This document shows positions 1-64,000 of a stretch of DNA of 64,000 nt, piece after piece. The notes under the pieces are model-generated. The model was given only the letters and a program-made list of their open reading frames with translations, did not search any database and had not been told where the DNA came from. The position numbers were made by a program, and so were the translations under genes. How positions within the stretch are numbered: position 1 is the first letter of the stretch; the number at the start of each line of letters is the position of its first letter. The DNA is from Chryseobacterium bernardetii (GTDB taxonomy: Bacteria > Bacteroidota > Bacteroidia > Flavobacteriales > Weeksellaceae). The stretch is taken from NCBI RefSeq assembly GCF_003815975.1, contig NZ_CP033932.1:5254635-5318634 (forward strand), written 5' to 3'.

Positions 1-2034
1 ATTGATGAGAAGAAAAACAAGGGGCTTATGTCAAAAATACTGGCCGGATATGGTTCAGATAAACGATATGAAGGGAATGTATTCTTAAATTATTTTAAAG
101 GAGATACCAAGATCAGTGTTTTGGCATCTGCCAATAATATCAATTCAAAAAGCAGTTCAGGAGATCAGATATTTGATACAATGGGGCGCGGCAGTGCCGG
201 CCAACAAGGGGGTGGAATTCAAAAATTCAGCAGCTTTGGACTGAATTACAATGACAAACTTGGAAATAATGCCAATCTTGACAATCTGAGCCTGCAGTAT
301 ACAGATTCTAACAATGAAAACCGTTCCAAAGCCTCAAAGACAACACTTCTTCCGGATTTCACCCTCAAAACAGATTCGGAGAGCAGTAATGAAAATGAAT
401 CAAGACAATATAATTTCAACAGTTCAGTAGGCATAAAATTGGACTCATTGACCAATATTTACATTGCCCCTTCGTTTTCGAAATCAGAAACATTCGGTTC
501 AGGGCAGTCCGTATCTTCTACATTAAGGGATGATAAGCTTTTAAATGATAGTAAAAATATTTCTCAAACTAAAGGGGAAACCAATACTTTCAGCCCCAAT
601 ATTAATTTTTTCAGAAATTTTAAGAAGAAAAACAGATCATTCATGGCTATGGCCAATACTTCTATTACAGAATCTAATAATGATAATATCAATCAGTCAC
701 TGAATACTTTTTATAAAGACTCCGGCACAACTACCGATAACCGTAATCAGTTGCAGAAAACCCGTTCGCAGGATAACAATTACAGCTTTATGGCGAGATA
801 TACAGAACCGGTATCTGATTCTGCAACCATTGGTATCAGCCTGCAATACAGCTCAAAATTAACCAAAGATATAAGGGATTTCAATGATTTTGATCCCGTT
901 ACAGGACAGTATTCTCAATACAACACCCGTCTTTCAAATAGTATGGATCAGAAGATCAACCAGTTTACCCCTGAGCTGTCTTATTACCTTTATAAAAAGA
1001 AATTCGGTCTTTGGGCTACCTTGAATGCTGATATTTCGGATATGAATGTCAATTCAGTTTTTAATGGGCAGCTCTATCATCTTCAGAAAAAATTTGTCCT
1101 TCCAAAATATTCAACCAATTTCCGGTATTCTTTTACAGATCGCCAATCTTTGATCTTATCCAACTCTTCCAGCTTCACAATTCCTGATGCCGGAAAACTG
1201 ATTCCTTATAAGGATGAATCTAATCCTTTAATTACCAATACGGGAAATCCAGAACTTAAAAATACCTGGATCAACGAAACTAATCTTACCTTCAACAGTT
1301 ATAATATGGTAAAGAACTTAAACTATCATGTTACAGCTGGGTTTTCCTATAGAAATAATGATGTTATCAATTATTCAAAATATGATAATTCAGGAAGGCA
1401 GATTACCACTTACAGCAATATAAGTGGAAATAAAAGCTTCAGTTTCAATATGGGTTTAACCAAAACATTTAAATGGAATGACCATAAGCTAAGAATTTCA
1501 CCAAGATTCAGCATGAACTATACCTACAATAACGGATTTATCAATGGAGAAGCATTTAAAAGCAAAGCTTACAACTTCAATCCGGGGCTTAATCTGAATT
1601 ATGAAATCAAAGATATTTTTACCATAAAACCATCTTACAGCCTCGGGTACAGCTTTTCCGATTATACGAACTATAACGTCAACAGAGTAAATACCTCCAA
1701 CCAGTCTTTAAAGGTTGAACTGACAAATTATCTGTTCCAAAAAGCTTTTTTCATCGGAAATGATTTTTCTTACAATACCAATTCAAATATCGCTCCCGGA
1801 TTTAAAAAAGATTTCTACTTCTGGAATGCCAGTCTGGGATATTCATTTTACAATAAACAGCTGACTGCTAAAATAAAGGTTTATGATGTCCTGAATCAAA
1901 ACCAAAGTGTAAGAAGAACGATTACGGATTCTTATTTTGAAGACCGTGAAGATCTGATCCTGAAACGATACATTATGTTTTCCCTTAGTATGAAGCTGAA
2001 TAAATTTGCCGGTAAAAAACCGAAAAAGAAATAA
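1..2034 (+). CDS. Outer-membrane beta-barrel (TonB-receptor-like) protein, 5' end missing
   Basis: The frame is open from the first base of the window, so the N-terminus (signal peptide, regulatory or plug domain) lies outside. About 677 codons are visible. The first internal ATG is at 28, but the residues before it continue the frame and the text around it looks like the plug-to-barrel junction (GYGSDKRYEG). The rest is long alternating polar/aromatic strands with many Asn, Ser and Tyr, typical of the OMP_b-brl_3 barrel of flavobacterial TonB-dependent receptors. It ends in a Lys-rich tail rather than the usual terminal Phe. Substrate is unknown. A strong hairpin terminator follows at 2065. 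Confidence 0.8.
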   Translation: MDEKKNKGLMSKILAGYGSDKRYEGNVFLNYFKGDTKISVLASANNINSKSSSGDQIFDTMGRGSAGQQGGGIQKFSSFGLNYNDKLGNNANLDNLSLQYTDSNNENRSKASKTTLLPDFTLKTDSESSNENESRQYNFNSSVGIKLDSLTNIYIAPSFSKSETFGSGQSVSSTLRDDKLLNDSKNISQTKGETNTFSPNINFFRNFKKKNRSFMAMANTSITESNNDNINQSLNTFYKDSGTTTDNRNQLQKTRSQDNNYSFMARYTEPVSDSATIGISLQYSSKLTKDIRDFNDFDPVTGQYSQYNTRLSNSMDQKINQFTPELSYYLYKKKFGLWATLNADISDMNVNSVFNGQLYHLQKKFVLPKYSTNFRYSFTDRQSLILSNSSSFTIPDAGKLIPYKDESNPLITNTGNPELKNTWINETNLTFNSYNMVKNLNYHVTAGFSYRNNDVINYSKYDNSGRQITTYSNISGNKSFSFNMGLTKTFKWNDHKLRISPRFSMNYTYNNGFINGEAFKSKAYNFNPGLNLNYEIKDIFTIKPSYSLGYSFSDYTNYNVNRVNTSNQSLKVELTNYLFQKAFFIGNDFSYNTNSNIAPGFKKDFYFWNASLGYSFYNKQLTAKIKVYDVLNQNQSVRRTITDSYFEDREDLILKRYIMFSLSMKLNKFAGKKPKKK

Positions 2035-2064
2035 ACACCATACTTTTATATATTGTAATCAATG

Positions 2065-2087
2065 GCCGGAAATTCTCCGGCTTTTTT
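2065..2087 (+). terminator. Rho-independent terminator of the barrel gene
   Basis: Six-bp GC-rich stem (GCCGGA/TCCGGC) with a 5-base loop and six T's directly after it, 30 bases past the stop. Confidence 0.85.
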
Positions 2088-2182
2088 AAACTTAAGTTTT
2101 AAAATCCACTTTTAAAGGAAGATTCATCTGAGAAAATGTGCTGAAAGTAATTTTATTTCTAAATTAGCCACAAATTTTACTT

Positions 2183-4042
2183 ATGAAGACCCATATTTCA
2201 GTTGTATTCATTCTTCTTTTCATTCTTGGAAGGGCTCAGAATACGGAACAAAAAGACAATTTCGTTAAGGACAATTTCACCAAAAAGGAATTTTATATTC
2301 CGATGCGTGATGGAGTGAAGCTTTTCACTGCTGTTTATATTCCCAAGGATATTTCAAATAAGAACAAATATCCGTTTCTGATGCAAAGAACCTGTTACAG
2401 TATTGCTCCTTATGGTGAAAATGAGTATAAAACCAAAGTGGGTCCTAACTCTTACCTGATGAAAGACAAATATATTTTTGTGTATCAGGATGTACGTGGA
2501 AGATATATGAGTGAAGGAACTTTTACCAATATGACTCCGCAGGTAGAACGAAAAACTAAAAAAGATGTTGACGAAAGTACAGATACCTACGACACTATCG
2601 ACTGGCTTTTGAAAAACATTAAAGATAACAACGGTAAGGTAGGACAATTCGGTACTTCTTATCCTGGTTTTTATACAGCTGTAGGAACATTAGCACAGCA
2701 TCCGGCATTGGTTGCCTCATCTCCGCAGGCACCAATTTCTGATTTCTGGAATGACGATTTTCTTCACAACGGAAGATTCATGCTTGGATATTTCAGAACA
2801 CTTCCTGTTTTTGGCGTTCAAAAAACAAAACCTGAGCAGAAAGCGTGGTATATGGATTCTTTTGTAAAACAATCATCCGAGGATGGGTTGAAGTTCTACA
2901 GAGACATGGGAACCCTGAAAGACGGCTATGAGAAGTATTATAAAGATAATTTCTTCATGACGGAAATTATGAATCATACCAACTATGATGAATTCTGGCA
3001 GAAAAGAGGACTGCTTCCTCATCTGAAGAATATCAGCCATGCTGTAATGACTGTTGGCGGCTGGTTTGATGCGGAAGACCTTTCCGGACCTTTAAATATC
3101 TACAAAACTATTGAGAAAACAAGTCCAAAAGCTAAAAATACCATTGTAATGGGGCCTTTCTCCCATGGCGGATGGTCTCAGGAGCAGGGTAAACATTTCC
3201 ACAGTGAAACGTATTTTGGGGACAGTATTGCTACCTACTATCAGAAAAATGTAGAAACAAAATTCTTCAGCCATTACCTGAAAGGAAATACAAAAGAAGA
3301 CGCCGGCCTGCCGGAAGCATTGATGTATGACACTGGTGCAAAACAGTGGAAAGAATTTGCATCTTATCCTCCTAAAAATGCACAGAAAGTAAATTTTTAT
3401 CTTTCTGATAAAACATTAAAAAAATCTTCAGGACAAGGATATTCTGAATATTACAGTGATCCGAATAATCCTGTTTTAAGTTCTGATCATTTAAAAGATT
3501 TCAACGGATTTACACCAAGAAATTATATGTCCGAAGATCAGAGATTTGCAGTCGGAAGACCTGATGTACTGACGTTTACAACTGACGAACTGACAGAAGA
3601 TATTACTTTCGCTGGAGAAATCATGGCTAAACTGAATATTTCTTCATCTTCTACAGATGCAGATTTTGCAGTAAAACTGATTGATGTTTATCCTGAAGAT
3701 TTCAAACCAATAGAAAAGAAAGATGGTGTAATCTACGGAAACTACCATCAGATGGTAAGAAGTGAAATTATGCCTGCAAGGTTCAGAAATACAAAAGAAA
3801 AGGGAGAAGCTTTGGTTCCTGATCAGAAAACAGCGGTTAATTTCAGACTTCAGGATGTAGTTCATACCTTCAAAAAAGGCCATAAAATTCAGATCCAGAT
3901 CAGCAGTACGTGGTTCCCGCTTTTTGCTGTGAATCCACAGAAGTTTATGGATAATCCAAACTTTGCATCCAAAGAAGATTATACCAAAGCATTTATTAAA
4001 GTATACGGAGACAGTTCTATTGAGGCCGATATCTTAAAATAA
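2183..4042 (+). CDS. CocE/NonD family secreted hydrolase (S15-like alpha/beta hydrolase)
   Basis: 619 residues. An N-terminal hydrophobic stretch (1-18) followed by Gln looks like a Sec signal peptide, so the enzyme is probably periplasmic or exported. The alpha/beta-hydrolase triad is visible in the order expected for the CocE/glutaryl-7-ACA acylase/alpha-amino-acid ester hydrolase group: Ser159 in GTSYPG, Asp296 in GGWFDAED, His328 in GPFSHGGW. A C-terminal jelly-roll domain (X-Pro dipeptidyl-peptidase C-terminal type, about 370-619) follows. Family members cleave acyl-amino or ester bonds of small molecules and peptides; the substrate cannot be read from sequence. It stands alone, between two terminators. 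Confidence 0.88.
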   Translation: MKTHISVVFILLFILGRAQNTEQKDNFVKDNFTKKEFYIPMRDGVKLFTAVYIPKDISNKNKYPFLMQRTCYSIAPYGENEYKTKVGPNSYLMKDKYIFVYQDVRGRYMSEGTFTNMTPQVERKTKKDVDESTDTYDTIDWLLKNIKDNNGKVGQFGTSYPGFYTAVGTLAQHPALVASSPQAPISDFWNDDFLHNGRFMLGYFRTLPVFGVQKTKPEQKAWYMDSFVKQSSEDGLKFYRDMGTLKDGYEKYYKDNFFMTEIMNHTNYDEFWQKRGLLPHLKNISHAVMTVGGWFDAEDLSGPLNIYKTIEKTSPKAKNTIVMGPFSHGGWSQEQGKHFHSETYFGDSIATYYQKNVETKFFSHYLKGNTKEDAGLPEALMYDTGAKQWKEFASYPPKNAQKVNFYLSDKTLKKSSGQGYSEYYSDPNNPVLSSDHLKDFNGFTPRNYMSEDQRFAVGRPDVLTFTTDELTEDITFAGEIMAKLNISSSSTDADFAVKLIDVYPEDFKPIEKKDGVIYGNYHQMVRSEIMPARFRNTKEKGEALVPDQKTAVNFRLQDVVHTFKKGHKIQIQISSTWFPLFAVNPQKFMDNPNFASKEDYTKAFIKVYGDSSIEADILK

Positions 4043-4043
4043 T

Positions 4044-4075
4044 AAAAAACGCTGTTCAGATGGACAGCGTTTTTT
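4044..4075 (+). terminator. Terminator of the CocE-type hydrolase gene
   Basis: Stem CGCTGT/ACAGCG flanked by an A-run on the left and six T's on the right, so it may act in both directions. It starts two bases after the stop. Confidence 0.85.
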
Positions 4076-4080
4076 ATCTC

Positions 4081-4165
4081 TCGCAGATTGAGCTGATTTT
4101 GCAGATCATTGCTCTAAGAGCAAGTTTGTTTCTCACAGATTACCTTTAGATTTACACAGATGATT
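4081..4165. repeat. Intergenic CAGAT-rich segment, possible dispersed repeat remnant
   Basis: Four CAGAT units (near 4084, 4102, 4136, 4157) occur in about 80 bases, with CTCGCAGATT and CTCACAGATT variants. Similar CAGATT/ACACAGAT strings are common between genes in Chryseobacterium-type genomes as I recall them, but I cannot check copy number here. Confidence 0.35.
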
Positions 4166-4186
4166 ATGCTAAAACCTGTAAGTTTT

Positions 4187-4798
4187 TTATTCTTCAATAG
4201 TTCTGAAGGTAAGGTTTACTCTTGGAGTAGTCACTTTTGTTGTGGGTGGAAGTCTGTGGAGCCAATGATCCTGAGTGGTTCCTTTCATGATTAATAAGCT
4301 TCCGTTTTCCAGAAATATTTCTACTTTTTCTTTTGTTGTTTTATGTTTGAATAAAAACTTTCTTTCCGCTCCAAAAGTTAGGGAAGCAATTGCACCGTGT
4401 TTTTTCAGATCTGTTTCACCATCACTGTGATAAGCCATCCCTTCGCTACCATCATGATACAAATTAAGCAGACAGGAATTATAGGTTTCTCCTGAAACTT
4501 CCTCACATTTCTTTTTTAATTTCAGCAGTTCGGGAGTCCAGGGTTTCGCATATTTTGTTCTGTTGGAGTAAGTATATTCAAAAGCTTTTTCCCCAAACCA
4601 GGCTACTTTTCTTTTGGTAAGAATCAATTTTCCAAAGACTACAGCCTCATCATGCTGCCATGGAATCTGGTTGAAAAGATAATCGTAGTAAGTATCTGAC
4701 TCCTCTTTTGGGAAGACCTTTCCATAATACAGAACGGTTCCGTTATTTGGAAGAAGGTTTAAGGGATAATCCGGTGTTTCATCGAACAGGCTGAGCAT
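4187..4798 (-). CDS. alkB: AlkB-like 2-oxoglutarate/Fe(II) dioxygenase (DNA/RNA alkylation repair)
   Basis: 203 residues. AlkB enzymes oxidatively remove N1-methyladenine and N3-methylcytosine lesions from nucleic acid, using Fe(II), O2 and 2-oxoglutarate. The Fe ligands are visible: His124 and Asp126 (YHSDGE) and His181 (WLHRLPP). Arg193 and Arg199 near the C-terminus (TPRVNLTFR) match the 2-oxoglutarate-binding arginines. Length suits the short bacterial/ALKBH2-like group. It lies 130 bases downstream of, and on the same strand as, the Ada-like gene, which supports an alkylation-repair role. Confidence 0.9.
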   Translation of the reverse strand: MLSLFDETPDYPLNLLPNNGTVLYYGKVFPKEESDTYYDYLFNQIPWQHDEAVVFGKLILTKRKVAWFGEKAFEYTYSNRTKYAKPWTPELLKLKKKCEEVSGETYNSCLLNLYHDGSEGMAYHSDGETDLKKHGAIASLTFGAERKFLFKHKTTKEKVEIFLENGSLLIMKGTTQDHWLHRLPPTTKVTTPRVNLTFRTIEE

Positions 4799-4867
4799 TG
4801 TTTTTAATTTTGGTAATACAAATTACGTAATGTTTTCGGAAAACTTTAATGTACTTCTCAAACAGTT

Positions 4868-4925
4868 AGCAACCACTAAAAAGAACCTAAGTACTCAAAA
4901 ATTTTTGTGCCTTTTGGTTAAAAAC
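4868..4925. repeat. Short intergenic repeat (copy 1)
   Basis: The + strand here reads AAAAAGAACCTAAGT, then a TCAAA block, then TTTTGTGCCTTTTGGTTAAA. The reverse complement of 10012-10065 carries the same blocks in the same order and spacing, with a few substitutions. Both lie at the edges of genes. Confidence 0.55.
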
Positions 4926-4928
4926 ACT

Positions 4929-5771
4929 TTAAGAGTAAAGCTGTGAACTTTCCCAGCCCACAATCATCTGCTTCCTGTCACTTCCCCACCGGTAACCGCC
5001 AAGATGCCCGGTAGATTGAATAACACGATGACAAGGAATAAGAAACGCCACCGGATTACTTCCTATGGCTGTTCCTACCGCCCTTGAGGCTTTAGGGTTT
5101 CCTATTTTTTCGGCAAGGCTGCCATAAGTAGACAATTTTCCCATAGGAATAGTCAGTAAGCTTTCCCAAACCTTTAACTGAAAATCGGTACCTTTTAAAT
5201 GAAGTTTGATGGTGCTGAGCTTGGTCCAGTCTTTATCAAATATAGACAGTGCATTTTTCTGAAGCGCATCCTGTCTTTCGAAAAAAGAAGCATTAGGAAA
5301 TTTATGCTGTAAATTCCCTAATGCTGTTACTTTATCATTTTCAAAAGCCATATAGCAGATTCCTTTTTCTGTGGAAGCTACCAGGATATTCCCAAATGGG
5401 CTGTCTGAAAAGCTATAATTAATGACAAGGCTTTTTCCTCCGTTTTTATATTCAGCAGGAGACATTCCTTCTATTTTCACAAACATATCATGCAGCCTGC
5501 TTGTACTGGAAAGCCCCGTTTCATAAGCGGTATCAAAAATACTTGCCTTTTCTTCCTTCAATAAATTTTTAGCATGTTCAAGGCTTATGAACTGTAAAAA
5601 TTTTTTCGGACTTGTTCCTGCCCAATCTGTGAAAATCTTCTGAAAATGGGCCGGGCTCAAGTGAATATTCTCTGCCACTTCCTCCAAACTTGGCTGAAGC
5701 CTGAAATTGCTCTGGATATACTCTATCGCTTTGGCAATTCTGTTGTAATCTATTTGATTTTGTGTGGACAT
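4929..5771 (-). CDS. Ada-like protein: AraC-type activator fused to O6-methylguanine-DNA methyltransferase
   Basis: 280 residues. Residues about 8-108 form an AraC/XylS double helix-turn-helix (LSPAHFQKIF, then DTAYETGLSSTSRLHDMF). Residues about 115-275 are the alkyltransferase, with the acceptor Cys247 in IPCHRV. It therefore should transfer alkyl groups from O6-alkylguanine to itself. The N-terminal Ada zinc domain that senses phosphotriesters in E. coli Ada is absent, so how methylation would switch the activator is unclear. It probably regulates itself and alkB downstream. Agmatinase ends 69 bases upstream on the same strand. Confidence 0.9.
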   Translation of the reverse strand: MSTQNQIDYNRIAKAIEYIQSNFRLQPSLEEVAENIHLSPAHFQKIFTDWAGTSPKKFLQFISLEHAKNLLKEEKASIFDTAYETGLSSTSRLHDMFVKIEGMSPAEYKNGGKSLVINYSFSDSPFGNILVASTEKGICYMAFENDKVTALGNLQHKFPNASFFERQDALQKNALSIFDKDWTKLSTIKLHLKGTDFQLKVWESLLTIPMGKLSTYGSLAEKIGNPKASRAVGTAIGSNPVAFLIPCHRVIQSTGHLGGYRWGSDRKQMIVGWESSQLYS

Positions 5772-5840
5772 CTAACTATGTTTTTATATCACAAATTTCC
5801 AAAGAATACCCGGCAGAAAAAATCCGATTCTTGCGGAATA

Positions 5841-6698
5841 TTAGTTGTTATTATAAATATCGTTATAAGCAAGCATTTTATAATATAACTTAGCTGCAAG
5901 GAAAGCTGTTGGCTTAGCCATTGGAGAATCCATCAATTCTACAATATCAAATGCTACTACGTTACATTTTTCGAATACTTTTCTTAATAGTTCCAATGTT
6001 GGATACCATTGTAATCCACCTGGCTCAGGAGTTCCCGTAGATGGAGCAATTGCAGGATCAAAAGCATCAAGGTCAATCGTAATATAAACATTCCCTGAAA
6101 CTTTTTCCAATACATCATTCACCCAGTTCTCATTGTTAGCGATTTCATGAGCAAAGAATACTCTTCCTTCCGGTAAATATTGAGCTTCTTCAGCATCCAT
6201 AGAACGGATTCCCACCTGAACCAGGTTATGCTTCTGGTTAGCTTCAAACACTGCACAAGCGTGGTTAGAAGTAGAACCGTGGAACTCAGGACGTAAATCT
6301 GTATGAGCATCCAGCTGAAGAACAGTAAGGTTTTCAAACTTCTCTCCTACTGCACGGATAGAACCGATAGAAACAGAGTGCTCGCCCCCAAATAGCGTGA
6401 ATACTTTTCCTTCATGGTTCAAAAGCTCCTTTGTTTTCTGATAAACAGCTTCTGTCATTGCTTCTGGAGTAGAGTTTTCAGAAACTTCTCCAGCTAAATA
6501 TACTCCCTGAAGGTAAGGTTCAGTTTGCGTTTCAATGTCATAAAGCTCCATATTTTCAGAAGCGTCTAGGAATAATTCCGGACCTTTATCAGCTCCTTTT
6601 CCCCATGTTGAAGTTCCATCGTAAGGAACTGTTACCAACATTACTTTCGAATTCTCTAACGTTGCGTTTTCCTCGGGAATTCCTGCGTATGTTTTCAT
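5841..6698 (-). CDS. speB: Agmatinase (agmatine ureohydrolase)
   Basis: 285 residues of the arginase/agmatinase fold. It hydrolyses agmatine to putrescine and urea. All Mn ligand motifs are present: GGEHS (His107), DAHTD (Asp130, His132, Asp134) and DLDAFDP (Asp209, Asp211, Asp214). The arginine decarboxylase that would supply agmatine is encoded about 0.9 kb away (7614-9008) on the same strand, with an unrelated gene on the opposite strand between them. Start ATG at 6698 fits the family N-terminus. A -7 element lies at 6749-6756. Confidence 0.92.
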   Translation of the reverse strand: MKTYAGIPEENATLENSKVMLVTVPYDGTSTWGKGADKGPELFLDASENMELYDIETQTEPYLQGVYLAGEVSENSTPEAMTEAVYQKTKELLNHEGKVFTLFGGEHSVSIGSIRAVGEKFENLTVLQLDAHTDLRPEFHGSTSNHACAVFEANQKHNLVQVGIRSMDAEEAQYLPEGRVFFAHEIANNENWVNDVLEKVSGNVYITIDLDAFDPAIAPSTGTPEPGGLQWYPTLELLRKVFEKCNVVAFDIVELMDSPMAKPTAFLAAKLYYKMLAYNDIYNNN

Positions 6699-6748
6699 AT
6701 ATAATTATTAATTAAAAAATTAAATGATTGAAAAATTAAAAGATTCGG

Positions 6749-6756
6749 CAAAGATA
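6749..6756 (-). promoter_or_regulatory. Putative -7 promoter element for agmatinase
   Basis: TATCTTTG on the minus strand matches the Bacteroidetes -7 consensus TAnnTTTG. It lies about 50 bases before the ATG. No clear TTG -33 box at normal spacing. Confidence 0.5.
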
Positions 6757-6861
6757 CAAAATAGTACCTGAGTTATAGATAATGAACGGTTTGTTATGAA
6801 TTTTTAACCTTCCTTGCTATTTTTTAAATGCTTAAATCTTTCAATGTTTAAATTTTAAAGT

Positions 6862-6869
6862 TATTTTTG
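6862..6869 (+). promoter_or_regulatory. Putative -7 promoter element for the HAD gene
   Basis: TATTTTTG matches TAnnTTTG and lies 15 bases before the ATG at 6885. It overlaps the in-frame TTG at 6867, which argues against that TTG being the start codon. Confidence 0.5.
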
Positions 6870-6884
6870 TACAAAACTTTTAAT

Positions 6885-7544
6885 ATGTCTTTAAAAGCTG
6901 TTCTTTTCGATATGGATGGGGTAATTGTAGACACAGAGCCATTGCATAGAAAAGCCTATTTCAAAACGTTTGATGAATTGGAAATTGCAGTTTCCGAAGA
7001 TCTATACACTTCTTTTACAGGTGCCTCCACCAAAAGGTTTTGTGAAACATTAATCAGCCAGTTTGATCTGAATCAGACGCATGAGGCCATTGCAGGAATC
7101 AAAAGATCCCATTTTAAAGATTATTTTTATAATGACGATAAATTTGATCTGATCCCCGGAGTAAGAAACCTTATTCAGCATTATCATGAAAACGGAATCA
7201 AGCTTATTTTAGCTTCTTCAGCCACCATGACAACCATCAATATGGTATTTGAGAAGTTCGCATTGGAAAAATATTTCAGTGGAAAGATCAGTGGCGCAGA
7301 TTTGAAGGAATCCAAACCTCATCCTGAAGTTTTCCTTCTGGCTGCTGAAATGGCAGGTGAACCTGTTGAAAACTGTATGGTAATTGAAGATTCTACAAAT
7401 GGAATTCTGGCTGCCCACAGAGCTAAGATCTTCTGTGCTGCTTACAGAAGCCCACATTCAAAAAACCAGGATTATACATTGGCAGACACGGTGGTTTCCG
7501 ATTATGAGGATCTTGAACTTGACAAAATTTCAAAATACTTTTAA
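6885..7544 (+). CDS. HAD-superfamily phosphatase / beta-phosphoglucomutase-like
   Basis: 219 residues from ATG 6885; the frame extends upstream to a TTG at 6867, but that overlaps the probable promoter. HAD motifs are intact: motif I FDMDGVIVDTEP (Asp9 nucleophile, Asp11), motif II Ser in LASSA, Lys in SKPHPE, motif III VIEDSTNG. The helical cap inserted after motif I (C1 cap) places it with the PgmB/phosphatase group that acts on sugar phosphates or similar small phosphates. It is transcribed divergently from agmatinase and ends at a shared terminator. Substrate is not predictable. Confidence 0.87.
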   Translation: MSLKAVLFDMDGVIVDTEPLHRKAYFKTFDELEIAVSEDLYTSFTGASTKRFCETLISQFDLNQTHEAIAGIKRSHFKDYFYNDDKFDLIPGVRNLIQHYHENGIKLILASSATMTTINMVFEKFALEKYFSGKISGADLKESKPHPEVFLLAAEMAGEPVENCMVIEDSTNGILAAHRAKIFCAAYRSPHSKNQDYTLADTVVSDYEDLELDKISKYF

Positions 7545-7550
7545 ATAAAA

Positions 7551-7585
7551 AAGCTCTCAGATTCTATTCTGAGAGCTTTTGTTTT
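7551..7585. terminator. Bidirectional terminator between convergent HAD and arginine decarboxylase genes
   Basis: Nine-bp stem AGCTCTCAG/CTGAGAGCT with A's on the left and T's on the right, so each gene sees a T-run after the hairpin. Confidence 0.85.
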
Positions 7586-7613
7586 GTATAAGTTTTAGCT
7601 AAGCCTGTTCGAA

Positions 7614-9008
7614 TTATTTGTATCCAAGAAGTCTCAATACATCTTCCGGTTCCTGTTTTTCACGGAAAATTTCGTACTGTAACTCGCCGTTTTCATCTTT
7701 TTGGATCAAGACGTGTCTTGGCTGAGGCATTAAGCAATGGTGTACTCCACCATAACCACCTATCGTTTCCTGATAAGCACCCGTATGGAAGAATCCGATG
7801 TACAAAGGTTTCGTATCGCTGAAAACCGGCAGATAAATAGCATTCGTATGCTGCTCAGAGTTGTAGTAGTCATCTGAATCACATGTTAATCCACCTAAGA
7901 ATACTCTCTCATAAGTATCTTCCCAACGGTTTAGCGGAAGCATGATAAAGTGTCTTGAGATTGCCCATGTATCAGGAAGAGTGGTCATGAAAGAAGAGTC
8001 GATCATATTCCACTTCTCTCTGTCGTTCTGACGTTTCTGAGAGATGATTTTATAAAGGTTAGCTCCACTTTCTCCAACGGTAAAACTTCCGAATTCTGTA
8101 TAGATGTTTGGCTCTTCTACTCCTTCCTCTTCACAGAATTTTTTGATCTGAGAAACAATTTCTTCTACCATATACTGGTAATCGTAATCAAAATTCAGGG
8201 AAGTTTTGATTGGGAATCCACCACCAATATTCAATGAATCTACTTCAGGAGCAATTTTTTTCAGACGGGCATATACACGAAGACATTTGTATAATTCGTT
8301 CCAATAATATGATGTATCCTTAATCCCTGTATTAATGAAGAAATGAAGCATTTTCAATCTTGCATTCGGATGTTCAGCAATCTTTTGGCTGTAGTATGGA
8401 ATGATATCTTTATATCCGATTCCTAATCTTGAGGTATAAAATTCGAACTTCGGTTCTTCTTCAGAAGCAATTCTGATCCCGATATTGAATGTAGAATCTA
8501 TACTTTCTGTAAGTTTATCCAATTCACGGTAATTATCCAGAATCGGAGTAATGTTTTCAAAACCACTGTTGATCATATCTGAAATTTTTGTCAGATAATC
8601 ATCTGTTTTGAATCCATTACAGATCACTTCAATGTTTTTATCTACTTTCTCTTTTTCATAAAGAGACTTTACAATATCCATGTCATAAGCAGAAGAAGTT
8701 TCAATAGAAATTTCGTTTTTCAATGCTTCTTCCAATACGAAATTGAAATGACTGGATTTTGTACAGTAACAGTAAGTATAACTCTTTTTATATTCAGTTT
8801 TTTCAAAAGCTTCTTTAAACCAGCTTTTCGCTTTCTGGATATTTTGAGAAATTCTCGGCAGATAGCTAATCTTTAGCGGAGTGCCAAATTGTTCAACTAC
8901 TTCCATCAATGGAACGTCGTGAAACAACAAATTGTTCTCAGAAACATTAAATTCCTCTGTAGGAAAATATAATGTCTGATCAATAAGTTCCGAGTACTTT
9001 ATTTTCAT
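7614..9008 (-). CDS. speA: Arginine decarboxylase, PLP fold-III type (short form)
   Basis: 464 residues. A PLP-dependent fold-III (alanine-racemase-like) decarboxylase: Lys84 in YCYCTKSSH fits the Schiff-base lysine, GGGFP (262-266) is the phosphate-binding glycine loop, and Cys376-Asp377 in LTCDSDD are the catalytic pair. Orn/DAP/Arg group-2 decarboxylases of this kind convert arginine to agmatine. It is much shorter than the roughly 630-660-residue SpeA of enterobacteria, missing their extra insertions. Pairing with agmatinase nearby is the main support for arginine as substrate; meso-diaminopimelate or a carboxy-polyamine is less likely but not excluded. Confidence 0.8.
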   Translation of the reverse strand: MKIKYSELIDQTLYFPTEEFNVSENNLLFHDVPLMEVVEQFGTPLKISYLPRISQNIQKAKSWFKEAFEKTEYKKSYTYCYCTKSSHFNFVLEEALKNEISIETSSAYDMDIVKSLYEKEKVDKNIEVICNGFKTDDYLTKISDMINSGFENITPILDNYRELDKLTESIDSTFNIGIRIASEEEPKFEFYTSRLGIGYKDIIPYYSQKIAEHPNARLKMLHFFINTGIKDTSYYWNELYKCLRVYARLKKIAPEVDSLNIGGGFPIKTSLNFDYDYQYMVEEIVSQIKKFCEEEGVEEPNIYTEFGSFTVGESGANLYKIISQKRQNDREKWNMIDSSFMTTLPDTWAISRHFIMLPLNRWEDTYERVFLGGLTCDSDDYYNSEQHTNAIYLPVFSDTKPLYIGFFHTGAYQETIGGYGGVHHCLMPQPRHVLIQKDENGELQYEIFREKQEPEDVLRLLGYK

Positions 9009-9130
9009 TTCTAAACAAGTGAATTAAGAAATGCAAAATTGCTAAAAAAGTTTGGTTTTTAGATGTTAAAATTATTATAATTTTAAATAATGCTCCAATA
9101 TTCTGTTTTATAAAAATTTACAGCTGATAA

Positions 9131-10006
9131 TCAATGGGTAAACTTTTGGATATATTGAGTTCTCCGGGCCTCAGAAATGCCTAATACCTGCTGAATATAG
9201 GCATCTGTAGAACCATATTTTTTATCGATCTCCCTAAAAGCCGCATCAAGATATCTTTTTTCTACCCAACTTAACTTTTCCAAAACCTGCAAATCCATGT
9301 TTGGATATAAGAAATGTAAATTGTTTGCCAGCCTTAATCTTTTCTCTACCAAAGGTTTCCTGAAATTATTAGATAAAAGGTATTCATTATAGATCGTTTC
9401 TTTGTCGAACTTCAATATGGTCAGGATTAAAGCCGTAACGATTCCGGTCCTGTCTTTTCCAGCAGTACAGTGGTACAGAATAGGTTTATCAGAATCAAGA
9501 ATCTCTGTAATGATTGTTTTTATCGTCTGTGGATTTTCCGTAACATATTCACGGTAGAAACCGATCATTCTTTGGTCTGCATCAGAAGCATTTACTTTTC
9601 CTTTCAGAACCAGTTTTCTGGCTTGTGATAACTGATCTCCTTCATCTTCAAAAGCTGAATATTTCTTATAGGTGATCCCATTCGGAAGATGATCAGGTTT
9701 TTCAGAAATCTCTTTTGAATTCCTTAAATCTATAATTTCAGAAATTCCCAGTTTCCCCAATTCATCAAATGATTTCTTTTTAAATTGATGAAGATGGGCA
9801 CTTCTGTACAGCATTCCTTCTTTTAAAGTTCGTCCTTCTGTATTTTTAATATTGCCTACCGCCCGGAAATTATGAACTTTTTTGATCCTAATCACTTTTT
9901 CCACTTCATTTTTACCATATTCCGGGGCTTCAAAATGCTGTGTTTGGCATGAGAACATACAGCATAATGAAATCGTAATAACTGATATTTTGATTAATTT
10001 ACTCAA
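9131..10006 (-). CDS. Tyrosine/dual-specificity phosphatase lipoprotein
   Basis: About 291 residues if the TTG at 10006 is used. That start gives a compact lipoprotein signal MSKLIKIS...CMFSC with the lipobox Cys at residue 20, predicting an envelope-anchored enzyme. No ATG exists upstream of the lipobox in frame; the frame itself runs back to another TTG at 10036 inside a repeat. The phosphatase loop HCTAGKDRTG (Cys about 180) and the early NFRAVGN motif mark the Y_phosphatase3 family, which dephosphorylates phosphotyrosine or phosphoinositides. It stands alone between intergenic repeats. Confidence 0.82.
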   Translation of the reverse strand: MSKLIKISVITISLCCMFSCQTQHFEAPEYGKNEVEKVIRIKKVHNFRAVGNIKNTEGRTLKEGMLYRSAHLHQFKKKSFDELGKLGISEIIDLRNSKEISEKPDHLPNGITYKKYSAFEDEGDQLSQARKLVLKGKVNASDADQRMIGFYREYVTENPQTIKTIITEILDSDKPILYHCTAGKDRTGIVTALILTILKFDKETIYNEYLLSNNFRKPLVEKRLRLANNLHFLYPNMDLQVLEKLSWVEKRYLDAAFREIDKKYGSTDAYIQQVLGISEARRTQYIQKFTH

Positions 10007-10011
10007 TGGCT

Positions 10012-10065
10012 TTTTGTTTAACCACAAAAGGTACAAAAGTCTTTGAACACTTAAGTTCTTTTTTA
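10012..10065. repeat. Short intergenic repeat (copy 2), touching the phosphatase start
   Basis: The minus strand carries the same ordered blocks as 4868-4925. The outer part TTAACCACAAAAG (10018-10030) is also the inverse of CTTTTGTGGTTTAA at 10171-10184, so a roughly 170-base segment is bounded by short inverted repeats. Confidence 0.5.
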
Positions 10066-10170
10066 AAGCTATTCTACATTTATGGTTTTCAAAAAAACTA
10101 ACGTGTTATTCTAAAGCATATTTTGAGCTTATTTAACTGAACTACAGTGTTTCTAAATAAGCCTTTATAA

Positions 10171-10245
10171 CTTTTGTGGTTTAAGATTTATTTTAAGTTT
10201 TGGCTAAAGCAATGGAGTTTAGTTACTTATTGAACAGACTAAAGC
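10171..10245. repeat. Inverted partner plus GGCTAAAGC / GACTAAAGC repeat segment
   Basis: CTTTTGTGGTTTAA at 10171 mirrors 10018-10030. It is followed by GGCTAAAGC (10202) and GACTAAAGCCCC (10231). Pairs of such TAAAGC strings are frequent between Chryseobacterium genes as I recall; this needs a genome-wide count. Confidence 0.4.
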
Positions 10246-10250
10246 CCCAA

Positions 10251-10880
10251 TCACAAATAATTTTTCCCGATAAAAATCAACAGATCTCCTGTTTCATAGG
10301 TAATGGAAACCTCATCTTCAACCGCAAAATTACGGGTTCCGATTCTTGAAATAATATTCAAACTTCCGCTATCCAAAGGCCAGTTCAATCCCTTTGTGGT
10401 AATATTTTCAGCTGTAGGAAACGGATACAGGGAAACCATTTTATCTTTTATTCCTTTTAGCGTAAAGTGTTTAGGAATGAAATAATATTCTGAAAACTCA
10501 TCATAAAACTTCACTTCCAATTTATTTTTAAAAGCATACGCAACCGTCAGGTTTCCTAAAAAGTGATCCTGCTCACCTCCGCTTCCGCCAAAAACATCTA
10601 CATTTTTCCCTCCTTTCTCCATAATAATATCCAGTGCTTTATAAAAATCTGTCTGATTCTGGTCTGGCGTATGGATAAATTTTTCATGATAAATATTTTC
10701 ATCTGATCCGGAATGGGAATCAAAATCACCGGAAATAAAATCCAGTTTATCTAAAGGAAAACCCATTCTTTTTAAATAATGAAAAGCGCCGTCTGTGCAG
10801 GCAATCAAATCATAAGTTTCAGGATTGGGTAAAGATTTCGGAGCATCTCCGTTGATGAAAAGTAATACTTTATCTCTCAT
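10251..10880 (-). CDS. Thiamine pyrophosphokinase
   Basis: 209 residues from ATG 10880. It would transfer pyrophosphate from ATP to thiamine to give thiamine diphosphate. Family motifs: ACTDGAFHYL near the N-terminus, SGDFDS (50-55) and the substrate/ATP motif DQNQTDFYKAL (73-83). The frame extends to 10907, but ATG 10880 overlaps the end of the upstream gene by 11 bases (ATGAGAGATAA), a typical translational-coupling arrangement, and starts the protein right at the first strand. Co-transcribed with the cobalamin adenosyltransferase; both handle vitamin cofactors. Confidence 0.9.
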   Translation of the reverse strand: MRDKVLLFINGDAPKSLPNPETYDLIACTDGAFHYLKRMGFPLDKLDFISGDFDSHSGSDENIYHEKFIHTPDQNQTDFYKALDIIMEKGGKNVDVFGGSGGEQDHFLGNLTVAYAFKNKLEVKFYDEFSEYYFIPKHFTLKGIKDKMVSLYPFPTAENITTKGLNWPLDSGSLNIISRIGTRNFAVEDEVSITYETGDLLIFIGKNYL

Positions 10881-11439
10881 TCGGGTTCCAGTATTCTTCC
10901 GGTTCATTGTTCAGTTTTGAAATATATCTTGCCAATACAAAAAGATAATCTGATAATCTGTTTAAATATTTAATCAATTCCGGACGTACTTCTTCAGATT
11001 CATTTAAAAATACCAATGAACGTTCTGCTCTTCTGCAGATGGTTCTTGCAGCATGTAAGAATGTTGCAGATTTTCCCCCGCCGGGAAGAATAAAATACTG
11101 AAGAGGTTCAAGCTTTTCATCAAAGGCATCCATCCATTGCTCCAGTTCTTCAATTTCTGTTTCCGAAATAATGATCGGAAGACGTGATTTTCCGTTAGCC
11201 AGCATCAGTTTATCTACAGGTGTTGCGGCTTCTGAACCTACCGTGAATAAATCAAACTGAATTTTTTTCAGCTGTCTCAACACTTCTTCATCTTCAATAT
11301 GACTTTTTACAATCCCGATGAAAGAATTCAGTTCATCTATATTTCCGTAGCTGTCCACTCTTGCACTGGCTTTGGAAACTCTTGTTCCGCCGTATAGTGC
11401 CGTTTGGCCTTTATCTCCTGTTTTTGTATAAATTTTCAT
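10870..11439 (-). CDS. Cob(I)alamin adenosyltransferase, PduO type
   Basis: 189 residues from ATG 11439; the nine upstream codons begin with TTG and do not belong to the family N-terminus. MKIYTKTGDKGQT and the following YGNIDELNS are the ATP- and cobalamin-site signatures of PduO-type enzymes, and the RAERSLV...YLNRLSDYLF helix is the C-terminal signature. It adenosylates reduced cobalamin to coenzyme B12, implying B12 uptake or salvage. It heads a two-gene unit with thiamine pyrophosphokinase. Confidence 0.92.
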   Translation of the reverse strand: MKIYTKTGDKGQTALYGGTRVSKASARVDSYGNIDELNSFIGIVKSHIEDEEVLRQLKKIQFDLFTVGSEAATPVDKLMLANGKSRLPIIISETEIEELEQWMDAFDEKLEPLQYFILPGGGKSATFLHAARTICRRAERSLVFLNESEEVRPELIKYLNRLSDYLFVLARYISKLNNEPEEYWNPNER

Positions 11440-11483
11440 ACTACTAAAATACCTTTTTTTGGACAATATGAAAAGTAAAATTT

Positions 11484-11539
11484 AGCAATAACTTCCTATC
11501 CTATGTGAAAAAATAATTAACTGACATTAGAAATAATGC
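11484..11539 (+). repeat. Imperfect direct repeat flanking the TonB receptor gene, copy 1
   Basis: AGCAATAA, CTCCTAT-like, AAAAAATAATTA and CATTAGAAATAA blocks occur here and again in order at 14220-14269 on the other side of the receptor gene, with small indels. This copy contains a 13-bp dyad that can act as a terminator; the other copy has lost the dyad. Confidence 0.5.
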
Positions 11540-11546
11540 CAGTTAA
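11508..11546 (-). terminator. Terminator-like hairpin after the TonB receptor gene
   Basis: Dyad TTAACTGACATTA/TAATGCCAGTTAA (11517-11546, one mismatch, 4-base loop). On the minus strand it is followed by AATTATTTTTT. It lies about 90 bases past the receptor stop. Confidence 0.55.
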
Positions 11547-11632
11547 TATTTGCATACGCAGCTTTATATTTTTTGAGACCACTTTGTTTCTATTAAGAAT
11601 GATCACACAAGTGCCAATCCTTTATTTATAGA

Positions 11633-14053
11633 TTAAAAAGTATAATTAACATTTAACTGAAAAGTTGTTCCGTTAAATCCAAACTGATTCACTTCCCAAG
11701 GATATTTGAACCTTCCTCCAAGATCAGTTACTACATCTCCTTTGCTATCTATAACATCCGGATAGATGTTAAATAGATTATTTACGACTCCGGAAACTTT
11801 AAGATCATTCGTAATTTTATATGTCAAAACTATATCTGTTACTACCTTACCAGAAAATGTCTGATCTTTAGCCGGATCAGTTGCATGTTGCCATGCAACA
11901 GAACCAAAGTAAGTATTATTTAAGTTAAAATTAAACTTTGTAATGTCATAGGAAAGACTAAGAATCATTTTTGTTTTTGGTCTTGCAGAGGTAATTCTGG
12001 ATTGTTCTTTTCTATCAAAAAAGTTTTCTGAGTAACCATTTTTAGCTAAAATAGACGGAACGGCAATATTATCTACTATTTTAGTTTCGTTATAATTGAA
12101 AGCAGCAATAACTCCCAATCTTCCTTTGCCAATAGCGGAAGTATAATAATTAGCTACCAAATCTACTCCCTCAGTAACTGTATTTACAGCATTGGTGAAA
12201 AATTTCAAGGAGGTTATTTTATTATTGTTTAATATTACTTCCACAGGGTTTGTTGTATCCGGACTACCCGGAGCACCCGTTTTATAACCAATATCTCCTG
12301 AGAAAAGTACCCGGTCCTTAATTTTTATTCTATAATAATCTGCCGTAATAGTCAGATTTTTAAAAGGTTTTACGGCCAGTCCCCCGGTAATATTAAAGGC
12401 TTTTTCAGCATTTAATTTTGGTACACCAAGATCAGATCTTACAATCTGAGAGTCATTATTAAAAGTACCCTGATTAGCTACAGTATTCCCAGTAATTTTG
12501 GTTTGAACATTGGAATAATAAATCTGGTGTAATGAAGGTGCCCGAAATCCTGTAGAAACTGAACCACGGAAAACTAATTTATCATCCAGCAACTTATATC
12601 TTGCGTTTCCTTTCCAGGAAACATTATTTCCAAAATCACTAAAGTTTTCATATCTCACAGTTCCTCCAAGTAAAAGGTCTTTTGTAACATCCCATTCAGC
12701 ATTCATATAAGCTCCGATATTCTGTCGGTTTTTATTAACTTCATTTTGAGGCTGCAATCCCGGGAATGATTCTGCACCACTTCCTATATAAGATGCTTCT
12801 TCTCCTGCCTTCGCCTGATAGTTTTCGTTACGTACTTCTGCTCCGGCACCTAAGACAAACGCACCAAAATCCCGGCTGATATCTATGTTTCCTATAATAT
12901 TACTGAACTGATGACCTCCTGCTTTAAAGCGGGTTGGTGAATTTCCACCTAAAGAGGTATTAATGGTATTTCCTACAACATAATCAACTGCATTAGAGCC
13001 AAAGGTGGCACTCCCATCAAAACTCCATTTTCCAAACATACCTTTCCACCCGGAGGTTAAATTATAATCATAAACATCTGTCTTAAATTCCGGCTGAAAC
13101 CCGTTGTAGGGCTGTCCTTTTGGAGTTAACAAACCAAAATCTGAAGGCACCCAATAAGGTGTTCTATACAAAGCATAACTAGTCCCGTTTCTGTAAGTTG
13201 TACCGCCAAAAGCATAAAATTTACCGGTTTCACCTGTTGGTAACTCAAAATTGACAAACATATTAGCAACTTTTGTCTCCGGTTGCCCTATGATCATTCC
13301 TAAACCAGGATTAGCCTGCGTCCAGGCATTATCCACACCAAAAAGTTCATCTTTTGTAGCAGAACCTGCACGGTTAGTTTTATTTTGCAAAGAATATCCC
13401 AATGTAAGGTTCAAACTTCCATTTTTGGCAACTCTGATTCCTGTATTAAAATCTGCACCGATATTAAAGCCGTCTCCTTTTGAAGTAATCCCTGAAAAAA
13501 GATTGACCGTGCTTTTTCCAACACTGTTCTTAAGAATAATATTGATCACTCCCGCAATAGCATCGGAGCCATATTGTGCAGATGCGCCATCTCTCAAAAC
13601 CTCTACATTCTGTAAGGCGGCCGACGGAATACTTTTCAGATCTGTACCTACTTCACCTTTTCCCGGTGTATCATTTACATAAATCAGGGCACTTTGGTTT
13701 TTTCTTTTATTATTTACTAAAACTAATGTTCTGGATGGACCCAATCCTCTTAAATCTGCCGGGTCAAAATGAGCCGTTGCATCAGAAACAGTTTGTTGTG
13801 ATGAATTAAAAGATGGGACAGCATAGGTTAAAGCCTTATCAAAAGTAATTTGCCCTGTGGATTTCAATTGTACTGCAGAAATGTTATCAATAGGAATTGC
13901 TGAGGTAATGATGGTTCTGGGCTTAGTTCTACCCGTGGTAACCACAACTTCATCTATATTATTTTGTTTTATGCTATCCTGAGCATATCCCATAGCACCA
14001 GCTCCGCTTAATACTAATGCATAGATTTTTTTATTTAATAAATCCTTTTTCAT
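11633..14053 (-). CDS. TonB-dependent outer-membrane receptor
   Basis: 806 residues. Signal peptide 1-24 (ending GYAQ), then a TonB-box-like stretch (DEVVVTTGR) and a plug domain at about 40-170 with the classic LRGLGPSRTLVLVNNKR and VEVLRDGASAQYGSDAIAGVINI strings. A 22-strand-type barrel follows and ends in Phe (LNVNYTF), as outer-membrane barrels do. No carboxypeptidase-like N-terminal domain, so it is not a SusC-type receptor; a siderophore, metal or cofactor ligand is more likely. The adenosyltransferase gene follows on the same strand 166 bases on, but a hairpin lies between them, and I see no cobalamin riboswitch upstream, so a B12 role is not supported. Confidence 0.9.
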   Translation of the reverse strand: MKKDLLNKKIYALVLSGAGAMGYAQDSIKQNNIDEVVVTTGRTKPRTIITSAIPIDNISAVQLKSTGQITFDKALTYAVPSFNSSQQTVSDATAHFDPADLRGLGPSRTLVLVNNKRKNQSALIYVNDTPGKGEVGTDLKSIPSAALQNVEVLRDGASAQYGSDAIAGVINIILKNSVGKSTVNLFSGITSKGDGFNIGADFNTGIRVAKNGSLNLTLGYSLQNKTNRAGSATKDELFGVDNAWTQANPGLGMIIGQPETKVANMFVNFELPTGETGKFYAFGGTTYRNGTSYALYRTPYWVPSDFGLLTPKGQPYNGFQPEFKTDVYDYNLTSGWKGMFGKWSFDGSATFGSNAVDYVVGNTINTSLGGNSPTRFKAGGHQFSNIIGNIDISRDFGAFVLGAGAEVRNENYQAKAGEEASYIGSGAESFPGLQPQNEVNKNRQNIGAYMNAEWDVTKDLLLGGTVRYENFSDFGNNVSWKGNARYKLLDDKLVFRGSVSTGFRAPSLHQIYYSNVQTKITGNTVANQGTFNNDSQIVRSDLGVPKLNAEKAFNITGGLAVKPFKNLTITADYYRIKIKDRVLFSGDIGYKTGAPGSPDTTNPVEVILNNNKITSLKFFTNAVNTVTEGVDLVANYYTSAIGKGRLGVIAAFNYNETKIVDNIAVPSILAKNGYSENFFDRKEQSRITSARPKTKMILSLSYDITKFNFNLNNTYFGSVAWQHATDPAKDQTFSGKVVTDIVLTYKITNDLKVSGVVNNLFNIYPDVIDSKGDVVTDLGGRFKYPWEVNQFGFNGTTFQLNVNYTF

Positions 14054-14109
14054 ACCATTGTTATTAATTGAATAAATTTAGTAAAAAAATAAATATTAAA
14101 TACAAAAAT

Positions 14110-14137
14110 CAAATATATAATGAAAAATTCGCTTCAA
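14110..14137 (-). promoter_or_regulatory. Promoter of the TonB receptor gene
   Basis: Minus strand TTG (14137-14135), 17-base spacer, TATATTTG (14117-14110). This fits the flavobacterial TTG / TAnnTTTG pair and leaves a leader of about 50 bases. Confidence 0.6.
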
Positions 14138-14219
14138 TATCACATAAACGTTATTGCTTTAAAAAATAAGATTGATTTAAAATATAAAGGTTTTTATTAA
14201 TAATTTGAAAAAAAAATAC

Positions 14220-14269
14220 AGCAATAAACTCCTATATAAAAAAATGATTAGTCAACATTAGGAATAAGC
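14220..14269 (+). repeat. Imperfect direct repeat flanking the TonB receptor gene, copy 2
   Basis: Same orientation and block order as 11484-11539 (AGCAATAA, CTCCTAT, AAAAAAATGATTA, CATTAGGAATAA). Confidence 0.5.
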
Positions 14270-14345
14270 ATAATTTCATTTTTCCGACAAGTAGTTTTCT
14301 GACAGATTGAGATGGCTTCTCATATGGCTCGCAATGGCTATGTAC

Positions 14346-14369
14346 AAAAACGGCCGGCAAAAGCCGGCC
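14346..14369 (-). terminator. Terminator of the lipoprotein gene
   Basis: Seven-bp all-GC stem GGCCGGC/GCCGGCC with AAAA loop; on the minus strand it is followed by a T-run (CGTTTTTG). It begins 8 bases after the stop. Confidence 0.9.
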
Positions 14370-14377
14370 AATCCAAA

Positions 14378-14962
14378 TTATTTATTTACCTCTACATACT
14401 GTATGATGGTCTGATTTTTGGGGTTGTAGATAATAGTACTACTTTTAGGGAATCTTTTCAGTTTATAATACTGGATACTTTTGTCTGTTTTAATATCTTC
14501 TAAAAAGCTTGTATCAAAGGTATTATCTGGCAGAAATTTTGCAAGAAGGCTTATTTTACTGATTATACTCTGTCCATCAATTTTTCTTGCTGTTTTATCT
14601 GATTTTCCTTCATTGGGAGTAGGCTGTTTTTCTAAGAAAGGAAGTACTACTGCGATATCTGCTTTGTATTTAAAGATATATGCCTCTGTACCTGTGGGAA
14701 GCTTTATTTTTTTCCCTTTTTCTTCTGAAATCATATCAGCTCCTGCATTTGGAAAAACGGTATTGAACTTTACATCCTCAGAATTAGTGAATGAATTAAT
14801 AGATTCGTTCACCGTTTTCTTAACAGTTTCTTCTACTGCCTGCTGGGCTTTCTGCTGCACTTTTTCTTTGGTTTCCTGAACCGTCTGATCTATTTTTTCT
14901 TCAATTTTATTGCATGATACTAATAAAAGAGTGGCCATTACAGGCAAAATATACTTCTTCAT
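14378..14962 (-). CDS. Hypothetical lipoprotein with helical N-terminus
   Basis: 194 residues from ATG 14962; an ATG five codons earlier (14977) is also possible. MKKYILPVMATLLLVSC is a lipoprotein signal with lipobox LVSC (Cys17). Residues about 18-50 are a charged, heptad-like segment (EEKIDQTVQETKEKVQQK) likely to be a coiled coil. The remainder is a compact domain with KLPTGTEAYIF and IIYNPKNQTIIQYVEV strands. I do not recognise the family. It forms a single-gene unit ending in a strong terminator. Confidence 0.75.
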   Translation of the reverse strand: MKKYILPVMATLLLVSCNKIEEKIDQTVQETKEKVQQKAQQAVEETVKKTVNESINSFTNSEDVKFNTVFPNAGADMISEEKGKKIKLPTGTEAYIFKYKADIAVVLPFLEKQPTPNEGKSDKTARKIDGQSIISKISLLAKFLPDNTFDTSFLEDIKTDKSIQYYKLKRFPKSSTIIYNPKNQTIIQYVEVNK

Positions 14963-15098
14963 AATTCTAATAATCATTTTTCTTTTTATTAATATACTTT
15001 CCTTAAACGGAAAAGTACTCTTTAATATTTTAGCAAAGAAATAAAATATTTTTCATCATCAAAAATCCTACTGACAAACTGTTGTCATAACCTGCTCT

Positions 15099-15106
15099 TA
15101 CCTTTG
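15099..15106 (+). promoter_or_regulatory. Putative -7 promoter element for the DinB gene
   Basis: TACCTTTG matches TAnnTTTG, 32 bases before the ATG. The nearest TTG (15082) is closer than the usual -33 spacing. Confidence 0.5.
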
Positions 15107-15137
15107 TATCAACAATAACAAACAAAAACGATACATT

Positions 15138-15629
15138 ATGACAACTACAGCAACTGCAACAAAACAATTCATGACAAGCGAGCAATTATTAAAAGATTGG
15201 CAAGGCCACAGAAACCTGACAAGAAGGGTGATTGATGCTTTTCCTGAAAAAGAATTATTTGAATTTTCAATTGGCGGAATGAGACCTTTCGCTAAAATGG
15301 CAACAGAACTTCTTAATATTGGCGGAGTTGCCCTGAAGGGAATTATAGAAAACAATATGGAAGCATACAATGAGGAAGGAGTGAATCCAAAAACTAAAGA
15401 GGAAATCCTTAAAAAGTGGGATGAAGAAACTGAAGTGATTAATCATTATTTCAGACAGATTACTGAAGAGCGCTTCCAGGAGACATTTAATTTATTCGGA
15501 CAATATCAGTTCCCGGTATATGAAAATATCCTTTATTTCATTGATAATGAAATCCACCACCGCGCACAGGGATATGTTTATTTAAGAGCTTTAGGAATTG
15601 AGCCGCCTTTCTTCTGGGAAAGATTTTAA
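15138..15629 (+). CDS. DinB-family protein (YfiT/DinB four-helix metalloprotein)
   Basis: 163 residues. The DinB fold is a four-helix bundle with a His triad binding a divalent metal. Candidate ligands are His30 or so in GHRNLTRR and the pair in DNEIHHRAQGYVYLRALG near the C-terminus. Family members include thiol-dependent S-transferases and damage-induced proteins; the reaction here is unknown. The first ATG is used because it sits after a good promoter with an A-rich leader. It converges on a WYL regulator gene with a terminator between them. Confidence 0.82.
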   Translation: MTTTATATKQFMTSEQLLKDWQGHRNLTRRVIDAFPEKELFEFSIGGMRPFAKMATELLNIGGVALKGIIENNMEAYNEEGVNPKTKEEILKKWDEETEVINHYFRQITEERFQETFNLFGQYQFPVYENILYFIDNEIHHRAQGYVYLRALGIEPPFFWERF

Positions 15630-15678
15630 TAAAACTGCCTTACAAACCATTTCATCTATTTACCAATAAAGTCATTCA

Positions 15679-15705
15679 CCTCAGCAGTTTTCTGCTGGGG
15701 TTTTT
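15679..15705 (+). terminator. Terminator of the DinB gene
   Basis: Nine-bp stem CCTCAGCAG/CTGCTGGGG (one G-T pair), TTTT loop, five T's. It overlaps the stop of the convergent regulator gene by two bases. Confidence 0.8.
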
Positions 15706-16660
15706 ACTGATGTCTTTCTATCATTTTGGCTAGAATTTCATTCATCCTTACCCGAAGGCTCTCTGGCTCAAGAATGGTAGCATAGTCTGCAAAAGTGATT
15801 ACCCAGCGAGGAAATCCATCCTTGATCCATTCTGTTTCAAAAGTAAGCTCCATTCCTTTATCGGTTTCTACTTCTTCAACCAGGCCATAATATTTTTTAG
15901 AATTGACGAGATGTGCCATTATTTTTTTATCTACCAGCAGTTTGACCTTGACTTTATTTCCGTTCGATTTTCTGTAGTCATTAATCTGTCCGTATTCCTG
16001 CAAAAAAGGAGTCTGCGTTTTGAAAATCTGCAGAATTCTGTCTACTCTAAACTGCCTGAAATCTTTTCTCAGTGTACAGTAGGCCATAATATACCAGAAA
16101 TTGAATTCAAAGAAAATCCCAACGGCTTCAATTGTTCTGTTGGTGACTCTTGAATCTACCGTTTGATATTCAATATTCAGCTGTGTTTTCTCAGCAATAC
16201 TTTCCAGAATTATGGGAATTACATTCTTCAGTGTACTTTCTTCTTTCTGCTGGGTATGAAAATTAAAAACATCAATCTGCTTTTCAATATTCTGGATCAG
16301 ATTTTTATCCGAATACCTCAACACAGAGCGTACTTTTTCCATAGCTGTCTGATAATGGTTCCCCAAACTCTGATGGGAAAACTTCTGCATCAGCTTTTCG
16401 GCTGTAATAAAACTCAGAACCTCTTCTTTAGTAAACATCACCGGTGGAAGCTTATAACCATCCATCAGGGAATAACCGTTTCCTGCTTCTCCTATGATTG
16501 GTATCCCTGCATTTTCCAGCGTTTTTACATCCCGATAAATGGTTCTTATACTCACAGCAAATTTCTCAGCCAGATCCTGAGCCCTTACAACAGGTTTAGA
16601 CTGCAATTGGGTGAGAATAGCTGTTACACGGTCAAGTTTTTTAAGATAATGATCGTTCAT
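15704..16660 (-). CDS. WYL-domain transcriptional regulator (YafY/DeoR-type HTH)
   Basis: 318 residues. The N-terminal winged helix-turn-helix spans about 8-62 (LAEKFAVSIRTIYRDVKTLENAGIP cut into helix pairs). The WYL domain at about 140-220 contains FNFWYIMAYC and the basic RQFRVDRI strand that binds effectors, often nucleotides or ssDNA. A WCX-type C-terminal extension follows. It probably represses or activates a nearby gene; the convergent dinB-like gene and the upstream ABC exporter (40 bases away, same strand) are the candidates. Confidence 0.88.
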   Translation of the reverse strand: MNDHYLKKLDRVTAILTQLQSKPVVRAQDLAEKFAVSIRTIYRDVKTLENAGIPIIGEAGNGYSLMDGYKLPPVMFTKEEVLSFITAEKLMQKFSHQSLGNHYQTAMEKVRSVLRYSDKNLIQNIEKQIDVFNFHTQQKEESTLKNVIPIILESIAEKTQLNIEYQTVDSRVTNRTIEAVGIFFEFNFWYIMAYCTLRKDFRQFRVDRILQIFKTQTPFLQEYGQINDYRKSNGNKVKVKLLVDKKIMAHLVNSKKYYGLVEEVETDKGMELTFETEWIKDGFPRWVITFADYATILEPESLRVRMNEILAKMIERHQ

Positions 16661-16700
16661 TTTTAGCTGTAGTTGCTGAAGAGATCAGTCAACAAAATTA

Positions 16701-18509
16701 TTAATTTTCTTTAAGAGTATTCACCAGTTTATCAAGATTTAAGCTTCGTGCTGAAGCATCAAAAATTTCACGGTAGGTACCTTCTTTATTATAAAGCTCA
16801 TCATGGGTTCCATTTTCCACTACTCTTCCTTTCTTCATCACATAAATGGTATCAGAATCCAGAATCTGAGATAAGGAATGGGAAATAATGATAACGGTTC
16901 TCCCCTCCTTAATGGCATCCAGAGAGTTTTTGATCTGTTCCGTAGCAATAGCATCCAAACTTGCTGTAGGCTCATCCAGAAATATAATTGGCGGATTCTT
17001 CAGAAACAGCCTTGCAATGGCAATTCTCTGCTGCTGTCCTCCTGAAAGCTGAGTAGCATCATGCTGATACCCGGTAGGGAGATCCAAGATCTGATCATGA
17101 AGGTATGCTTTTTTAGCGGCTTCCTGAATTTCATCAAAGCTTGCATTCATATCTCCATAGCGGATATTGTCTTCAATACTTCCCTGAAAAATATGATTTT
17201 TCTGAAGAACCAGCCCAAGATCTCTTCTCAAAAATGTATTCTCATATTCATTTAAATTCACTCCATCCAGCAGAATTTCTCCTGAATCCGGCAGGTAAAA
17301 TTTACACAGAAGATTAATAATTGTTGATTTCCCGGCTCCACTTAACCCTACTAATGCTGTTGTTTTTCCATTTTCAATTTTCATAGAAACATTATGCAAT
17401 GCTTGTGTTCCGTTAGGATAAGTAAAGTTTACATTTTTAAGTTCAAAAGTTCCTTTGATTTTTTTCTCCACAAAACTTCCGCTCGGTTCTGTTTCATTAT
17501 CGGCATTAAGAATATCAAAATACCCTTCCGCATAGATCATGGCATCATTCATATCATCATAAATCCTGTGCAATTGACGGATGGGCGCTGAAACGTTATT
17601 GAAAAGCATAATATGAAGCATAATGGCCCCAATGGTCATTTGCTGATCGAGTACCAGATACACTGTGAGAAGAATAATCAGTACCACCCCGAACTGTTCA
17701 ATGAAAGTTTTTAGTCCGTCATAGATAAAGTTAGTTCTTCTGGTGAACATCTGGCTTTCCATCAGCTCCATCTGGAGGTCATATTGTTTTTTGCCTTCAA
17801 ATTTTTCACGGACAAAGCTTTTAATCACCATAATGGAATTTACAAGATTCAATAGACCTGAAGTTTTCTTTTCTCTCTGATTTCTGAGCTGCCGGCGCAC
17901 TCCGCTTAGTTTTTTAGCCTGTAGTGAACTTATATAAAAATAGATCGGAACAATGATTGTAGAAACTATTCCCACGTACACATTCTGCATGTACATAATG
18001 ATGAGTGCAATGATGGCATTGGAAAAAAGCGGAAGAATATCAATAAAGAAATTCTGAACAAGTTTTGTTAAGCTTTCAATTCCACGGTCAATCCTTATCT
18101 GTAGTTTTCCGGATTCATGGTTTTCGTCGTTGAAGTAAGCTACACGGTAGGTTAAGATTTTATCAATTGCAGATTGAGCCAGAACGGAACTTACGTTAAT
18201 CCTTATTTTTTCCCCATAAAATTTCTGACCGAAGTTGATAAAAATATTCAGCAACTCTTTTCCCAATAAAATAATGGAAATAATAATGAGGATATGAATT
18301 CCCTCTGTCATCGGATGGGGAAGATGAGTTAGTTTTGTAACCTCATCTACTGTATATTTAAGAACTATAGGGTTAACCTGCGCTGCCAGAGCTCCGAGAA
18401 AAGTGAGAAACAATGTTCCGTAGATCATTAACCGGTAAGGTCTGATAAATGGAACAAGCTGTTTATAAATCCCAAATAAAGTAACTGTTCTGTTGAATGG
18501 TTTTGCCAT
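16701..18509 (-). CDS. ABC exporter, fused membrane and ATPase domains (MsbA/multidrug-like)
   Basis: 602 residues. Six transmembrane helices within 20-310, then the nucleotide-binding domain: Walker A GLSGAGKST (388-396), Q-loop VLQKNHIFQGS (around 435), signature LSGGQ (488-492), Walker B IIFLDEP with Glu513, H-loop ISHS. It works as a homo- or heterodimer to export lipids, drugs or peptides across the inner membrane; the substrate is unknown. It lies between a terminator hairpin upstream and the WYL regulator gene downstream. Confidence 0.9.
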   Translation of the reverse strand: MAKPFNRTVTLFGIYKQLVPFIRPYRLMIYGTLFLTFLGALAAQVNPIVLKYTVDEVTKLTHLPHPMTEGIHILIIISIILLGKELLNIFINFGQKFYGEKIRINVSSVLAQSAIDKILTYRVAYFNDENHESGKLQIRIDRGIESLTKLVQNFFIDILPLFSNAIIALIIMYMQNVYVGIVSTIIVPIYFYISSLQAKKLSGVRRQLRNQREKKTSGLLNLVNSIMVIKSFVREKFEGKKQYDLQMELMESQMFTRRTNFIYDGLKTFIEQFGVVLIILLTVYLVLDQQMTIGAIMLHIMLFNNVSAPIRQLHRIYDDMNDAMIYAEGYFDILNADNETEPSGSFVEKKIKGTFELKNVNFTYPNGTQALHNVSMKIENGKTTALVGLSGAGKSTIINLLCKFYLPDSGEILLDGVNLNEYENTFLRRDLGLVLQKNHIFQGSIEDNIRYGDMNASFDEIQEAAKKAYLHDQILDLPTGYQHDATQLSGGQQQRIAIARLFLKNPPIIFLDEPTASLDAIATEQIKNSLDAIKEGRTVIIISHSLSQILDSDTIYVMKKGRVVENGTHDELYNKEGTYREIFDASARSLNLDKLVNTLKEN

Positions 18510-18527
18510 AGGAATTATTTAAACTGA

Positions 18528-18565
18528 AAAAACGTACCGTTTCGAAAAGAAAAAGGTACGTTTTT
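18528..18565 (-). terminator. Terminator between lptB and the ABC exporter gene
   Basis: CGTACC (18533-18538) pairs with GGTACG (18555-18560), extended by an A-run on the left and T-run on the right; 16-base loop. T-runs on both strands. Confidence 0.65.
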
Positions 18566-18597
18566 ATTATTATTTTTAACTATTAATTCTTTAACTT

Positions 18598-19659
18598 TTA
18601 TCCTTCATACATATATGTTGTAAGATAATGAAGCTCAGGCTTGCTTACTTTTTTAGATTCTGCCTCTGCCTGCTCCAGAGAATATTGTGAATTGATCTCC
18701 TTTTTCTGGAAAACAAATGAGTTATTTGCATTCTTATCCACTACTTCGTTAAAGATATGTTCAATCTCAGAATTAGCCAATGAAGCAAAACTGATATCTT
18801 CAAAACCGTACATCAGTCTCAGATCATCGTATTCTTTAAAATTTTCATCTACAAATCCCTGCAGCAGGGGTTTTGAATCAAAATTACCTGCCCAGATATT
18901 GTAGGCATATTTTTTCTTCTTTGGTTTGTCTAAAATACTCTGATATACGAAGTTTTCTCCAAGATAAGCTTCTCTTACCTGCGGGTCATTGGCTAAGTCT
19001 TCCGGAAGACCTTCTTTAAGGATCTTTCCTTCAAACATAATATAAGTTTTGTTAGTAATGGCGAGGGTCTGCTGTACGTTGTGATCAGTAATCAGAATTC
19101 CGATATTTTTATCTACAAGACTTCTTACAATCTTTTGAATATCTTCCACCGCAATAGGGTCTACCCCGGCAAAAGGTTCATCCAGAAGGATAAAATTCGG
19201 GCTTGTAGCCAGACAACGGGCAATTTCTGTTCTACGTCTTTCTCCTCCGGAAAGAAGATCCCCTCTGTTTTTACGAACGTGCTGTAAAGAAAATTCCTCA
19301 ATCAGTTCATCACATTTGATCTGCTGTTCCCGTTTTGAAAGTTTCGTCAGCTGCAATACTCCCATGATGTTTTCCTCTACAGACAATTTTCTGAAAACTG
19401 AGGCTTCCTGCGCCAGATACCCGATTCCTTTTTGAGCTCTTCGGTACATGGCATCCGTAGTAATCTCCTGTTTATCAAGGAAAATTTTTCCTGAAGTAGG
19501 CTTAACCAACCCTACGATCATATAAAACGATGTGGTCTTTCCTGCTCCGTTAGGACCAAGCAAACCTACAATTTCTCCCTGCTGAACCTGTACAGAAACG
19601 CCTTTTACAACTTTTTTAGGACCGTATTCTTTGATTAAGTTTTCTCCTCGTAAAATCAT
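18598..19659 (-). CDS. lptB: LPS-export ABC transporter ATPase LptB with C-terminal extension
   Basis: 353 residues. Residues 1-238 are a canonical LptB: Walker A GPNGAGKTT (Lys41), LAQEASVFRKLSVEENI Q-loop region, signature LSGGERRR, Walker B FILLDEPFAGVDP, H-loop ITDHN. With LptFG it drives LPS extraction from the inner membrane. LptB is normally about 240 residues; here about 115 extra residues follow, starting with a basic patch (KPKKKKYAY), with no recognisable domain. The start is fixed by the family N-terminus; the -7 element abuts it. Confidence 0.92.
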   Translation of the reverse strand: MILRGENLIKEYGPKKVVKGVSVQVQQGEIVGLLGPNGAGKTTSFYMIVGLVKPTSGKIFLDKQEITTDAMYRRAQKGIGYLAQEASVFRKLSVEENIMGVLQLTKLSKREQQIKCDELIEEFSLQHVRKNRGDLLSGGERRRTEIARCLATSPNFILLDEPFAGVDPIAVEDIQKIVRSLVDKNIGILITDHNVQQTLAITNKTYIMFEGKILKEGLPEDLANDPQVREAYLGENFVYQSILDKPKKKKYAYNIWAGNFDSKPLLQGFVDENFKEYDDLRLMYGFEDISFASLANSEIEHIFNEVVDKNANNSFVFQKKEINSQYSLEQAEAESKKVSKPELHYLTTYMYEG

Positions 19660-19663
19660 AAGG

Positions 19664-19671
19664 CAAATATA
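19664..19671 (-). promoter_or_regulatory. Putative -7 element directly before lptB (possible leaderless mRNA)
   Basis: TATATTTG on the minus strand ends four bases before the ATG. With the usual distance to the start of transcription, the mRNA would begin at or next to the start codon. Confidence 0.5.
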
Positions 19672-19810
19672 TCAAAAATATAAATTCTCTTTACATCAAT
19701 ATAAATTTGTTATATGAAAATCTAACCCTGGCCACTTTCAGTTGATGTAACTTTTATTGATTTTAAACTACTTATTGTAAAAACATTCAATCAATTACAA
19801 ATACTAAGAA

Positions 19811-20107
19811 ATGGAAAATTACGGTTATACAAAGAATGATAATACCGGGAGTCAACAGCAGAACAATATTCCTTACCGTTCAGAAAAAAAACTTCCCGCA
19901 GCTTTATTGGGTATTCTTGTAGGATGGCTGGCTCTAAACAAATTTTATCTCGGATATACCAAAGAAGGAATTATCCAGTTGGTTCTAAACCTTGTTACCT
20001 GTGGCGTTGCTTCTGTTATCCCTTTTATTGAAGGCATCATCTATCTCTGTATGGATGACAGACAGTTTGATGATACTTATGTCTATGGAAGAAAGCCATG
20101 GCTGTAA
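19811..20107 (+). CDS. TM2-domain membrane protein
   Basis: 98 residues. A polar N-terminus of about 35 residues precedes two transmembrane helices (LPAALLGILVGWLALNKFYLG and a second at about 58-82) joined by the short turn YTKEGIIQ, which is the TM2 domain. The conserved KFYLG and the acidic stretch after helix two are present. Function of bacterial TM2 proteins is not established. Single gene, convergent with hemB across a shared terminator. Confidence 0.85.
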   Translation: MENYGYTKNDNTGSQQQNNIPYRSEKKLPAALLGILVGWLALNKFYLGYTKEGIIQLVLNLVTCGVASVIPFIEGIIYLCMDDRQFDDTYVYGRKPWL

Positions 20108-20192
20108 ATCAATATTTATTTTGCCGATAGCTACCTTTTTGATGCTGGAGGCAATATCCCCTATTAATCCAAAAGATTCTGTTTGCTTTGAT

Positions 20193-20227
20193 AAAAAAAT
20201 AGACTGTCTTTCTAACAGTCTATTTTT
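20193..20227. terminator. Bidirectional terminator between TM2 gene and hemB
   Basis: Fourteen-bp stem (AAAAAATAGACTGT with ACAGTCTATTTTTT) with a 7-base loop; T-runs on both strands. Confidence 0.85.
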
Positions 20228-20241
20228 TATTTACAATTCTT

Positions 20242-21231
20242 TTATTTATTTAAAATCATTGCCGCTTCTTTGGCAAAATAAGTGAAGATCATGTCTGCCC
20301 CTGCTCTTTTGAAACAGGTAAGATTTTCAATGATCGTCTTATCATTATCCAGCCAGCCGTTCTGAACCGCAGCTTTCACCATCGCATATTCACCACTTAC
20401 ATTATAAACAGCAATCGGAAGATCAATTGCTTCACGTACTTTAGAAACAATATCCAGATAAGGAAGTCCCGGTTTAATCATAATAACGTCTGCCCCTTCA
20501 TCAATATCTTTAAATACTTCGTTTAAAGCTTCGCGGGAATTGTGGAAATCCATCTGGTAAGTCTTTTTATCTTTAGGAATTTCAACATCTGCTTTCGGGG
20601 CACTGTCTAAAGCGCTTCTGAAAGGCCCATAGAAAGAACTTGCGTATTTTGCAGCATAACTTACGATACCAACATCTGTAAACCCGCTTTCTTCCAATGC
20701 TTCACGGATTACCTGCACTCTGCCATCCATCATATCACTTGGAGCTACAAGATCTGCTCCTGCTTCCGCATGAGATACTGACATTTTTGCCAATGCCTCA
20801 TTGGTAGCATCATTTAATATTTTCCCGTTTTCAATAATTCCGTCATGTCCGTAGATTGAATAAGGGTCTAAAGCAACATCAGGCATGACCACCATTCCAG
20901 GAACAGCGTCTTTAATAGCTTTGATGGTATTCTGCATTAATCCGTTCTTGTTCCAAGCTTCTTTTCCGGTATTGTCTTTCAGGTTTTCAGACACCTTCAT
21001 GTATAAATTGACAGCTTTTACGCCTAAAGAAAATAATTCCTTACATTCTTTCACTGTTAAATCTATGCTTCGCCTGAAAATCCCTGGCATCGACGGGATC
21101 GGTTCCTGCATGTTTTCGCCCTCCATTACGAAGATCGGCATTACAAAATCATCAGTTGTAAGCACATTTTCTCTTACCAAACTTCTGATAGATTCATTAA
21201 CTCTAAGTCTTCTATTTCTTGAATGTATCAT
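20242..21231 (-). CDS. hemB: Porphobilinogen synthase (5-aminolevulinate dehydratase), magnesium-type
   Basis: 329 residues, full length. It condenses two 5-aminolevulinate molecules to porphobilinogen in haem synthesis. Both Schiff-base lysines are visible: Lys195 (YAAKYASSFYGPF) and Lys253 (MIKPGLPYLD). At the metal loop 118-131 the zinc enzymes carry three cysteines; here it reads DVALDPY...GHDG with none, the pattern of zinc-independent, magnesium-stimulated enzymes of plants and many bacteria. Divergent from a T9SS-tail protein. Confidence 0.95.
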   Translation of the reverse strand: MIHSRNRRLRVNESIRSLVRENVLTTDDFVMPIFVMEGENMQEPIPSMPGIFRRSIDLTVKECKELFSLGVKAVNLYMKVSENLKDNTGKEAWNKNGLMQNTIKAIKDAVPGMVVMPDVALDPYSIYGHDGIIENGKILNDATNEALAKMSVSHAEAGADLVAPSDMMDGRVQVIREALEESGFTDVGIVSYAAKYASSFYGPFRSALDSAPKADVEIPKDKKTYQMDFHNSREALNEVFKDIDEGADVIMIKPGLPYLDIVSKVREAIDLPIAVYNVSGEYAMVKAAVQNGWLDNDKTIIENLTCFKRAGADMIFTYFAKEAAMILNK

Positions 21232-21259
21232 TTTGGAATACTTTTTGAATAAGTTTTTA

Positions 21260-21267
21260 CAAATTTA
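21260..21267 (-). promoter_or_regulatory. Putative -7 promoter element for hemB
   Basis: TAAATTTG on the minus strand, 28 bases before the ATG. No convincing -33 box. Confidence 0.45.
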
Positions 21268-21289
21268 CTACAACTTATACAAAAAACTA

Positions 21290-21320
21290 TTGTATGAAAT
21301 TGTAGGATTTGTTATATTTG
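21290..21320 (+). promoter_or_regulatory. Promoter of the T9SS-tail protein gene
   Basis: TTG (21290-21292), 20-base spacer, TATATTTG (21313-21320); the ATG follows 29 bases on. Good match to the flavobacterial consensus. Confidence 0.65.
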
Positions 21321-21349
21321 TTATATATATTCGAGAAATTATAAATTTG

Positions 21350-21700
21350 ATGAAAAAACTTTTACTTTTATTTCTATTTGTAGGCACTTTTGTTGGTTTT
21401 TCCAACAATTTACAAGCTCAGCTTAGAGAGCCGGGTTCCATCACTCAGAAAGCAGATGATGGTGTTTTGCTTGCCTATCCAAATCCTGCAAAGGATTTCC
21501 TTATTATTAAGGCAAAAGATTCTTCTTTAAGGATCAAAAGTGTGACTTTTTATTCTATTTTGGGTATGCAGGTTGCCAATTATACAGTCAATATGAATTC
21601 CGGAGAGATTAATATTGAAAAATTAAAACCCGGAAAATATCTGATCCGTTATATTTTGAGCGACAATACACAAAAAGTTACTCAAATCGTGAAACAATAA
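21350..21700 (+). CDS. Small secreted protein consisting mainly of a T9SS type-A sorting domain
   Basis: 116 residues from ATG 21350. The frame is open further upstream, but an earlier start would run through the hemB promoter region and bury the signal peptide. Signal peptide 1-24 (MKKLLLLFLFVGTF...LQAQ). From about residue 40 the sequence is a type-A C-terminal sorting domain: YPNPAKDFLIIKA, then SVTFYSILGMQV, then LKPGKYLIRY and a Lys-rich KVTQIVKQ end. Only about 20 residues lie between signal and tail, so there is almost no cargo. It would be exported by Sec and recognised by the T9SS. Confidence 0.85.
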   Translation: MKKLLLLFLFVGTFVGFSNNLQAQLREPGSITQKADDGVLLAYPNPAKDFLIIKAKDSSLRIKSVTFYSILGMQVANYTVNMNSGEINIEKLKPGKYLIRYILSDNTQKVTQIVKQ

Positions 21701-21706
21701 ATTAAT

Positions 21707-21733
21707 ATCCTGATAATCATCAGGATTTTTTCT
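21707..21733 (+). terminator. Terminator of the T9SS-tail protein gene
   Basis: Eight-bp stem ATCCTGAT/ATCAGGAT, 4-base loop, T-rich end. Confidence 0.85.
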
Positions 21734-21805
21734 TTTATAACAATCTCTTTTAATATTTCCGTAACTTTAAGCACTTTTTTCTACTAATTGTAAAAAAATA
21801 ACTTA

Positions 21806-22717
21806 ATGCTAAAAGCTGAACATATTAAAAAGACCTATAATGCCGGAAAAAAGGTCGCACTGGATGATTTCAGCATCCATGTTCCCAAAGGAAGTATTTA
21901 CGGACTTTTAGGACCCAACGGAGCCGGAAAAACCTCATTTATCCGTATCATCAATCAAATTACCCAGGCAGACTCCGGAGAAATCTTAATCAACGGACAA
22001 AAGCTGAACCCCAGCCACATTAAAGATATTGGTTATATGCCTGAAGAAAGAGGGCTGTATAAGAATATGAGCGTAGGTGATCAGATCCTGTATTTCGGAG
22101 AGCTGAAAGGGATGAGTAAAAATGACGCCCTGAATGAAGCGAAAAAATGGTTTGAAAAGCTGAATATCGACCAATGGTGGAAGAAAAAGCTTTCTGAACT
22201 TTCTAAGGGGATGGCACAAAAGATCCAGTTTGTGGTAACCGTACTGCACAGGCCCCATCTTTTAATCCTTGATGAACCTTTCTCAGGTTTCGATCCTGTG
22301 AATGCCAACCTAATTAAAGACCAGATTATTGATCTTAAGAATAATGGAACCACCATCATTCTTTCTACCCACAGGATGGAAAGCGTGGAAGAAATGTGTG
22401 ATTATGTGGCGTTAATCAATAATTCAAAGAAGATTATTGACGGAAGAGTTTTTGATGTAAGAGAAAAATTCAAAAAAAATATTTTTGGAATTACGCTTTC
22501 TGAAGTAAACAATGAACAATTGGAAAACTTCAGAAATAAATATGAGATCTTCAACTTTTCCAATGAGAACAGCCTGGTTTCTTTTGACCTGAAAAATGAA
22601 GCAGATCAGAATAATATCCTTCTTGACCTTGTGCATGTAGGGAAAGTAAGGTCATTTGACGAAAGAATTCCTAGTATGAATGAAGTGTTTATTAATGCCG
22701 TAAGTAACCATTCTTAA
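21806..22717 (+). CDS. ABC transporter ATP-binding protein, NatA-like
   Basis: 303 residues. Walker A GPNGAGKTS (Lys42), signature LSKGMAQK (the usual second Gly replaced by Lys), Walker B LLILDEPFSGFDP and H-loop STHRM. The last 80 residues form the DUF4162-type C-terminal domain common in NatA/CcmA-like ATPases. It pairs with the permease gene four bases downstream. Such pairs export sodium, antibiotics or other small molecules; the substrate here is open. Confidence 0.88.
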   Translation: MLKAEHIKKTYNAGKKVALDDFSIHVPKGSIYGLLGPNGAGKTSFIRIINQITQADSGEILINGQKLNPSHIKDIGYMPEERGLYKNMSVGDQILYFGELKGMSKNDALNEAKKWFEKLNIDQWWKKKLSELSKGMAQKIQFVVTVLHRPHLLILDEPFSGFDPVNANLIKDQIIDLKNNGTTIILSTHRMESVEEMCDYVALINNSKKIIDGRVFDVREKFKKNIFGITLSEVNNEQLENFRNKYEIFNFSNENSLVSFDLKNEADQNNILLDLVHVGKVRSFDERIPSMNEVFINAVSNHS

Positions 22718-22721
22718 TTTT

Positions 22722-24032
22722 ATGAAAAATATTTTTTTAATTACAAAGAGGGAGTTTCTTACACAGGTTAAGAAAAAATCCTTTATCATATTGACTTTAC
22801 TGGCTCCAGTTATGATTATTGCTTTTGGGGCAGTGATCGGATTAATGTTTAAAGCCAATGAATCCCACAGTATTATTGAGGTTGTTGATAAAAGTGGTTT
22901 ATTCACTAACCAACTTAAGTCAAATGACAAGCTGAATTATGTGTTTGTTTCTGCTGCAGATGAAAAGTCTAAAATTAATAATTTAAAAGGAAATGAATCT
23001 CTGGATGGAATTTTAATTTTACCGGAATTGAAAGGCCAGAATTACGAAGAACTTGAAACAGGAGCAAGATTGGTTATCAACAGTAAAATGGGCTTTGATA
23101 CCAAACAAAAAATTATTTCCGACATTACCAATGTTGTTAAAAAGGAAAAAATCAAACAATTAGGAATTCAGGAAACTCAACTGAACGATCTTGATAAGAG
23201 TTTCAGCCTGAAAACCATTAACGTTGCTGACAACAACAAAGAGGATTCCGACCTTACTTTTGGGGTAAAATCCGGCCTTAGTATGGTTCTGATGTATGTT
23301 ACCTTTATGTTCATTATCATCTATGGAGTAAGAGTAATGCGAAGTGTTCTGGAGGAAAAGAATAACCGTGTTGTGGAGATCATTATCTCTTCTGTAAAAC
23401 CTTTTGAGCTGATGATGGGTAAAATCCTTGGAGTAACACTGGTTGCGCTTACCCAGTTTCTGATCTGGATCACCATGTCTGTGATTGGCGCTTTGGTTTT
23501 AAATACAGGATTCTCCTCTCTTCAACAGAATGTTCCCGGTGCAAATGAGCAAATTGCCAGTAAGCTGGACATGACACAGCTTGCTACTCAGATTTCCCAC
23601 AGTTTACTGGAACTGAATTTCCCACTGATTATTTTTGTATTCATTGTCTTTTTCCTTTTAGGATATATTTTCTACAGTTCTATTTACGCCGCTATTGGTT
23701 CTGCTGTAGATAATGAAACAGAAACCCAGCAGTTCACTTTATTTGCGATCTTACCATTAACCCTGGGCATGTATGGAAGTTTCTCCTTAATGAACAATCC
23801 TGATGGCCCAATGGGCTTCTGGTTATCTATTATTCCATTTACTTCTCCGGTTGCCATGATTGCCAGAATACCTTTCGGGGTTCCTGCATGGCAGATTGCT
23901 TTATCTATTGTATTATTGCTGGCAACAACTGTCTTTATGATATTCCTTGCCGGAAAAATTTACCGTGTAGGAATCCTGATGTACGGAAATAAAGCTACTT
24001 TAAAGGAACTTTGGAAGTGGATTAAGGGCTAA
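22722..24032 (+). CDS. ABC-2 type permease, NatB-like
   Basis: 436 residues. One N-terminal helix (about 20-42), a large external domain (about 45-180), then a cluster of five or six membrane helices from about 185 to the end. The motif VRVMRSVLEEKNNRVVEIIISSVKP (shown here in parts: RSVLEEKNNR and VEIIISS) is the conserved cytoplasmic segment of NatB/YhaP permeases. Directly follows its ATPase, so the two are co-transcribed. Confidence 0.87.
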   Translation: MKNIFLITKREFLTQVKKKSFIILTLLAPVMIIAFGAVIGLMFKANESHSIIEVVDKSGLFTNQLKSNDKLNYVFVSAADEKSKINNLKGNESLDGILILPELKGQNYEELETGARLVINSKMGFDTKQKIISDITNVVKKEKIKQLGIQETQLNDLDKSFSLKTINVADNNKEDSDLTFGVKSGLSMVLMYVTFMFIIIYGVRVMRSVLEEKNNRVVEIIISSVKPFELMMGKILGVTLVALTQFLIWITMSVIGALVLNTGFSSLQQNVPGANEQIASKLDMTQLATQISHSLLELNFPLIIFVFIVFFLLGYIFYSSIYAAIGSAVDNETETQQFTLFAILPLTLGMYGSFSLMNNPDGPMGFWLSIIPFTSPVAMIARIPFGVPAWQIALSIVLLLATTVFMIFLAGKIYRVGILMYGNKATLKELWKWIKG

Positions 24033-24070
24033 CCTTCTGCACAAAATACTTATAAAAAACAATTTAAAGG

Positions 24071-24102
24071 GCAAATTTACTTATCTGTGAATTTGCTTTT
24101 TT
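24071..24102 (+). terminator. Terminator of the NatAB-like operon
   Basis: Seven-bp stem GCAAATT/AATTTGC with a 12-base loop and six T's. Confidence 0.7.
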
Positions 24103-24181
24103 ATTCTAAAATATAAATTCACGATATCTGATAAGAGTGAGTTTAGATTTGATTCAAAGTCTTTGATTGTATTCTTTGTTT

Positions 24182-24219
24182 CAAAAAAGAAATCCCGGAA
24201 AATAGTTCCGGGATTTCTT
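24182..24219 (-). terminator. Terminator at the end of the lipid A / sucD gene run
   Basis: Fourteen-bp stem (AAGAAATCCCGGAA with TTCCGGGATTTCTT), 5-base loop, T-run on the minus strand. It lies 23 bases past the barrel gene's stop. Confidence 0.9.
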
Positions 24220-24241
24220 ATTATTTTCTGAATAAAATCTT

Positions 24242-24913
24242 TTATTTGAATATATAGCTTAAGGTAAGAGCTATCACCTGTTCAGATTTTTTCTTATCTG
24301 TTCCTTTGGTTTCTTTTTTCAGACCAGGATAGGTATCTCCAAGACCTAAGTCATATTTTAAGGCTAATTCAAGTTGCCTCTTATAGCTATATCCTATTCC
24401 TAATCCTATTCCCCAGTTAAAGCTGTTTGCTTTTCCATTTACGCCTGCTGGTTGTGAAGGGTCAGTAACATCCGGATCATAGTAAGGTCTTTTTGCAGGA
24501 ACATCTTTAACATTTTGGCTCAGCAAAAAGTTAAATCTAGGTCCTAACAGTCCAAAGAATTCAGATTCTGCCTCTGAAAAATACCCTTTGAAATAAAGCG
24601 GTACACTCAGATAGTTATTAGCATATACAGCATTATAACCATCTACATTCTTAGCATCACTATCTTTACCTGTTTCTCCAGCCCCATAGTATAGAACTTC
24701 AGGCTGAATATAAAACTGGTTTGCCTTTCCTATGGGAATTAAAGCCAAAGCTCCACCCTGAAAGGTGTATCTTGGACCTGAAGGATTATGGGCATTTGAT
24801 ACTCTGGAATAGTTTAATCCGGCAGTAACCCCGAATCTTGTATCTTTCCACTGCACTTGTGCAAAGGATAAAACAGAGAGAGTTAAAGCTGAGGTTAATA
24901 AAAGTTTTTTCAT
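24242..24913 (-). CDS. Small outer-membrane beta-barrel protein (PorT-like family)
   Basis: 223 residues. Signal peptide 1-18 (ending LSFAQ). The rest is an eight-strand-type barrel: alternating strands such as FGVTAGLNYSRV, FYIQPEVLYYG, LSVPLYFKGYF and the closing VIALTLSYIF, which ends Phe-Lys. This is the OMP_b-brl_2/porin-family pattern; PorT itself is a T9SS component, but family resemblance alone does not make this PorT. It starts 15 bases after sucD ends, so it is probably on the same transcript. Confidence 0.8.
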   Translation of the reverse strand: MKKLLLTSALTLSVLSFAQVQWKDTRFGVTAGLNYSRVSNAHNPSGPRYTFQGGALALIPIGKANQFYIQPEVLYYGAGETGKDSDAKNVDGYNAVYANNYLSVPLYFKGYFSEAESEFFGLLGPRFNFLLSQNVKDVPAKRPYYDPDVTDPSQPAGVNGKANSFNWGIGLGIGYSYKRQLELALKYDLGLGDTYPGLKKETKGTDKKKSEQVIALTLSYIFK

Positions 24914-24928
24914 ATTGTTTGTTTTATA

Positions 24929-25801
24929 TTATCCTAGAATTTTTGCTACAGTAGCACCGATATCAGCAGGAGAATCAACAACGTTGATACCATTCTCTCT
25001 CATGATCTCCATTTTTGCCTGAGCTGTATCTTCTGCACCACCTACAATAGCACCAGCATGTCCCATTGTTCTTCCTTTTGGAGCTGTTTGCCCAGCAATA
25101 AATCCTACAACCGGCTTAGTAGATCCGCTAGCTTTATACCATCTAGCAGCTTCAGCTTCTAATCCACCACCAATTTCACCAATCATTACAACAGCTTCAG
25201 TTTCAGGATCGTTGATGAATAATTCAAGAGCTTCTCTTGTAGTAGTTCCGATAATTGGGTCACCACCGATACCGATAGCTGTAGAAATACCGTAACCTGC
25301 TCTTACTACCTGATCAGCAGCTTCGTAAGTAAGTGTACCTGATTTTGAAACGATACCTACTTTACCTTTTTTGAAAACGAAACCTGGCATAATACCAATT
25401 TTAGCTTCTTCAGAAGTAATGATTCCAGGGCAGTTTGGTCCGATTAATCTGCAGTCTCTGTCAGCGATATAAGATTTTACTTTTACCATATCAGCTACAG
25501 GAATACCTTCAGTAATACATACAATTACTTTGATCCCTGCTTCAGCAGCTTCCATGATAGCGTCTGCTGCAAATGCCGGTGGTACGAAAATAATACTTAC
25601 GTTTGCTCCTGCTTTTTCAACAGCGTCAGCTACTGTGTTGAATACAGGCTTTCCTAAGTGCTCGCTTCCTCCTTTTCCTGGAGTAACACCACCTACTACG
25701 TTTGTTCCGTATTCAATCATCTGGCTAGCATGGAAAGTACCTTCGTTCCCTGTAAATCCTTGTACAATTACTTTAGAATCTTTGTTTACTAAAATTGACA
25801 T
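24929..25801 (-). CDS. sucD: Succinyl-CoA synthetase alpha subunit
   Basis: 290 residues, full length. With the beta subunit it interconverts succinyl-CoA and succinate with NDP phosphorylation (TCA cycle). The N-terminal CoA-binding Rossmann domain ([12 protein letters not shown]) and the phospho-histidine motif ([11 protein letters not shown], His about 245) are present. sucC, often adjacent elsewhere, is not in the window. A -7 element at 25844-25851 suggests it can be transcribed apart from the lipid A genes. Confidence 0.96.
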
Positions 25802-25843
25802 TTTATTGTTGTTTTAATTTATTTATTATTTTATTAATGCTCA

Positions 25844-25851
25844 CAAATTTA
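25844..25851 (-). promoter_or_regulatory. Putative -7 promoter element for sucD
   Basis: TAAATTTG on the minus strand, 43 bases before the ATG. No clear -33 box. Confidence 0.45.
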
Positions 25852-25891
25852 CTCAAATTTCTTTGATTTTAGATAAAACCTTTTGAATTGT

Positions 25892-26794
25892 TTATTTGAG
25901 ATTTCTCAGTTTTACTTCTTTTTTCAGATAAGTCTTGAAATCTTCAGCAAACATTCCGATATAGGTTCCTTTTTCAAGGTCTCTGTTCACTCCGGTTTTT
26001 CCTAAAAGTACAGAACCACTATCAATTTTATTACCTGAAGCAATCCCCACCTGTCCCCATAAGGTTACTTCATCCCCAATCACACAGCAACCGGCGATGC
26101 CGACCTGAGAAGCTATTAAGCATTTTTTCCCGATGATAGTATCATGCCCTATCTGAATCTGATTATCCAAAACAGAACCCTCACCAATCACTGTAGAATC
26201 TGTAACTCCCCTGTCAATAGTACATCCATTTCCTATTTCCACATTATTTTCAATCACTACGTTTCCTACAGAGATTAAACGGTCAAAATTTCCGTTCAGC
26301 TTCCTGTAATAGAAGGCATCGCCTCCCAATACGGTATTGGACTGAATGATTACATTATCTCCGATAACGGTTCTGTCACCAATCACTACATTCGGGAAAA
26401 TTAAAGTATTTTTCCCAATCTTCACATTGTTTCCGATTACTGCAGTAGAATGAATTCTTGTTCCTTCTCCAATTTCAACATCGTGAAGCTCTTCTGTAAA
26501 GTTGTAAATTCTTGTAAAATGGGTATTGATCTTATTAAAGTCTCTGAAAGGATCATCAGAAACCAGAAGTGCTTTACCTTCCGGACAATCTACTTCTTTA
26601 TCAATCAAAATAATAGTAGCGGCAGAGTTTAATGCCTTGTCATAATATTTGGGATGGTTCACAAAAACAATATCACCTGGCTTAACCATGTGAATTTCGT
26701 TGGTTCCCAATACTTCAAAATCTTCCGGGCCAACAAATTTTGAACCTATTAAATCTGCAATTGTTTTAAGCTTTTGCGGAGAATGGAATCTCAT
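25892..26794 (-). CDS. Second LpxD-like UDP-3-O-acylglucosamine N-acyltransferase
   Basis: 300 residues. N-terminal uridine-binding-like domain (1-105, with [11 protein letters not shown]), then a left-handed parallel beta-helix of hexapeptide repeats (108-270) and a C-terminal helix. His217 in [10 protein letters not shown] aligns with the catalytic His of LpxD. It is shorter than and clearly diverged from the lpxD at 29643-30674. It may add a different acyl chain, act on another amino sugar, or be a paralogue with a new role. Location beside efp and the lipid A genes points to envelope lipid synthesis. Confidence 0.82.
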
Positions 26795-26818
26795 AACAAT
26801 AGATTTTCTTATAAAACA

Positions 26819-26848
26819 AAATTCGGACTGCTAATGCAAACCGAATTT
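26819..26848 (-). terminator. Weak terminator-like hairpin after efp
   Basis: Eight-bp stem AAATTCGG/CCGAATTT with a 14-base loop; the minus strand continues TGTTTTATAAG. Partial termination at most. Confidence 0.45.
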
Positions 26849-26861
26849 ATGTAAATTTTAT

Positions 26862-27428
26862 TTATTCTTTTACTCTTTCTAAGTAGCTACCGTCTTCAGT
26901 ACTTACTTTAATTCTGTCTCCCGGTTCAATGAACAAAGGAACCATTACTCTTGCCCCTGTTTCAACGATTGCGTTTTTAAGGGCGTTAGTTGCCGTGTTT
27001 CCTTTTACTCCCGGATCAGCCTCAATAACATCTAAGTATACAGACTGTGGAAGTTCAGCAGAAAGTGGAGTTTCGTCAGCTTCTTTCAAAATGATTGTTA
27101 CTTCTTCACCAGCTTTCATAAACTGAGCGTTTTCAATCATTTCTTTATTAATGTATAACTGAGAAAAATCTTCGTTATTCATGAAGTGGAATCCGTTCTC
27201 ATCATCATAAAGATACTGGAACTTTCTGGTGATTACTTTTACTTCATCAATTTTGTGTCCTGCAGAGAAAGTATTGTCAATTACTTTCCCGTTAGTTACT
27301 GACTTTAATTTTGTTCTTACGAAAGCAGGTCCTTTTCCTGGTTTTACGTGAAGGAACTCAATTACTTTATAAATATCATTGCTATACTCGATGCAAAGCC
27401 CTTTTTTGATATCGTTACTTGTTGCCAT
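26862..27428 (-). CDS. efp: Elongation factor P
   Basis: 188 residues, normal length. EF-P enters the ribosomal E site and relieves stalling at proline runs. Three beta-barrel domains are recognisable, with Lys32 in the tip loop HVKPGKGPAF (the residue modified in many bacteria) and the C-terminal signature GDRIKVSTEDGSYLERVKE. No modifying enzyme (EpmA/EpmB) is encoded in the window. Starts 29 bases after lpxA. Confidence 0.97.
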   Translation of the reverse strand: MATSNDIKKGLCIEYSNDIYKVIEFLHVKPGKGPAFVRTKLKSVTNGKVIDNTFSAGHKIDEVKVITRKFQYLYDDENGFHFMNNEDFSQLYINKEMIENAQFMKAGEEVTIILKEADETPLSAELPQSVYLDVIEADPGVKGNTATNALKNAIVETGARVMVPLFIEPGDRIKVSTEDGSYLERVKE

Positions 27429-27457
27429 TAAATATATATTATCTTTTTTCTTAATTT

Positions 27458-28252
27458 CTAGTTGCTTTCTTTACTCGTTCCGTATCCTTTCACAATACCT
27501 CTTGGAGAGTTTTGGATAAACTGAAGAATCTCATCTCTTTCGGCGGTAGGCAACATTTCTTTTTCGATGTAGGTTAATGCCTGGGAAACGTTCATTTTCA
27601 TCTGGAAAATAGCTCTGTAGATTTTTTGAATTTCGAAAATCTTTTCATTGGAAAAACCTCTTCTTCTTAAACCAACGGAATTAATTCCTGCATAGGAAAT
27701 TGGATCTCTTGCTACTTTAACGTAAGGCGGAATATCTTTTCTGATTAATGATCCCCCTGAGATCATGGTATGTTTTCCGATCTTACCAAATTGCTGTACT
27801 GCCGACAGACCTCCCATCACGGTAAAGTCTCCGATTTCCACGTGCCCTGCAATACCACATCCATTAGCGATAATTACATTATCTCCTATAATACAGTCAT
27901 GAGCAACATGGGAAGTCGCCATGATAAGACAGTTGCTACCTACTTTTGTATATCCTAATGCCTTTGTTCCCCTGTTTACCGTTACACATTCTCTTAAGGT
28001 GGTATTGTCTCCAATAATAGTTTGTGTATCTTCACCATCGAACTTTAAGTCCTGAGGAATTGCAGAAATTACAGTCCCCGGGAAAATTTTACAATCTTTT
28101 CCTATTCTTGCCCCATCCATGATGGTAACATTTGGACCAATCCATGTTCCTTCTCCTATTTCTACGTCCCCTGCGATTGTAGTAAAAGGTTCTACAACTA
28201 CATTTTTGCTGATTTTCGCACGTTTATCTACGGCTGCTAATTGATGAATCAT
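27458..28252 (-). CDS. lpxA: Acyl-ACP:UDP-N-acetylglucosamine O-acyltransferase
   Basis: 264 residues. First step of lipid A synthesis: it adds a 3-hydroxyacyl chain to UDP-GlcNAc O-3. Left-handed beta-helix of hexapeptide repeats through about residue 185, with the catalytic His118 in SHVAHDC, then a helical C-terminus. Its start codon lies directly after the stop of lpxC-fabZ (28253), so the two are translationally linked. Confidence 0.96.
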   Translation of the reverse strand: MIHQLAAVDKRAKISKNVVVEPFTTIAGDVEIGEGTWIGPNVTIMDGARIGKDCKIFPGTVISAIPQDLKFDGEDTQTIIGDNTTLRECVTVNRGTKALGYTKVGSNCLIMATSHVAHDCIIGDNVIIANGCGIAGHVEIGDFTVMGGLSAVQQFGKIGKHTMISGGSLIRKDIPPYVKVARDPISYAGINSVGLRRRGFSNEKIFEIQKIYRAIFQMKMNVSQALTYIEKEMLPTAERDEILQFIQNSPRGIVKGYGTSKESN

Positions 28253-29650
28253 TTAATCAACTTTATTTTTTGCAACTTGAGCCATAAGCTCTGCTTCTAC
28301 TGCCACTGTATCTCCTACATATCCGTACCCCTGCATGTGTACGATACCTCTTCTGATAGGCTCTATTAATTCAATTTTGAAAATAATAGTATCTCCGGGA
28401 ACTACTTTTCTTTTGAATTTTACCTTATCTATTTTAATAAAATAAGTAGAATAATTTTCAGGATCCGGAACACTTGCCAGTACAAGAATACCTCCTGTCT
28501 GAGCTAATGCTTCTACCTGAAGTACTCCAGGCATTACAGGCTCCTTAGGAAAATGCCCAACGAAGAAAGGTTCATTCATTGTTACATTTTTCAATCCTAC
28601 TACATGAGAGTCTGAAAGTTCAAGAACTTTATCAATCAATAAGAACGGTGGTCTGTGAGGCATAAGCTTCATAATTCCGTTGATATCAAATACAGGTTCT
28701 TTAGTCAGGTCAAAATCAGGAACATTTTTCTTTTTCTGTAATTTCCACTGGCGATTCAGTTTCTTTGCAAACTGTGTATTTACATAGTGCCCTGGCTTGT
28801 TAGCAATAACTTTACCTTTAATTTTCACTCCTGCCAAAGCTAAATCACCAATTACATCAAGTAATTTATGTCTTGCGGCTTCATTAGGATAATTAAGGTT
28901 AAGATTATCAAGAATACCGTTTGGTCTGATGGATACATTATCTTTTCCAAAGGCTTTTTTCAGTTTTTCTGTAGTTTCCGGAGTAAGATCCTTGTCTACA
29001 TAAACGATCGCGTTGGAGATATCTCCTCCTTTGATCAATCCGTGATCTAAAAGCATTTCCAATTCATGTAAGAAACTGAATGTTCTTGCTGAAGAGATTT
29101 CGTCTTTAAATTCGGAAATATTTTTTAGGGTAGCATTTTGAGTTCCTAATACTTTAGTACCAAAATCTACCATGGTAGTTACTTCATAAGTATCTGAAGG
29201 AATGATTGTGATTTCCGAACCTGTAGCCGGATCACTGTATGTAAGGACTTCTTTTACCACCAGATATTCTCTGGCAATATTCTGGTCTACTACTCCTACA
29301 CTTTCGATAGCTTCTACAAAATATTTTGAAGATCCATCCAAAATAGGAGGTTCAGATGCGTCCATTTCCAACACTGCATTGTCTATATCACAGCCTACTA
29401 AAGCAGCCAGAAGGTGTTCGCAGGTAGTAATTTTTACGCCAAGCTTTTCTAATGTTGTACCTCTCTCTGTTGCTACTACATAATTAACATCAGCTTCAAC
29501 CTGAGGGTGTCCCTCTAAATCGGTTCTTACAAATACAAATCCCGTATTTTCCTTTGCGGGTTTGATGGTAAGTTTTACTTCTTTACCAGTATGAAGGCCT
29601 ATTCCAGAAAGTGTTACCTCTTTCTGAAGCGTTTTTTGCATATCACTCAT
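28253..29650 (-). CDS. lpxC: Bifunctional LpxC deacetylase / FabZ dehydratase
   Basis: About 465 residues from ATG 29650; ATG 29641 is an equally plausible start and the frame's 29677 start is unlikely because it overlaps lpxD more deeply. Residues about 1-300 are LpxC (zinc site [10 protein letters not shown] and [12 protein letters not shown]), which deacetylates UDP-3-O-acyl-GlcNAc. Residues about 325-465 are FabZ ([23 protein letters not shown]), the 3-hydroxyacyl-ACP dehydratase. The fusion is typical of Bacteroidetes and ties lipid A and fatty acid flux. The start overlaps the lpxD stop by 8 bases. Confidence 0.95.
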
Positions 29651-30674
29651 TAGTATTATCTTTTGAGTTATTCTCAAGATTATTTATTCTGTTGACTATT
29701 TCAGGGAAATTTCTGAAGTGAACGTAGCTTCTTAAGTAATCATTGTAGCTGATTGCCGGTGAACCATACAAGGTTTCTCTATCGTTAACACTGGAGTTCA
29801 CACCACTCTGAGCCTGAATTTTAACCTGGTTCCCGATTTTGATATGTCCGACAACTCCTACCTGACCGCCAATCTGGTTCCAGTCTCCGATGGTGGTAGA
29901 TCCTGCAATTCCGGCCTGTGCCGCGATTACATTATTCTGCCCTATTTTCACATTATGGGCAATCTGGATCAGATTATCAATTTTTGTTCCTTTTCCAATA
30001 ATGGTAGAACCTATTGTTGCTCTGTCTATACTACAGTTTGAACCTATTTCCACATCATCTTCAATGATTACGTTTCCAAGCTGCGGAATTTTTTTGAATC
30101 CTTCTGCTGTAGGCTGAAACCCGAAACCATCACCTCCCACCACTGTATTGGAGTGGATAACACAATTATCCCCAATAATACAGTAATCATAAATTCTGGC
30201 TCCACTGTCTATTTTACAGTTTTTACCAATTTTTACTCCTTTACCAATATATACATGTGGATAAATTTGTGACCCTTCACCGATTTTAGCTTTTTCAGAA
30301 ACATAGGTAAATGCTCCTATATAAACTTTATCACCTATCACAGCCGAATCATGGATGGATGATCCATCTTCTATACCTTCTTTTCTACCTCTCATCTCCT
30401 GATATAAATTCATCAGGACCTGAAAAGATAAATAGGCATCTTTTACTACAATTAAGGTTGGGTTATAACTATTTTTATTCAGAAGTTTTTCCGAAACGAT
30501 GATTACGGAGCATTTTGAGGTATCTAAAAAATGAGAAAACCGATCTTGTGCTATAAAAGAAAGATGTCCTGATTCCCCATTTTCAATTGGAGAAACCCCT
30601 GTAATAAGTGCATTCTCATCACCTATTATTTTTCCGTCAATAAAACTTGCAATTTGCGAAGCTGTGAATTCCAT
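29643..30674 (-). CDS. lpxD: UDP-3-O-(3-hydroxyacyl)glucosamine N-acyltransferase
   Basis: 343 residues from ATG 30674 (MEFTASQIA is the family N-terminus; the upstream TTG at 30683 lies inside the promoter). Uridine-binding domain 1-100, hexapeptide beta-helix 105-300 with catalytic His240 in [12 protein letters not shown]-terminal helix. It adds the second 3-hydroxyacyl chain of lipid A. It begins the lpxD-lpxC/fabZ-lpxA-efp gene run. Confidence 0.95.
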
Positions 30675-30680
30675 ATTCTG

Positions 30681-30708
30681 CAAAGATAAGAAATTCTATA
30701 ATTTGCAA
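30681..30708 (-). promoter_or_regulatory. Promoter directly before lpxD (possible leaderless mRNA)
   Basis: Minus strand TTG (30708-30706), 17-base spacer, TATCTTTG (30688-30681). The ATG begins six bases after the -7 element, so the transcript would have almost no leader. Confidence 0.6.
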
Positions 30709-30745
30709 ACATTTTTTGGTTTCAGATCGTAAATTTTAATATTAT

Positions 30746-31972
30746 TTAAGAATCCAGCCTAGAGATATCTCTTGGAAACATAAGGATATAACGGGTAGTT
30801 TTATTTGCCATCAACCCTGATAAAAGCTGGTCTTCCGATTCATGAAGCTTCATTCTTTTACCATTTTTCTGCAATAAATAAATGGGTTGCTTTTCAGTAT
30901 CGTAAGGCAAAAGCTTCCTTTTTATTTCATGAACCAATTCTTTTCCGTTATCAATTTCAAAAAATTCATTGGTAATTTTTATTTTTTCTTCAACAATCTT
31001 CTCGTCAAAAGGATGTGATGAAATAATCGTTTTCGGAAGATTTCTCTGAATAACACTTTTACACCAATAAGACAGCACAAAATCATCAGAATTCTGCCAC
31101 TCTTTCATAGCCTGGATCACATCATTATCGTCCAATCTGGTAAATCTTTCTATATCTTCATCCGTTGCAGCACTCTTTCCACGGTATAAAAAATACTTCA
31201 GGTTTTCTGTTGCCGGAAGCTCTATTCCCTGGGAGATCAGATATTTTGCTCTTTCCAGGATCTTCACTAACAGAAATTCTGCCAAGGCGGATGTTTTATG
31301 ATAATATACCTGCCAGTACATAAACATTCTGGCTGTTAAAAAGTTTTCAATAGAGTAAATTCCTTTTGCGTCAATCACCAGCTCACCTTCTTCACATACA
31401 TTCATCATGGAAATAATTCTCTGGGTATTAATATTTCCTTCTGATACGCCTGTAAAAAAACTGTCTCTTTTTAAGTAATCCAACCTGTCAACATCCAACT
31501 GAGATGAGATCAACTGATTAAAGAATTTTCTGTGGTATTGCCCCTGGAACATTTCAATAGCCATGGATAACTGACCGTTAAATTCTTCGTTCAGCTTATT
31601 CATCAGCAATAAAGAAAGTTTTTCGTGGTGCCAGTCGTCCATCAGCATATTCTCCAAAGCGTGGGAAAAAGGCCCATGTCCGATATCATGCATTAAAATA
31701 GCCAGCATTGCTCCTTTTTCCTCTTCCTCTGATATTTTAACGCCTTTCTGTTTTAAGGTTTCCAAAGCTGTAAACATCAGGTGCATGGCTCCAAGGGCAT
31801 GATGAAACCTGGTATGGGTTGCCCCGGGAAAAATCAGATTCAAAAGGCCGGTTTGCCCAATCCTTCTTAATCTTTGAAAATAAGGATGTTCAATAATATC
31901 AAATAAAATTTCGTGAGGAATTTTGATAAATCCATGAACCGGATCGTTGATAATTTTAAGCTTATTCTGCAT
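30746..31972 (-). CDS. HD-domain phosphohydrolase (dNTPase/SAMHD1-like)
   Basis: 408 residues from ATG 31972; the frame's earlier TTG (31996) sits in the -7 element. The N-terminal signature KIINDPVHGFI...YFQRLRRIGQTG and the metal site (H in TRFHHALGAMHL, HD in LMHDIGHGPFSH) mark the HD superfamily related to dGTPases and SAMHD1. Likely a nucleotide triphosphohydrolase; the substrate is unproven. Located 71 bases upstream of lpxD, same strand, but lpxD has its own promoter. Confidence 0.88.
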   Translation of the reverse strand: MQNKLKIINDPVHGFIKIPHEILFDIIEHPYFQRLRRIGQTGLLNLIFPGATHTRFHHALGAMHLMFTALETLKQKGVKISEEEEKGAMLAILMHDIGHGPFSHALENMLMDDWHHEKLSLLLMNKLNEEFNGQLSMAIEMFQGQYHRKFFNQLISSQLDVDRLDYLKRDSFFTGVSEGNINTQRIISMMNVCEEGELVIDAKGIYSIENFLTARMFMYWQVYYHKTSALAEFLLVKILERAKYLISQGIELPATENLKYFLYRGKSAATDEDIERFTRLDDNDVIQAMKEWQNSDDFVLSYWCKSVIQRNLPKTIISSHPFDEKIVEEKIKITNEFFEIDNGKELVHEIKRKLLPYDTEKQPIYLLQKNGKRMKLHESEDQLLSGLMANKTTRYILMFPRDISRLDS

Positions 31973-31993
31973 TGGAACGTCTATATGAGTAAA

Positions 31994-32001
31994 CAAAGTT
32001 A
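31994..32001 (-). promoter_or_regulatory. Putative -7 promoter element for the HD gene
   Basis: TAACTTTG on the minus strand, 21 bases before the ATG at 31972. Confidence 0.45.
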
Positions 32002-32077
32002 GGGATTTTAATTTTGAGGGATGATTAAATTACTATTAAAAGGATGGAAACCACCAAGCAATATAAACAATAATGGC

Positions 32078-32206
32078 CTATTGACTTTCTGAATCTTTAT
32101 ATTGACTTTTAGCTGCTGTAAACTCATCGTAACCTCCTTCTTCAAACTTCCGGCTCCATTTTCCGGATAATTCATGGAAAACCTTTGCAGTTCTTGTATT
32201 AATCAC
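32078..32206 (-). CDS. Possible 42-residue small ORF or gene remnant
   Basis: A GTG-started frame (GTG at 32206, TAG at 32078) encodes a charged peptide containing VFHELSGKWSRKFEEGG and YDEFTAAKSQ, whose composition looks like real protein rather than noise. A stop codon lies directly before the GTG. It overlaps the promoter of the divergent S41 gene, which argues for a remnant. I do not recognise the family. Another frame of 55 codons on the same strand also exists, with a less protein-like composition. Confidence 0.3.
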   Translation of the reverse strand: MINTRTAKVFHELSGKWSRKFEEGGYDEFTAAKSQYKDSESQ

Positions 32207-32215
32207 TTATCTTTG
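32184..32215 (+). promoter_or_regulatory. Promoter of the S41 peptidase gene
   Basis: TTTG (32184-32187), 20-base spacer, TATCTTTG (32208-32215); ATG at 32236. Strong consensus match. Confidence 0.65.
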
Positions 32216-32235
32216 AGAAAAACCCAATCTTTTTG

Positions 32236-33876
32236 ATGAGAAAATATTCTCTTTTCATTTTTTTATTTTTCAGTCTACAATTTTCTGCTCAGATTTTATC
32301 TGAAAATCAAAAACTGGAATCCCTCTGTAGAGTTTGGGGATTTTTAAAATATTATCATCCACAGGTAGCTAAAGGCAATCTGAACTGGGATCAGCAACTG
32401 TTCAAAAAGATCAATGAGCTTGAAAGAATCAATGATAAAGCCGCATTGAACGATTTATATTCCAATTGGATGGCAAGTCTTGGAAAAGTTAATGAGTGCT
32501 CAGAATGCTCACAGGAAACTGACAAAGCTTACTTTCTGAAAAACTTTGATCTGAGCTGGATAGATAATTCCAATATATTTATTCCTGATATTTCTCAGAA
32601 GCTTCATTATATTGAAAACAACCGGAATATTGGCAGTAATCACTATATAGGAAAAGGAGGAAGAAAAATATTTTTCAGAAATGAAAAATCTTATGGATCA
32701 GCATTCACTTCCAAACAGGTTAGCTTACTAGAATTATTCAGGTATTGGAATTATGTGGAGTATTTTTTTCCTTATAAATATGAAACGGACCAAAACTGGA
32801 ATGATGTTCTTACTGAAATGCTTCCCAAATTCATCAATATCAATACTGACAAGGATTACCAACTGGCTTTAGCTGAACTGGCAGCAAAGACTGATGATTC
32901 ACATGCTTTCCTCTTTTCTCCGTTAATAAGCCTTCATCTGTATGGAAACAGAAAACTTCCGGTGGAATACTCTTATGCAGAAGGAAAATTGGTTATTACA
33001 AAGATTCATGACAACCGGTTGCATCAGACAACACCATTCAATATTGGTGATGCTATTTATGATGTGAATGGAAAAACAATTCCGCAGATAGTTAACAGCC
33101 TTGGAAAGTATATTCCTGCCTCTAACTCCTGGGGAAAAGTGAATAAGCTTAAAAATAAACTTCTTTTCAGCAATAATGATTCCCTTTCCGTTAAATTGGA
33201 AAGAAACGGGCAGAATATGGAAATAACCGCTAAAACGTATCTTCCTAAGGATATTATTGTAAAGAAAGTTCCGGCTCCTCAAAAATGGAAATTTCTGGAT
33301 GCAGAAAAGAAAATCGGTTATGTTAACATGGGCATCCTTGCTAAAGATGAGGTTAGTGAAATGTTCAGAGATCTAAAATCTTCAGAATCAATCATTTTCG
33401 ATCTTAGAAATTATCCTAAGCTGACTATTATGCCTTTAAGTGAAATATTACTTCCACAAACTACTGTTTATTACCAGTTTAACTTCCCGGAAACCAGCTA
33501 TCCCGGAAAATTTTACAGCAGAAAGAACAATATTGGAAGAAAGAATTCCGATTATTATAAAGGAAATGTAATCGTATTGGTAAATGAAAATACCCAAAGC
33601 CAGGCAGAAACTACAACAATGATGTTTAAGCAGCACCCGAAAGCTAAAATAATTGGGAGCAATACCTCAGGAGCCAACGGAGATATTATCAAATTTAAAA
33701 TTGCAGATTTGGATACCTGCTTTACCGGCCTTGGTGCCTATTATCCTGACGGCAGAGAAACCCAAAGGATCGGAATTATACCGGACATCCTTGTAAAACC
33801 TACTGTAGAAGGAATAAAAAATGGAAAAGATGAAGTTTTGGAAAGAGCTTTGCTGTATATTAAAAATAAGAATTGA
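32236..33876 (+). CDS. S41-family (C-terminal processing-like) secreted peptidase
   Basis: 546 residues. Signal peptide 1-18 (ending QFSAQ). A PDZ-like segment at about 250-330 (GDAIYDVNGKTIPQIVNSL) precedes the S41 protease core, in which the Ser of ENTQSQAETTTMMF is the likely nucleophile; the downstream GSNTSGANGD and IGIIPDI strings match the fold. Family members cleave unstructured C-terminal tails or peptides in the periplasm or outside. The usual Ser-Lys pair is hard to confirm: no Lys stands at the usual +25 place except near KAKIIGS. Single gene. Confidence 0.82.
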   Translation: MRKYSLFIFLFFSLQFSAQILSENQKLESLCRVWGFLKYYHPQVAKGNLNWDQQLFKKINELERINDKAALNDLYSNWMASLGKVNECSECSQETDKAYFLKNFDLSWIDNSNIFIPDISQKLHYIENNRNIGSNHYIGKGGRKIFFRNEKSYGSAFTSKQVSLLELFRYWNYVEYFFPYKYETDQNWNDVLTEMLPKFININTDKDYQLALAELAAKTDDSHAFLFSPLISLHLYGNRKLPVEYSYAEGKLVITKIHDNRLHQTTPFNIGDAIYDVNGKTIPQIVNSLGKYIPASNSWGKVNKLKNKLLFSNNDSLSVKLERNGQNMEITAKTYLPKDIIVKKVPAPQKWKFLDAEKKIGYVNMGILAKDEVSEMFRDLKSSESIIFDLRNYPKLTIMPLSEILLPQTTVYYQFNFPETSYPGKFYSRKNNIGRKNSDYYKGNVIVLVNENTQSQAETTTMMFKQHPKAKIIGSNTSGANGDIIKFKIADLDTCFTGLGAYYPDGRETQRIGIIPDILVKPTVEGIKNGKDEVLERALLYIKNKN

Positions 33877-34008
33877 AACTTACAGAAACAGGAAATATCA
33901 AGGGGTATTTCCATTTAACTAATATTTAACTTTTAAACTTTCTATTTTGTGAGATTTTAAAAGGATTTGGTCAACATTTTGATACAATAACCATGTAAAA
34001 AATAAATT

Positions 34009-35553
34009 ATGTCAGAAAAGATATTATGGATTGATGATGAAATAGATTTACTTAAACCTCATATCGTATTTTTAGAAAAAAAAGGTTATCAGGTAACACC
34101 TGTTAACAATGTGAATGAGGCTTTGGAGCTTATGGATTCAGAGAAATTTGCCCTAACACTCATTGATGAAAATATGCCAGGTATTTCCGGGCTGGAAGCT
34201 ATTCCTATGATTAAGGAAAAAGATAATTCCCTGAAAATAGTAATGGTAACCAAAAGCGAAGAGGAACACATCATGGAAGAGGCCATTGGTTCCCAAATTG
34301 CAGATTACATTTTAAAACCTGTGAATCCTAATCAGATATTACTTTCATTAAAAAAGAACCTTCAACAAGATAATCTGGTAGAACAAAAAACTATTTTACA
34401 ATATCAGCAGGAATTCAGAAACCTCTCTATGGAACTTTCTTATTTGAGAACATATCAGGATTGGGCTGAATATTATAAAAAGATCCTGAGCTGGGAAATT
34501 AAGTTTGATAAAGTCGCAGATAATGAATTTGCAGATCTTCTACAATCTCAGAAAGAGGAAGCTAATATCCAGTTCGCTAAATTTATTGAAAAAAATTATG
34601 TAGACTGGCTTACTGATTCCGACAAACCTCTGATGAGCCACACCCTTTTCAAGGAAAAAGTAAAACCTGAGGTAGAAAAAGAAAAGGTACTTTTATTAAT
34701 GGTTGACAACCTTCGTTACGACCAATGGAAAGTGATTGAACCTTTATTTACGAAGTATTACAATAAAATCTCAGAAGATTATTATTACAGCATCCTTCCT
34801 ACAGCTACACAATATGCGAGAAACTCTTTCTTCGCAGGTTTAATGCCTTCAGAAATTGAAAAACGCTTTCCTGACAAATGGTTTAATGATAACGAAGAAG
34901 GAAATAAAAATGAATTTGAACGTGACTTCCTGGAAGATCAGATGAAAAGAATTGGCCTTGGGTCTAAATCTATGAAATATCTGAAAGTACTGAATGCAGA
35001 TTTTGAAAGAAAAATCTATGATGATTTCAACCAGCATAAAAATAATGACCTGCTGGTAATTGTTTATAATTTTATTGACATCCTTTCTCATGCTAAAACA
35101 GATAATCATATAGTAGATCAGCTGATTCGTGATGATAAAACTTTCCGCTCACTAACTCTGAACTGGTTTGAAAATTCTTCGCTGATGAAAATTATCAAAA
35201 CAGCGGCAGAAAACGGATACAAATTAGTTATTACCACGGACCACGGTACTGTTTATGTGAAAAAGCCAAGCAAAGTGGTAGGAGACAGAGAAACGTCTAC
35301 CAATATCCGGTATAAAACCGGGAAGAGCCTAACATATGATGACAGTGATGTTTGGGCTATTACCAATCCGGAAAAGCTCTTCCTACCAAAAGGAAACCTA
35401 AGCTCGAAGTATATTTTTGCAAAGAACAATATCTTCCTTGCTTATCCTAAGAACTACAATCATTTTGTAAATTACTATAAAGAAACCTACCAACATGGTG
35501 GAATTTCATTGGAAGAATGTATTATTCCTATCAGCATTTTAGAACCCAAGTAG
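34009..35553 (+). CDS. porX: PorX: response regulator fused to PglZ-type phosphodiesterase domain, T9SS regulator
   Basis: 514 residues. Receiver domain 1-120 with acidic pocket Asp9/Asp10 and phospho-acceptor Asp53 (TLIDENMPG), Thr/Lys switch (MVTKSEE, ILKPVNP). A helical linker follows, and from about 205 an alkaline-phosphatase-superfamily PglZ domain (LLLMVDNLRYDQW with the metal Asp, and TTDHGTVYVKKP). In Porphyromonas and Flavobacterium, PorX with the PorY kinase controls T9SS genes, and its PglZ domain cleaves oligonucleotides. porY is not in the window. Single gene with its own terminator. Confidence 0.94.
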   Translation: MSEKILWIDDEIDLLKPHIVFLEKKGYQVTPVNNVNEALELMDSEKFALTLIDENMPGISGLEAIPMIKEKDNSLKIVMVTKSEEEHIMEEAIGSQIADYILKPVNPNQILLSLKKNLQQDNLVEQKTILQYQQEFRNLSMELSYLRTYQDWAEYYKKILSWEIKFDKVADNEFADLLQSQKEEANIQFAKFIEKNYVDWLTDSDKPLMSHTLFKEKVKPEVEKEKVLLLMVDNLRYDQWKVIEPLFTKYYNKISEDYYYSILPTATQYARNSFFAGLMPSEIEKRFPDKWFNDNEEGNKNEFERDFLEDQMKRIGLGSKSMKYLKVLNADFERKIYDDFNQHKNNDLLVIVYNFIDILSHAKTDNHIVDQLIRDDKTFRSLTLNWFENSSLMKIIKTAAENGYKLVITTDHGTVYVKKPSKVVGDRETSTNIRYKTGKSLTYDDSDVWAITNPEKLFLPKGNLSSKYIFAKNNIFLAYPKNYNHFVNYYKETYQHGGISLEECIIPISILEPK

Positions 35554-35587
35554 TTTTTTTCATAGTTTATTTAATTTTGGGTTTAAG

Positions 35588-35626
35588 GCGGGAAAAATCA
35601 ATTGATTTTTCCCGCTTCTTTTTTTA
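35588..35626 (+). terminator. Terminator of porX
   Basis: A perfect 28-base palindrome with 14-bp arms (GCGGGAAAAATCAA and its complement) followed by a T-rich tract. Confidence 0.88.
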
Positions 35627-35665
35627 TAGTCTTCAAGAGTTCCTATCTTCGTAAAAAATAAAAAC

Positions 35666-35956
35666 ATGTTCATTATTTCGCTTACGTATAAGGTGACCAT
35701 TGAAAATGTAGAACGCCATATTCCGGAACACAATTCCTTCCTTCAAAAATATTATGATTCAGGATTGTTTATTGCTTCAGGAAGAAAAGAACCCAGAACC
35801 GGAGGAGTAATTATTTGTAAGGCCTCTTCTAAAAATGAAGTGGAACGAATTATTAAAGAAGATCCTTTTCACATTCAGCAGGTAGCAGATTATGATATCA
35901 TTGAATTTATCCCAACAAAATACAACGAAGATTTTAAAATATTTATAGAAAACTAA
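35666..35956 (+). CDS. YciI-family protein
   Basis: 96 residues. Ferredoxin-like alpha/beta fold typical of YciI: the conserved HIPEHNSFLQKYYDSG (His and Asp pair), GGVIICKA and EDPFHIQQVADYDIIEF segments are all present. The His-Asp pair is proposed to be catalytic in related proteins, but no reaction is assigned. Its stop overlaps the exonuclease start by one base (TAATG), so the two are co-translated. Confidence 0.85.
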   Translation: MFIISLTYKVTIENVERHIPEHNSFLQKYYDSGLFIASGRKEPRTGGVIICKASSKNEVERIIKEDPFHIQQVADYDIIEFIPTKYNEDFKIFIEN

Positions 35957-36720
35957 TGAGATTAATTACCTATAACGTTAACGGAATAAGAGCTGCATTT
36001 ACCAAAGATTTTCTGGGGTGGCTGAAGAACGCAGACCCGGATATCATCTGTATTCAGGAGAGCAAAGCAGGGAATGACCAGATAGATATTGAAAGCCTTG
36101 AAAAATTAGGATACCACAGTTATTGGCATTCAGCAATAAGAAAAGGCTATAGTGGGGTTGGAATTGCTTCAAAAATAAAGCCTAATCATGTAGAACATGG
36201 TTGTGGTATTGAAAGCTATGATAATGAAGGAAGAATCATTCGTGCCGATTTTGATGGATTCTCTGCCATTTCAGTATATGTACCTTCCGCATCCAACATT
36301 GAAAGACTGGATTTCAAAATGCAGTTCTGCCATGATTTCCTTGCGTATATCAAAAATCTTAAAAAGGAAATTCCTAACCTGATTATATCCGGTGATTTCA
36401 ATATCTGTCATGAGGCAATTGATATTCACAATCCCGTTGGCCTGAAAAATGTTTCAGGGTTTCTTCCTATGGAAAGGGAATGGATGACGGATTTCATCAA
36501 TGAATGTGAACTCATTGACAGTTTCAGGTTTTTTAATAATGAACCCGATAACTATACATGGTGGAGCTACAGACAAAATTCAAGAGAAAGAAATAAAGGC
36601 TGGAGACTGGATTATAATTTTACTTCTTACAGCTTAAAAGATAAACTTACCAGAGCTGTTATTTTAAAGGAAGCGGTTCATTCTGACCATTGCCCTGCTC
36701 TATTGGAACTGGATATATAA
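35956..36720 (+). CDS. xth: Exodeoxyribonuclease III (AP endonuclease)
   Basis: 254 residues of the Mg-dependent endonuclease/exonuclease/phosphatase family. It cuts at abasic sites and removes 3' blocks in base-excision repair. Visible active-site motifs: NVNGIRAA, Glu in QESKA, SGDFNICH (Asp/Asn), the DNA-contact WWSYR, RLDYNFTS and the C-terminal SDHCPALLEL (Asp-His). Full length. Second gene of the YciI unit. Confidence 0.95.
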   Translation: MRLITYNVNGIRAAFTKDFLGWLKNADPDIICIQESKAGNDQIDIESLEKLGYHSYWHSAIRKGYSGVGIASKIKPNHVEHGCGIESYDNEGRIIRADFDGFSAISVYVPSASNIERLDFKMQFCHDFLAYIKNLKKEIPNLIISGDFNICHEAIDIHNPVGLKNVSGFLPMEREWMTDFINECELIDSFRFFNNEPDNYTWWSYRQNSRERNKGWRLDYNFTSYSLKDKLTRAVILKEAVHSDHCPALLELDI

Positions 36721-36741
36721 TTAAACGCTATCTAATAACAC

Positions 36742-36773
36742 AAAAGCCAGCTGAATATCAGCTGGCTTTTTTT
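36742..36773. terminator. Bidirectional terminator between xth and rlpA
   Basis: Thirteen-bp stem AAAAGCCAGCTGA/TCAGCTGGCTTTT, 3-base loop, T-runs on both strands. Confidence 0.88.
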
Positions 36774-36789
36774 AATTTAAATCATAAAA

Positions 36790-37161
36790 TTAATCGACAA
36801 TTTCATATTCGACCGGAATGGTACCACGATTGGTATCTCCGATCTCATCGAACGCTGCTTTAGACATATCTAAAGATCTTGATGAATGGTAAGGGCCTCT
36901 GTCATTAATTCTCACTATTACTTCTTTACCATTTCTAAGGTTCGTTACCTTAACGTTTGTTCCGAATGGAAGCGTTCTGTTTGCTGCAGTAAACTTTGAG
37001 TTATCAAAGATTTCTCCGCTAGCAGTTTTTCTACCGTTAAATTTATCGTGGTAGTACGATGCATAACTTGTTTTTTTCGCATCTAAGGCATTACTTGTAA
37101 ATGAGTAAATACCTAGGGTTGAAATCATCATTATGATTACGAGAATGAATCTTTTCATCAT
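36790..37161 (-). CDS. rlpA: RlpA-like double-psi beta-barrel protein
   Basis: 123 residues. N-terminal hydrophobic signal (residues 2-22) without a lipobox, then one RlpA barrel: ASYYHDKFNGRKTASGE, FTAANRTLPFGTNVKVTNL and VRINDRGPYHSSRSLDMSKAAF. RlpA proteins cleave naked glycan strands of septal peptidoglycan; the catalytic Asp of NDRGP is present. It lacks the SPOR domain of the proteobacterial protein, so septal targeting would need another route. Either of two adjacent ATG codons (37161, 37158) may start it. Confidence 0.9.
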   Translation of the reverse strand: MMKRFILVIIMMISTLGIYSFTSNALDAKKTSYASYYHDKFNGRKTASGEIFDNSKFTAANRTLPFGTNVKVTNLRNGKEVIVRINDRGPYHSSRSLDMSKAAFDEIGDTNRGTIPVEYEIVD

Positions 37162-37188
37162 TTTGAACTTTTATTGGTTTTGACAGGG

Positions 37189-37196
37189 CAAATGTA
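37189..37196 (-). promoter_or_regulatory. Putative -7 promoter element for rlpA
   Basis: TACATTTG on the minus strand, 28 bases before the first ATG. Confidence 0.5.
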
Positions 37197-37234
37197 TCAG
37201 GATTCTTATTAACTCCCTATTTCAATTGTTAAAA

Positions 37235-37341
37235 TATGTTAATGAAAATAAAATTATATGTTAACAATCCCTGCAATACCCTATGAATAGTGATTTTCCG
37301 CGCCTATGTTAAAAAATGTTAAAAAAACAGTCCATATGTTA
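37235..37341 (+). promoter_or_regulatory. Cluster of four TATGTTAA octamers upstream of rlpA
   Basis: Exact TATGTTAA occurs at 37235, 37257, 37305 and 37334, with a near copy AATGTTAA at 37314. All lie 40-150 bases upstream of the rlpA -7 element on the side where an activator would bind. The starts are 22, 48 and 29 bases apart. Confidence 0.4.
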
Positions 37342-37552
37342 ATTTAATTAACTAATTTATGCATAATTTCAAAAATTTAAATTATTAAAATATTGATAAT
37401 CAATGGATTATAAATTAACAAAATATTACCTATATCTATAAAACTAACTTTTGAAAAGCTTAAAATGTTAAGAGTTAATATAGGGTAAAATAGCTGATAG
37501 AATACCATAAGGGTTATATTATCAATTCTTTCAAGAATATTTTAACAGCAAA

Positions 37553-37846
37553 ATGAATGGTCAAATTTATAGTTGTTGGAATATTATTTCAAATCGTAAT
37601 GTATTTTCATGTATTATTCATCTGAAAGATCATCTTCTATGCCATAATTATTCTTCAAAAATAAAGGTTAAGAATCAGATTGAAAGGCTTTTCAATAAAA
37701 ATTTAGATACGATACACTTATCAATGAATATCAGATCCAAGAAAAGAGGATATAAAGCCACTTCTCCTGATCAAATATTTTTACTTACAAAAGTGAGTTT
37801 TTATGCATACAGATTCACAAGGTGCTTCAAAAATGATCAATACTAA
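37553..37846 (+). CDS. Doubtful ORF, 97 residues, unrecognised
   Basis: The longest open frame in a gene-poor stretch. ATG-started, with several Cys and a basic segment (IRSKKRGYKATSPDQIF). No signal peptide, membrane helix or known motif. A frame this long is somewhat unlikely by chance in such A+T-rich DNA, but no promoter or leader supports it. It could be a degraded gene. Confidence 0.25.
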   Translation: MNGQIYSCWNIISNRNVFSCIIHLKDHLLCHNYSSKIKVKNQIERLFNKNLDTIHLSMNIRSKKRGYKATSPDQIFLLTKVSFYAYRFTRCFKNDQY

Positions 37847-37897
37847 AAGGAAATTTAGTTAGCGGTAGTGTATTCTTAATAATAGGATAAAAACAAA

Positions 37898-37923
37898 AAA
37901 ACCAACGAATTATCGTTGGTTTT
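37898..37923 (-). terminator. Terminator after the tandem secreted protein genes
   Basis: Eleven-bp stem AAAACCAACGA/TCGTTGGTTTT, 4-base loop; T-rich on the minus strand. Confidence 0.85.
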
Positions 37924-37944
37924 ATATAATTAAAAAAGTAAATC

Positions 37945-38688
37945 TTATTTGATATATTCTAATACATAATCATATGTATCAGCAGGGTACACTACAGACA
38001 TGCTAGGAGAACCTGTAACAGCATTGTTTGTAGCTCCAATATTATAAGAATAAAGGTCTCTTGAGTAAACTACTTTATTTCCGGTTCCGCTAACTTTATA
38101 GATAGTAATACCATATAAAGAAGTCATTCCTGAAGGAGAAGGGATACTTACAGTAGTAGATGTACCAGTTGTAGTAAAGCTTCCTCTAATAGCATAAACT
38201 TGCTTATCAACTCCTGGGCTAACATTAATAAGAGTATTAGTTGTTGTTTCTGCTGTTCCAACAGTTACTTTTGGTGAAACAGAACCTCCTAATGGCAACC
38301 ATCTACCTGCAGTAACATCAGTAGAAGCACCCGGATTTGAGAAATAATAATAACCAGGAGTGACAGCCTGATTACCAATACCAGAACCTGATGCAGGTGT
38401 ATTACCTGAAGCAGCATTGTATACAATCATTCCATCAAATGCAGTTGGGAATTGAATACCATCTAAAAGATCTGTTTTAAATACAAAAGTTGTAAGATTT
38501 GTTCTAGGGAACACTAATCCTTTTCCTGATGTAGTAGGATCCACAGAAGTATCAAAACTAGTTGATGCATCAAAGAATGGGTTTTCACCAGTAATATTTG
38601 CAGTTACAGTACCATTTGAAACTACTTGAGCATTTGCTTTAATAGTGAAAGCTAATAATGCTACTGTCGCTATAATAAATTTTTTCAT
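37945..38688 (-). CDS. Secreted Thr/Ser/Gly-rich protein, paralogue of its neighbour
   Basis: 247 residues. Signal peptide 1-20 (ending KANAQ). The mature protein is low-charge and rich in Thr, Ser, Gly and Asn. It shares an ordered pattern with the protein encoded just upstream: a VFPR/VPR strand, GMIVYN/GALVFVN, then PGYYYFS/TGFYYYDG and RWLPLGG/VWKPVGGG. That block is common in flavobacterial surface proteins beginning GINTxTPxATLDV. No T9SS tail was seen. The C-terminal part (about 150-247) is a separate beta-rich region with VYSRDLYSYN and YDYVLEYIK. Function unknown; an exported surface or adhesin-like protein is likely. Confidence 0.75.
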   Translation of the reverse strand: MKKFIIATVALLAFTIKANAQVVSNGTVTANITGENPFFDASTSFDTSVDPTTSGKGLVFPRTNLTTFVFKTDLLDGIQFPTAFDGMIVYNAASGNTPASGSGIGNQAVTPGYYYFSNPGASTDVTAGRWLPLGGSVSPKVTVGTAETTTNTLINVSPGVDKQVYAIRGSFTTTGTSTTVSIPSPSGMTSLYGITIYKVSGTGNKVVYSRDLYSYNIGATNNAVTGSPSMSVVYPADTYDYVLEYIK

Positions 38689-38707
38689 TTTTTTTGTCTT
38701 TATTAAA

Positions 38708-39511
38708 TTATACTCCAGAAACTACTAACCATGATGTCCCCGTAGAAAGTAATGTTACCCCTCTACTTGCTAATATACTGGTATTATTAACAGGAACATT
38801 ATTGATAAATGTATATGTCCCTGAACTACCCGCTGCAACTGAAGCATTTCTAATCATTAAGATTCTACCAGCACCAGCCGCGGCAGGAGTTGGCAATTCG
38901 ATATTTTGGTTACCAGAAACCTGGATAGTTACCATATAATCTGTTGGCAACCAAGTAGCTGCTGTTGGAACTGCAGTTAAAGTTCTGAAGCTTCCATAAA
39001 CACCACCCTGGGTTTCAAAGTTACCATTGACAATTGTTCTACCTGTTCCTGTAGTAAAAGTCAAGTTATTATTATTCTGCGTAACAACTCTATTTCCCGC
39101 TAAAGTACCATCGTTAAGGTAAATGCTGGTATCTGTACCGCCCCCACCACCTACAGGTTTCCAAACGTTGTTTCCGTTTGTTCCATCATAGTAGTAAAAA
39201 CCAGTAGCAGTAACATTAGCAGTTTTGGTAGTAGCAGTTCCATCTACCAAATTCACGAATACAAGTGCACCATTCTGAGCACTGGCAGCAGTAGCATTTC
39301 CATCTGCATAAGCAGCGTCTTTAGCTAATAACTGAGCTCTTGACATACGAGGGACTAGTAAGGCATCAGGTCTAGAAGTATCTGTAGTACTGGCTACTAC
39401 ATCTAGAGTGGCGGCAGGAGTGGACGTGTTAATCCCCACTCTTCCCTGCTGAGCTTTAGAAAGAGCCGTAAAGGCTACAAGCATAGTTGCTGTTAATAAA
39501 AATTTTTTCAT
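38708..39511 (-). CDS. Secreted GINTSTP-type surface protein
   Basis: 267 residues. Signal peptide 1-20 (ending LSKAQ), then GRVGINTSTPAATLDV, a motif that recurs at the N-terminus of many flavobacterial exported repeat and tail-fibre-like proteins. The middle block (GALVFVN...FYYYDGT...VWKPVGGGG) is shared with the next gene, and the C-terminal half is beta-rich with VTIQVSGNQNIELPTP. No T9SS tail. The two genes are 19 bases apart and share a terminator, so they form one unit. Confidence 0.78.
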   Translation of the reverse strand: MKKFLLTATMLVAFTALSKAQQGRVGINTSTPAATLDVVASTTDTSRPDALLVPRMSRAQLLAKDAAYADGNATAASAQNGALVFVNLVDGTATTKTANVTATGFYYYDGTNGNNVWKPVGGGGGTDTSIYLNDGTLAGNRVVTQNNNNLTFTTGTGRTIVNGNFETQGGVYGSFRTLTAVPTAATWLPTDYMVTIQVSGNQNIELPTPAAAGAGRILMIRNASVAAGSSGTYTFINNVPVNNTSILASRGVTLLSTGTSWLVVSGV

Positions 39512-39893
39512 AAGTTTTTAAAGATTTTAATTACATTATTTTTCATCAATATTTCCAAAAGGAAAATGTATCTCAACTTGTGATTATTTATCCTAAGGCA
39601 AAAATAAACAAAAAATATCTTTTTTGAATTTTAACTCTATTCTAATAAATAACTTGTTGATAGCATATGATTTAAAAACATTGCTTATGTTGCAAATTTA
39701 AGACATAATTTTTTAATTTACATAATTTATGATAGAAAATTAAAAAATCTTAACACTTAAAACCCCATATTGTTATAAATCAACAAATTAAATAGAGGAA
39801 AACAAAATTATCTATGTTAAATATTCTTAATATTTAATTTTTTTTTAGCTAAAATAGCAAAACTTTTCTTCCTGATTAATAATGTTTTACAGT
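39512..39893. other. 382-base A+T-rich intergenic region
   Basis: It holds a -7 element (39599-39606) for the secreted protein genes; the half nearer rimO is homopolymer-rich. No gene, RNA or rimO terminator recognised. Confidence 0.55.
39599..39606 (-). promoter_or_regulatory. Putative -7 promoter element for the secreted protein pair
   Basis: TATTTTTG on the minus strand, about 88 bases before the ATG, giving a leader of roughly 80 bases. Confidence 0.45.
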
Positions 39894-41195
39894 TTATACT
39901 AATTCACCATATAAATCGAATTCTTCTGCTGATGTAATTTTTACGTCTGCGAACTCTCCGATAGAAATATAAGTATCTTCAGCAGAAACCAAAACGGTAT
40001 TATCTACGTCCGGAGAATCATATTCTGTTCTTCCGATAAAATAATTTCCTTCTTTACGATCGAAGATACATCTGAATACCTTTCCTATTTTTTCCTGGTT
40101 CTTTTCCCAAGAAATTTGGGATTGTAATTCCATAATTTCTTCAACCCTTGCTTCCTTTACTTCCTGTGGAATGTCATCTTCCAATACATAAGCACCTGTA
40201 TTTTCTTCATGAGAATAGGTAAAGCATCCTAACCGGTCGAATTTCTGCTCTTTCACCCAGTCTTTAAGTTCCTGGAACCTTTCTTCAGTTTCTCCGGGAT
40301 ATCCCACAATAAGAGTTGTCCTGATTGCCATATCAGGAACTTTCTCTCTGAATTTCCCTAAAAGTGCATCTGTTTTCTCATGAGTAGTTCCTCTTTTCAT
40401 TGATTTCAACAGATCAGAGTTGATGTGCTGAAGAGGAATGTCTATATAATTACAAACTTTAGGTTCTTCACGGATAATATCCAAAACATCCTCCGGAAAG
40501 CCGCTTGGGAATGCATAATGAAGACGAATCCATTCTACTCCTTCTACTTTTACCAATTCTTTCAGTAAATCTCCTAATGCTCTTTTTTTATAAATATCCA
40601 ATCCATAGTAGGTAAGATCCTGAGCAATAAGAATTAATTCTTTGGTTCCTTTTTTTGCTAATTTCTGAGCTTCAGAAACCAACTTTTCAATAGGAGTTGA
40701 AACATGGCCGCCTCTCATCAAAGGAATAGCGCAGAAGGAACATGGTCTGTCACATCCTTCTGAAATTTTAAGGTATGCATAATGCTTTGGAGTAGTAGTT
40801 AATCTTTCCCCTACCAATTCATGCTTATAATCAGCACCAAGATGTTTTAACAGCACAGGAAGATCTCTTGTCCCAAAATATTGGTCCACATCCGGAATTT
40901 CTTTAACCAAATCTGGTTTATATCTCTCGGAAAGGCATCCTGTAACGAAGACCTTTTCTACTTCTCCCCTATTTTTAGCTTCTACATAATCTAAAATGGT
41001 ATTGATTGATTCTTCTTTTGCATTATCGATAAATCCGCAGGTATTAATTACAACAATATCTCCACGGTCTTCATGAACTACTTCCTTCCCATTGGCTTTC
41101 AGCTGGCTCATTAATACTTCAGAGTCATATACATTTTTGGAACATCCAAGTGTAACTACATTGATTTTTTTCTTCCCTACAGATTTTGTACGCAT
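39894..41195 (-). CDS. rimO: Ribosomal protein S12 methylthiotransferase
   Basis: 433 residues from ATG 41195; the frame's TTG start at 41225 lies directly beside the promoter. N-terminal UPF0004 domain with its cluster cysteines (LGCSKNVYDSE, NTCGFIDNAKEES, FVTGCLSERY), radical-SAM core with CDRPCSFCAIP, and a TRAM domain at the end. It adds a methylthio group to an aspartate of ribosomal protein S12 using SAM and two [4Fe-4S] clusters. Confidence 0.95.
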   Translation of the reverse strand: MRTKSVGKKKINVVTLGCSKNVYDSEVLMSQLKANGKEVVHEDRGDIVVINTCGFIDNAKEESINTILDYVEAKNRGEVEKVFVTGCLSERYKPDLVKEIPDVDQYFGTRDLPVLLKHLGADYKHELVGERLTTTPKHYAYLKISEGCDRPCSFCAIPLMRGGHVSTPIEKLVSEAQKLAKKGTKELILIAQDLTYYGLDIYKKRALGDLLKELVKVEGVEWIRLHYAFPSGFPEDVLDIIREEPKVCNYIDIPLQHINSDLLKSMKRGTTHEKTDALLGKFREKVPDMAIRTTLIVGYPGETEERFQELKDWVKEQKFDRLGCFTYSHEENTGAYVLEDDIPQEVKEARVEEIMELQSQISWEKNQEKIGKVFRCIFDRKEGNYFIGRTEYDSPDVDNTVLVSAEDTYISIGEFADVKITSAEEFDLYGELV

Positions 41196-41214
41196 CTTTT
41201 TGATTTTGAGTGTG

Positions 41215-41222
41215 CAAAGATA
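41215..41222 (-). promoter_or_regulatory. Putative -7 promoter element for rimO
   Basis: TATCTTTG on the minus strand, 19 bases before the ATG at 41195. A TTG lies 24 bases upstream, slightly far. Confidence 0.5.
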
Positions 41223-41253
41223 CAAAATATTAAAGAGTAAAGATTACAAAAAT

Positions 41254-41279
41254 AAAAACCACTTTAAAAAAGTGGTTTT
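41254..41279 (-). terminator. Terminator at the end of the polysaccharide locus
   Basis: Stem AAAACCACTT/AAGTGGTTTT with a short A-rich loop, followed on the minus strand by TTATTTTTG. It lies 12 bases past the rfbC stop and closes the 22-kb leftward gene run. Confidence 0.75.
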
Positions 41280-41291
41280 CAATATGATGCT

Positions 41292-41837
41292 TTAAAAGTT
41301 TTTTTCTTTGAAGCCAGGGGCATTCTGGTCTTTTTCTGAAAGAACAGCGTCTTTTTCATCAATTTTCCAGTCTATACCCAAGTCGGGATCGTTAAATTTC
41401 ACACTTCCTTCTGACTCTTTATTATAAAAGTTATCACATTTATAAGAGAACACAGCATGAGTGCTTAACACTGAAAAACCATGGCCAAAACCTCTTGGTA
41501 CATAAAGCTGTAATTTATTCTCTGCAGTAAGTTCTATTCCGAACCATTGTCCGAATGTAGGAGAATCTTCTCTAAGATCAACCGCCACATCCCAAACGCT
41601 TCCTTCAAGGCATGATACCAATTTAGCCTGTGCATGTTCTCCTTTTTGAAGGTGAAGTCCTCTCAATACCCCATAAGAAGATTTGGAAATATTATCCTGA
41701 ACAAAGTGTCCGTTCATTCCTGTAAGTTCTTCAAATTTTTTTTCATTGAATTTCTCAAAGAAGTAACCTCTATCGTCTTCAAATACAGTAGGCTCTATGA
41801 TATAGCAGTCTTTAAGCGGGGTTTCTTTAATTTTCAT
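41292..41837 (-). CDS. rfbC: dTDP-4-dehydrorhamnose 3,5-epimerase
   Basis: 181 residues, full length cupin fold. Third step of dTDP-L-rhamnose synthesis. Catalytic His62 (VLRGLHLQ) and the YVPRGFGHGF strand are present. The partner genes rfbA, rfbB and rfbD are not in the window. It is the last gene of the locus, 30 bases after the sugar transferase. A related nucleotide-sugar 3-epimerase role cannot be fully excluded. Confidence 0.92.
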   Translation of the reverse strand: MKIKETPLKDCYIIEPTVFEDDRGYFFEKFNEKKFEELTGMNGHFVQDNISKSSYGVLRGLHLQKGEHAQAKLVSCLEGSVWDVAVDLREDSPTFGQWFGIELTAENKLQLYVPRGFGHGFSVLSTHAVFSYKCDNFYNKESEGSVKFNDPDLGIDWKIDEKDAVLSEKDQNAPGFKEKNF

Positions 41838-41867
41838 AATTGGTTAAATCCTTATTAGGGTTCAAAT

Positions 41868-42437
41868 TTAATTTAATATTTTGAAAAATGTTCTCCATAA
41901 TATTCTCAGATCTTCTTTGAAAGAAATATTTTCAAGATAATTCAAATTCAATTTTACTTTATCCGGAAATATGATATTGTCATTATATGACAGAGGATCT
42001 TTCTGAGCTTTTAGCAGAACATCTTCATTACTATATTTAATACTTGCTTCGGAGGTTAATCCTGGTTTTAATAGTAGAACTTTACGATCATCTCCTTTCA
42101 GGGTATCATAATATCCTTCAATATCAGGACGAGGTCCTACAAAACTCATATCTCCTTTTAAAATATTAAAGAGCTGAGGGAGTTCATCAAGTTTATACTT
42201 TCTGAGTACTAATCCTACTGAAGAACTTTTCCCTTTTTTAGGGTTAATTGTTTTTAATTTATAAATAATAAAAAGCTTTCCATTCTGCCCAACCCTTTTT
42301 TGAAAAAAAATACCATTAGATTGAGTATCCAGACTTGATATTATAAATAAAAGAATTAATAAAGGAAATAAAGGAAACAATAAAAGAATTGATAAAACAC
42401 AATCAAAAATAATTTTCCAAAACCTTCTGTAATTCAT
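41868..42437 (-). CDS. Initiating phosphoglycosyl transferase (PglC/WcaJ-like), first copy
   Basis: 189 residues. One N-terminal re-entrant membrane helix (about 8-35), then the catalytic domain with YKLKT, KYKLDELPQLFNIL (the Asp-Glu dyad) and MSFVGPRPD. Monotopic enzymes of this kind move a sugar-phosphate from a UDP-sugar to undecaprenyl phosphate and so start a repeat unit. After GPRP the sequence (PGLTSEASIKYSNEDVLL) differs from the second copy at 49644-50249. Ten bases separate it from the aminotransferase gene, suggesting that it uses that enzyme's product, an amino-dideoxy sugar. Confidence 0.88.
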   Translation of the reverse strand: MNYRRFWKIIFDCVLSILLLFPLFPLLILLFIISSLDTQSNGIFFQKRVGQNGKLFIIYKLKTINPKKGKSSSVGLVLRKYKLDELPQLFNILKGDMSFVGPRPDIEGYYDTLKGDDRKVLLLKPGLTSEASIKYSNEDVLLKAQKDPLSYNDNIIFPDKVKLNLNYLENISFKEDLRILWRTFFKILN

Positions 42438-42447
42438 CAGAAAATAA

Positions 42448-43584
42448 TTAACCTTTAAAAAACTTATGGATTACATTTGCAATCCTTTCTTTTTCTACTT
42501 CTGTAAGATTAGATCCTGATGGCAAACATAATCCGTTCTCGAATAATTTCTCGGAAATATTTGTGCCATAATACGGAGCATCTGCAAAAACAGGTTGTAA
42601 ATGCATTGGCTTCCAAAGCGGCCTTGATTCAATATTATCTTCTAAAAAGGCAAGTCTTAAGTCTTCTCTGTCCTTCCCTGTAATATCTGGGTTAACAATG
42701 ATTGCAGAAAGCCAATGATTGGAATAAAAATCTGAATTAGGTTCAGTGAGTACATCTACACCATCAATGTCTTTAAAAACAGCAACGTAGAAATCATGCA
42801 TTCTTCGTCTCGCTTCTACACGATTTTTCAGTACTTCCATCTGTCCTCTTCCAATACCCGCAACAATATTACTCATTCTGTAGTTAAACCCAATATGAGA
42901 ATGTTGATAGTGAGGTGCATTGTCTCTTGCCTGAGTAGACAGGAAAACCGTTTTATTTTTGTCTTCCTGAGTTTTACAAACTAAAGCTCCCCCACCTGAA
43001 GTGGTGATAATTTTGTTTCCATTAAAACTTAAAACACCAAAACGGCCAAAAGTACCACAAGATTGTCCTTTGTATGTTGAGCCTAAAGCTTCTGCAGCAT
43101 CTTCAATAATTGGGATCTGATATTCCTGAGCAATAGCACTAATCTCATCTATTTTTGCAGGCATTCCGTATAAATGAACAATAATGATAGCTTTAGGCTT
43201 TTTACCTTTTTGAATTCTGTCTTCAATTGCTTCTTTCAATGCTTTGGGGCAGATATTCCATGTATCCGGCTCACTGTCTACAAAAACAGGTATTGCTCCG
43301 CAATATGCAATAGGGTTAGCTGATGCAGAGAATGTCATAGACTGGCAGATTACTTCATCTCCGTGCTGTACATCACTTTCAATAAGAGCTAGGTGGAGCG
43401 CAGCTGTACCTGCAGAAAGAGCAGCCACTTTTGAGTTTTTCCCTAAAAATTTTTCCAGATCTTCTTCAAACCCGTTAACATTTGGTCCTAGTGGTGCTAC
43501 CCAGTTTTCTTCGAATGCTTCGTTGATATATTTTTGCTCGTTGCCTCCCATATGCGGTGAGGAGAGCCAGATTTTTGAATTCAT
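42448..43584 (-). CDS. DegT/DnrJ/EryC1/StrS (PglE-like) sugar aminotransferase
   Basis: 378 residues. PLP-dependent; Lys191 (SFNGNKIITTSGGG) forms the Schiff base and Asp162 in EDAAEALGS binds the pyridine nitrogen. The N-terminus (WLSSPHMGGNE) and overall length fit transaminases that make UDP-4-amino-4,6-dideoxy-GlcNAc (bacillosamine precursor) or related sugars. The 4,6-dehydratase that would make its keto-sugar is not in the window. Located between the oxygenase reductase and an initiating transferase. Confidence 0.88.
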   Translation of the reverse strand: MNSKIWLSSPHMGGNEQKYINEAFEENWVAPLGPNVNGFEEDLEKFLGKNSKVAALSAGTAALHLALIESDVQHGDEVICQSMTFSASANPIAYCGAIPVFVDSEPDTWNICPKALKEAIEDRIQKGKKPKAIIIVHLYGMPAKIDEISAIAQEYQIPIIEDAAEALGSTYKGQSCGTFGRFGVLSFNGNKIITTSGGGALVCKTQEDKNKTVFLSTQARDNAPHYQHSHIGFNYRMSNIVAGIGRGQMEVLKNRVEARRRMHDFYVAVFKDIDGVDVLTEPNSDFYSNHWLSAIIVNPDITGKDREDLRLAFLEDNIESRPLWKPMHLQPVFADAPYYGTNISEKLFENGLCLPSGSNLTEVEKERIANVIHKFFKG

Positions 43585-43593
43585 AATAATTGA

Positions 43594-44673
43594 TTAATAT
43601 TCGTCGTATGAAATGGTTAATTTTTCAGAGGTTGGAACAGACTGACAACTTAAAATAAAGCCTTCATTAATTTCGTAATCCATTAAAATATCAGTCTGCT
43701 TCATATCAACGGTGCCTAAAATCACTTTTCCTACACAACTGCTACAGTTTCCTTTTTTACATGAATATGGAACATCAAGTCCTTCATTTAATAAAGACTC
43801 AAGGATATTACTTTTATGATCTACAATTACATAATGAGATTCCTCGTTAATAATTACTTCAACTGTTGTCTTACCAGATTTTATTTCTTCAGATATTGTT
43901 TCTTCAATCCCTATTTCGCTTTCTAAAGAATAAAAAAGTTCACTTTTAATAATTTCTTTAGGGATTTCAATAGAAAGAAGATAATCATGAACACATTTGA
44001 TTAAATCTTCAGGTCCACAAGTATAATATTCTGAAAAGCTTTTTGTCTCTAATTCCTGCTGAATAATAGTATCCAGAAAAGCATGATCAATACGTCCAAA
44101 GTAGTAATTGTCATATTTTTTTTGACTAAAGATGTATATTACTTTTAAAGTCTCTTTAAACTGTGTTTCTAAAGATTTCAGTTGATTATAAAAAATAGCA
44201 TCTTCAATTTGCTTGTTAGCAAAAAGTAATGTAACTCTGCTTAAAGGTTCATTATTGAGAATATTTTTAACAATTGAAATAATAGGAGTAATTCCGCTTC
44301 CTGCAGCTACTAAAAAAACATTTTTGGCAGATTTGTCTGATAAATTATAAACAAATCTTCCTTCTGGTATGCTTACCTCCAAATGATCTCCTATTTCAAT
44401 TCTGTCTTTAATAAAGTTTGAGAATATTCCACCATCAATTGCTTTTACAACTACAGACAAGGAATGTTCTTCAGGACTTGTACAAATAGAGTAAGATCGT
44501 CTGATTTCCTTATTATTAATTTCACTTTTCAAAGTAATATATTGACCTGATTCAAACCTAAAATAATCCTTAAGGTCTTCGGTTACATCAAAAGTCAATA
44601 AAACAGCTTCATCTGTTAAAAATGACTTATCAATTACTTTGAGTTTATGAAATACATTTCTTATGTGTTCCAT
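43594..44673 (-). CDS. FAD/NAD(P)H reductase with C-terminal plant-type [2Fe-2S] (PaaE-like)
   Basis: 359 residues. FAD domain with RRSYSIC (about 62-68), NAD(P)H domain with AAGSGITPIISIV, then a plant-type ferredoxin domain whose ligands are Cys305, Cys310, Cys313 and Cys343 (YSCKKGNCSSC...LSCQS). Such reductases pass electrons to di-iron or Rieske oxygenases. A Rieske oxygenase is encoded two genes upstream in the same operon and is the obvious partner. The start overlaps the PglD-like stop by one base. Confidence 0.9.
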   Translation of the reverse strand: MEHIRNVFHKLKVIDKSFLTDEAVLLTFDVTEDLKDYFRFESGQYITLKSEINNKEIRRSYSICTSPEEHSLSVVVKAIDGGIFSNFIKDRIEIGDHLEVSIPEGRFVYNLSDKSAKNVFLVAAGSGITPIISIVKNILNNEPLSRVTLLFANKQIEDAIFYNQLKSLETQFKETLKVIYIFSQKKYDNYYFGRIDHAFLDTIIQQELETKSFSEYYTCGPEDLIKCVHDYLLSIEIPKEIIKSELFYSLESEIGIEETISEEIKSGKTTVEVIINEESHYVIVDHKSNILESLLNEGLDVPYSCKKGNCSSCVGKVILGTVDMKQTDILMDYEINEGFILSCQSVPTSEKLTISYDEY

Positions 44674-45320
44674 TAGAATATTTTTTTTGCAGGATTTCCT
44701 ACATAAGTTCCGGACTCTTTAATATTCCGAAAAACTACACTTCCTGCTCCAATGATTGTATTATCAGCAATTTTCACTCCCGGATAAATAGTAGAGCCTG
44801 TTCCAATCAATACATTTTTTCCTATTTTACAATATCCACCTAAGTCTACATTTGCCATGATATTAGTAAATTCATCAATAAAAACATCATGACCAACCTG
44901 GCTTCCGCAATTGATAAACACCCCTTTTGAAACCTCTGCATCACAGGATACTAAAGTATTGGGGAAAAGCACTACTGACTGATCTATTTTGGCTCTGTCA
45001 CCGATAATACAGGTGTGATGAACAAAACCTTGTATTTTTGAATGATCTGTATTAGAAAAAATATTTCTTTTTATAGAAGAATTATTGATTGCTAGCAGGA
45101 TACTTCCGTACTTATTTAAATCGTTATTTGACAATGAGTCAATTACTCTTAGGTCAATATCAAATTGATCCAAAGCAGCTATATTATCATCTACAAAACC
45201 TACAATGTTCGGAACAATGGCACCAAATTTACGGGAATGATTGATAAAGCTCAAAAGTTCTCTTCCAAAACCTCCAGCTCCAATAATTACGATTTCATTA
45301 CTGTACTGAATATCCTCCAT
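44673..45320 (-). CDS. PglD/NeuD-like hexapeptide acyltransferase
   Basis: 215 residues. N-terminal Rossmann-like sugar-nucleotide domain (VIIGAGGFGRELLSF) and a C-terminal left-handed beta-helix with catalytic His144 (GSQVGHDVF) and the closing VVFRNIKESGTYVGNPAKKIF. PglD N-acetylates the 4-amino group of UDP-4-amino sugars; NeuD-type members O-acetylate. Set among KAS III, ACP and reductase genes, it could take its acyl group from the ACP instead of acetyl-CoA (inference). The start overlaps the SDR gene by 23 bases. Confidence 0.88.
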   Translation of the reverse strand: MEDIQYSNEIVIIGAGGFGRELLSFINHSRKFGAIVPNIVGFVDDNIAALDQFDIDLRVIDSLSNNDLNKYGSILLAINNSSIKRNIFSNTDHSKIQGFVHHTCIIGDRAKIDQSVVLFPNTLVSCDAEVSKGVFINCGSQVGHDVFIDEFTNIMANVDLGGYCKIGKNVLIGTGSTIYPGVKIADNTIIGAGSVVFRNIKESGTYVGNPAKKIF

Positions 45321-46023
45321 CGATTATTATATTTTGACCTGTGATCCATTTTGAACCATCGGATATTAAAAATTTTATTGCCGGAACCACGTCTTCTGTT
45401 TTCCCTATTCCAAGAGGGTGCATTTCTACAATCTGCTTTACATTATCTTCATTCAACTGAGAAAATAGTTTTTGGGTCATTGGAGTATCCACCACTCCTG
45501 GCAATACTGCATTCACTCTTATTTTCCTTTTTGCAAATTCTAAAGCAGCTGATTTTACCAGACCTACTACAGCTGATTTTGTGGAACAATAACCAATTTT
45601 ACCTGGTTGTCCCAATACTCCCATTACTGAAGACATAAAAACGATGCTAGCTCCCTCGTTACTAAACTTTTTCTTTGTAAAATGTCTTAATAATTCAATT
45701 CCTGAAAATACATTAAGTTTATATATCCTTTCAATTTTTTCCGGATTATATAAAGTAAGCGGTACAGTTTCTTCCATACCAGCACAATGTACTAATGCAT
45801 CAAATTTCTCAGTAAAATCTAAATTTTTAAATAAATTTTCAATTTCCAAAACATCAGAAAGATCTAGAGAATAACAAATCACGTTATTCTTAGCTTCGTC
45901 CAAAAAATCTTGAATCTTTTCAAAATTCCTTGCTATGGCCACTATTTTATGTCCATCCTTTACAAGCTCTTTCATGGTTTCAAAGCCAATTCCTGAAGTA
46001 GCTCCAGTAAGAATAATATTCAT
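45298..46023 (-). CDS. SDR-family reductase, FabG-like
   Basis: 241 residues. Cofactor loop TGATSGIG (6-13), Asn104, Ser131/132, Tyr145 and Lys149 (YCSTK) make a complete classical SDR. The closing GSKWITGQNIIIDGGYS is the FabG-type C-terminus. Within an operon that also has an ACP and two KAS III enzymes, reduction of a 3-oxoacyl-ACP to the 3-hydroxyacyl form is the likely role. ATG directly follows the Rieske gene's stop. Confidence 0.9.
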   Translation of the reverse strand: MNIILTGATSGIGFETMKELVKDGHKIVAIARNFEKIQDFLDEAKNNVICYSLDLSDVLEIENLFKNLDFTEKFDALVHCAGMEETVPLTLYNPEKIERIYKLNVFSGIELLRHFTKKKFSNEGASIVFMSSVMGVLGQPGKIGYCSTKSAVVGLVKSAALEFAKRKIRVNAVLPGVVDTPMTQKLFSQLNEDNVKQIVEMHPLGIGKTEDVVPAIKFLISDGSKWITGQNIIIDGGYSVQ

Positions 46024-47100
46024 TTAATCAATGTATTTTTTATAATTTTTCTGAAATTCGCATACTCTTGCTTCTTCATCGCTTAACTCTCCAATAAAAG
46101 GTGATTTTTTTACACCAATCTGTACTTTTTCACAAATTGCTTTATCTTCATCAAAAACCTTTCTGTTAAAGCCTACTAATGACTGTTTGTAAATATTTTC
46201 TAAAGTAGGATTGGCTTTTTCCCCGTCTTTTTTGGTGAGGAAAACATAACTTACAAATCTTGAAGAATTACTATCAATAGGTGTAATATAGGATAGGTTA
46301 AAAGAAATTCCATATGTACTTGAAATCAATATATTTGGAAAAACAATAAGGTGTTTATATCCTGAGATTTTATATTCTCTATTTTGATAGGGTGAATGAA
46401 TTTTGGCATTTTTACCCTCATTCTCACCAGCCAGAAGGGTTGCATCCCAAACAGAATGTTCTTTAATAAAAGTAAACTCCATTCCTCCGGCTCCTAACTT
46501 TTTAAATGTTTCCTCGTGAATAAGATTTACGTGGTAGCTTTCTAAAGTATTTTCAACTAGAATTTTCCAATTGGCATGAATGTTCATTTCATTAACATCA
46601 ACCAACTCTCCAAAGTTACTACTCATTTTTTCAACTTCATCAAAAAGATCTCCCATAAAATCTTTTAACTCTGAAGGGTCATTGGAAAGATTAACAAAAA
46701 CAAGTTCTCCACAAAAATCTACTTTATAATCTTTAAGCTTTAAACACTCAAGCTCATCTTTTGTAAATTTAAATAAAGGCTTCTTTGGAATCCCTGTCGG
46801 TATTCCTTTATCATTGTATGCCCATCCATGGTAAGGACACATTAAAGGTCTGTTTCCTGACTTCTCAACCTGAATAATTGAGTGTCTGTGTGAACAAATA
46901 TTTTTAAAAGCCCTTATTGTCCCCTTACAATTTTGTACTACAACAGGAATCCCTCCGATATCTTGTGTAATAAAATCATTTTCTTCTTTTAAAAAAGATT
47001 TAAAACCTATAAAGCACCAAGTTTGCTGAAACAGAAGTTCATATTCTTTTTCTAAAACATCATTTTTATAGTAATGTTCGGGAAGTATTAATGCTTTCAT
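46024..47100 (-). CDS. Rieske non-haem iron oxygenase, alpha subunit
   Basis: 358 residues. Rieske ligands Cys69, His71, Cys88, His91 (CSHRH and CPYHGW); mononuclear iron ligands His190 and His195 (ESYHVNLIHEETF). The bridging acid between the two centres is Glu187, where most family members have Asp; Glu is known in the CntA/quaternary-amine group. It should activate O2 to hydroxylate or dealkylate a substrate with electrons from the PaaE-like reductase. Finding such an enzyme inside a polysaccharide acyl module is unusual; the substrate may be the ACP-bound chain or the sugar. Confidence 0.9.
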   Translation of the reverse strand: MKALILPEHYYKNDVLEKEYELLFQQTWCFIGFKSFLKEENDFITQDIGGIPVVVQNCKGTIRAFKNICSHRHSIIQVEKSGNRPLMCPYHGWAYNDKGIPTGIPKKPLFKFTKDELECLKLKDYKVDFCGELVFVNLSNDPSELKDFMGDLFDEVEKMSSNFGELVDVNEMNIHANWKILVENTLESYHVNLIHEETFKKLGAGGMEFTFIKEHSVWDATLLAGENEGKNAKIHSPYQNREYKISGYKHLIVFPNILISSTYGISFNLSYITPIDSNSSRFVSYVFLTKKDGEKANPTLENIYKQSLVGFNRKVFDEDKAICEKVQIGVKKSPFIGELSDEEARVCEFQKNYKKYID

Positions 47101-47102
47101 GT

Positions 47103-48131
47103 TTATATTTCTTTTAATGGTAAAATTTTTGTTTCTGATAAATTAATAATACAGTTCCCCCAAGATAACCCGGATCCATAACCACTACATAGAATTTTAC
47201 TTTTATTTTCAAGCAAATCTAAATTAGTGGAGATCAATAAAGGAATAGTTACTCCGCTTGTATTTCCGAAGCGCTCAATATTTACCGGAACTTTATTATT
47301 ATCTATTCCTAATATAGAACTTATCTGTTTGATGATAAACCTATTAGATTGATGGAAGAAAAAACCATCAATGTCTGCTAGATTCACTGATGATTCTTCT
47401 TCAATTTTTTTAATACTGGGAGCAACTTCCCTTAATGTAAAATCAAAGACCTTTGCTCCATTCATATTAAGATAAAGTTTTGATTCATTTTCAGAATCAA
47501 AACTATTCTTTGTGATATTTTTTCTATAACCTCCTTCAGGAATTATAATAGCTTCATGGTTAGCTCCATCTGAAAAGAAATTGAAATATGATTTATCTGC
47601 ATTACTATTTTTTGAAACCAAAATAGCGGAAGCAGCATCACCAAACAACATATTGGTACTTTTATCGTTGGGTGATAAAATCTTTGATAAGGTTTCTCCA
47701 ATGATTAATAATACTTTTTCTCCTTCTTTTAAAGTTGAAGCGATAGAAAAAGCAGTACTTAATCCTTGAATGAAACCTGCACAGCCTGCATTAACATCAA
47801 AACACAAAATTTCCTGTTGCAGTCCTAATCTACTCTGTAAAATATTGGAAGTAAAAGGAATTTTATAATCTGATGTCTGGGAAAGAAAAATAAGACTTTT
47901 AATTCTGTTTTTGTCAACCTGCTTCAATAATTCTTCTGCAGCTGCAAATCCCAAATCCGATGCAGTAACACCTTTATCTGCCCACCTTCTTTCTTTGATA
48001 CCAACTGTCTTTTCAAAAACTTTTATTTCTTTTTCTGTTAACAATGTTGAAAAAAAAGAATTCCCAACTGAATGAATCGGAACACTGGAACTGATATACT
48101 CTATCGAAACATTATTAAACTCCTGAAACAT
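47103..48131 (-). CDS. 3-oxoacyl-ACP synthase III (KAS III), first-listed copy
   Basis: 342 residues of the FabH fold. The catalytic triad is intact: Cys117 (NAGCAGF), His260 (FFFHQSN), Asn290 (RFGNTSG). KAS III condenses an acyl-CoA starter with malonyl-ACP. It lies two bases downstream of the ACP gene. It differs strongly in sequence from the KAS III at 48377-49387, so the two are not a recent duplication and may use different starters. It is unlikely to be the housekeeping FabH, given the locus. Confidence 0.88.
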   Translation of the reverse strand: MFQEFNNVSIEYISSSVPIHSVGNSFFSTLLTEKEIKVFEKTVGIKERRWADKGVTASDLGFAAAEELLKQVDKNRIKSLIFLSQTSDYKIPFTSNILQSRLGLQQEILCFDVNAGCAGFIQGLSTAFSIASTLKEGEKVLLIIGETLSKILSPNDKSTNMLFGDAASAILVSKNSNADKSYFNFFSDGANHEAIIIPEGGYRKNITKNSFDSENESKLYLNMNGAKVFDFTLREVAPSIKKIEEESSVNLADIDGFFFHQSNRFIIKQISSILGIDNNKVPVNIERFGNTSGVTIPLLISTNLDLLENKSKILCSGYGSGLSWGNCIINLSETKILPLKEI

Positions 48132-48133
48132 AA

Positions 48134-48364
48134 TTAATCAAATTTATCTTCTCCAATTCGTTCAACTAAAGAATTCACTGTTGTAATTTTAGCAATATCA
48201 TCACCGTTTAACAATACTCCAAAGTTATCTGATACAAAACCGATAAGGATCATCGCAGCCATAGAGTCCCATTCTTCTAATTGAGAAAGATCCGTTTCCG
48301 GAGTTAAACTAATTTCTAATTCTAATTCTTCTTGTAATTGTGATGTAAAATCTGCAATATTCAT
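48134..48364 (-). CDS. Dedicated acyl carrier protein
   Basis: 76 residues, acidic, with the phosphopantetheine site Ser34 in EEWDSMAAM. The canonical DSL motif is DSM here, as in many pathway-specific ACPs. It sits between the two KAS III genes, only 2 and 12 bases from them, so it is their likely carrier. No phosphopantetheinyl transferase is encoded in the window. Confidence 0.9.
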   Translation of the reverse strand: MNIADFTSQLQEELELEISLTPETDLSQLEEWDSMAAMILIGFVSDNFGVLLNGDDIAKITTVNSLVERIGEDKFD

Positions 48365-48376
48365 TATTTTATATTC

Positions 48377-49387
48377 TTAAAGTTTGTTATTTATTTTAAT
48401 TATTCCGCCTGACCAAGATAATCCTACTCCAAACCCTACAATTAACAGGCTGAGCTCTTTATTCTCTTTCAGACTTTCTGTATATCTTTTTAAAGCAATA
48501 GGAATTGTACATGAAACTGTATTCCCTCCATCAGACAGATCGTTATAAAAGTTTTCCTTATTTATTTTTATCCTTTTTCTAAGGAAATCTAGCATAAAAG
48601 AATTTGCCTGGTGGAATACAAATTGGTCAACTTGCCCTACTTCCATCTTATTCTCTTCCATAATCTCTTTCACAAAATTAGGAATAACTTTAGTTGTAAA
48701 ATTGAAAATTTCAGGGCCATTCATATATAAATGATTATCTGTATATATGTTATCTGTACCATATCCTATTTCCTCGGCATTCGGATCTAAAGGAAATCGG
48801 CTGCATCCATTTTTAATAATCAATTTATCATAGCCAGAGCCGTCTGTTCCAAACTTAAATTTAAGAATATTGTCCTCGTCCGTTTTGCTGATAAGTGTTG
48901 CTGTTGCTGCATCTCCAAATATAGATCTGTTTGTCTTATCTTTTGGATGAATAAATTTCGAATAAGTCTCAGCAGTAACCAATAAAACATTTTCTACTTG
49001 ACCAGATGAGATAAGCGCATTTGCTAAATTTACACCGTAAGTAAACCCAGAACATCCTAAATTGAAATCTAATGCTCCTATATCAGTCCTTAGTCCTAGT
49101 CTTTCCTGAAGAATACAGGCTGTTGTAGGTAGATAATATTCGGGGCTTTGTGTACAATATAGTATGTAGTCTATCTTTTGCTTATCAAAACTTTCAAACA
49201 ACTTACTACAAGCTTTTTCAGCAAGGTCTAATCCTGTTTCACTTTCTTTTACAATATACCTCCTTTTAATCCCTACTTTTTCTTCAAATCTTTCGAAGTC
49301 GTAATCGGGAAAATCTTTTTTCAAATCTTCATTTGTTACTACAGTTTCAGGAAATATATATTCTATTTTTTTTATTTGTGCTCCCAT
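48377..49387 (-). CDS. 3-oxoacyl-ACP synthase III (KAS III), first gene of the acyl module
   Basis: 336 residues. Catalytic Cys112 (NLGCSGF), His259 (FVFHQAN) and Asn289 (DGGNTVS) are all present. C-terminal GFGVGLSWSGGII closes the thiolase fold as in FabH. It is the first gene after a good promoter at 49569-49600 and precedes the ACP gene by 12 bases. Confidence 0.9.
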   Translation of the reverse strand: MGAQIKKIEYIFPETVVTNEDLKKDFPDYDFERFEEKVGIKRRYIVKESETGLDLAEKACSKLFESFDKQKIDYILYCTQSPEYYLPTTACILQERLGLRTDIGALDFNLGCSGFTYGVNLANALISSGQVENVLLVTAETYSKFIHPKDKTNRSIFGDAATATLISKTDEDNILKFKFGTDGSGYDKLIIKNGCSRFPLDPNAEEIGYGTDNIYTDNHLYMNGPEIFNFTTKVIPNFVKEIMEENKMEVGQVDQFVFHQANSFMLDFLRKRIKINKENFYNDLSDGGNTVSCTIPIALKRYTESLKENKELSLLIVGFGVGLSWSGGIIKINNKL

Positions 49388-49643
49388 ATTAATTTTGATC
49401 CTTTAAATCTTCCGGCTTTAACTTATTGTTATATATCATTTTTTCTTATTAAACAATCTGGTGCATAAGCCAATGTTATCATTTATCATATAATTAATTA
49501 AAAATAAAAGTTTTTAACTCTTACACAAACTATGATTAGTCATGTTTTCCTTATCTGGAATACCTACACAAAGATAGTTTTTTCAAATAAGATACAGCAA
49601 GTCTCTTATCCCAAACTTATGGTTCTTATTATTACTGTTTATT
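49388..49643. other. 256-base gap with internal promoter and long leader
   Basis: It splits the polysaccharide locus. The minus strand has a consensus promoter at 49569-49600 and then a leader of about 175 bases before the KAS III ATG. The leader ends with AAAGGATC about 10 bases before the ATG, an SD-like string unusual for this group. No small ORF or riboswitch recognised. Confidence 0.5.
49569..49600 (-). promoter_or_regulatory. Internal promoter of the acyl-module operon
   Basis: Minus strand TTG (49600-49598), 21-base spacer, TATCTTTG (49576-49569). Good match to the flavobacterial pair. It would drive 48377-49387 and everything on to rfbC. Confidence 0.6.
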
Positions 49644-50249
49644 CTAATTAAATCCATTAAAAGCTTCTGCTGTTGCCTGCCCTTCTTGAGAAATTCCTTC
49701 TTTTATAAATACTTTTTTTATAGTAAGGAAGAATATCTTTACATCCAAAAAAAAAGATAAATGATCTACATACCAAACGTCTAATTCGAATTTCCGTTTC
49801 CAAGATATTGCATTTCGTCCATTCACTTGAGCCCAACCCGTAATCCCGGGCCTAACTTCATGTCTTCGTTTTTGTTCCGAATTATATAATGGAAGATATT
49901 GAGGTAACAAGGGTCTTGGTCCTATTAATGACATATCACCTTTCAGAACATTTATTAATTGAGGAATCTCATCTAGGGAAGTTTTTCGTACAAAAGATCC
50001 AATTCCTGTCAAACGGTCAGCATCAGGTAATAAATTTCCATTTTTATCCTTTTTATCATTCATTGTCTTGAACTTAATAATACTAAAGACTTTTCCATTC
50101 TTACCAGGTCTTTTTTGGAAGAAAAAAGGTTTGCCCTGATTCGCAAAATACAAACCAATGGTAACCAGTAGGAAAATAGGACTTAAAATCAAGAAACCTA
50201 ATAATGCTAAAAAAAAATCAATTATTCTTTTAAAAACAGATTTATACAT
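49644..50249 (-). CDS. Initiating phosphoglycosyl transferase (PglC-like), second copy
   Basis: 201 residues. Membrane helix about 8-35, [21 protein letters not shown] (Asp-Glu dyad), [17 protein letters not shown] and [18 protein letters not shown], the textbook PglC/WbaP C-terminal-domain sequence. It starts repeat-unit assembly on undecaprenyl phosphate. It follows the glycosyltransferase genes of the upstream half of the locus (gap 4 bases) and differs from the copy at 41868-42437. Confidence 0.92.
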
Positions 50250-50253
50250 AGTT

Positions 50254-51159
50254 CTATTTAAATTTAAACAAATTGAGCAGCATAAAGATAGTTAGTTTCT
50301 TTTTGTCTCTCATTAATTGCGTATTATATTTAAAAATCATTTTGTTCCGATTAAAATATCCACCTAAAAATGCCTTATATATTGTATATTCTTTAGTGTC
50401 TTTATCTACATATTCTATAAAATTACGTGCATGCACATCATGGTAACCATTAAGTACTTTTGAAAATTTACTTTTAATAGTACTAAGAGATATTTTGTTT
50501 AGATGTCCATGAACATTCGAGTCATGTATTCTGTAATGTATATAAGAATTTGAGTCTATACTCACCTTATAGCCATTATATCTGGCAAAGAAATATATCA
50601 GCCAATCATGTGAGAATTCATTCCAATCAGAATTATCTAAACGTTTATTTACAAATTCTTTTAATTGAAATACTAATTTTCTTGTCAATACATAGGTACA
50701 TCCTGCACTTCCGCCTTCGAATAAAAAATCGTATTTTTTTTGAGGAAAATCTTTTTTCAATTCAGTTAAAGAACCGGTAGAGGTATCCCATTTTGTAAGA
50801 TTGGAACAATATAAATCTGAATTTTCTTTCTGCAATATCTCAACCGCTTTCTTCATTTTTTCTGGCAGCCAAATATCATCTTGGTCTGAAAAAGCAATAT
50901 AGTCAAAGTCATCATCAATAGTAAGCTCGCTCACCATTTTTAGGAAATTTTTTGCAGCAGAGCCTGTTCCTGGTATATTCTGAGAAATCAAAATTTCTGG
51001 ATAGTTATGTTTTATAATTTCCAGAGTTTTGTCTTTACTTCCGTCATCACTAACAGCTACATTCACTTCTATCCCTTGTTGATTTAAGATAGAATCCATC
51101 TGTTCCCTGATATATTTCTCACCATTATAGGTTGCAAGAAGTATTTTAATTTTTATCAT
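50254..51159 (-). CDS. Glycosyltransferase family 2
   Basis: 301 residues. GT-A fold: [14 protein letters not shown] at the start, nucleotide-sugar Asp in [10 protein letters not shown], metal-binding [12 protein letters not shown] at about 95-106. The DQDDIW form is typical of rhamnosyl- and related O-antigen transferases. It would add one residue of the repeat unit at the inner membrane face. The start overlaps the end of the GT4 gene upstream by 14 bases. Confidence 0.9.
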
Positions 51160-52174
51160 CTGTACTTAATAAGTTTATTAAATCCAAAACTTGATCTTTT
51201 ACTTTTAACTCTGAGTTTTTAAGAGTTTCTTCAGTAGCCAAGACTATTGTATCCATTATTGATTTTTCATTCATAGGATCAAATACTAAAGAAGGATCAC
51301 AAACCGCATAAGTATATGGTAAGTCAGCACCTATAATTTTACAACCCAATTCTATTCCCTCAATTAAGCCTAAACCAAAACTTTCCGCTAATGATGGATA
51401 GATCACATATTCTGTTTCTAAATACTTTTGGATTAAGTCTTCTCTTTTTACAAATCCTAAATTTTCAATAGGATATCCTTTCGAAATTGCATTATTTATT
51501 AATTGTAAAATTAATGGGAATTTTTCGCTAACTGTTACAATAAGTTTACCTTTTTGAATTTTATCATATGCTTTACAAAAGGCATTAATTAATTTGGGAT
51601 GATTTTTATTAGCCTGAGCATTACTAGCATATAAGAATGTATTATTTTTTCTTATACTATCCTTATTTTCCATATCAGAAATAAGTGAAGGATAGAATGG
51701 CAGAATCTTAGCCTTATCTTTTTGTTTAAACTTTTCAACAAACTGGTTTTCCAGTGTTTTACTTTGGAAAAGCCAGGTATTGGTGTTTTTACTATATTTT
51801 TTTAATATAGCTACTTTTAAAGTATATTTTATTTTTTCAATAAAACTAAAATTTCTAGGAACATTCAATAAAATGAGATTATGAAAATAAGTATATACAA
51901 TGCTCTTTTTAACAGAAATGGGAGGTGGTATATTACCTAAAACAAATATCTTATTAAATTTTTTTGAATTTAGTTTATAAAAGTTTTTTCTCTGACTTAA
52001 TGATGAATTTATTATTAGCATTTCATTACTTTGCTTAACTGTAAAGTCAATAGGTAGCCTCTCATCTAATAAATAAAAGACTTTAATTTCCCTTTTTTCA
52101 AGCTCGGTTATTAAATAGTTAAGTAAAACCCTTCCTCCTCCATTGTTTATGAAAATAGCATCAATTAATAACAT
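51146..52174 (-). CDS. Glycosyltransferase family 4
   Basis: 342 residues. GT-B fold; a glycine-rich loop near the N-terminus (NNGGGRVLLNYL) and the C-terminal donor-binding motif ESFGLGLIEGIELG (E-x7-E) at about 270. The N-terminal half is diverged from other GT4 proteins in the locus. Donor and acceptor sugars are unknown. Confidence 0.85.
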   Translation of the reverse strand: MLLIDAIFINNGGGRVLLNYLITELEKREIKVFYLLDERLPIDFTVKQSNEMLIINSSLSQRKNFYKLNSKKFNKIFVLGNIPPPISVKKSIVYTYFHNLILLNVPRNFSFIEKIKYTLKVAILKKYSKNTNTWLFQSKTLENQFVEKFKQKDKAKILPFYPSLISDMENKDSIRKNNTFLYASNAQANKNHPKLINAFCKAYDKIQKGKLIVTVSEKFPLILQLINNAISKGYPIENLGFVKREDLIQKYLETEYVIYPSLAESFGLGLIEGIELGCKIIGADLPYTYAVCDPSLVFDPMNEKSIMDTIVLATEETLKNSELKVKDQVLDLINLLSTDDKN

Positions 52175-52193
52175 ATTTATCCAATAGTTTTTA

Positions 52194-53867
52194 TTACGAT
52201 TTTAATCGAATATTTGACATAGAATTTAACACATACAATTTTGGGATAATATTAAGGTAAAAACTTTTTTTTCCTATAATATCATTATTATAATCCAACG
52301 AGGCAGTATACTTTGCATCTTGTGCATTTGATGGAAGACAATTTGGAATTAAAGCTATATTTTTATTTCTACCCAATTTGTAGCCATAGTTTCCTCTAAC
52401 AGATTTTGTGATCACCTCTTTTTTTCCATTAAGTATATATTCTATCTCAAAGATTGTAGAAATTCCTAAAAACTGGGTACCATTCTCATTAAGAATCTCT
52501 ACCTCTGCAACCAATAATTGATCATTAGCAGAAATTTTTTGATATTTTTTTTCTTTTACTCTTGCTATACCCGAATTTACAAGAGTAAACTGTTTATTCT
52601 GTTTAGCCCAATTCGCTATATCATTTTTTCTGTAACTACCAATATTGACAGCATTTTTTTTATTATTTAAATCAACCGGGATTTTAATAACTGTACCTAC
52701 TTTTTTTGCAAAATCAGTAAGATAAATATTTTCTTCATTGCTCTCATTTAACCTCAAATCACATTCATCTAAGAACAATGAAACTTGGTCATAATTATAT
52801 ACCAGTAACCCTTTAAATGTAAAAGGTTTAAAGCTATTTGAGACACCATCAAAATTATTTCCCTTTATAAAAATTTTATTCTTGGGATTTAGGGCTGTTG
52901 TTCTAATAACAGGAAGATAGTTATTATTCTCATCTTTAAAAACAGAAGAAACATACACGGCATCTGAAATAATGGATTCAAAGTGATTTCCCTCAAAATT
53001 TACAGTTGCATTACTCACCTCTATATCTACAAGATAATTGGGAACTCTGCCATCCGAATATTTTATATTTCCCTCCATATTGTTATCCCGGATATTTACA
53101 GCATCTTTTGCGAAAGCCCCTCTAATAATTCTAGAATTATCATGACACATATTATTTTCAAAAGTAAATCCCCATGCTAAATTTCTAATACCAGCTTGCT
53201 TGTCCTTAGGCTGAATATCCGAAAAAAAAACACATTCATCATTTTGGTTAAATGCATTCTGTTTAAGTTGGACAAAAGCAACTAAATACTGATTTTGTGC
53301 CTTAAATTTTATGGCAAAATTAAATCCCGTAAAATGACATCTTTCAATAATAAAGGGCCACACAGGACCATCCCATTCTGATTGAAATAATATAGCCGTA
53401 GTATTACCTGGTTGTCTTTTTTCTAAACTACTAAATTGAATATCTGCAATTCTGATAGGATCTTTTACATTTTTATCAAAAATAATCCCTGTATTATTTT
53501 TAGGAATGATAAGTTCACTACTATTTATATTAACTGCTTTATTATTGGTTTCATTTAACCAGCTTTCCTCTCTTAATAAAGCCCCTTCACCTATAAGCTG
53601 TAGACCTCCTGTTTTAAAACTTACACTTTTTTTTAGTAAAAATTTACCAAAAGGAATAAATAGTGTTTTCCTTTTATTCTTTTCGCAAAAATCGACTGCC
53701 TTTTGAAAAGAATCACTATCATCTGTTATACCATCTCCTTTTGCACCAAAATCTTTTAAAGAAACCACCCATTTTTGATCTCCTATAATTGATTTTTGAT
53801 TTTGTCCTAAAGTTAAGACTGAAAATAAAAAAAGAAATCCTTGAATAAAACTATTATAGACTTTCAT
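52194..53867 (-). CDS. Secreted right-handed beta-helix protein (pectate-lyase-3 type)
   Basis: 557 residues from ATG 53867. The frame runs back to a GTG at 53903, but 53867 gives a proper signal peptide (MKVYNSFIQGFLFLF..., ending TLGQ) and overlaps the upstream gene by only 14 bases. The motif LKDFGAKGDGITDDSDSFQKAVDFC at about 38-60 (given in part here) opens the Pectate_lyase_3/GH28-like beta-helix domain. It may cut, epimerise or modify the polysaccharide made by this locus. Active-site residues cannot be assigned. Confidence 0.8.
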   Translation of the reverse strand: MKVYNSFIQGFLFLFSVLTLGQNQKSIIGDQKWVVSLKDFGAKGDGITDDSDSFQKAVDFCEKNKRKTLFIPFGKFLLKKSVSFKTGGLQLIGEGALLREESWLNETNNKAVNINSSELIIPKNNTGIIFDKNVKDPIRIADIQFSSLEKRQPGNTTAILFQSEWDGPVWPFIIERCHFTGFNFAIKFKAQNQYLVAFVQLKQNAFNQNDECVFFSDIQPKDKQAGIRNLAWGFTFENNMCHDNSRIIRGAFAKDAVNIRDNNMEGNIKYSDGRVPNYLVDIEVSNATVNFEGNHFESIISDAVYVSSVFKDENNNYLPVIRTTALNPKNKIFIKGNNFDGVSNSFKPFTFKGLLVYNYDQVSLFLDECDLRLNESNEENIYLTDFAKKVGTVIKIPVDLNNKKNAVNIGSYRKNDIANWAKQNKQFTLVNSGIARVKEKKYQKISANDQLLVAEVEILNENGTQFLGISTIFEIEYILNGKKEVITKSVRGNYGYKLGRNKNIALIPNCLPSNAQDAKYTASLDYNNDIIGKKSFYLNIIPKLYVLNSMSNIRLKS

Positions 53868-54843
53868 AAATTTCAATATATTGATTCGAAACATGTTCAA
53901 CACTAAACCGCTTAAGGTTGTCTTTACCTTTCCTGATTATTTTTATTTTTTCCTCATTGGAAAGATGTAATGCAATATTTAGTCCTTTTTTAATACTCTC
54001 AACAGAATTAGGATCAACTAAAATAACACCTTCCCCTCCAACATCACTCATTGGCAAAATATTAGAGGTAACAATCAGCGTATTTTGTGCCTGGGCTTCC
54101 AGGATTGGAAGCCCAAAACCTTCATAAATGGAAGCGAATAATAAAATATCCGTTTTTTGATATAAAGTTTTCAGCTCTTCATCATTAATATTGAAATAGT
54201 TTTGATAAATAATTTTGTTTGAATGTAATAATTCTACATACTCTGTTTCTAATTTACCAACAATAAAAACTTCAACAGGTAAATCCTTTAAGGCTTTAAT
54301 TGATCTTTCTATATTTTTATTTGCACGTGTACCTACTATAAGTATTTTCGCTGTTTTTGATTTATTAGTTACCAAATCTTCTGCTATTTCCATTGTAACA
54401 CAATTAGGAATTATAACCACTTTCCTTGCTACAGATGGCATTATCTCTACGATCTCTTGTTTTGTTTTTTCAGATATTGCAACAATTACTTTAGCTTTTC
54501 GAAAGGGAAGATACACCCAAAAAATTTTAAATATTAAAAATCTAATAAACGATAAATTTCTATAAAGCCCTAGATCATGAACCGTTATTACTATTTTATT
54601 TGTCTTTAAAGCTATTGCTGCAAAATGTATTTGTCCGGTAATATGAACTATCGAATCAATATTAACCGACTTTCTATAAAATAAAATACTTTTAAATAAA
54701 TTAACAATACCATTTCCAAAAGGGTTTTCTATATTTTGTATATCTATTCCTCTATTTAAAATACTTTTCTTTACAAAACCAAAAAGTTTTTCAAAACTAA
54801 TTTCATTGGGATTAAACTTTCTATCTAAAAATATTATCTTCAT
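53854..54843 (-). CDS. Glycosyltransferase family 4
   Basis: 329 residues. Acceptor-side domain with VITVHDLGLYRNLSF, hinge after VAISEKTKQEI, donor-side motif ASIYEGFGLPILEAQAQ (E-x7-E) at about 245. Typical of mannosyl-, galactosyl- and rhamnosyltransferases of O-antigen loci. Gap of 9 bases after the polymerase gene. Confidence 0.9.
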   Translation of the reverse strand: MKIIFLDRKFNPNEISFEKLFGFVKKSILNRGIDIQNIENPFGNGIVNLFKSILFYRKSVNIDSIVHITGQIHFAAIALKTNKIVITVHDLGLYRNLSFIRFLIFKIFWVYLPFRKAKVIVAISEKTKQEIVEIMPSVARKVVIIPNCVTMEIAEDLVTNKSKTAKILIVGTRANKNIERSIKALKDLPVEVFIVGKLETEYVELLHSNKIIYQNYFNINDEELKTLYQKTDILLFASIYEGFGLPILEAQAQNTLIVTSNILPMSDVGGEGVILVDPNSVESIKKGLNIALHLSNEEKIKIIRKGKDNLKRFSVEHVSNQYIEIYESL

Positions 54844-54852
54844 ACTATACTT

Positions 54853-55959
54853 TTAATGCATTTTTCTAAAGAAATCTGTATTATACCAAATACCTTTATA
54901 TGGATCAAATAGATCTGGATATTCCCCAATTGACTGGTACATTAATACTATTCCAAGTACATATAAAATTATCAAAAAAAACATTTTATCTAATGGCTTT
55001 TTCAAAATGATAAAAATAGAGGACATCAGTAAACATTCCATGATATTAAAATATAAACTTCCTCTACTTACCATTACATTTAATGAACTTGAAAAAAACA
55101 AATAAATTAAAATACCTACCCAATATCCATTAAATAGTAAATTGTAATTTTTAAATCGGGAAATTGTTTTTTCTCGAACAACAAAAAAGAGAAGGAAAAA
55201 GAAAAGTCTTTTAAAAACTCCCATGATAGTTAATCCATATTCACTTGCTACAGCTTTGGCACCACTCAAATAAGCTTCGGTCTTAGACATAAAATGCTCA
55301 TTTATTGCACCTAAAGATCCAAAAACCTTTAAAGGGATTGGTGATACTCCAATAATAAAAGCAAGTAAAAGTCCTGAAACTATAATTTTTTTTGAAAAAT
55401 ATCTATTTAAAAAGAAGTAAGACCCCCCTAAATATGCTGTAGCATGAAAACTAATACTCGCTATTAATAAAAAAATAAATTTTTTCTTATTTTCATTCAA
55501 CAAAAAACTCACTCCAAAAAGTATGCAAACAACTCCTAACAATTGTCTATTAGACCCCACTATCCCTAGGGAAGATATGAAGTAAAAAAGGAAAGCAGTC
55601 TGAGGATAAGGTACTATCTTTTTAAATGAAATAATTAATAAGCCATAAAAAATAATTGCATGAACAAATAAAAAGGTTGAATAACTATCCGTAATAGCCC
55701 TTACAAGCCAACTTAAGATGCCATATCCAATTTCTGTTTTCCAAATATCCAGCGCATTCCCCAAGGTATCGGATTCATGAAACAAATATTCATAAAGAAG
55801 CCAATCTGTTCCAGTATACCAACGCCCTCCAATAATTAAAACCGCTCCCAAAAAGCTAACAAATAGAAATAAATTTTGTAACTTTCCTTTTGCTATTTTA
55901 AAAATTTCAAAAAAAGAAAATATAAAAAGAATTATTGAAAATATAATATAAACCTCCAT
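54853..55959 (-). CDS. O-antigen/capsule polymerase, EpsG-like (Wzy)
   Basis: 368 residues with about ten hydrophobic segments. The EpsG-family signature is visible: GGRWYTGTDWLLYEYLF at about 45-60 and EIGYGILSWLVRA at about 75-88, then SNRQLLGVV. Wzy enzymes join flipped repeat units in the periplasm. It is the only polymerase candidate in the window and shares a one-base overlap with the CgeB-type transferase gene. Confidence 0.85.
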   Translation of the reverse strand: MEVYIIFSIILFIFSFFEIFKIAKGKLQNLFLFVSFLGAVLIIGGRWYTGTDWLLYEYLFHESDTLGNALDIWKTEIGYGILSWLVRAITDSYSTFLFVHAIIFYGLLIISFKKIVPYPQTAFLFYFISSLGIVGSNRQLLGVVCILFGVSFLLNENKKKFIFLLIASISFHATAYLGGSYFFLNRYFSKKIIVSGLLLAFIIGVSPIPLKVFGSLGAINEHFMSKTEAYLSGAKAVASEYGLTIMGVFKRLFFFLLFFVVREKTISRFKNYNLLFNGYWVGILIYLFFSSSLNVMVSRGSLYFNIMECLLMSSIFIILKKPLDKMFFLIILYVLGIVLMYQSIGEYPDLFDPYKGIWYNTDFFRKMH

Positions 55960-56957
55960 TAAATTCCTAATAAATTAAACAATTGTTTCATTCTAACATC
56001 ATAAGTATGATTCTGTAAAAAATGTTTTTTCTGTATATCCGCTATTGCATGTCTTTCTTCCTGATTATTCAGATAATATTTAATCAAACCAATAGACTCC
56101 TCAATTGTATTAAAAGTAAACTTTTCATAAGGGATAATTGAGTATTCTTCCAAGGTTGGTTTATAATCACAAATCTGGAAAGCCCCAATACCAGCAATCT
56201 CAAAAAACTTAGCATTTACTGACTGAACTTCTGCATAGTGAAAGTTATTAAATACAATTTTAGATCCTAATAATACTTCTGCTTTTCTACTTCCTGTAAT
56301 AAATTCATTTTGAAAGTTGGCATTTATTTTATGCAAAGGAAATCTTTTATCGGGTGTTCCAAAAAGTTTCACATTTATTCCTGCGTCTATCAACTTTTCC
56401 ACCATTTTAGCCCTATAAGGATACATTGTCCCAAAACAAACTACATCAATATTGATTTTTTTTTCTAAATCTTTTTTATTTTTAAGATCAAAATGATGTA
56501 TTCGCTCATTAAATGCTTCCGGCAAATAAAACGTATTCAGTCCCATTTTACTTTTCATAAAATTAACCATAAATGGATCTTTTGTAAAATAAGCGTCATA
56601 TTGGGATATAAAAATCTGCTGATGTTCTAAAGTCGTTAATTGATCTGGATTGACATGTATTACTAATGTATTTTTAAGTTGTTGCTTAATAAATTCTATA
56701 CATTTTGGATGAATGAATCTATAGGTACATATAACTAAATCGGGAGTTTCATCCACAATACGCTTTGATATTTTTCGAAATATACTCTCATCATATTTAG
56801 CGAATAATTTTCTTCCCCAATAATTAAATCGATAGGGAATACTTACAACATCTTTAATATCAATATGAAAAATTTTATGCCCCAAATGTTTTAGAGAGTC
56901 ATGAATATGAAATTCTAAACTATCGTAATCTTTACTCCCTAATATTGCAATTTTCAT
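55959..56957 (-). CDS. CgeB-like glycosyltransferase
   Basis: 332 residues. N-terminal ILGSKDYDSLEFHIHDSL Rossmann segment, and a C-terminal donor-like domain with AEVQSVNAKFFEIAGIGAFQICDY, the signature of the CgeB/DUF3880-Glyco_trans_1_2 group. Sugar specificity unknown. Confidence 0.82.
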   Translation of the reverse strand: MKIAILGSKDYDSLEFHIHDSLKHLGHKIFHIDIKDVVSIPYRFNYWGRKLFAKYDESIFRKISKRIVDETPDLVICTYRFIHPKCIEFIKQQLKNTLVIHVNPDQLTTLEHQQIFISQYDAYFTKDPFMVNFMKSKMGLNTFYLPEAFNERIHHFDLKNKKDLEKKINIDVVCFGTMYPYRAKMVEKLIDAGINVKLFGTPDKRFPLHKINANFQNEFITGSRKAEVLLGSKIVFNNFHYAEVQSVNAKFFEIAGIGAFQICDYKPTLEEYSIIPYEKFTFNTIEESIGLIKYYLNNQEERHAIADIQKKHFLQNHTYDVRMKQLFNLLGI

Positions 56958-56960
56958 AAA

Positions 56961-57854
56961 TTAATATTTTTTAATTATACCTGTGATATATTTTATATTT
57001 TCTGTTATTTTATACTTAAAATTAAAAATATTTAACAGTAACTTACTAATATCCAGAATTTTAAATTTATAATATTCTTTGGAAAAATTTTTCTTAGCAT
57101 AATAAATTCTGCTTGTATGAACAATTATTCTTTTGACGTTTGAAACCTTCTTTTTCTTGGTAAAGGATCCTCCTTCCAAATGAATTATTCTAGTTCCTGT
57201 AAAAATATAATTTTTATATTGAGCTCTTGAAACTGTAAGCTGTAAATCACTTTCTTCATAATACATAAAGTAATTGGGGTCAAAACCAGCGACAGCATTA
57301 AATAATGATTTCCTCATAAACATATCAGCCCCTAAAACATATTCTATTTCAAAATATTCTTGGTTAAGATTATAATGAGTTTCTTTGATTTCTATAAATC
57401 TGCCTATAATGGGGAAACCTTTTATAATTTCTTGATTGAATGATTTTATAGTAGGAAAAGTTCCTCCAAAACCATTCACTTCATTACTTTCGTCAATCAT
57501 TAGACATCCTAGAACGCCAATATTTAATTTTTTTTCGTTCTTGCTAAAAAAATCCAATATTTTTAAAAGCGAGTTCTCAACAAAAATAGTATCTGAATTA
57601 AGCAAAAAAAGATATTCCCCTTTTGCAGCAGAAACTCCTAAATTATTTGCTCTTCCAAAGCCTAAATTTTCGGTGGCTTGTATAACTTTCACATTAGGAA
57701 ATCGTTCTAATATTTGAGATACAGAGTTATCTGAGGATGCATTATCAACAACAATGATCTCAAAATCTACATTTTTTGTATAGTTATAAATACTTTCAAT
57801 ACAATTTATGGTGAGTTGCATTGTATTGTAATTAACTATAATTATTGAAATCAT
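56961..57854 (-). CDS. Glycosyltransferase family 2 (WbbL-like)
   Basis: 297 residues. IIIVNYNTMQLTINCIESI, VDNASSDNS, NLGFGRANNLGVSAAKGEYLFLLNSDT: the hallmark N-terminus of dTDP-rhamnose:GlcNAc-type transferases. YYEESDLQL carries the likely catalytic acid. Rhamnosyl transfer would fit the rfbC at the end of the locus. Overlaps the acyltransferase gene by four bases. Confidence 0.9.
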   Translation of the reverse strand: MISIIIVNYNTMQLTINCIESIYNYTKNVDFEIIVVDNASSDNSVSQILERFPNVKVIQATENLGFGRANNLGVSAAKGEYLFLLNSDTIFVENSLLKILDFFSKNEKKLNIGVLGCLMIDESNEVNGFGGTFPTIKSFNQEIIKGFPIIGRFIEIKETHYNLNQEYFEIEYVLGADMFMRKSLFNAVAGFDPNYFMYYEESDLQLTVSRAQYKNYIFTGTRIIHLEGGSFTKKKKVSNVKRIIVHTSRIYYAKKNFSKEYYKFKILDISKLLLNIFNFKYKITENIKYITGIIKKY

Positions 57855-58546
57855 TCTTCTTCTAGATTTGATATTTTTTGCAAGTTAAATTCCGTTAATG
57901 TTGAATAAAATAAGTCTATATTTTCTATAATATTTTTTTTAGATATTTTTTTCAAATTAACATTCATTCTTTTTTCAATTAAATCTCCTGCTAATCGAAA
58001 TTTAATAACTTGGGCAGGATTTCCACCTACTATGCTAAATGGAGCTACATTCTTTGTAACAACACTTCCTGCAGCAATTATTGCTCCTTTTCCAATATTG
58101 ATTCCCGAAAGTATTACAACATTACTACCTATCCAAACTTCATCCTCAACAATAATTGCTCCTTTTGACTGAGCATCATCTTCTGGTGAGTTTTTCAAAA
58201 ACTTTGATTTTAAAGGATAAGACGTAAAAGTATTCACTTGATGATTCCCCCCTAAAATAAATGTAACATTACTTGCAATACTTACATAGTTTCCTATCTG
58301 CAAACTTTCATTAGAATTTCCATAAGATTCTGTTATAATTTCTCCATATGATTTATCTCCTACAGTTATTATGTCAGGATTCTTAACACGAATTGAGAGG
58401 CTTGTATAATTGTGCCTGTTATTGATTCTCCAAATAACAGCCTGCTTTTTTCTTGATAAAAATTGAATAAACTCAATTCTCAAGCTATTTAATATTTTAA
58501 ACCATACTATCATTTTATAGTTTTTCATATATTGAGATAAGGTCAT
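57851..58546 (-). CDS. CatB-related O-acetyltransferase (hexapeptide repeat)
   Basis: Up to 231 residues; ATGs at 58546, 58528 and 58513 are all possible, the last lying immediately after the upstream stop. The beta-helix core at about 70-195 has IGNYVSIASNVTFILGGNH, EDEVWIGSNVVILSGINIGKGAIIAAGSVVTK and PFSIVGGNPAQVIKFR, the xenobiotic/CatB type. It probably O-acetylates a sugar of the repeat unit, with acetyl-CoA as donor. Confidence 0.85.
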   Translation of the reverse strand: MTLSQYMKNYKMIVWFKILNSLRIEFIQFLSRKKQAVIWRINNRHNYTSLSIRVKNPDIITVGDKSYGEIITESYGNSNESLQIGNYVSIASNVTFILGGNHQVNTFTSYPLKSKFLKNSPEDDAQSKGAIIVEDEVWIGSNVVILSGINIGKGAIIAAGSVVTKNVAPFSIVGGNPAQVIKFRLAGDLIEKRMNVNLKKISKKNIIENIDLFYSTLTEFNLQKISNLEEE

Positions 58547-59756
58547 CCATATGTTCTGAAGATTTTTTTGTTCCTTTTATATTATTGATAACTCTATTAT
58601 AAAAAATATAAAACTCATTTGAATCTATATATGATTTTATGCTTTCTAAGCCCACCTTGGTGTTATCAAATAAAACTCCGTTCTCTTCATTAATAAAGTC
58701 CGGTAAACCACCCATCCTAGTACCAATAATTGGAATTCCGGAATTTAAAAACTCAAAAACAACTTGAGGCGCATTATCTTCCCAAATAGGTAATACCAAT
58801 CCAACATCAACATTTTTAAGAATATCCTTAAGTTCATCATGTTTGTATTTCCCATGATAAGTGATATTAGGCAAAGACTGAATGGTTTCTTCCAGACCTG
58901 CTGCAATTCCTCCATAAATATGAAACGTATGTTTGCTATTTTTAGCAATTTCAAAAAAAAGATCAGCTCCTTTGTGGTAATTTAAATTTCCAATAAAACC
59001 AAATCTTAGCTTTTCACTATCACTTTTTAATTCTCTTTTACCAAAACTATTTCTAAAATCATCTTCAGCAGTATAGTTTCCAATATGATTTACGAAGAAA
59101 TTTTTATTATCATATTCATTTCGTTGATAGATTTCTCTAACTCTATTTGAAACAGCAATTATCGCATTGGCTTTTGAGAATAACTTTTTACCAACTTCGA
59201 ATTTCTCTGTATGACCAGAAGAATCTTTAATTTTATCAATTTTCAAAGTTCTTCCAAGTTTTCTAACAAATCCTCCAAGATATCTATTATCGATTGTTTC
59301 TTCCCAAGATATACAAGTGTTGCATTTCAAATTACTGTTTGAAGACTCACATAATTTACCTTCTCGGTCAAGTAGTATTATCCTATTGCATACATATGAA
59401 TAATCATGCAAGGAAATAACAACTTTAGCATATTTCATAAACATTTCTAAAATAGCAATTGGTAAATCAATCATCATATGAACATGTATGATATCAGGAT
59501 TCAATTCAGATACTATTTTTTCTATTCTTTCTATATCCGAATTTCTAATAACACTACTTAGATGAAATGGCCTTAATATAGGCTTATAATTTATCAAGTT
59601 ATATGTATATTCTTTTGTTTCACCATTATCCTGCGAATAAAGAACATATACCTCATTCCCAAATGAAGACAGAGTTGTAGAAATATTTCTTACATAGTTT
59701 GTAATTCCTCCATTAAAAGAAATATCATAACCTGTGCTTATCTGTAATATTTTCAT
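58515..59756 (-). CDS. Glycosyltransferase family 4
   Basis: 413 residues. Begins ILQISTGYDISFNGGITNYVRNI, with an acceptor-domain region rich in Cys (VCNRIILL...NLKCNTCISWEE), often seen in surface-polysaccharide GT4 enzymes. The donor-side motif is WEDNAPQVVFEFLNSGIPIIGT at about 330. It is the first transferase after the flippase (gap 2 bases). Confidence 0.88.
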   Translation of the reverse strand: MKILQISTGYDISFNGGITNYVRNISTTLSSFGNEVYVLYSQDNGETKEYTYNLINYKPILRPFHLSSVIRNSDIERIEKIVSELNPDIIHVHMMIDLPIAILEMFMKYAKVVISLHDYSYVCNRIILLDREGKLCESSNSNLKCNTCISWEETIDNRYLGGFVRKLGRTLKIDKIKDSSGHTEKFEVGKKLFSKANAIIAVSNRVREIYQRNEYDNKNFFVNHIGNYTAEDDFRNSFGKRELKSDSEKLRFGFIGNLNYHKGADLFFEIAKNSKHTFHIYGGIAAGLEETIQSLPNITYHGKYKHDELKDILKNVDVGLVLPIWEDNAPQVVFEFLNSGIPIIGTRMGGLPDFINEENGVLFDNTKVGLESIKSYIDSNEFYIFYNRVINNIKGTKKSSEHMDDLISIYEKL

Positions 59757-59758
59757 TA

Positions 59759-61069
59759 TTATTTATTTTTTCGAAATGACATTAATATCATTTCTTTTAT
59801 ACTTAGAAATCTAAAATTTACAATGTCAAATGGATTAACACCTTTTCTCCTTAAAGCAAAATACATTAATAAGGTGACAAAACATTCTATAATTAAACAA
59901 TTCCATGCTGTCCCAATATATCCCCACATTTTACTCATAAAAATATTAAGAATAATTCCAAATATACTTGCTATAAAAGTTGTTTTAAAAAACAATTTAT
60001 CCATTCCCATATTAAGCATTAATTGTATGCCAAAGATATTAGACATTCCAATTATAAAAGGTAAAAAAGAAATAATTTGCAAAGCAGGTATAGATTGATC
60101 AAACTTATGACCATAAAACAATTTTATAACAATAGGTGCAAAAATTAATACACAAACGGACGCTCCTAAAGTTAAATAAAAAACTATCGGCATAATCTTC
60201 TTTATGGTATTGATGCCATTCTCTTTAGATATTGCAAATGATTTTCCTACAAATGGAAAAAGTGCAGTAGATAATGGCATTGCAATAATTGAATTAACGA
60301 TATTAAGAAAATTTTGACTGGTTGTATAATACCCTATTTCTTTATTATCTGCAAAAAAACCTAAAACAATGGTATTGGTAGAAGTATATAAGCTAATAAC
60401 TACTGTGGAAAAAAAAATCATCCTTTCATTAAAAATAATTTCCAAAGATTGAAGGAATGAAATTAGCTTTACGGACAATTTAAATTTCCAAATGGCATAA
60501 AGGAATAAAAAAATATTAATTGAAATAATAAAAAATGTATTTAGTACCGCTAAAAAAATGTAATCATCACTTTTTTTTATTAAAGTAAAAACCAAGGCAA
60601 CATTGATAACACCTCTTACAAAATTAAGTTTAGCAAAAATTGATAATTCCTGCAATCCTTGAAAAATATATTGAGGTGAAATTACTGTGCCCAAACATCC
60701 AATAAATAAGATAGATACTGTCAATACATCCTTTTGAATTGGCCTAAAAAAATATAAAGCAATTACAAATAAGATTATTGAAAATAGAAAAAGTAATATT
60801 CTTGCACTTAGTACTTCAGAAATTACAGTATTAATAACATTTTTATTGCCATCCGCTTTAGCTATTTTCCGAGTTCCTGTCAAATCAAATCCATAAGCAA
60901 TTAAAAGAGTAAAATATCCAATAAAAGCTGTTGAATAATTAAATATACCATATCCCTCAGGACCTATTATACGAGAAATATATGGGATCGTTATCAGCGG
61001 AAAAACAAAATTAACCGCCTGAACAAGGCTAAGGAAAAGCGTATTTTTTATTAGTTTAGAAGAACTCAC
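59759..61069 (-). CDS. Oligosaccharide-lipid flippase (Wzx)
   Basis: 436 residues with about 12-14 membrane helices. Starts KNTLFLSLVQAVNFVFPLITIPYISRIIGPEGYGIFNYSTA (in part), the conserved opening of PST/MATE-like flippases. It would turn undecaprenyl-linked repeat units to the periplasm before polymerisation by the EpsG-like enzyme. Confidence 0.93.
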   Translation of the reverse strand: MSSSKLIKNTLFLSLVQAVNFVFPLITIPYISRIIGPEGYGIFNYSTAFIGYFTLLIAYGFDLTGTRKIAKADGNKNVINTVISEVLSARILLFLFSIILFVIALYFFRPIQKDVLTVSILFIGCLGTVISPQYIFQGLQELSIFAKLNFVRGVINVALVFTLIKKSDDYIFLAVLNTFFIISINIFLFLYAIWKFKLSVKLISFLQSLEIIFNERMIFFSTVVISLYTSTNTIVLGFFADNKEIGYYTTSQNFLNIVNSIIAMPLSTALFPFVGKSFAISKENGINTIKKIMPIVFYLTLGASVCVLIFAPIVIKLFYGHKFDQSIPALQIISFLPFIIGMSNIFGIQLMLNMGMDKLFFKTTFIASIFGIILNIFMSKMWGYIGTAWNCLIIECFVTLLMYFALRRKGVNPFDIVNFRFLSIKEMILMSFRKNK

Positions 61070-61136
61070 GTTTTATACACTAAATTTTATTCATTCTAGT
61101 ATGGTAATATGTAAAAATTGGATTTAATATTTTGAG

Positions 61137-62243
61137 CTATATTCCAAAAACATCTCTACATTTCTTCAATGCAGAACCAATTACCTGGTGCATATCATAG
61201 TATTTATACTCAGCCAATCTCCCACCAAAAATAACATTTTCTTCTTCGTCTGCTAATTTCTTATATTTTCTATACAATTCATTATTTTCGTCATCATTGA
61301 TAGGATAATAAGGTTCAGTATTGCTGCTTGCTTCTAAGGAATATTCTTTAGTAACAACAGTTTTACTTTGTGTCCCAAATTCAAAATGCTTATGCTCAAT
61401 AATTCTTGTATAAGGTTCATTTTTGCTTGTATAGTTTACTACAGCATTCCCTTGATAGTTTTCATTATCTAATACTTCAGTCTCAAAACGTAGGCTTCTA
61501 TAAGAAAGCTTTCCATATTGGAAGCCATAGTACTCATCAATTTTACCAGTAAAAACAATATTCTCAGCAAGAGAATTTAAATATTCCCTGTTTGCAAAAT
61601 AATCTGTATCCAATTGAACTTCTATCCCTTCTAATAACCCATCAATTAACTTATTATAGCCTCCAATTGGGATACCTTGGTATTTATCATTAAAATAATT
61701 ATTATCATAAGTAAATCTAACAGGAAGTCTTTTGATAATAAATGCAGGCAGGTCTTTACAGTCTCTTCCCCACTGCTTTTCAGTATATTCTTTAATCAGT
61801 TTGTTAAATATATCTGTCCCAACCAATGATAAAGCCTGTTCTTCCAAATTTGAGGGATTAGAAATATTGAGCTCTTTAATCTGATTCTTTATATATTCCT
61901 GAGCTTCTTTTGGTGTGATAACCCCCCAAAGCTTATTAAAAGTATTCATATTAAACGGTAGATTATAGATTTCTCCGTTATAATTTGCAACAGGTGAATT
62001 TGTATATCTGTTGAACTCAACAAAGCTATTTACAAAATCCCATATAGATTTATCATTAGTATGAAAAATATGAGCACCATATTTATGTACATTTATTCCC
62101 TCAATATTTTCACAGTAAATATTACCTCCTTTATGATCTCTTTTATCAATTATTAAACAGCTTTTGCCTGCTAATTTTGCTTTATAGGCAAATACAGCTC
62201 CAAATAATCCCGATCCTACTATTAAGTAATCATATTTTTTCAT
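61137..62243 (-). CDS. glf: UDP-galactopyranose mutase
   Basis: 368 residues. FAD-binding N-terminus YLIVGSGLFGAVFAYKAK, then KRDHKGGN, HKYGAHIFHTND, and TEKQWGRDCKDLPAFIIKRLPVRF: full family signature. It converts UDP-Galp to UDP-Galf, so the polysaccharide probably contains galactofuranose. 67 bases separate it from the flippase gene. Confidence 0.96.
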   Translation of the reverse strand: MKKYDYLIVGSGLFGAVFAYKAKLAGKSCLIIDKRDHKGGNIYCENIEGINVHKYGAHIFHTNDKSIWDFVNSFVEFNRYTNSPVANYNGEIYNLPFNMNTFNKLWGVITPKEAQEYIKNQIKELNISNPSNLEEQALSLVGTDIFNKLIKEYTEKQWGRDCKDLPAFIIKRLPVRFTYDNNYFNDKYQGIPIGGYNKLIDGLLEGIEVQLDTDYFANREYLNSLAENIVFTGKIDEYYGFQYGKLSYRSLRFETEVLDNENYQGNAVVNYTSKNEPYTRIIEHKHFEFGTQSKTVVTKEYSLEASSNTEPYYPINDDENNELYRKYKKLADEEENVIFGGRLAEYKYYDMHQVIGSALKKCRDVFGI

Positions 62244-62263
62244 CTTTAAATAATCAGTATTTT

Positions 62264-63256
62264 TTATGTTAATTTTTTATTGGATAAATTTTCATAAATA
62301 TCCTTCACATTTTGAGCTTTTTCTCTTTTCAGCACTAATATTGCATCATCAGTAACAACTAAAATACTTTTTTTAAGTCCCAAAAATTCTGTATGAACAT
62401 TTGTTCCAATTACCATATTCCCATGCTCATCTGTTGAATAACCGTTCTTCTTTAAATAACTGTATAGAGACTCAAAAGATCCCATATCAGACCATTTAAA
62501 ATTCGACTTCACTACTTTCAATAGGTCAGTCTTCTCCATTACTGCATAGTCTACAGATATAGAAGGAATATTCATACTCTCTTCAATAGGCAATCTATCT
62601 TTATTTCTTGCATTAAAGGCAATCTCAGATTTTATATAAACATCAGGTTGGTATTTTTTAAGCTCTTTTAAGAAAATATCTGCTTTAAAACAAAACATTC
62701 CCGAATTCCATAAAAAATCACCTTTAGATATAAATTCTTGTGCAGTCTCCTTATTGGGTTTTTCTCTAAATCCAACCACATTATTACCTTTTACCTGAAT
62801 ATAGCCAAACCCAGTTTCAGGTTTAGTAGGAACCAGCCCAAATGTAACAATAGAGTTTTGTTTCGCCAAATTAATGGCTTCGTTAACAGATCTTATATAC
62901 TCATCTTCATCTTCTATTAGATGGTCAGAGGGTGTAATAAGTAAAATATCATCTTTATCTGCTGAAAACGCAGCAAAAGCTATAGCTGCTGCTGTATTTC
63001 TTGGGGAAGCTTCTACTATTTGTTGATATTGCCGGATATCAATCTCTCTTAACGCTTTTGAAGACAATTCGAAATTATCAGTATTACCTATCACAGTTAA
63101 TGTATCACATAAACTAATATTTCGAATTGCTGTTAACTGAAAAAGTGATTTCTCTCCAAAAATATTCAGATATTGTTTTGGTTTATTTTTTCTGGATAAT
63201 GGCCAAAGCCTACTACCCACTCCTCCGGAAAGTATTACATTAATAATCTTAGGCAT
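62264..63256 (-). CDS. manC: Mannose-1-phosphate guanylyltransferase
   Basis: 330 residues. Nucleotidyltransferase loop LSGGVGSRLWPLSRKNKPKQY (9-29, in part), TPSDHLI, GYIQVKG, FREKPN and WNSGMFCF. It makes GDP-mannose, precursor of mannose, fucose or perosamine residues. It lacks the C-terminal phosphomannose-isomerase domain of longer ManC proteins. The start overlaps the kinase stop by one base. Confidence 0.93.
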   Translation of the reverse strand: MPKIINVILSGGVGSRLWPLSRKNKPKQYLNIFGEKSLFQLTAIRNISLCDTLTVIGNTDNFELSSKALREIDIRQYQQIVEASPRNTAAAIAFAAFSADKDDILLITPSDHLIEDEDEYIRSVNEAINLAKQNSIVTFGLVPTKPETGFGYIQVKGNNVVGFREKPNKETAQEFISKGDFLWNSGMFCFKADIFLKELKKYQPDVYIKSEIAFNARNKDRLPIEESMNIPSISVDYAVMEKTDLLKVVKSNFKWSDMGSFESLYSYLKKNGYSTDEHGNMVIGTNVHTEFLGLKKSILVVTDDAILVLKREKAQNVKDIYENLSNKKLT

Positions 63257-64000
63257 TACAATCTTTCTTTAATTTTTTCCAGCCAGTTTTTTTCTTGAGC
63301 CGAGTAACCATAACCATATTTGTTGCCGTATCCATAATAATTTTTATCAACATCATTAAGTACAAAACCTACATTCTTAATTTTTTGGCTATCAATATTA
63401 TTATTAGCAAACTCAATAAGAGATTTTTCAGTATATCTAGACCTTGTAACGTATAATGTAGCATCAGCTAAATCTGCAAATAAGAAAGTATCCGTCACTA
63501 ATAATAAAGGTGCTGTATCTATAACAATATAATCATATTTAGCCCTCAGATTATCTAATAACTCTTCATATCTTCCATTGCTTAACAGCTCTGTTGGATT
63601 CGGTGGAATCATCCCTGAATAAATCACATCACAATGCGGATTAAATGAAGTAACATGTATTATATCTTCTAATTTAGTCTGATCCGAATATAAATACTCT
63701 GTCAAACCTGTTAAGCCTCTTCTTGATGTATTATAACGTTGAAGTTGGGGGTTTCTAATATCTGATCCTATAATAATCACTTTCTTTTTAGGAGTCGCTA
63801 ATGTCAAAGCTAAATTAACAGACACAAAAGTTTTTCCTTCTCCTTTGACTGAGGAAGTAACAAAAACAACTTTTCCTTTATCCTTTTTGGGTAGTAAAAA
63901 ATTCATGTTAGTAATCAAAATACGGAAGGCTTCAGCCATTGGTGAAAGGTCATTAACCTGTACAATATCCGAATCCCCTTTCAAAACGCTTGGTAATTCG
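63256..64000 (-). CDS. Wzc-like tyrosine autokinase, C-terminal part (runs off the window)
   Basis: About 248 codons are visible and the frame stays open to base 64000, so the transmembrane and periplasmic Wzz parts lie outside. The BY-kinase domain is clear: Walker A TSSVKGEGKT, Walker A' VIIIGSDIRNPQL, Walker B YDYIVIDTAPLLLVTDT, preceded by SPMAEAFRIL. The tail has a Tyr/Gly cluster (NYYGYGNKYGYGYS), the autophosphorylation site. It controls chain length and export of the polysaccharide. A TTG at 63984 is internal, not a start. Confidence 0.93.
   Translation of the reverse strand, partial: ELPSVLKGDSDIVQVNDLSPMAEAFRILITNMNFLLPKKDKGKVVFVTSSVKGEGKTFVSVNLALTLATPKKKVIIIGSDIRNPQLQRYNTSRRGLTGLTEYLYSDQTKLEDIIHVTSFNPHCDVIYSGMIPPNPTELLSNGRYEELLDNLRAKYDYIVIDTAPLLLVTDTFLFADLADATLYVTRSRYTEKSLIEFANNNIDSQKIKNVGFVLNDVDKNYYGYGNKYGYGYSAQEKNWLEKIKERL

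Follow-up and report, generated by a model that had tools for sequence, protein, structure and literature searches.

In the window, the 64,000-nucleotide stretch of Chryseobacterium bernardetii DNA analyzed in this work, a wfp-type gene set for the synthesis of an N-acyl group on ACP is joined by a Rieske non-heme iron oxygenase, which belongs to one clade of Rieske proteins tied to acyl cassettes and keeps its catalytic residues. The explanation that we consider probable is that the added enzyme is a monooxygenase hydroxylating the acyl chain, most likely while the chain is bound to ACP.

Gene content of the block

The eight adjacent leftward genes at 42448-49387 described in an earlier note were confirmed from the ORF coordinates, as was the PglC-like gene after them, with the RmlC gene coming next. 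Spacing within the eight genes is 12, 2, 2, 0, -23, -1 and 9 bp, that is, gaps of no more than 12 bp and overlaps of no more than 23 bp. A second Bac_transf gene is located upstream with a gap of 256 bp to KAS III number 1, which it adjoins in several related loci too. The features are the following:

49644-50249, minus strand: second Bac_transf phosphoglycosyl transferase (PF02397)
48377-49387, minus strand: KAS III number 1 (WfpC-like), 336 aa, opening the cassette (Pfam, NCBIfam)
48134-48364, minus strand: dedicated ACP, 76 aa, with DSM motif (PF00550, 30.5 bits, cut-off 20.8)
47103-48131, minus strand: KAS III number 2 (WfpE-like), 342 aa (Pfam, NCBIfam)
46024-47100, minus strand: Rieske non-heme iron oxygenase, alpha subunit only, 358 aa (PF00355, PF00848)
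45298-46023, minus strand: SDR ketoreductase (FabG-like), 241 aa (Pfam, NCBIfam)
44673-45320, minus strand: PglD/VioB-type hexapeptide N-acyltransferase, 215 aa (TIGR03570, 164.3, cut-off 160.8)
43594-44673, minus strand: PaaE-like FAD/NAD and 2Fe-2S reductase, 359 aa (Pfam)
42448-43584, minus strand: PglE/LegC-type sugar aminotransferase, 378 aa (PF01041; PDB 1o61/4ztc)
41868-42437, minus strand: PglC-like phosphoglycosyl transferase, 189 aa (PF02397)
41292-41837, minus strand: RmlC-type epimerase (PF00908)
41253-41281: terminator-like hairpin after the RmlC-type gene

With Pfam, all ten proteins searched scored above the gathering cut-off for the family expected. NCBIfam gave the same kinds of family, with most equivalog cut-offs not reached and no match for the ACP. 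The reductase scored 306.1 bits over its whole length against PaaE (TIGR02160, cut-off 420.8) and the aminotransferase 392.6 bits against the LegC family (TIGR04181, cut-off 420), both below the cut-off. The PglD-like and PglC-like proteins matched the PDB sequences 3bss (UDP-N-acetylbacillosamine N-acetyltransferase) and 8e37 (diacetylbacillosaminyl-1-P transferase), respectively. The two KAS III proteins share 34% identity, and number 1 is 70% and 63% identical to the cassette KAS III of the related genomes G810 and G604. The motifs usual for these families could be read by eye in the translations: both KAS III have Cys-His-Asn, the ACP has DSM, the SDR has Ser-Tyr-Lys, the PglD-like protein has GHD and the aminotransferase has its PLP Lys. 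A promoter scan was uninformative, with 56 promoter-like sites where shuffles averaged 47.9.

The adjacent KAS III, ACP, second KAS III, SDR and PglD homologue constitute a wfp-type module. Genes for UDP-Qui2NAc4N are also found, PglE-like in the block, which holds the PglC-like transferase gene as well, and PglF-like immediately beyond the end of the contig (L259, 3898-5826; PF02719, 393.7 bits), so the Pgl-type sugar route is complete, with its PglF-like gene near, only if the single contig is circular. This gene content supports the proposal that a short 3-hydroxyacyl chain is built on a private ACP and then attached to a 4-amino-4,6-dideoxy sugar.

The Rieske clade and its genomic neighborhood

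The window Rieske protein contains the Cys/His cluster ligands and the His-His-Asp triad of a Rieske oxygenase. A tree of 113 Rieske proteins, with at least 290 aligned residues for the 52 cassette proteins, grouped all 52 proteins whose genes have both KAS III and SDR neighbors at up to 7 kb into a single clade with 61 members, to which the window protein also belongs. Clade support was 99 (SH-aLRT) in this tree and 100/95 in a more careful one, which had 66 rows. In the alignment, C69, H71, C88, H91, H190, H195 and D319 are conserved in 61/61 clade members and E187 in 60/61. Within 7 kb, none of the 52 rows outside the clade had a match to KAS III, ACP, PglD, GNAT, SDR, aminotransferase or reductase; for 35 of these rows, 5 kb or more of sequence was available on each side. 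Five clade members are found with no cassette gene nearby (L054, L056, L064, L065 and L018); L064 is a 5 kb contig, L056 adjoins PseI and L018 has a KAS III 12 kb away. Eighteen Rieske matches were left out of the tree because of their short length. Eight of these belong to a second oxygenase, which is split and lies beside the cassettes of L019, L062, L063 and L070; it therefore has no place in the tree.

The whole block, in identical order, is present in three other genomes of the genus, with KAS III proteins 90-92% identical, and for this reason its arrangement is regarded as more than chance. Most genomes of the genus are without the block, and the Rieske gene was found in 0/58 surveyed genomes of the genus. 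Rieske cassettes come from Bacteroidota, alpha- and beta-proteobacteria, Gemmatimonadota MAGs and Vampirovibrionales MAGs. The genes travel together in many genomes, so the counter-evidence named in the earlier note, genomes in which they do not, did not materialize.

These cassettes occur in O-antigen-type, flagellin (viosamine) and pseudaminic-type loci. While the window cassette combines PglD with PglE/PglC as acyltransferase and sugar route, Burkholderia has VioB with VioA beside flagellin genes, and Azospirillum has a GNAT, of a different acyltransferase fold, with PseG/PseI, both with the same acyl partners. Since the locus types vary, the constant partner is the acyl machinery and not the sugar. 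Of the 56 Rieske genes with a complete or partial cassette, 31 are flanked by KAS III and SDR, one to each side, as the closest scored genes on the same strand; KAS III is a direct neighbor in 33/56 and SDR in 38/56. Cassettes of otherwise similar gene order but without the Rieske gene were also found (L204, L205).

Two KAS III genes were present in 28/28 loci with a Rieske gene in the KAS III-anchored Flavobacteriales survey. A rule that the Rieske enzyme needs two KAS III genes fails outside this survey: L053 and L066 have only one within 7 kb of the Rieske gene, and one is likewise found within 7 kb in the pseudaminic-type loci L020, L057, L059, L060, L062 and L070. After kinship correction, with 3 supported pairs and a median p of 0.5, the association could not reach significance, and it is kept as a hint only.

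The reductase gene is present in 4/4 same-genus loci of the window type (the window and three others), as well as inside the rearranged G604 cassette, on the opposite strand. It was seen neither in Flavobacterium cassettes, so the Rieske-reductase pairing is not general, nor in most related cassettes, which rules out a dedicated reductase as a defining cassette part. The genomes of L050, L051 and L069 carry a PaaE-like gene elsewhere. In the window, the PaaE-like reductase is probably the electron donor of the Rieske enzyme.

Proposed acyl route and alternatives

The proposed route would start with the condensation of acetyl-CoA and malonyl-ACP by KAS III number 1, after which the SDR would convert the product to 3-hydroxybutyryl-ACP; KAS III number 2 would then extend it once, and a second reduction by the SDR would give 3,5-dihydroxyhexanoyl-ACP. 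With electrons from the adjacent reductase, the Rieske enzyme would put one hydroxyl on the chain, most likely in its ACP-bound form. UDP-Qui2NAc4N, the product of the PglF-like and PglE-like enzymes, would receive the chain on its 4-amino group from the PglD-like enzyme. The PglC-like enzyme would pass the sugar phosphate to the lipid carrier for a Wzx/Wzy-type polysaccharide. For this strain we infer every reaction of the route, including the hydroxylation and where it falls on the chain, its timing on ACP and the pairing with the reductase. The predicted product is a trihydroxyhexanoyl-type group, +15.995 Da over the Flavobacterium psychrophilum group. The previous expectation of exactly a 3,5-dihydroxyhexanoyl kind of chain leaves the oxygenase unused, whereas the oxygenase predicts a further oxygenated one.

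Hydroxylation at a later stage, with the N-acyl group already on the nucleotide sugar, would resemble the action of CMAH, a Rieske enzyme that oxidizes the N-acetyl of CMP-Neu5Ac, and a PglD-type gene is the only near same-strand scored neighbor in 9/56 cases. We consider it unlikely, since KAS III and SDR genes are the more frequent direct neighbors and are common to loci whose sugar routes vary (PglE/PglC, VioA, PseG/PseI). Oxidation of the sugar ring or amine instead of the acyl chain, which the sugar-nucleotide genes in the same loci could suggest, is quite improbable because one Rieske clade accompanies unrelated sugar routes, again with KAS III and SDR as the common genes. The least credible alternative is a plain 3,5-dihydroxyhexanoyl group as in F. 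psychrophilum with the Rieske/reductase pair as a passenger or inactive, which agrees with the Rieske-less cassettes but not with ligands and triad kept in 61/61 members and a gene that stays with the cassette across phyla.

Extending hydroxylation of an ACP-bound chain to the whole clade is a more tentative proposal, to which we give slightly less than even weight: a distinct Rieske family might oxygenate short 3-hydroxyacyl groups on a dedicated ACP, destined for Qui2NAc4N, viosamine and pseudaminic acid, in several phyla. If so, trihydroxyhexanoyl- or dihydroxybutyryl-type decorations are predicted for O-antigen-type and flagellin loci.

A 291.1 Da modification of Burkholderia pseudomallei flagellin is described in passages of PMC3958885 and PMC4365494. 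The computed masses are 291.132 for Qui4N plus trihydroxyhexanoyl and 291.095 for the Neu5Ac residue; as the latter is also close, the match was set aside as support for trihydroxyhexanoyl. The KAS III of PDB 3gwa, which we take to be from B. pseudomallei, closely resembles the one in the B. glumae cassette (617.6 bits), and the Rieske gene was found in 5/65 genomes of the B. glumae genus (E <= 1e-60).

Genes for the N-acyl (R) group alter LPS antigenicity in F. psychrophilum, as stated in parts of PMC6519341, and a recurring oxygenase in an acyl-ACP module, if confirmed, would be a further source of antigenic variety. Gene content would then allow glycan chemistry to be predicted, a Rieske gene meaning +15.995 Da, and the range of Rieske substrates would grow to include carrier-bound acyl chains. 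The claim is directly testable, as cassettes exist in nature both with the Rieske gene and without it.

Comparison with known systems

The closest system is wfpC-wfpG of F. psychrophilum, with the order KAS III-ACP-KAS III-SDR-PglD, assigned in the sections of PMC6519341 on these genes to 3,5-dihydroxyhexanoyl on Qui2NAc4N by a proposed route like type II fatty acid synthesis. Both systems have two 3-ketoacyl-ACP synthases, an ACP, a 3-ketoacyl-ACP reductase, a PglD homologue, Pgl-type sugar genes and a PglC homologue, while the window adds the Rieske oxygenase and the reductase. The likeness to the psychrophilum acyl group drawn earlier is more than an analogy, as the same gene set has been published. 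For that reason, the core acyl set is already known and the Rieske oxygenase is the new element with respect to wfp, the main-text portions of PMC6519341 naming no Rieske enzyme.

The Pseudomonas syringae viosamine island (vioA, vioS, acp, vioR, vioB), described in part of PMC3927599 for N-(3-hydroxybutyryl)-viosamine, shares KAS III, ACP, reductase, acyltransferase and aminotransferase with the window but differs in its dTDP sugar, single KAS III and methyltransferase VioM; no oxygenase is among the genes of its viosamine table.

The oxygenase had been regarded as not seen tied to this pathway, but it recurs in many genomes, and the flagellar gene table of PMC3826837 lists one in Xanthomonas XCV2007-XCV2013, beside fleQ, with an acetyltransferase, two SDR, a 3-oxoacyl-ACP synthase, an ACP and an aminotransferase; in that table the Rieske gene stands without a stated function. 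Likened by gene table and not by sequence, this row differs from the window in its one listed KAS III and its flagellar context. The gigX island of X. oryzae presumably contains the same Rieske-to-aminotransferase row. According to reviews, flagellin glycosylation in X. oryzae is reported to be determined by gigX, a cluster of ten genes.

Among characterized Rieske enzymes, the carnitine monooxygenase CntA ranks third and fourth among 47 PDB profile matches, at 154.6 and 153.7 bits, and is one of five PDB entries matched to the profile end, beyond position 335. The best NCBIfam match was the glycine betaine monooxygenase GbcA (NF058607), at 100.8 bits and so below its cut-off of 670. The gene context of both enzymes is unlike that of the window. 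By its known function rather than by sequence, CMAH is also comparable, and the window oxygenase may work alike in providing an oxygenated acyl group on a surface sugar.

Gene block and polysaccharide locus

The content and order of eight genes claimed in the earlier note were confirmed on the minus strand; gaps are at most 12 bp and overlaps at most 23 bp.

Features of the block (window coordinates)
42448–49387, minus: eight-gene block; families in order KAS III, ACP, KAS III, Rieske oxygenase alpha subunit, SDR, PglD/VioB-type acyltransferase, FAD/NAD/2Fe-2S reductase, DegT-type aminotransferase
48377–49387, minus: KAS III number 1
47103–48131, minus: KAS III number 2, 34% identical to number 1
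46024–47100, minus: Rieske gene
following the block, minus: PglC-like transferase, then RmlC
41253–41281: terminator-like hairpin, after RmlC

No match to a Rieske beta-subunit family was found in any of the proteins scanned against family profiles.

In a PDB search, the closest solved structures for the aminotransferase were 1o61 and 4ztc (319 and 316 bits), which we take to be PglE. For the PglD-like acyltransferase they were 2npo, 2vhe and 3bss (85 bits each), the last entered as UDP-N-acetylbacillosamine N-acetyltransferase, and for the PglC-like transferase 8e37, a diacetylbacillosaminyl-1-P transferase. GLF, a ManC-like nucleotidyl transferase, a Wzx-type flippase and an EpsG-type polymerase lie upstream of the block inside the window. 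The window is the final 64 kb of a single contig, and across the contig end, directly next if the contig is circular, are a UDP-sugar dehydrogenase, an export protein and a PF02719 dehydratase (PglF-like). Given these structure matches, the upstream polysaccharide genes and, if the contig is circular, the PglF-like gene, the block is assigned to a polysaccharide locus with a predicted Pgl-type route to UDP-Qui2NAc4N.

Read by eye, a chain-length/tyrosine-kinase type export protein seemingly spans both contig ends as two open frames (window 63256–63999 and 107–1612 of L259, the start of the same contig; L-numbers denote the loci compared), which may be real or an assembly effect. A pectate-lyase-like protein (PF12708, 52194–53903) lies amid the glycosyltransferase genes of the locus.

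Recurrence and phylogeny of the Rieske gene

Five Rieske proteins served as queries against named genome contigs, and the 80 best-ranked of at least 497 relatives were taken as loci. When window proteins were compared with the ORFs of these loci, KAS III, ACP or PglD matches surrounded many of the best Rieske matches; among these 80, none of the three was matched around the lower-ranked loci, from L077 on. Flavobacterium sp. CF136 (63% identity) has the window order (WcaJ-like, KAS, ACP, KAS, Rieske, SDR, PglD, aminotransferase), and Massilia sp. CFBP 13721 has KAS, ACP, KAS, Rieske, SDR and PglD. The oxygenase is therefore recurrent in such cassettes and not confined to the window.

The conservation survey proposed in the earlier note bore out the block as a unit, which is kept whole, including the reductase and PglC, in three same-genus genomes (L169–L171). 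These genomes and G604, with a rearranged cassette, were found through their KAS III in a later draw of the genus; the first draw had the Rieske gene in 0 of 58 genomes. Across 395 genomes of the class, own genome included, no Rieske match longer than 100 residues exceeded 31% identity outside the own genome. The distribution of the gene in the genus is patchy.

A quick maximum-likelihood tree was built from 113 Rieske proteins, leaving out L195 (a copy of L050) and 18 matches with fewer than 290 aligned residues. One of the 18 is in a cassette (L067, a Gemmatimonadaceae MAG), eight belong to a second oxygenase, split into pieces, that neighbours cassettes (L019, L062, L063, L070), and nine are without cassette genes. 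Rows were labelled 'cas' when KAS III and SDR lay within 7 kb, by score cut-offs chosen in this analysis. One clade of 61 (SH-aLRT 99) took in every one of the 52 'cas' rows, which represent 51 loci and include 30 Flavobacteriales rows, together with 4 rows that were partial and 5 that were bare. The split had 100/95 support when 40 rows of the clade and 26 from outside were placed in a more careful tree. None of the 52 rows outside, 35 of which had at least 5 kb available on both sides, had a KAS III, ACP, PglD, GNAT, SDR, aminotransferase or reductase match in reach. The tree shows a Rieske clade linked to the acyl cassette; since near-copies are numerous among the rows and those outside are next-best matches only, it speaks for this clade and not for the whole Rieske world. 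In the alignment, Rieske ligands and triad are conserved in 61/61 clade members, with Glu at the bridging position in 60/61.

Paraburkholderia monticola carries two clade Rieske genes in a single locus (L066, 5899–7011 and 10351–11493). Flavobacterium cassettes (L174–L177, L207–L220) have one of two distant Rieske types, at 166–192 or 423–432 bits to the window's, in an otherwise same locus, and the type tracks the gene order, KAS-Rieske-SDR or KAS-SDR-Rieske.

Survey anchored on KAS III

KAS III number 1 was also used as query, ignoring Rieske presence, against 395 genomes of the order and 378 of the genus of G810, a related genome with a cassette KAS III. The order search gave 41/395 genomes at E ≤ 1e-70 (49 rows), from which 20 stretches were hand-chosen to cover the kinds seen; the genus search gave 35/378 at E ≤ 1e-75 (36 rows, all included). 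A Rieske gene lay within 7 kb at 28 of 54 loci, every one with two KAS III genes; with no Rieske gene within 7 kb, six loci had two KAS III genes and 20 had one. L181 and L224 are short contigs, and at L222 both a Rieske gene and a second KAS III gene lie 7–9 kb off. After kinship correction, the link between two KAS III genes and Rieske retains only 3 supported pairs, with significance out of reach, and outside this order the rule is broken, e.g., at L053.

The own genome also pairs a further KAS III, at 56% to number 1, with an ACP gene, flanked by glycosyltransferase and hexapeptide acyltransferase genes (G000:C1:1536809; L184, 8804–10049). KAS III-ACP pairs, mostly with SDR, recur in many genomes across the genus and the family (L136–L155), and no Rieske match was found near them in 4-kb stretches.

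Sugar contexts, proposed role and known systems

On Burkholderia glumae pBGF3, flagellin, fliD, fliT, a TPR protein, vioA, KAS III and ACP are followed by a split second KAS III, SDR, acetyltransferase, Rieske and LysE. The second KAS III (L017, 9459–10560) is in two frames in this record; L251, whose genome encodes an identical Rieske protein, has one fuller KAS III match at that place. B. glumae-type Rieske proteins occurred in 5/145 genomes (E ≤ 1e-50) and 10/378 genomes (E ≤ 1e-60) of two family draws, and in 5/65 of the B. glumae genus (E ≤ 1e-60). Flagellar genes were in reach at 8 of 12 further such loci, which were fetched after the tree and are not part of it. Plasmid p3 of Azospirillum brasilense Sp7 carries pseG, SDR, KAS III, Rieske, SDR and GNAT, then pseI, ACP and a ligase, and Asticcacaulis and Acetobacter loci resemble it. 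Azospirillum loci (L019, 13630–15245; L062; L063) have an additional oxygenase split into Rieske-domain and catalytic-domain genes, beside SDR and GNAT genes.

KAS III and SDR were the direct scored neighbours of the Rieske gene in 31/56 cases (within 600 bp, same strand). Since these two stay constant while the sugar genes and the acyltransferase fold vary, gene context points to the acyl chain as the Rieske substrate. The enzyme would then probably hydroxylate the chain, most likely on ACP; the main rival, in which the N-acyl nucleotide sugar is the substrate, is unlikely. Against the PDB, the Rieske profile had CntA among its top matches, aligned as far as the profile end; CntA-like enzymes hydroxylate aliphatic carbons.

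No Rieske enzyme with a role in this pathway was found in searches of openly licensed papers, although it may be described elsewhere. In PMC12322963, the sole 'Rieske' is an expression-table entry beside halobenzoate dioxygenase, and two other papers containing the word look unrelated from their titles; a Xanthomonas gene table in PMC3826837 places a Rieske gene in a row with acetyltransferase, two SDR, KAS, ACP and aminotransferase genes. According to PMC6519341, Qui2NAc4N of F. psychrophilum carries 3,5-dihydroxyhexanoyl as acyl group, which the authors assign to wfpC and wfpE (3-ketoacyl-ACP synthases), wfpD (ACP), wfpF (reductase) and wfpG (PglD homologue), and LPS antigenicity differs between strains differing in R-group genes. 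The word 'Rieske' is absent from its main text, and two loci compared here (L204, L205) have a wfp-like gene order without Rieske. The core of the acyl module is already known from the wfp genes and is not new.
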